This document shows positions 1-15,637 of a stretch of 15,637 nt of DNA, in pieces. The notes under the pieces were generated by a model. It was not told where the DNA came from. It searched no databases and saw only the letters and a program-made list of their open reading frames with translations. This stretch comes from an uncultured Eubacteriales bacterium (lineage in GTDB: Bacteria; Bacillota; Clostridia; Peptostreptococcales; Anaerovoracaceae). The stretch covers positions 1 to 15,637 of the forward strand of contig CACXCQ010000184.1 in the NCBI GenBank assembly GCA_902766185.1, given 5' to 3'. Position numbers and translations under genes: made by a program. The number at the start of each line of letters is the position of its first letter. The first letter of the stretch is position 1.

Positions 1-1
1 C

Positions 2-451
2 AGCAAGCGCGTCTCCGACAGCGATTTTCTGAAGATCAAGAAGATCTACTACAAGCTGGTCAAGATGATCCATCCGGACATGCATCCTGAGTTGGCTGAC
101 GATGAGACCATCAAAGGGTACTGGCAGCGGATCGTGATCGCCTACACCTACAATCAGTTGAAGGAACTGGAGGAACTGGAACTTCTGGTGACGTCCCACC
201 TTGAGCAGGAGGGCGCAGGGGAGATCGATCTTCAGATCGAGAATCTGAATGAGAAGATCGCCGAAGCTGAAGCGGAAATCAGCAATATCATCAGCACGAA
301 TCCATACCTGTACAAACAGCTTTTGGAGGACGAGACCGAGACGCAACGGAGAAAACAGGAATATCTGGATGAGATCGCGAGCTACGAGGTGTACTCCGCG
401 CAGCTTGACGAAGTTCTGGGAACATTCGAAATCGAAAGGAAACTGTCATGA
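2..451 (+). CDS. J-domain (DnaJ-like) protein, 5' end cut off by the window
   Basis: The reading frame is open from base 2, so the start lies outside the window and 149 residues are visible. Residues 16-26 read YYKLVKMIHPD and end in the HPD tripeptide that J-domains use to stimulate the ATPase of Hsp70 (DnaK). After it come a helix with an aromatic/basic pattern (GYWQRIVIAYTYNQLKEL) and a long acidic, probably coiled-coil, stretch at about residues 45-130. There is no Gly/Phe region and no zinc-finger cysteines, so this is not canonical DnaJ but one of the small J-domain co-chaperones. Its stop overlaps the start of the HIRAN gene by four bases (ATGA), so the two are probably translated together. 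The first ATG in the window (base 65) lies just before the HPD motif and is very unlikely to be the true start. Confidence 0.8.
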   Translation, partial: SKRVSDSDFLKIKKIYYKLVKMIHPDMHPELADDETIKGYWQRIVIAYTYNQLKELEELELLVTSHLEQEGAGEIDLQIENLNEKIAEAEAEISNIISTNPYLYKQLLEDETETQRRKQEYLDEIASYEVYSAQLDEVLGTFEIERKLS

Positions 452-840
452 GCAACGATCTGAGCATCAGCAAAGGGGACCTGATCACAGCGATCGAGGA
501 TAGATCTCTCGGGGAAATCATCAAGCCTCTGGTCAACGAGATCCATCTCTTCGATACGTTCATCGCCGGGACAACGCATCTTAAGGACCAAAGCGTGCTG
601 GAGGAAATCGGTGAGGGAGACAAGCTGAGTCTTCGCCGCGAAGAAAACAAGTTCGATGATAAGGCGATCCTGATCCTGGATCAGCAGGGCAGGAAGCTCG
701 GGTATATCCCGGAGAAGGACAACCTCATCTTTTCCCGCCTGATGGATGCCGGTAAACTGCTCATCGGCAAGGTGGGAGACATCGAAGTACACGGCACCTT
801 CCACAAGATTCGGATCGGGATATACCTGGTGGATTATTAA
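448..840 (+). CDS. HIRAN-domain protein
   Basis: The 130-residue product contains a HIRAN domain at about residues 34-110. It begins LFDTFIAGTTH, continues with GDKLSLRREENKFDDKAI, and ends with LGYIPEKDNLIFSRLMDAG. That order, a beta strand then the L.REP.N.yD..Ai core and the lGylp...n..iarlld segment, is the family signature. HIRAN domains bind 3' DNA ends or damaged DNA in fork-remodelling helicases such as HLTF; stand-alone bacterial versions are poorly understood. An AAGGA ribosome binding site (436-440) precedes the ATG, which overlaps the upstream stop. Coupling to a J-domain gene suggests the HIRAN protein may be a partner or client of that co-chaperone; this is inference. Confidence 0.85.
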   Translation: MSNDLSISKGDLITAIEDRSLGEIIKPLVNEIHLFDTFIAGTTHLKDQSVLEEIGEGDKLSLRREENKFDDKAILILDQQGRKLGYIPEKDNLIFSRLMDAGKLLIGKVGDIEVHGTFHKIRIGIYLVDY

Positions 841-843
841 GTG

Positions 844-852
844 TGGTATAAT
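844..852 (+). promoter_or_regulatory. extended -10 promoter for the two small genes
   Basis: TGG followed by a perfect TATAAT (847-852) forms an extended -10 element just after the HIRAN stop. No -35 box is visible at the usual distance, which is common for extended -10 promoters. Predicted transcription start is near 859, giving a leader of about 60 bases ahead of the gene at 921. Confidence 0.55.
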
Positions 853-920
853 ATTTATCCGTTCGCGTCATAAACAATGCGCAGTCTGGAAACCGGAACG
901 CGTGCACGAAAGGAGAGCGT

Positions 921-1133
921 ATGATCACATCAAAAGACGGAACCGTTACGATCGAAGGAACCGAACCGCAGCTGCTGGCAGAGACCATGGGTATTCTTGA
1001 GGCGATCTACCAGATGCTGAAGGCGAATCACGACGATGACTTCGCCAGATCAAGGGTGGAATCGCTAGGCAGGATACTGATCATGAGACAGGATGGACAG
1101 CTCGGGGCGGAATCCGACAGCACATTGAACTGA
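921..1133 (+). CDS. small protein of unknown function (70 aa)
   Basis: Not recognised. The ATG sits seven bases after a good AGGAG-type ribosome binding site (913-917). The product is acidic and mostly helical, beginning MITSKDGTVTIEGTEPQLLAE and followed by a predicted amphipathic helix (ETMGILEAIYQMLK). It has no cysteines, signal peptide or membrane segment. The pattern resembles small phage-like or housekeeping accessory proteins, but there is no motif on which to base a function. It is followed after 25 bases by a second small gene, and both appear to be read from the extended -10 promoter at 844-852. Confidence 0.6.
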   Translation: MITSKDGTVTIEGTEPQLLAETMGILEAIYQMLKANHDDDFARSRVESLGRILIMRQDGQLGAESDSTLN

Positions 1134-1158
1134 AGGGAAACTGAAGGGAGAAAGAACG

Positions 1159-1413
1159 ATGGGAAAAAAGAAAAAGAAGGCGGTGCCGACTGCTCCGCCG
1201 AAGCAGGAAAAGAGAATGGTCATCGACATGACGGAGGTCGAGCTGGCCAAAGCTTATCAGGTGCCGGCCTTCCGCACAGGAAGGCACATGACCGAAAAGG
1301 ACAGACCTCGCAAGAAGAACTGGAAAAGAGAATACGAACGGGGCAGAGAGCCGGGAACGTACAGAAAACGCGATTCCGGTTCTTTTCATTTCCTGGCAGA
1401 TGATTGCGCATAA
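1159..1413 (+). CDS. small, very basic protein of unknown function (84 aa)
   Basis: Not recognised. A GGGAGAAAG ribosome binding site lies just upstream of the ATG. The product opens with a lysine run (MGKKKKKAVP) and has a Lys/Arg-rich C-terminal half (DRPRKKNWKREYERGREPG), separated by a short more ordered stretch (VIDMTEVELAKAYQVPAFR). The charge suggests nucleic-acid or ribosome contact, but that is inference. Its last 28 bases overlap the 3' end of the convergent MFS gene. The C-terminal peptide after about residue 75 changes character, so the last codons may be an accident of the convergent overlap. Confidence 0.5.
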   Translation: MGKKKKKAVPTAPPKQEKRMVIDMTEVELAKAYQVPAFRTGRHMTEKDRPRKKNWKREYERGREPGTYRKRDSGSFHFLADDCA

Positions 1414-2732
1414 GCAGCTACAAGGCAGACAACTGAGGCGACCACCAGGCAGGCAAACAGCGCATAGACCGGGATGTAGCTTCCCAGATGATCCGCGATG
1501 ATCCCGGGCATGGTAGCGAAGATCATCGCTCCGGCAGCGTAGATGAGCTGGAGGTTTCGCACGGTCGTCGGGTATTTCTCCGGAGAGGAGAGGTCGCCTG
1601 CCCAGACAGGGATCCCGACGGTGCATATCGGGCTGCCCAGACCATAAAGAAAAACGGCTGTAATGGCCAGAGGAACGATACCGGAAAAAGCCAGGCAGCA
1701 AAGAGCGTTGCCGGCGAGAAGAATTCCACTGAAGAGCAGGGACATACGCAGACCGCCAAGAAGATCGGCTGCCTCACCGCATATAACCTTAGAGAAGGTA
1801 AGAACGATCCCGCAGATGCTGATCAGCAGCGCCACCGTCATTGGACGGAATCCTTCGCTGGTGTAGAGGACCGACAGGTGAACGAACCCCGGGTTGGACA
1901 GCGCGCCCATAATGAGGCACACGGTGCCCATAAGGAGCCAGCCGCGGCGCGAAAGAACGGCGGGCGCAGGAGCTGCTGAGGATGCGGGAGAGGATGCGGG
2001 AGTGGGATCAGGTGTTGGTGTAGATGCGGGAGTGGGTGTGGTGCCGTTTAGTTGAGTGCGTTCGGCATCCTTCTGCCTGCGGTACTGCTCGAACACCTCG
2101 GCCTGTCCCAAAGGCTCCAGCCCCTTGTCCTGGGGCTTTTCGCGAATCAGCAGGAATACGGTTATCGATGCAGCCAACACATATGCTGCGGTGATCAGAA
2201 AGGCAGTGCGCAGGGAGGCCCGAAGGATGATCCCCGTCAGGACAGGCGGAAGCACGATGACTGCGATTCCGCTTCCGGAGGCGACGATGCCGATGGCCAG
2301 GGCACGATGCTTGACGAACCAGCGATTCATCAGGATCGATGCCGGTATCATGCTCCCCAGACCGTAGCTGATGCCTGCCATAGATGCTCCGATGCAGAAT
2401 TCGAAGTACGTATCTGCGCAGCTGTATATGACATAAGCCGCGCAGCAGCAAAGGGCCGCAACACCTGTTCCGATCCGGTATCCGACCCGGTTATAGTACT
2501 GGCTGACCAGAAGCATTGATACGAAAGCGAAGGTACACCGCAGCGTCACCAGTGACGACGTCTGGGCGTTGCTCAACCCATGCTCCCGCATGATATACGG
2601 CAAGAACACCGCTAATCCGTTGGATGCGGTGCCCATGGTGATGAAGATCAAAAGCGTGCATACGCCGCAGACGATCCATCCGTAAAACACTCTGTTCGAA
2701 TTATTTGCTTTCACTGGTTTTCGGGTCAACAC
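1386..2732 (-). CDS. MFS transporter, OFA-like, with Pro/Thr-rich central linker
   Basis: The 448-residue product has about twelve hydrophobic segments in two sets of six, the normal major facilitator plan. Its N-terminus, VFYGWIVCGVCTLLIF, followed by GLAVFLPYIMREHGLS, resembles the oxalate/formate antiporter (OFA) and monocarboxylate branch, whose members often begin with a YGW motif. The loop between TM2 and TM3 carries the degenerate motif YYNRVGYRIGTG. The two halves are joined by a long cytoplasmic linker (about residues 197-260) whose second part is almost entirely Pro, Thr, Ser and Ala. The substrate cannot be read from sequence; a small organic anion is a guess by family. The start used is a GTG at 2730-2732 without a clear ribosome binding site, so a start a few codons inside is possible. 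It is transcribed alone, converging on the small gene at 1159-1413. Confidence 0.85.
   Translation of the reverse strand: MLTRKPVKANNSNRVFYGWIVCGVCTLLIFITMGTASNGLAVFLPYIMREHGLSNAQTSSLVTLRCTFAFVSMLLVSQYYNRVGYRIGTGVAALCCCAAYVIYSCADTYFEFCIGASMAGISYGLGSMIPASILMNRWFVKHRALAIGIVASGSGIAVIVLPPVLTGIILRASLRTAFLITAAYVLAASITVFLLIREKPQDKGLEPLGQAEVFEQYRRQKDAERTQLNGTTPTPASTPTPDPTPASSPASSAAPAPAVLSRRGWLLMGTVCLIMGALSNPGFVHLSVLYTSEGFRPMTVALLISICGIVLTFSKVICGEAADLLGGLRMSLLFSGILLAGNALCCLAFSGIVPLAITAVFLYGLGSPICTVGIPVWAGDLSSPEKYPTTVRNLQLIYAAGAMIFATMPGIIADHLGSYIPVYALFACLVVASVVCLVAAYAQSSARK
1981..2032. repeat. short imperfect tandem repeat inside the MFS gene
   Basis: GATGCGGGAG occurs at 1981, 1993 and 2023 with related sequence between. 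On the minus strand it encodes the Pro-Thr-Ala-Ser linker of the transporter. Unit spacing is a multiple of three bases, so gain or loss of units would keep the frame. Confidence 0.7.
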
Positions 2733-2765
2733 TCGTGGCGTCCGGATAGATGTAACTCTTGATTC

Positions 2766-2794
2766 ATGATAACACAGAAACGATCATCGGGTAA
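2766..2794 (-). promoter_or_regulatory. possible promoter of the MFS gene
   Basis: Reading the minus strand, TTACCC (2789-2794), a 17-base spacer, and TATCAT (2766-2771) lie about 34 bases before the GTG start. The -35 box is poor (three of six), so this is tentative. Confidence 0.25.
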
Positions 2795-2844
2795 CCTTTC
2801 TATGCATTTTTGCAATATTGAGGGGTCGATTTAACTCTGGCGGG

Positions 2845-2872
2845 TTGTTTTTTCAGGACTGAAGAGTATACT
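2845..2872 (+). promoter_or_regulatory. promoter of the 143-aa orphan gene
   Basis: TTGTTT (2845-2850), a 16-base spacer, and TATACT (2867-2872) give a sigma-A-like promoter. A consensus ribosome binding site AAGGAGG (2895-2901) precedes the ATG at 2912. Confidence 0.6.
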
Positions 2873-2911
2873 GATTCTGGAAAGAATCGAAACTAAGGAG
2901 GCGACCATAAA

Positions 2912-3343
2912 ATGAGAGAAAAAGCAAAAGAACTGACAAAAACGTACGAAGAGCTGCACGAAGAGGCGAAGCATTCTCTGAAGGGCCTGGAAAAGCTGAT
3001 CGAGAAGAACTCCATGTCACTTGAAGATGTTGTGGAGCTGATCGACAACAAAATGCAGGCTGACGAGATGCATCCGGAACTGAAGAACGTAGAAAAGATG
3101 ACAAGCGCGGAATTCGCAGCTCTGTACAAGAAGATGGCAGAAGAGATCAAGTCATCTCCGGAAAAGTACGAAGGCCACATCAAGGCCAGCGGCATGGATC
3201 CGGACGAACTGGCGCTGCTCTTTGAATCCATCAACGGATCAGTAGAGAAATACCCGGAGATCTGGGAAGCGAAGAAAAACGCAGAACTGCTCCACCCGAA
3301 GCATCTGGCAGTACTGGTCAGCGGATTTGACAAAAAGTATTAA
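2912..3343 (+). CDS. helical orphan protein of unknown function (143 aa)
   Basis: Not recognised. The product is highly charged and predicted almost all-helical, with no signal peptide, membrane segment or cysteine. The first 60 residues (KELTKTYEELHEEAKHSLKG and onward) look like a coiled coil. The middle has an SAEFAALYKKMAEEIK helix. The end has two loosely repeated helix-loop-helix stretches (GMDPDELALLFESI and ELLHPKHLAVLVSGF). The ribosome binding site AAGGAGG is at perfect spacing, and the gene is bounded by its own promoter and a strong terminator, so it is monocistronic and probably well expressed. It lies immediately upstream of the twin repeat elements, but the terminator separates them, so a functional link is only a possibility. 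Confidence 0.75.
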   Translation: MREKAKELTKTYEELHEEAKHSLKGLEKLIEKNSMSLEDVVELIDNKMQADEMHPELKNVEKMTSAEFAALYKKMAEEIKSSPEKYEGHIKASGMDPDELALLFESINGSVEKYPEIWEAKKNAELLHPKHLAVLVSGFDKKY

Positions 3344-3395
3344 ACCACAGACCGCAACCAGATCAAAAAAGCATAACGAAGAAGATAAACCTTTT

Positions 3396-3427
3396 CCTCT
3401 CTGGCGTGAACGCCGGAGAGGTTTTTT
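3396..3427 (+). terminator. intrinsic terminator after the 143-aa orphan gene
   Basis: An 11-base stem (3396-3406 with 3411-3421, one G-U pair) with a TGAA loop is followed by six T bases (3422-3427). It ends transcription 50-80 bases past the stop codon and insulates the downstream repeat elements. Confidence 0.92.
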
Positions 3428-3450
3428 ATAAATAGAAAACTGCAACGGCT

Positions 3451-3479
3451 CACCATCCCGGGGCGATCCATGAAGGAGA
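3451..3479 (+). repeat. 29-base header repeat, copy 1
   Basis: Identical over 29 bases to 3731-3759. It starts CACCATCCCGGGG and ends CCATGAAGGAGA. It directly abuts the first arm of element A. Read on the minus strand it would encode SFMDRPGMV in overlapping spurious frames. Confidence 0.95.
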
Positions 3480-3675
3480 AGTCAATGTTATGGGTATTAT
3501 AACGTGCTGTAACATTGACTTTTTCAGCTCGAGCGAGTGTATCCGAGAGAGATGTCAATGTTTCGGACGACCGTAGTAAGGAAAACATTGACTGCATGGT
3601 GCTCTCCAGCCTTTGCGCGAGAGGAAAGTCATGGTTTAGTCGGCTCTGAAACATTGAAACATTGACTTTTCCTTC
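3451..3675 (+). ncRNA. repeat element A: candidate structured RNA with three 39-base units
   Basis: A 29-base header (3451-3479) is followed by three units of the form GTCAATGTT, 21 variable bases, AACATTGAC. They lie at 3481-3519, 3554-3592 and 3628-3666, joined by linkers of 34 and 35 bases. Five of the six arms are identical; the third left arm is GTCATGGTT. The header end plus first arm (3472-3489) can pair with the last arm plus trailer (3658-3675) in 18 consecutive pairs, one of them G-U. The linkers hold small stems (CTCG/CGAG in the first, CTCTC/GAGAG in the second). The G-U pairs favour the plus strand as the transcribed strand. No clear promoter was found. That this is a repeat element is directly visible; that it acts as RNA is inference. 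Confidence 0.55.
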
Positions 3676-3730
3676 CGCACTTCTTGGGCAGGTACAGAAT
3701 CCAAAATTTCAATGAGGGAACTGTAACACA

Positions 3731-3759
3731 CACCATCCCGGGGCGATCCATGAAGGAGA
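3731..3759 (+). repeat. 29-base header repeat, copy 2
   Basis: Second copy of the header, starting 280 bases after the first and directly abutting the first arm of element B. The flanking bases differ from those of copy 1, so 29 bases is the full extent of the identity. Confidence 0.95.
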
Positions 3760-3965
3760 TGTCGAGATCGAAGCTGTTCTGGTGCATTGGGATAACGACT
3801 TTTCTTCCGGATCTGACGAAAAACAGCTTCTGTGTGCAGACCAGGTCGAGATAACGGAGCGCTGTATTGGACAGAATCTCGACTGAACTGGGCTGACCAG
3901 CCTTTGTAGACGAAAAAGTCGAGATCTCACGCATGCTAAAACACTGGAATCTCGACATTTCCTTC
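3731..3965 (+). ncRNA. repeat element B: second candidate structured RNA with three 39-base units
   Basis: The same 29-base header (3731-3759, identical to element A) is followed by three units with arms based on GTCGAGATC and AATCTCGAC. They lie at 3761-3799, 3845-3883 and 3918-3956, with linkers of 45 and 34 bases. Each unit again has exactly 21 bases between arms. One arm deviates: the first right arm is GATAACGAC. The closing pairing 3752-3768 with 3949-3965 gives 17 pairs including one G-U. The block CCAGCCTTTG in the second linker (3897-3906) is shared with element A (3606-3615), as is the trailer TTTCCTTC. Apart from these blocks the two elements have little similarity, so this is not a simple recent duplication. 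Confidence 0.55.
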
Positions 3966-3996
3966 GGATGTTTGCAGAGCCGATCTGAGATAGAGA

Positions 3997-4026
3997 CGGA
4001 TGGCCGACACTTCGATCCGCCATCCG
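3997..4026. other. perfect 8-base inverted repeat after element B
   Basis: CGGATGGC (3997-4004) and GCCATCCG (4019-4026) flank a 14-base loop. No T-tract follows on either strand, so it is not a normal terminator. It could mark the 3' end of a transcript from the repeat elements or an operator ahead of the acetyltransferase promoter. Confidence 0.4.
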
Positions 4027-4037
4027 ACCCGCTCGCC

Positions 4038-4067
4038 TTGCCATACACCTAATCACGCAACTATGGT
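4038..4067 (+). promoter_or_regulatory. possible promoter of the GNAT gene at 4161
   Basis: TTGCCA (4038-4043), an 18-base spacer, and TATGGT (4062-4067). The match is moderate. A start near 4074 would give a leader of about 87 bases containing the 12-base tandem repeat at 4085-4108. Confidence 0.4.
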
Positions 4068-4084
4068 AAAATGAGTGTCAAGTG

Positions 4085-4108
4085 CAAGCATATTCGCAAG
4101 CATATTCG
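4085..4108 (+). repeat. 12-base perfect tandem duplication in the GNAT leader
   Basis: CAAGCATATTCG occurs twice back to back (4085-4096 and 4097-4108) in the untranslated leader. It may be an operator-like site or just slippage. Confidence 0.8.
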
Positions 4109-4160
4109 TGAAAGGAACAGAACTGGCCGGACACCATGGGCCCGGCACTATAGGAGCACT

Positions 4161-4802
4161 ATGATGAACAAACCTATCGAAATACCATCTCTGCACCGCA
4201 TCACCCGTTCCGAGTGGGAGCGGGCCGTTCAGCTGATGCTCCGCGCCTATCGGGATTACCCGAAGCTCCGTTTCCTCTATCCGGATGATTCGGACAGGCA
4301 GGCCGGGATCGAGGCGGTGGTCCGTTACTACGGCGCCTACGACATGCATTTCGGCTCCGCCTTCAGTCTGGACAGGTCCCTGCATGAATGCGCCGTTCTG
4401 CTTCGCTCGGAAATGATGGATTTCCAGCCCGAGAATATACGGGCGGCAGATTGCGAGAACGATGGCTGGAGGGCCGCCATGCAAAGGCTGGACAGCGCCA
4501 AGCGACAGAGCTGGTTCGACTTCTTCGAAGCCTTTGACCGGGAGGAGGCGAAGCTGGATCTTCCCGGGGAATACATCTATTTGGACTTTCTGGCCGTGGA
4601 TCCGGACTGGCAAAAGCAGGGCAGGGGGCGGCGCCTGATGGAGGCGGTCTGCGATTACGCAGACGCCCAGGACCAGCCTTTGCTGCTCTTCACCAATACG
4701 GATGAAGACATCCGGTTCTACAAAAGCTGCGGTCTCCGCATCATCGGCGTAACCGAATCCGAGGAGTATGGATTCCGCAATACGTATATGCTCAAGGGCT
4801 GA
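4161..4802 (+). CDS. GNAT-family N-acetyltransferase
   Basis: The 213-residue product has the acetyl-CoA-binding signature of GNAT enzymes: strand YIYLDFLAVDPDW (138-150), then the pyrophosphate-binding loop QKQGRGRRL (151-159), then the helix and the strand/helix PLLLFTNTDEDIRFYKSCGL near the end. The N-terminal half (YRDYPKLRFLYPD and onward) is like the YjdJ/puromycin-acetyltransferase-type branch found widely in Firmicutes. The acceptor substrate is unknown. The start at 4161 is chosen because AGGAG (4152-4156) lies at correct spacing; an in-frame ATG at 4071 would add 30 residues of unfolded basic sequence overlapping the promoter and leader repeat. It is followed after 56 bases by the YkvA-like gene, with no terminator between them. 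Confidence 0.85.
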   Translation: MMNKPIEIPSLHRITRSEWERAVQLMLRAYRDYPKLRFLYPDDSDRQAGIEAVVRYYGAYDMHFGSAFSLDRSLHECAVLLRSEMMDFQPENIRAADCENDGWRAAMQRLDSAKRQSWFDFFEAFDREEAKLDLPGEYIYLDFLAVDPDWQKQGRGRRLMEAVCDYADAQDQPLLLFTNTDEDIRFYKSCGLRIIGVTESEEYGFRNTYMLKG

Positions 4803-4858
4803 ATTATGGTATGATTAAACAACAGCGAAATGCAGTTAATGAACAGGAGGGTACACGG

Positions 4859-5263
4859 ATGAATACAGATGATATCAGGATGCAGGCCGAAAAGATCCTG
4901 GCAAACGGAAAAGGCAAGGCAGCGGAAGTCCTCGAAGACGGGGGAAAGATGGATCAGCTGCTCGAGCAGGTCGAGAATAAACTGGAAACCGTTCCGAAGG
5001 CAGGGGCATATCTGGCAGAGCTGCCCCGGATGATCTCGCTGCTGAAGGACCACATTCAGAAGGATTACACTGAGACGCCGAAGAAAACGCTCATTCTGAT
5101 CGTTGCGGCCCTTCTTTATCTGGTCAACCCAAAAGACATCATTCCGGATAAATACATCGGCATCGGACTGCTTGACGATGCCGCGGTGATCGCCGCCTGC
5201 ATTGCGTTCACGAAGAGCGATCTGGAAGCGTATGAAGCGTGGAAGGATGCGAAGACGGAATGA
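4859..5263 (+). CDS. DUF1232 (YkvA-like) membrane protein
   Basis: The 134-residue product ends with the DUF1232 core: a hydrophobic segment TLILIVAALLYLVNP leading into KDIIPDKYIGIGLLDDAAVIAACI. That matches the family pattern Y...P.DliPd..p..G.lDDl.v. DUF1232 proteins are small membrane-associated proteins of unknown function. The first 75 residues are a charged helical region (KILANGKGKAAEVLEDGGK). The start is set by AGGAGG (4845-4850) eight bases ahead of ATG 4859; an upstream ATG at 4811 is out of reach of that site. The stop overlaps the exonuclease start (ATGA), so the two are coupled. Confidence 0.85.
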   Translation: MNTDDIRMQAEKILANGKGKAAEVLEDGGKMDQLLEQVENKLETVPKAGAYLAELPRMISLLKDHIQKDYTETPKKTLILIVAALLYLVNPKDIIPDKYIGIGLLDDAAVIAACIAFTKSDLEAYEAWKDAKTE

Positions 5264-5823
5264 ACTACATTGTAATGGATCTGGAATGGAACCAGTCCTC
5301 CACGAGATACCGGGCAGAAAGAAACGGCATACGCTTATCCGGAGAGATCGTTGAGATCGGAGCGGTCAGGGTCAACGAAAACATGGAGATCCTGGAACAG
5401 TACTGCCGCTTCGTGAAGCCGGAATGCTATCAGAAGATGAACCGGACCGTCACCGAACTGACGGACATCACGAACGAAATGATCGCGGAGGGCAGCCCAT
5501 TCAGGGAGGTCATTGCGGATTTTCTGGAATGGTGCGGAGAAGACCCGTTCCTGACCTGGAGTGAGAATGACATCATCATGATCGAGGACAACATGCTGTT
5601 TCATGGAATGGACATCGACGATCTGCCGAAGTGCTACGATGTGCAGCTGCTGTTCGATGATCAGGTCACGCAGGAGGACCGGTCCTTTGCGCTGTCCTAT
5701 GCCATGTGGAAGTTCGACATCAAGCCCCAGCGCAGCCATGACGCGCTGAACGATGCGATCAATACGGTTGAAGTGCTGAAACGCCTGGACCTCAGCGAGG
5801 GATTCGGGGAGTATGAGATATGA
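5260..5823 (+). CDS. DEDDh 3'-5' exonuclease (DnaQ/RNase T-like)
   Basis: The 187-residue product carries the exonuclease motifs in order. ExoI is MDLEWNQ with the metal-binding pair D7 and E9. ExoII is around LTWSENDIIMIEDN with D104 the likely acidic residue. ExoIII is SHDALNDA with H160 and D165. The size is that of a stand-alone exonuclease domain; there is no polymerase or helicase part. Such proteins trim 3' ends of DNA or RNA, and the closest-looking group is the KapD/Eri1-like exonucleases of Firmicutes. The start is the ATG that overlaps the YkvA stop; an earlier in-frame GTG (5239) lies inside the upstream gene. Its own stop overlaps the next start (ATGA), so three genes are chained. 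Confidence 0.88.
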   Translation: MNYIVMDLEWNQSSTRYRAERNGIRLSGEIVEIGAVRVNENMEILEQYCRFVKPECYQKMNRTVTELTDITNEMIAEGSPFREVIADFLEWCGEDPFLTWSENDIIMIEDNMLFHGMDIDDLPKCYDVQLLFDDQVTQEDRSFALSYAMWKFDIKPQRSHDALNDAINTVEVLKRLDLSEGFGEYEI

Positions 5824-6575
5824 AAAACGAAAAGCGAGCGCTGATCCACAGCAAACTGGAAATCATGAAACGGTGCTATCAGGAACGGGACGTGTCGAAT
5901 TTCGACCGTTTCTTCGATGCGTTTTTTGACCGCGACAGGTTGCCGATCATTATCGGAACGGATAATGGCGGGTGGTTTCATACCATGGGAAGGATCAACT
6001 GGCTGATCCGCTATGACTGGGAGCACTGGGGAAACGTGGATATCGATACCTGGAATTTCACTCTGCATGAGTATGGGGATCTCGATATGGTCAGGGCGCG
6101 GGGAATACTGGATTTCCAGGAAGATCGCGCCTGGGACATCGATATCGTGATGATCTTCAGCCGGGACAGGGATAAATACGTATGCCGGCTGATGCAGTTC
6201 AAGGTCCCGAGAAATGAGCTCCGTCCCGTGGTGATCCTCAACCGAAGTGAGGAGGAGCAGAACAAATCCGAGAAAGAGATGAAAGACCTGATCTCCCTGA
6301 ACGGAAATGTGAATGGCGATCTTATGCGCGAGCATCTGGCGGGAAGCATCAAAGCCATGATCAGGGAGCAGCGGCCCTATCTGGACAGCATCGATGTCCG
6401 GGAGGAAATGATCTATATGGAGGAGTGCGGCGACGGATACCTGTTCGCGACGACCGGGTTCTGCGTGAACAGCGAGCTGAATGCGCTGATGCCTTTCCGA
6501 ATGGTCGGGATCGGACAGGGGTATGGCATCGCGGATGCGGAGTTTTCCCATCCCTTTGTCAATCGTCTGGGGTGA
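5820..6575 (+). CDS. NTF2/SnoaL-like-fold protein of unknown function (251 aa)
   Basis: The first about 125 residues look like an NTF2/SnoaL-like cone fold. A helical start (MKRCYQERDVSNFDRFFDAFFD) is followed by IIIGTDNGGWFHTMGRINWLIRYDWEHWG and then strands ending DIDIVMIFSRDRDKYVCRLMQFKVPR, the usual layout of this family. The C-terminal 110 residues continue with RPVVILNRSEEEQ and a second helical/strand region that I do not recognise. NTF2-like proteins may be enzymes, binding modules or immunity proteins, so no reaction is assigned. The start overlaps the exonuclease stop by four bases, giving translational coupling and suggesting a shared role. Confidence 0.7.
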   Translation: MKNEKRALIHSKLEIMKRCYQERDVSNFDRFFDAFFDRDRLPIIIGTDNGGWFHTMGRINWLIRYDWEHWGNVDIDTWNFTLHEYGDLDMVRARGILDFQEDRAWDIDIVMIFSRDRDKYVCRLMQFKVPRNELRPVVILNRSEEEQNKSEKEMKDLISLNGNVNGDLMREHLAGSIKAMIREQRPYLDSIDVREEMIYMEECGDGYLFATTGFCVNSELNALMPFRMVGIGQGYGIADAEFSHPFVNRLG

Positions 6576-6633
6576 TCCGGCAGAAGCGAACAGCGACTCA
6601 GCACAGACGGTGCAGGAGACAGGAGGAAGAATC

Positions 6634-7605
6634 GTGATCAGGCTCAGACCGTATATGAAATCAGATGAAGAGGCAGTTCTCTCCTGGTGTGACAGCGAGG
6701 ACACCTTCTTCAAGTGGACCTTCGGACTTCTGGGCGGCTACCCCATCACAGGGGAGAAGTTCCAAAAGACCGGACAATACATGCAGTTTACCGCTGTCGA
6801 TGATGATGAACCGGTGGGATACTTCATCGCCAGAAATCCGAACGGAAAGCTAGATGAGCTGCGCTTCGGATACGGTATCGTCAGGCCGGACAGGCGCAAT
6901 CAGGGCGTCGGCAAAGCGATGCTGAGCCTGGGGCTCGTCTACGCCTTCGAGGTGTACGGGGCGGACAGAGTGACCCTGGGCGTTTATGAGAAAAATGACA
7001 ACGCCATTTCCTGTTACCGGTCCATCGGATTTGCCGAGACCGGGAAGCTGGAGAACTATCTGATCGACGGCAACAACTATCATGTTTTTGAGATGGAATA
7101 CAGGAAGGAGAACGGTATGGCCATCCGAAACGTCGAACCGAAGGATATGGAGTTCATTCTGGAACTCAACAAGACGAATGTGGAAGTCCTTTCGCCTATG
7201 GACCAGGCGAAATTCTCCTATTTCGACAAGTGCAGCGACATGTTCCAGGTGGCGGAGGTGAACGGAGAGCCGGCGGCGTTCCTGATCGCGCTGCGGGAAG
7301 GCCTGGAGGATTACACCAGCGAGAACTACATCTGGTTTTCCGGGCAGTACGACAGATTCCTCTACGTGGACCGGATCGTCATCGACGAAAAGTTCCGGGG
7401 GATGGGCCTCGGCAGGAAGATCTATGAAGGCGTGTTCGACCGCGCCGCAAAGGCAGGCCTGTCCACAGTGACCGCGGAGATCGATATAGAGCCCTACAAC
7501 GAACCCAGCCTGAAGTTCCATGAAGCCATGGGATTTGAGGAGGTGGGCCAGCAGGTGATCCGCGGCGGCGAGATCAAAGTATCCCTGCAGGCCAGGGCGA
7601 TATAA
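6634..7605 (+). CDS. protein with two tandem GNAT acetyltransferase domains
   Basis: The 323-residue product has two complete GNAT domains. Domain 1 (about 1-158) resembles RimJ/RimL-type enzymes: FGYGIVRPDRRNQGVGKAML carries the CoA loop RRNQGVGKA, followed by GVYEKNDNAISCYRSIGF. Domain 2 (162-323) begins MAIRNVEPKDMEFILELN and contains FLYVDRIVIDEKFRGMGLGR followed by EPYNEPSLKFHEAMGFEEVG, the pattern of the COG3818 acetyltransferase group. The start is a GTG set by AGGAGG (6621-6626); earlier in-frame ATGs (for example 6523) lie inside the upstream gene. An internal AAGGAG (7105-7110) precedes the in-frame ATG at 7117, which begins domain 2. Substrates are unknown. Confidence 0.88.
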   Translation: MIRLRPYMKSDEEAVLSWCDSEDTFFKWTFGLLGGYPITGEKFQKTGQYMQFTAVDDDEPVGYFIARNPNGKLDELRFGYGIVRPDRRNQGVGKAMLSLGLVYAFEVYGADRVTLGVYEKNDNAISCYRSIGFAETGKLENYLIDGNNYHVFEMEYRKENGMAIRNVEPKDMEFILELNKTNVEVLSPMDQAKFSYFDKCSDMFQVAEVNGEPAAFLIALREGLEDYTSENYIWFSGQYDRFLYVDRIVIDEKFRGMGLGRKIYEGVFDRAAKAGLSTVTAEIDIEPYNEPSLKFHEAMGFEEVGQQVIRGGEIKVSLQARAI

Positions 7606-7618
7606 AAAACGTTCCGCC

Positions 7619-7647
7619 TTGCATAACGAAAAAAAGTCTGTTACTAT
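7619..7647 (+). promoter_or_regulatory. promoter of the small membrane protein gene
   Basis: TTGCAT (7619-7624), a 17-base spacer, and TACTAT (7642-7647). An alternative -10, TATAGT (7645-7650), lies three bases further on. An AAAGGA ribosome binding site follows just before ATG 7681. Confidence 0.55.
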
Positions 7648-7680
7648 AGTACAGACAGAAAACAGTGAAAGGAACGGCTA

Positions 7681-7884
7681 ATGATCATTTTATCCGTAGC
7701 GCTCGCCTTCGGACTGGCAGTGCTTATCATCGTGTTATGGAATATGGGACTGACTCTCGGGGGAGGGTTCAGAGGCAACGCGGCTGAGAAGGTCCGCGGC
7801 GTGCTGAAGATCCTTCTTCTTCTCGAGACCATTGGATTCATCGTCCTGTTCGTCATGGTTATCGCCAAGACCATGATGCTCTAG
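7681..7884 (+). CDS. small two-helix membrane protein (67 aa)
   Basis: Not recognised by family. Residues 2-22 (IILSVALAFGLAVLIIVLWN) and about 43-65 (LKILLLLETIGFIVLFVMV) are hydrophobic membrane spans. They are separated by a short glycine-rich, basic loop (GLTLGGGFRGNAAEKVRG). The gene has its own promoter, a ribosome binding site at good spacing, and a terminator, so it is monocistronic. The size and layout are common among small Firmicute membrane proteins that associate with larger complexes, but nothing here tells which. Confidence 0.65.
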   Translation: MIILSVALAFGLAVLIIVLWNMGLTLGGGFRGNAAEKVRGVLKILLLLETIGFIVLFVMVIAKTMML

Positions 7885-7905
7885 GCAAAGGCAGCAGATC
7901 CGGCG

Positions 7906-8448
7906 TCAGAAACGATCGCTGTAGTTCAGAAGGGATTTGAGCAAACCGCCTGCAGGCGGTTTTTTATTGCCCATGACCGTGGAATAAAAGACGATGGATG
8001 CTTCGAAGCGGTCCTCGGACGTCCTGACGATGGCGTAGGAACCGCTGCTGTTGTCCCGGGGAAGAGAGAGGCTTCCGGGATTCACGAAATGAATGCCGTC
8101 CTCTTCGATGTTCAGGGACTGATGGGTGTGGCCAAAGAAAACTGCCCGGCAGTTCTGTTCCTGCGTCCGGTATTTCAGGGTGTCCAGATCCCATTTCACG
8201 TTGTCCCGGTGGCCGTGGGTAAGGAGGATCCGGCCGTAGTCGCTCTCGATGATCTGGAACGCCGGTCCGGAGCTGTCGCAGTTTCCCCCGACGGCGATGA
8301 CCGGAACGCCGAACTCCTCTTCCAGCTTCGCGGCATCAGAATAATGATCCCCCGTGTGGGCGATCAGGTCGATCTCTTTGAGTTTTGGCCAGATGTCTCT
8401 GACACGGCTCAGTCTGCCGTGGGTGTCTCCGATAAGCAGTATTTTCAT
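7906..8448 (-). CDS. YfcE/MJ0936-type metallophosphoesterase
   Basis: The 180-residue product has all metal-binding motifs of the small calcineurin-like phosphoesterases: GDTHG (D8, H10), HTGD (D34), GNCD (N56), THGH (H78) and GHTH (H107, H109), then NPGS. Relatives hydrolyse phosphodiesters and are cytosolic with two metal ions; the natural substrate is usually unknown. The start is placed at MKILLIGDTHG because that is where the family begins; the open frame runs 39 residues further upstream with no family similarity. There is no ribosome binding site before this ATG, and a good promoter ends only a few bases upstream. The last about 20 codons contain the terminator hairpin of the convergent small gene. 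Confidence 0.9.
   Translation of the reverse strand: MKILLIGDTHGRLSRVRDIWPKLKEIDLIAHTGDHYSDAAKLEEEFGVPVIAVGGNCDSSGPAFQIIESDYGRILLTHGHRDNVKWDLDTLKYRTQEQNCRAVFFGHTHQSLNIEEDGIHFVNPGSLSLPRDNSSGSYAIVRTSEDRFEASIVFYSTVMGNKKPPAGGLLKSLLNYSDRF
7943..7965 (+). terminator. intrinsic terminator of the small membrane protein gene, inside the convergent gene
   Basis: AAACCGCC and GGCGGTTT (7943-7950, 7955-7962) pair around a TGCA loop, with a T run through 7965. It lies 59 bases after the stop at 7884 and entirely within the 3' coding part of the minus-strand phosphoesterase gene. Confidence 0.85.
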
Positions 8449-8457
8449 AGCGATAAG

Positions 8458-8486
8458 AGTATAACAGAAACCGCGTATGAAAACAA
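8458..8486 (-). promoter_or_regulatory. promoter of the metallophosphoesterase gene
   Basis: On the minus strand, TTGTTT (8481-8486), a 17-base spacer, and TATACT (8458-8463). The expected start near 8451 would leave only about three untranslated bases before the ATG at 8448. Confidence 0.55.
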
Positions 8487-8515
8487 TCTCCGCCTTAGAA
8501 ACCTCAATGCTTTCG

Positions 8516-8544
8516 TTGACGGCAGGGCGGTTTTCAAGTACAAT
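8516..8544 (+). promoter_or_regulatory. promoter of the MoaA-like/Fic-like pair
   Basis: TTGACG (8516-8521), a 17-base spacer, and TACAAT (8539-8544), five of six matches in each box. It is divergent from the phosphoesterase promoter, with 29 bases between the two -35 boxes. Confidence 0.75.
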
Positions 8545-8582
8545 ATTCTGGGGGTAAAGGGACATTAAGACAGGACAAAAAG

Positions 8583-9038
8583 ATGGAAAACACAGACATG
8601 AAAAAAGAAAACGGCCAGCAGGAAGAACGGCGGGTGGTCACTGACGGTCAGGAACTGGCTGAGACCGCGCCGCAGCTGCGCGCCTCCGGCGTCACGGACG
8701 TTACTGTTGTGGTCAATACGCTCAACTATACCCGTTATCAGAAATCCAATGACGGCAAAAGTCTGCAGCCGGTGATCGACGGCATCAACAAGGCTGTGGG
8801 AGAAAGCCTGCGGGTAAGGCTGGAGGTGGCTCTGGAGGAGGGGTTCAACGACGATGAGGTCCTGGATTTCCTGCAGCTGACCCTGCAGCACAAATACGAT
8901 ATCGTCTTCCTGCCCACCATGGATTACGGGAAGATCAAAGAAAAGATGCCCATGCTCCGCAAAGTGGATGGAGATTTCGGCGACGTGGAATTCTATAAAT
9001 ACGCCATAGCCAGAGGACGGATCGGGTTCAAAAAATGA
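8583..9038 (+). CDS. MoaA-like barrel fragment without radical-SAM cysteines
   Basis: The 151-residue product resembles the second half of GTP 3',8-cyclase (MoaA). TDVTVVVNTLNYTRYQKS matches the family's rVNVSLDTLdpe.f. LQPVIDGINKAV matches l..vl.GIdaA. GFNDDEVLDFLQLTLQHKYD followed by IVFLPTMDYG matches G.NDdEi.dl..l......vRFIE.Mp. The end, ARGRIGFKK, matches the GRIGFI motif. MoaA proteins are about 320-330 residues and need two iron-sulfur clusters; here the N-terminal CxxxCxxC half and the C-terminal cluster cysteines are absent, and the protein has no cysteine at all. It therefore cannot be a radical-SAM enzyme. The frame has a proper promoter, start and length, so it is a reduced protein rather than an obvious pseudogene. 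It overlaps the Fic-like gene by four bases. Confidence 0.65.
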   Translation: MENTDMKKENGQQEERRVVTDGQELAETAPQLRASGVTDVTVVVNTLNYTRYQKSNDGKSLQPVIDGINKAVGESLRVRLEVALEEGFNDDEVLDFLQLTLQHKYDIVFLPTMDYGKIKEKMPMLRKVDGDFGDVEFYKYAIARGRIGFKK

Positions 9039-9784
9039 CAGACAAGCAGGTACACGAAAAACTATATCAGATGCGCATCGAACTGGCGGCCATGCTCAAG
9101 AGCAACCGGCTGCTGAGTTCCGCTGTGCAGGAGGTCAATCGGATAGACATGGTCAGGGCTGCCCTGATTTTGCGCAGCACGAACCATGACCGGGTGCCGG
9201 TGGAGAAGATCCTGGAGGGACAGCTGCCTAAGGAAGTCCCCGTCAAGGATTACGTTTTCATCGAGAATTTCAGCAATCTGGTGCGGATCGGATTCAGCAA
9301 CCTGGAAATGGGCAACTCGCTGGACAAGCACCTTCTGATCAGCGGATACAGGATCCTTTCGGAGAACGAAAACGGCTATTTCCGAAGATCCAATCCGGTG
9401 GTGTACACGTTTAATCACGTGCCCCCGCATTCGGTGGACGTGGAGGACAGGCTTGACGACTGCCTCCGGAAGGTATACAGCAGGGAATCGGGCAACAACA
9501 TCGTCCTCAAGGCCATGTATATCCACAATAAGATCATCGACATATATCCCTTCGAGAAGTATAACGGGGAACTTGCGATCTTCGGACTGAATTATTATCT
9601 GCTGGAGAACGGGCTGGCGCCCATCAGCATGGCCCTCACGAGGCAGGAATACCAGAGCCAGGTGTCCGATTGCCTCAAGGGAGTACATCAGGAGAAGTTT
9701 TATGATTTCCTCTGCGGCGCCGTTTACGACAAGATGAACGGGACCATCGAAGCGTGCAGGGAATACATCAGGAATCAGGAGTGA
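9035..9784 (+). CDS. Fic-like protein with degenerate catalytic motif
   Basis: The 249-residue product has the layout of a Fic-domain protein: RRSNPVVYTFNHVPPHSVDV, then helix KAMYIHNKIIDI, then the active-site loop, then a long helix LAIFGLNYYLLENGLAPI. Fic enzymes transfer AMP or other groups through HPFx(D/E)GNGRxxR. Here the loop (171-182) reads YPFEKYNGELAI, so the catalytic His is Tyr, the acidic residue is Lys, the first Gly is Tyr, and both Arg are lost. Pro, Phe, Asn and the second Gly remain. It is probably not an AMP-transferase by the standard mechanism. Its ATG overlaps the stop of the MoaA-like gene, so the pair is co-translated. An ancestral inhibitory-helix region may lie near residues 45-62, but it is not clear. 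Confidence 0.7.
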   Translation: MTDKQVHEKLYQMRIELAAMLKSNRLLSSAVQEVNRIDMVRAALILRSTNHDRVPVEKILEGQLPKEVPVKDYVFIENFSNLVRIGFSNLEMGNSLDKHLLISGYRILSENENGYFRRSNPVVYTFNHVPPHSVDVEDRLDDCLRKVYSRESGNNIVLKAMYIHNKIIDIYPFEKYNGELAIFGLNYYLLENGLAPISMALTRQEYQSQVSDCLKGVHQEKFYDFLCGAVYDKMNGTIEACREYIRNQE

Positions 9785-9819
9785 GCGGGGGAAGAGACGC
9801 CGGCTCACAGGTGATGGAA

Positions 9820-11166
9820 ATGAAACATATCAAACTGGAAAAACAGCATTATCAATGGGGCCTGACTGCCTTTCTTGTGGTGGTCTGCTGCGTGCTGGCG
9901 TTCTTCGCGATCTATCGTTTCGATATCATCCAGAAGTTCTTCAGCTTCGCCCTGGGCGTGCTGATGCCCTTCATCTACGGGCTGGTGATGGCGTATCTGA
10001 TCTGCCCGATCTACAACGCCACGGTACGGGGAACTTACGGGATCCTGAACCGCGGATCCATGAAGCTGCAGCACGACATGGGGATATCCAAGGCCGTGGG
10101 TACGGTGATTAGCATCGCCGTGATCCTGGTGGTCCTGGCCGGAGTGTTCTGGATGATCATCCCGGGTCTGGTCAACAGCATCATCAACGTGGTGGATATC
10201 CTTCCGAGCGCACTGCATAAGACCACACTGTGGATCGACCAGAAGCTGGCGAAACTCCCGATCGCTCAGGAGACCATCGACGAATGGATCAAGGTGATGA
10301 CGGAAAAGGCCATCGAATTCGCGACCACCACGATTCTGCCGCATTCCCAGTCTCTGGCGGCCGGCGTATCCCAAAGGCTGATCGGGGCAGTGGGATTCGT
10401 GCTGGATTTCATCATCGGCATCATCATCAGCGTCTACTTCCTGAACAGCAAGGATACATTCCTCGGTCAGATCAAGAAGTTCATCGTGGCCAATTTCAAG
10501 GAAGATACAGTAGAAGAGATCTTCAGCGGCGCATCATACACCAACAAGACCTTCGGCGGATTCATCAGCGGAAAGATCATCGATTCGGTGCTCATCGGCA
10601 TCATCTGCTTCATCGTGATGTCCGTCTTCCACTGGGAGTATTCCCTGCTGATCAGCTGCATCGTCGGCATCACCAACATCATCCCGTTTTTCGGCCCCTT
10701 CATCGGAGCCATCCCATCGGTGCTGCTTCTGCTCATGGTCAATCCGATGCACGCGCTGTATTTCATCATCTTCGTGCTCATCCTGCAGCAGTTTGATGGG
10801 AATATCCTGGGACCGAAGATCCTGGGAGACAGCACCGGCCTGGACAGCTTCTGGGTACTGTTCGCTGTTCTGGTGGGTGGCGGACTCTTCGGGTTCATCG
10901 GCATGGTCATCGGCATCCCGATCTTCGCGGTCATCTACTATTACATCAGCCGCGGACTGAACCGTAAGCTGGAACGCAAGGGCTTCTCCACGGATCTGAA
11001 CGATTACCGCATCGATCCCTACCGGAGCCGGCCGCCAAAAGCCAGGCGGGGCCGAAAGAGCATCTTCGGGAAGAAGAAACGCGCACAGAAGGAGGAACCG
11101 GAGGGAACGCCGGACGGAGACGAGGCTGATACAGAAGACCCAAAGGCAGGACAGGACGGAGAGTAA
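9820..11166 (+). CDS. AI-2E-family (YhhT/PerM-like) membrane protein
   Basis: The 448-residue product has about eight membrane spans, with the long soluble loop (ILPSALHKTTLWIDQKLAKL and onward) after the third that is typical of the family. The C-terminal signature is present: NIIPFFGPFIGAIPSVLLLL, then LQQFDGNILGPKILGDS, then GLDSFWVLFAVLVGGGLFG. Members are exporters or sodium/proton antiporters; the AI-2 label comes from TqsA and should not be taken as the substrate. The last 55 residues form a charged tail, first basic (RPPKARRGRKSIFGKKKRA), then acidic. The start is taken at ATG 9820 because AGGTGA (9809-9814) is at proper spacing; earlier in-frame starts run back into the upstream gene. 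It is followed after six bases by murB. Confidence 0.88.
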   Translation: MKHIKLEKQHYQWGLTAFLVVVCCVLAFFAIYRFDIIQKFFSFALGVLMPFIYGLVMAYLICPIYNATVRGTYGILNRGSMKLQHDMGISKAVGTVISIAVILVVLAGVFWMIIPGLVNSIINVVDILPSALHKTTLWIDQKLAKLPIAQETIDEWIKVMTEKAIEFATTTILPHSQSLAAGVSQRLIGAVGFVLDFIIGIIISVYFLNSKDTFLGQIKKFIVANFKEDTVEEIFSGASYTNKTFGGFISGKIIDSVLIGIICFIVMSVFHWEYSLLISCIVGITNIIPFFGPFIGAIPSVLLLLMVNPMHALYFIIFVLILQQFDGNILGPKILGDSTGLDSFWVLFAVLVGGGLFGFIGMVIGIPIFAVIYYYISRGLNRKLERKGFSTDLNDYRIDPYRSRPPKARRGRKSIFGKKKRAQKEEPEGTPDGDEADTEDPKAGQDGE

Positions 11167-11172
11167 CAGAAC

Positions 11173-12135
11173 ATGACACAGGAAGAGAACAGAGAGTTTA
11201 CAGCAGAAGAGATGGCACGTGCGGCGGATGAACTGAAGGGGATCGTCAGCAGCGGAAAGGTCATGGAGAATGTATCCATGGCATCCTACACGTCCTTCCG
11301 GGCAGGCGGCCCGGCGGATCTGATGGTGGTTCCGGACAGCGCGGAGCAGCTGCAGAGCGTGCTTCAGTATCTGGACGCAGAAGGAGTGCCCTGCATGGTC
11401 CTGGGCAACGGATCCAACGTTCTGGTCCGGGACGGAGGTTACCGGGGCGTCATCGTCCGGCTCGGAGATGCCTTCAACTATACGCGTCAGGAGGAGAATG
11501 ACCTGATCTGCGGATGCGGGACTCTTCTTTCCATGGCGGCGAAGGTGGCCGCCCAGGCGGGGCTCACCGGTCTGGAATTTGCCTCCGGGATACCCGGGAG
11601 CATCGGCGGCGCTGTTTTCATGAACGCCGGCGCCTATGGAGGAGAAATGAAACATGTGCTGCGGGAGGCAAAGGTCCTGCAGCGAGAGGGAACGGCCGGG
11701 AACACGCCTGCCTTTGCGCAGATGGGTCCGGAGGAACTGGATATGGGGTACAGGCACACGGCGCTGCACGAAACAGGCGGCATCGTCATCGAGGCAAGAC
11801 TGGCTCTCGAGCCGGGAGACCCTGCGCAGATCCGCAGGACCATGGCTGATCTCACGGCGAGAAGAAACGAGAAACAGCCGGTGAACTATCCCAGCGCAGG
11901 GAGCTTTTTTAAGCGGCCCGAGGGGTATTTCGCAGGGAAGCTGATCCAGGATGCCGGGCTGAAGGGCCTCAGTGTAGGCGGAGCTCAGGTATCGGAGCTT
12001 CACAGCGGCTTTATCATCAACAGGGGCGGCGCCACCGCGACGGACATTCTGCAGCTATCGCAGATCGTACAGGCCAGAGTGATGGAGCAGTTCGGGGTAC
12101 AGCTTGAACCGGAGGTAAGGATCATTGGAGAATGA
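11173..12135 (+). CDS. murB: UDP-N-acetylenolpyruvoylglucosamine reductase
   Basis: MurB uses NADPH and FAD to reduce UDP-GlcNAc-enolpyruvate to UDP-MurNAc in cytosolic peptidoglycan precursor synthesis. The 320-residue product shows the FAD-binding half with TSFRAGGPADLMVVP (40-54), LGNGSNVLVRDGGY (77-90) and GLEFASGIPGSIGGAVFMNAG (133-153). The catalytic residues correspond to R194 in GYRHT, S244 in SAGSFFKRP and E314 in LEPEVRIIG. It has the compact form without the extra Tyr-loop domain of E. coli MurB, as is usual in Firmicutes. GGAGAG (11158-11163) is the ribosome binding site. Its 3' end overlaps the PHP gene by 11 bases, and the cluster continues into rapZ. Confidence 0.97.
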   Translation: MTQEENREFTAEEMARAADELKGIVSSGKVMENVSMASYTSFRAGGPADLMVVPDSAEQLQSVLQYLDAEGVPCMVLGNGSNVLVRDGGYRGVIVRLGDAFNYTRQEENDLICGCGTLLSMAAKVAAQAGLTGLEFASGIPGSIGGAVFMNAGAYGGEMKHVLREAKVLQREGTAGNTPAFAQMGPEELDMGYRHTALHETGGIVIEARLALEPGDPAQIRRTMADLTARRNEKQPVNYPSAGSFFKRPEGYFAGKLIQDAGLKGLSVGGAQVSELHSGFIINRGGATATDILQLSQIVQARVMEQFGVQLEPEVRIIGE

Positions 12136-12925
12136 AATCAAAACTGCCGCGACAGTATTATACGATAAGGAAAGAGAAGCAGAATATGAGCTTCTGTACG
12201 ACCTGCACACCCACACCACCTATTCCCACGGCAAGGGAAGCGTGGAGGACAACGTGCGGGCGGCCATGAGCAAGGGGCTGGGCTATATCGCCATTTCCGA
12301 TCACGGACCAGGGCATCTGTTCTACGGAATCAACCGGAACGATTTCGCCTATCTCAAGACCGATATCGAGAAGATGAACGTGAAGTTTCCCAAGCTGATG
12401 GTGAAGATGAGCGTGGAGGCCAATACCGTCCACGGCGGCAATGGGCTGGACATCAAGCCGGAGGAATTCGAGGAGTTTGACTTTGTCATCGCCGGATTCC
12501 ATTTCGGACTGTTCGGGTGCAGCTCCGTCCACAACTGGCTGTGGAGCCACGGCCTGAAGTGGGGAGAGGAGAAGCTGCGCAAGAAGAATACGGACATGAT
12601 CATCCACGCCCTGCGTTCAAACGATATCGCCATCCTGACGCATCCCGGAGACAAGGGACCGTTTGATATCCTCGCCATCGCGGAAGTGTGCGCGGAGACG
12701 AATACTCTTATGGAGATCAACTGCCGGCACGATCATCTGACGGAGGAGGAGATCCGCATCGCCATGAGCGTTGCGTCGGTGAAGTTCATCCTCAGCTCCG
12801 ATGCCCACGAGCCGGAGAAGGTAGGAAACTGCCAGGCCGGGTTCGACCGGGCCATGCGGGCCGGGCTGAATCCGGAACGGATCGTGAACATCGCCCGCAG
12901 ACAGACGCCGCTGAGAGAAGGATAG
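12125..12925 (+). CDS. PHP-domain metal-dependent phosphoesterase
   Basis: The 266-residue product has the metal-binding motifs of the PHP family: DLHTHTTYSHG (H28, H30, H35), ISDHGPGH (D59, H60), SVEANTVHG (E98), IAGFHFG (H126), ILTHPGD (H173) and SSDAHEP (D226, H228). PHP enzymes hydrolyse phosphate esters at a trinuclear metal site; the group between murB and rapZ is conserved in Clostridia, but its substrate is not settled. The start is a TTG at 12125, supported by GGAGG (12111-12115) nine bases upstream; no ATG lies in frame before the catalytic motif. It overlaps murB and ends four bases before rapZ, so the three are one transcript. Confidence 0.9.
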   Translation: MENEIKTAATVLYDKEREAEYELLYDLHTHTTYSHGKGSVEDNVRAAMSKGLGYIAISDHGPGHLFYGINRNDFAYLKTDIEKMNVKFPKLMVKMSVEANTVHGGNGLDIKPEEFEEFDFVIAGFHFGLFGCSSVHNWLWSHGLKWGEEKLRKKNTDMIIHALRSNDIAILTHPGDKGPFDILAIAEVCAETNTLMEINCRHDHLTEEEIRIAMSVASVKFILSSDAHEPEKVGNCQAGFDRAMRAGLNPERIVNIARRQTPLREG

Positions 12926-12929
12926 ATCA

Positions 12930-13775
12930 ATGCAGACCATCATCATCACCGGCCTTTCCGGTGCAGGAAAAACCCAGGCCATCGACTGTCTGGAGGATAT
13001 GGGATACTACTGTATCGACAATATGCCGCCGGCCCTTATCCGCGCCTTCGTCGATCTGACCAGCTCCGGCCACGCGGTGGATAAGGTGGCTTTCGTGGTG
13101 GACGTGCGCAGCAGAGCCTTCTTTGATGATTTCCTCAGCACTCTGGAGGAGATGGACCGGCAGGGGTTCGATTACAAGCTTCTGTACCTCGAGGCAAACG
13201 ACTCGGTGCTTCTGCGGCGGTTCAGCGAGACCCGCAGGGTGCATCCGCTGTCCGTGGAAGGAACGGTGGCATCCGGGATCGCCCGCGAGAGGGAAATGCT
13301 TCGGGAGATCCGGGCCTGCGCGGATCACATCATCGACACGTCCAACATGAAGACTGCCCAGCTGTGGACGGAACTGAGGGTGCTTCTGACCTCCGAGGAG
13401 AGCCGCAGCACATTCATGATCAATGTCATGTCCTTTGGATTCAAGAAGGGCACCCCCATGACGGCGGATCTGGTGTTCGACACCAGGTTCATTCCCAACC
13501 CGTACTATGTCCAGTCTTTGCGGAATCTGACGGGGAACAACAAGAAGGTGAGCCGGTTCGTGCTGAAGCACGAGATCACCCAGACCTTCCTGGAGCGGGT
13601 GTGCGATCTGGTGGATACGCTGATCCCTTACTACATGAAGGAGGGGAAGTACGGACTGAATATCGCAGTGGGCTGCACGGGCGGACATCACCGGTCGGTG
13701 GCGGTGGCCAACGAGATCCATCGCAGACTCCGGGAGAGCGGGCACCGGGCCACAGTGGAGCACCGCGATCTGTAG
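12930..13775 (+). CDS. rapZ: RapZ-family nucleotide-binding adaptor (YvcJ-like)
   Basis: The 281-residue product begins with a P-loop, ITGLSGAGKTQAIDCLED (Walker A at residues 8-15), followed by YYCIDNMPPALI, VVDVRSRAFF, TRRVHPLS and later GFKKGTPMTADLVFDTRFIPNP. It ends with VGCTGGHHRSVAVAN (247-261). These are the signatures of the RapZ/YvcJ family. In E. coli RapZ guides RNase E to the GlmZ small RNA and so sets GlmS levels; in Firmicutes YvcJ binds nucleotides and affects competence, with no known GlmZ. Placement after murB and the PHP gene and close to whiA is the normal neighbourhood. AAGGA (12917-12921) is the ribosome binding site. Confidence 0.97.
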   Translation: MQTIIITGLSGAGKTQAIDCLEDMGYYCIDNMPPALIRAFVDLTSSGHAVDKVAFVVDVRSRAFFDDFLSTLEEMDRQGFDYKLLYLEANDSVLLRRFSETRRVHPLSVEGTVASGIAREREMLREIRACADHIIDTSNMKTAQLWTELRVLLTSEESRSTFMINVMSFGFKKGTPMTADLVFDTRFIPNPYYVQSLRNLTGNNKKVSRFVLKHEITQTFLERVCDLVDTLIPYYMKEGKYGLNIAVGCTGGHHRSVAVANEIHRRLRESGHRATVEHRDL

Positions 13776-13807
13776 CGGTTTTCTCCATCATGATTGAGGA
13801 TGGAATC

Positions 13808-13835
13808 TTTACAGAATAAAATAATGTGATAGAAT
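13808..13835 (+). promoter_or_regulatory. promoter of the BKACE gene
   Basis: TTTACA (13808-13813), a 16-base spacer, and TAGAAT (13830-13835), five of six matches in each box. It lies in the 129-base gap after rapZ. A GGTTC/GAACC inverted repeat follows in the leader near 13847-13862. Confidence 0.7.
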
Positions 13836-13904
13836 AAGCAGTGCGGGTTCACCTGAGAACCGGCAGTGTATATAAATGGTTTAAGCAGAGAGGAGAAAAC
13901 AACA

Positions 13905-14735
13905 ATGGAAAAACTGATCATTGCCGCCTGCATCTGCGGCGCAGAAGTAACGAAGGAACACAATCCGGCAGTGCCCTACACGGTCGAAGAGATCGTTCGG
14001 GAAGCCAAGTCTGCCTATGACGCGGGCGCTTCTGTCATTCACCTGCACGTTCGTGAAGACGACGGCACACCGACACAGAGCCACGAGCGTTTCCAGGAGT
14101 GCATGGACGCCATCTATGAGGTATGCCCGGATGTCATCATTCAGCCCTCTACCGGCGGCGCTGTAGGCATGACCGATGAGGAAAGACTGGACTCCACCAA
14201 CGTGACTCCGACACCGGAATTCGTTACCCTGGACTGCGGCACCTGCAACTTCGGCGGTGATGAGATCTTCGTCAATACGGACAACACCATCATCAACTTC
14301 GCGAAGACCATGCAGGAGAAGGGCATGAAGCCGGAGCTGGAGTGCTTCGACAAGGGCATGCTGGACGTGGTCCTGAAGACAGCCGGACGCAAGGGATATC
14401 TGGATATGCCCATGCACTTTGACTTCGTTCTGGGCGTTCAGATGAGCGCTACCGTCAGAGACCTGGCCTTCTGTGTGGATTCCGTTCCGCCGGGATGCAC
14501 CTGGACCGGATGCGCCATCGGCAGAGACGCCTTCAAGATCGCGGCGGCTTCCATCATCATGGGCGGACACTGCAGAATCGGTTTCGAAGACAATCTCTAC
14601 ATGGAGAAGGGCGTTCTGGCCAAGAGCAATGGTGAAATGGTCGCCAAGGTCGTAGAACTGGCGAAGCTGCTGGGCAGAGAAGTGGCGACTCCGGACGAGG
14701 CCAGAGAGATCCTGAGCATCCCCCCGAGGAAGTGA
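13905..14735 (+). CDS. beta-keto acid cleavage enzyme (BKACE, DUF849; Kce-like)
   Basis: The 276-residue product matches the zinc-dependent BKACE family, which condenses a beta-keto acid with acetyl-CoA and cleaves it to acetoacetate and a new CoA ester. Kce, the 3-keto-5-aminohexanoate cleavage enzyme of lysine fermentation, is the best known member. Visible key residues are E14 in CGAE, zinc ligands H46 and H48 in VIHLHVRE, S82 in QPSTGGAVGMT, and R224, E228 and D229 in GGHCRIGFEDNLYMEKG. AGGAG (13891-13895) sets the start. No other lysine-fermentation gene (kamA, kamDE, kdd, kal) is nearby, so the true substrate is open. It has its own promoter and terminator and sits between rapZ and whiA. 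Confidence 0.93.
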   Translation: MEKLIIAACICGAEVTKEHNPAVPYTVEEIVREAKSAYDAGASVIHLHVREDDGTPTQSHERFQECMDAIYEVCPDVIIQPSTGGAVGMTDEERLDSTNVTPTPEFVTLDCGTCNFGGDEIFVNTDNTIINFAKTMQEKGMKPELECFDKGMLDVVLKTAGRKGYLDMPMHFDFVLGVQMSATVRDLAFCVDSVPPGCTWTGCAIGRDAFKIAAASIIMGGHCRIGFEDNLYMEKGVLAKSNGEMVAKVVELAKLLGREVATPDEAREILSIPPRK

Positions 14736-14790
14736 GCGCGTCAGGAGAATGCACGGAGCCCTTTGCGGGATGACGTAAGATAGTATGTTG

Positions 14791-14822
14791 AAGTGCCGGG
14801 ATTGTGAGATTCCGGCACTTTT
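14791..14822 (+). terminator. intrinsic terminator after the BKACE gene
   Basis: AAGTGCCGG (14791-14799) pairs with CCGGCACTT (14812-14820) around a 12-base loop and ends in four T bases. The short T run suggests incomplete termination, and no strong separate whiA promoter is visible, so read-through into whiA is plausible. Confidence 0.75.
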
Positions 14823-14837
14823 CGCAATAAGACGCAG

Positions 14838-14861
14838 GCTGCCCCGTACCGGCAGCAGGAG
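14838..14861 (+). promoter_or_regulatory. hairpin abutting the whiA ribosome binding site
   Basis: GCTGCC (14838-14843) pairs with GGCAGC (14851-14856) around a seven-base loop, and the ribosome binding site AGGAG (14857-14861) begins at the next base. It could modulate access of ribosomes to whiA. Confidence 0.45.
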
Positions 14862-14866
14862 ATAAG

Positions 14867-15637
14867 ATGAGTTTTGCATCAGAGACAAAAAACGAGCTGG
14901 CGCGGATCACCCCGCAGAAGGAGTGCTGTACCATCGCGGAGATCGCCGGATTCATGCGGTTCGCCGGGAGCATCGTCCTGGCGGGCGGCGGGAAGTTCCG
15001 CGTATCCATGACCACGCCGAACAATGCGGTGGTCAGGCATTACAGAAGCCTGATCAGCCATTATTTCGAAGTGGATACGGATATCGAGGTCGGGTACGAT
15101 AAGTTCTTTGACCGGGGCAAGCAGTTCACCATCACCATCGGCCCGGAAAACAACAGTGAAATGATCCTGCGGGAAGCGGGGATCCTGATGGTCAGGCAGG
15201 GAATGAATACCATCAGCGACGGGATCGACAGCAGCCTGATCCGGACCAAGTGCTGCCGCAAGTCCTACCTGCGGGGAGCTTTTCTCGGCGCAGGTACGGT
15301 GGCCAGCCCCGACAAGAGCTATCACCTGGAGATCGTGGCGATGACGGAACGGCAGGCGAAGGATCTTCGCCGGCTGCTGAACACCTTTGACGACATCACC
15401 CCCCGGATCATTGAACGCAAAAACGGCTACGGCGTATACCTGAAGGCGCGGGAGCAGATCGCGGATACGCTGGCCATCATGGGAGCCTCCGGGCAGTACT
15501 TCGCCTTTCAGGATGTGATGATGAAGAAGGATCTGATGAATCAGACTCACCGGGCGGAGAATCTGGATAACGCCAACATCGACAAGGCGATCCGGGCAGC
15601 GCAGGAGCAGCTGGACTGGATCCGCAGGATCGAAGAG
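14867..15637 (+). CDS. whiA: DNA-binding protein WhiA, 3' end cut off by the window
   Basis: The first 257 residues are visible and in frame to the window end. They show the N-terminal domain of WhiA, related to LAGLIDADG homing endonucleases: MSFASETKNELARI at the start, IAEIAGFMRFAGSIVLAGGG, then CCRKSYLRGAFLGAGTVASP. The linker follows with GYGVYLKAREQIADTLAIMG and RAENLDNANIDKAI. The helix-turn-helix domain lies beyond the window. WhiA controls sporulation in Streptomyces; in Firmicutes it is a non-essential nucleoid-associated factor linked to cell division, chromosome segregation and metabolism. The start follows AGGAG (14857-14861). Normally yvcK precedes it; here the BKACE gene does. 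Confidence 0.96.
   Translation, partial: MSFASETKNELARITPQKECCTIAEIAGFMRFAGSIVLAGGGKFRVSMTTPNNAVVRHYRSLISHYFEVDTDIEVGYDKFFDRGKQFTITIGPENNSEMILREAGILMVRQGMNTISDGIDSSLIRTKCCRKSYLRGAFLGAGTVASPDKSYHLEIVAMTERQAKDLRRLLNTFDDITPRIIERKNGYGVYLKAREQIADTLAIMGASGQYFAFQDVMMKKDLMNQTHRAENLDNANIDKAIRAAQEQLDWIRRIEE

Follow-up and report, generated by a model that had tools for sequence, protein, structure and literature searches.

Two arrays of 39-base units between two genes

In the window (the whole stretch of 15,637 nucleotides analysed here), two related elements, A and B, occupy one intergenic region. To their left lie a 143-aa gene and a terminator-like hairpin at ~3400–3427, the latter recognised by eye; to their right lies a GNAT acetyltransferase gene. 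The parts of the two elements are as follows.

3451–3479, + strand: element A header, 29 bases, within a longer leader common to many A, B and C copies
3481–3519, no strand: element A unit 1, GTCAATGTT, 21 bases and AACATTGAC; arm pairing 9/9
3554–3592, no strand: element A unit 2; arm pairing 9/9
3628–3666, no strand: element A unit 3, left arm GTCATGGTT, the same in most A copies; arm pairing 7/9
3472–3675, no strand: element A entire, an imperfect palindrome; outer arms 3472–3489 and 3658–3675, 94% pairing
3731–3759, + strand: element B header, 29 bases, identical to the A header
3761–3799, no strand: element B unit 1, GTCGAGATC, 21 bases and GATAACGAC; arm pairing 7/9
3845–3883, no strand: element B unit 2, after a 45-base linker, 11 bases longer than that of A; arm pairing 8/9
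3918–3956, no strand: element B unit 3; arm pairing 8/9
3752–3965, no strand: element B entire, an imperfect palindrome; outer arms 3752–3768 and 3949–3965, 94% pairing

Re-reading of the window sequence reproduced the geometry described in the first-pass annotation. All six units span 39 bases, the gap between the 9-base arms is exactly 21 bases in 6/6, A and B share the first 29 header bases, and the linkers are unequal (34 and 35 bases in A, 45 and 34 in B). Within units, 48 of 54 arm positions pair. Like MITEs, both elements carry terminal inverted repeats, here of 17–18 bases at 94%. Because these outermost arms pair and a profile of the element matches most copies on both strands, each element is a long imperfect palindrome as well as a set of three hairpins. 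Further right, at 4084–4107, a perfect 12-base tandem duplication (GCAAGCATATTC) lies just within the start of the long GNAT ORF, whose true start codon may be a later one.

A and B are subfamilies of one interspersed repeat

A DNA search of the source genome, an assembly of 335 contigs that is 83% complete, gave at least 62 matches with 40 of 89 candidates scored. A profile run over the window, 40 contigs and a few extra loci identified an interspersed repeat with at least 26 full and at least 12 partial copies, and the real copy number may be higher since the count comes from those sequences. A and B are thus two subfamilies of one interspersed repeat, and the twin pair is not unique. The subfamilies differ in their arms: GTCAATGTT in A, GTCGAGATY in B, GTCATGATT in C (contig C136) and TTCGTGATY in E (C20), with a mixed copy in C185. 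Unit length was 39 bases in 78/78 units of the 26 full A, B, C and E copies, in which linker 1 measured 34, 35, 44 or 45 bases, as against 33, 34 or 35 for linker 2. As a chance control, neighbouring like-arm hairpin pairs with equal gaps were counted across 338 kb of the source genome, giving 49 at gap 21 versus 0–3 at each even gap tested; high counts at other odd gaps come from those same stems scored longer or shorter.

Within subfamilies, the arms are the most conserved part (0.989 in A and 0.960 in B) and the loops the least (0.884 and 0.801), as calculated from 10 A and 11 B copies with five odd copies excluded. Like REPINs, the elements are therefore inverted doublets in which the ends are better conserved than the spacer. 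The 21-base loops had been described as sharing no common sequence. This holds between unit positions, whereas at any one position the loops are recognisably alike among copies of one subfamily. The converse idea, that A and B resemble each other more in their loops than in their arms, was ruled out, as the fraction of identical consensus positions is 0.61 for arms, 0.49 for loops and 0.52 for linkers.

Copies of A and B, whose ends were set by eye, stand side by side at five loci, namely window 3457–3973 and contigs C277, C189, C168 and C219; at two of these they point the same way and at three they face each other. It looks as if elements land close to elements. In contigs C9, C113 and C6, B arrays begin with an additional unit 1, fused within linker 1, and so comprise four units; units seem to be rearranged as modules. 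The flanks of A and B copies also contain further dispersed repeats: elements with TTTACACCA...TGGACTTGAC ends, GTTCGCTC...GAGCGAAC hairpins and TCGCGCTAAGGCGC hairpins.

Arrays with other arms follow the same plan

At E ≤ 0.001, searches for A and B in 36 congeners and another 24 genomes of the order found no match, apart from one of 25 bases in G016, which sits in an apparent coding gene and was set aside. Short matches to a CAGCCTTTGCG stretch in G010, G011 and G001 were discarded as coding DNA by eye. Among the weak congener matches of a C query, the one in G017 was inspected, and the one in G064 and five of other families were set aside unread. A core-motif scan returned two matches in genome_contigs, within chance by our own estimate, and none in viral_contigs; the source genome is perhaps absent from these collections.

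A further family in the source genome, D (CGTGTTGAT), consists of four units separated by linkers of ~42, 13 and 45 bases and is symmetric like A and B; in some D copies, a right arm pairs with the next left arm. A separate repeat with GTGTCCAC and GTCCACAATCTGGGGTACAGT motifs, which looks like the ends of another insertion element, directly adjoins D arrays in contigs C136, C13, C54 and C109. D occurs in one congener, G006, at the orthologous place, with flanks 87% identical. Across 30 loci of 30 genomes, the D-bearing intergenic site holds arrays in five, and none was seen in the remaining 25, some of which have a different next gene. The five carry D (the source genome and G006), GTATCACGA arms (G066 and G004) or CACCGA-type arms (G013). 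The GTATCACGA arrays have units of 39 bases with linkers of 33 and 44, as read by eye.

Approximately 1.5 Mb from four congeners contained more arrays in each of the four, with different arms and the plan seen in A and B, namely equal short arms in alternating orientation. Arms are uniform inside an array and differ between subfamilies and species. No array of four or more alternating arms was found in one block-shuffled copy of ~1.9 Mb. Some tandem arrays in G004 (L204:12523-13240, L208:4440-4880 and L211:183-560) have a 74-bp period and up to 10 alternating arms, exceeding the usual three units. A wide scatter of segment lengths around 21 in other genomes had been named as evidence against a measured distance. 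Other lengths do occur, since GTGGGGT arrays have inner gaps of 25 and 35–36 between 7-base arms (by eye), but they change in steps of ~10 and do not spread widely.

Arm spacing follows the turn of the DNA helix

Spacings between like arms fell in the classes 51–53, 63–64, 72–74 and 81–84 bp for 39 of 41 family-level values, the exceptions being 89 and 91. This automatic set comprises values up to 100 bp from 24 arm groups, some of which are splits of one family, and keeps all arrays, including chance-looking ones. At 10.5 bp it gave R = 0.695, a value equalled or exceeded in 0 of 20,000 random sets; R peaked at 0.723 for a period of 10.0 and was 0.604 even at 9.0, so that the period is uncertain by about half a base pair or more. 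R(10.5) was 0.501 when values above 100 bp were included. A hand-kept set of 15 families and 25 values had its best period at 10.5 (R = 0.84, reached by 0 of 100,000). Neighbour distances in one G068 array were 31, 21, 31, 42, 31 and 32. Family D fitted the helical classes less well.

Spacing classes close to whole helical turns argue more for a protein bound to double-stranded DNA than for an RNA. Supporting the earlier proposal of a protein that measures the distance between half-sites about 30 bp apart, units stay constant in all 78 cases while linker length and loop sequence vary, and in arrays with other arms the spacings change in steps of roughly one helical turn. The companion proposal, an RNA whose 21-base stretch is the payload, was not supported. 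Transcription of the element as a structured RNA, with three stem-loops or one long hairpin and 21-base loops, would account for folding energies below those of shuffled sequences (z −3.18 and −2.94) and for arm complementarity kept across subfamilies. Pairing by itself, however, needs no likeness among all arms of an element and the spacings follow helical turns; moreover, the 96 mismatched arm positions comprise 1 G·T versus 21 A·C, and no Rfam family matched the window at gathering score. We therefore consider an RNA element highly improbable.

A nuclease-like protein family adjoins the arrays

A search of G004 and G066 with the GTATCACGA-arm pattern revealed one place, in G004, where arms lie 1.35 kb apart. 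A single 345-aa ORF lies there with a three-unit array on either side; the array finder reported six arms on the left and four on the right, where the third unit is degenerate by eye. The 345-aa protein has no Pfam or NCBIfam match. It has 42 relatives in the protein collection, and a second clade contains 121. The relatives listed are annotated as unnamed or hypothetical protein and are assigned to Clostridia, Lachnospiraceae, Firmicutes and, once, Lentihominibacter, a genus of Anaerovoracaceae. Of 49 genomes in the genus, 43 contain a match to the family profile; the highest number in a single genome is 18, some genes being counted twice.

Modelling predicted a C-terminal domain whose fold resembles TnsA and other PD-(D/E)XK nucleases, with the α-β-β-β-α-β core of that fold. 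In alignment A3, the D is invariant, the E is present in 9/10, and H-x-G follows the E. The D ... (D/E)xK motif is incomplete in A3, which has no lysine two residues past the E; variants of this motif are known. A Foldseek search with the first model returned nothing at E ≤ 0.001, PHROGs gave no convincing match, and viral_contigs yielded no relative with the search patterns used. The family shows weak similarity to the C-terminus of the defence candidate PDC-S68 (E 1e-7 to 4e-5).

An array of at least two units lies within ~700 bp of 14 of the 17 gene copies examined.

Array adjoining, by finder: L222, L257:17926-18780, L293, L296, L297, L298, L300, L301, L302, L230 and contig C8 of the source genome
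Array adjoining, by eye: L295, L299, L223
Gene copies without such an array: L303 (one unit before the contig end), L294 (none; cut at the contig start), L257:12678-13538 (none in view)

By finder, 8 of 14 genes have a neighbouring array of at least five arms, versus 1.0–3.6% of random 1-kb windows, and 9 of 14 have one of at least four arms, versus 11–24%, in a sample for which L293 was found via its own arms, L302 is a 95% relative of L293, and ten places were hand-picked from the profile match list. For six genes in DNA taken for other reasons, an array adjoins five. Arm type goes with the gene: L293 and L302 have arms in common, L297 and L303 (55% identical) have CCGCAGA arms in common, and gene pairs with unlike arms are 22–52% identical. 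Among 20 ORFs adjoining arrays, obtained by crude longest-ORF calling, no Pfam-named neighbour recurred; the unnamed L222:11455-12369 is a family gene. Some arm types have one gene-bearing copy alongside gene-less arrays.

In the source genome, eight D-type arms overlie the putative −10 box, the leader and the first codons of a family gene on contig C147, an arrangement which suggests that the protein also regulates its own expression. This D-type gene (L296:451-732) has D-Y at the conserved E-H of its relatives, and its product may thus be inactive as a nuclease. Contigs C8 and C211 carry family genes with arms of other types. At 83% completeness, the source genome yielded no family gene with arms of type A or B; C243 is truncated.

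Relation to known elements

The first-pass annotation knew of no named element with this layout, in agreement with the empty Rfam search and with the open-access literature, in whose searched text nothing joins such arrays with a nuclease; within that text, this large class of arrays, which occurs in one group of gut-type bacteria, is apparently undescribed. The nearest known arrangement, as far as the accessible portions of the literature go, is REPIN/RAYT. REPINs and BIMEs are described there as dispersed intergenic inverted doublets with conserved ends, a less conserved spacer and tandem arrays, in several families that each lie close to a specific gene (PMC3116915), and REPs bear a GTAG-type tag (PMC3733652). 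On those passages, the arrays reported here are alike in being dispersed, intergenic, inverted, tandem and divided into families, each by a specific gene. They differ in their neighbour, a PD-(D/E)XK nuclease-like protein where RAYT is a Y1 transposase, and in their arms, which are short, are not hairpins in themselves and are spaced in helix steps.

MITEs, by the definition given in PMC3116915, are dispersed palindromic elements of 100–400 bp with terminal inverted repeats. Our arrays share the size range, palindromy, terminal repeats and dispersal of that definition, but contain three or four inner units with the same arms, and their candidate enzyme is no known transposase. The predicted C-terminal fold of the partner protein likens it to TnsA of Tn7 and to PD-(D/E)XK nucleases in general. 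Rpn proteins also have a PD-(D/E)XK fold, and we know of no arrays associated with them. Filed as Transposase_31, they are described as DNA-mobilising or defence proteins (PMC5350276, PMC10327210). The partner protein differs from TnsA and Rpn in having no Pfam or NCBIfam match and in its N-terminal domain.

Discussion

The reading we favour, with a probability of about 0.55, is that A and B are orphan copies within a class of dispersed DNA arrays paired with an unannotated PD-(D/E)XK nuclease-like family, whose binding, cutting and movement of the arrays we infer. The protein would bind the arms, perhaps via an N-terminal three-stranded sheet and helix, with its molecules spaced 2 to 5 turns apart along a single face of the DNA; it would copy or insert arrays into intergenic DNA, and arms would diverge together with their nuclease. 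If the protein spreads arrays in this manner, the gene-less ones would be non-autonomous, MITE- or REPIN-like passengers.

Several of these observations could also arise if the arrays were REP/REPIN- or MITE-like and were moved by an ordinary transposase encoded elsewhere in the genome, the nuclease genes just sharing intergenic hot spots. The dispersal of copies, the extended terminal inverted repeats, the adjacency of A and B at five loci and the likeness to the inverted doublets described for REPINs in PMC3116915 fit such an origin. We consider it unlikely, however, because the adjoining arms are gene-specific and close relatives have arms in common. A Y1 transposase as the partner is likewise unsupported: PF01797, the sole family searched, had no match in the source genome (83% complete), G013 or G006, and occurs in 14 of 49 genomes. 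Rather improbable, too, is an arrangement of fixed regulatory or chromosome-organising sites, in which a nuclease-fold DNA-binding regulator would occupy its own promoter and other intergenic arrays with no movement. Cooperative binding would fit the helical phasing, the D-type arms do cover a putative promoter and first codons, and the D array has the same position in the source genome and G006; yet 26 full copies in one genome, with none found in 36 congeners, resemble a recent spread, and many unrelated genes adjoin arrays. The similarity to PDC-S68, the many paralogues and the arms over one promoter would suit a defence or addiction pair in which arrays hold or repress a harmful nuclease, but gene-less arrays are plentiful and no partner gene was seen, and we regard this as very unlikely.

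Returning to the pairing of arrays with a nuclease-like family, the occurrence of arrays beside these genes suggests mobile or selfish bacterial DNA of a new kind. In its fullest form, which we put forward tentatively and at somewhat less than even odds, this would be a new class of selfish element in which a PD-(D/E)XK nuclease, rather than a transposase or recombinase, assembles on its own helically phased arms, cuts, and copies arrays with or without the gene into intergenic sites, nuclease and arms co-diverging as many independent pairs per genome across the genus. If true, a large orphan protein family, matched in 43 of 49 genomes and covered by no Pfam or NCBIfam model, would be tied to a specific DNA element, and its many natural protein–DNA pairs would offer a binding code readable by comparison. 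It would also add a class of mobile DNA with a nuclease as its only visible enzyme, and would explain many of the intergenic repeats of these genomes.
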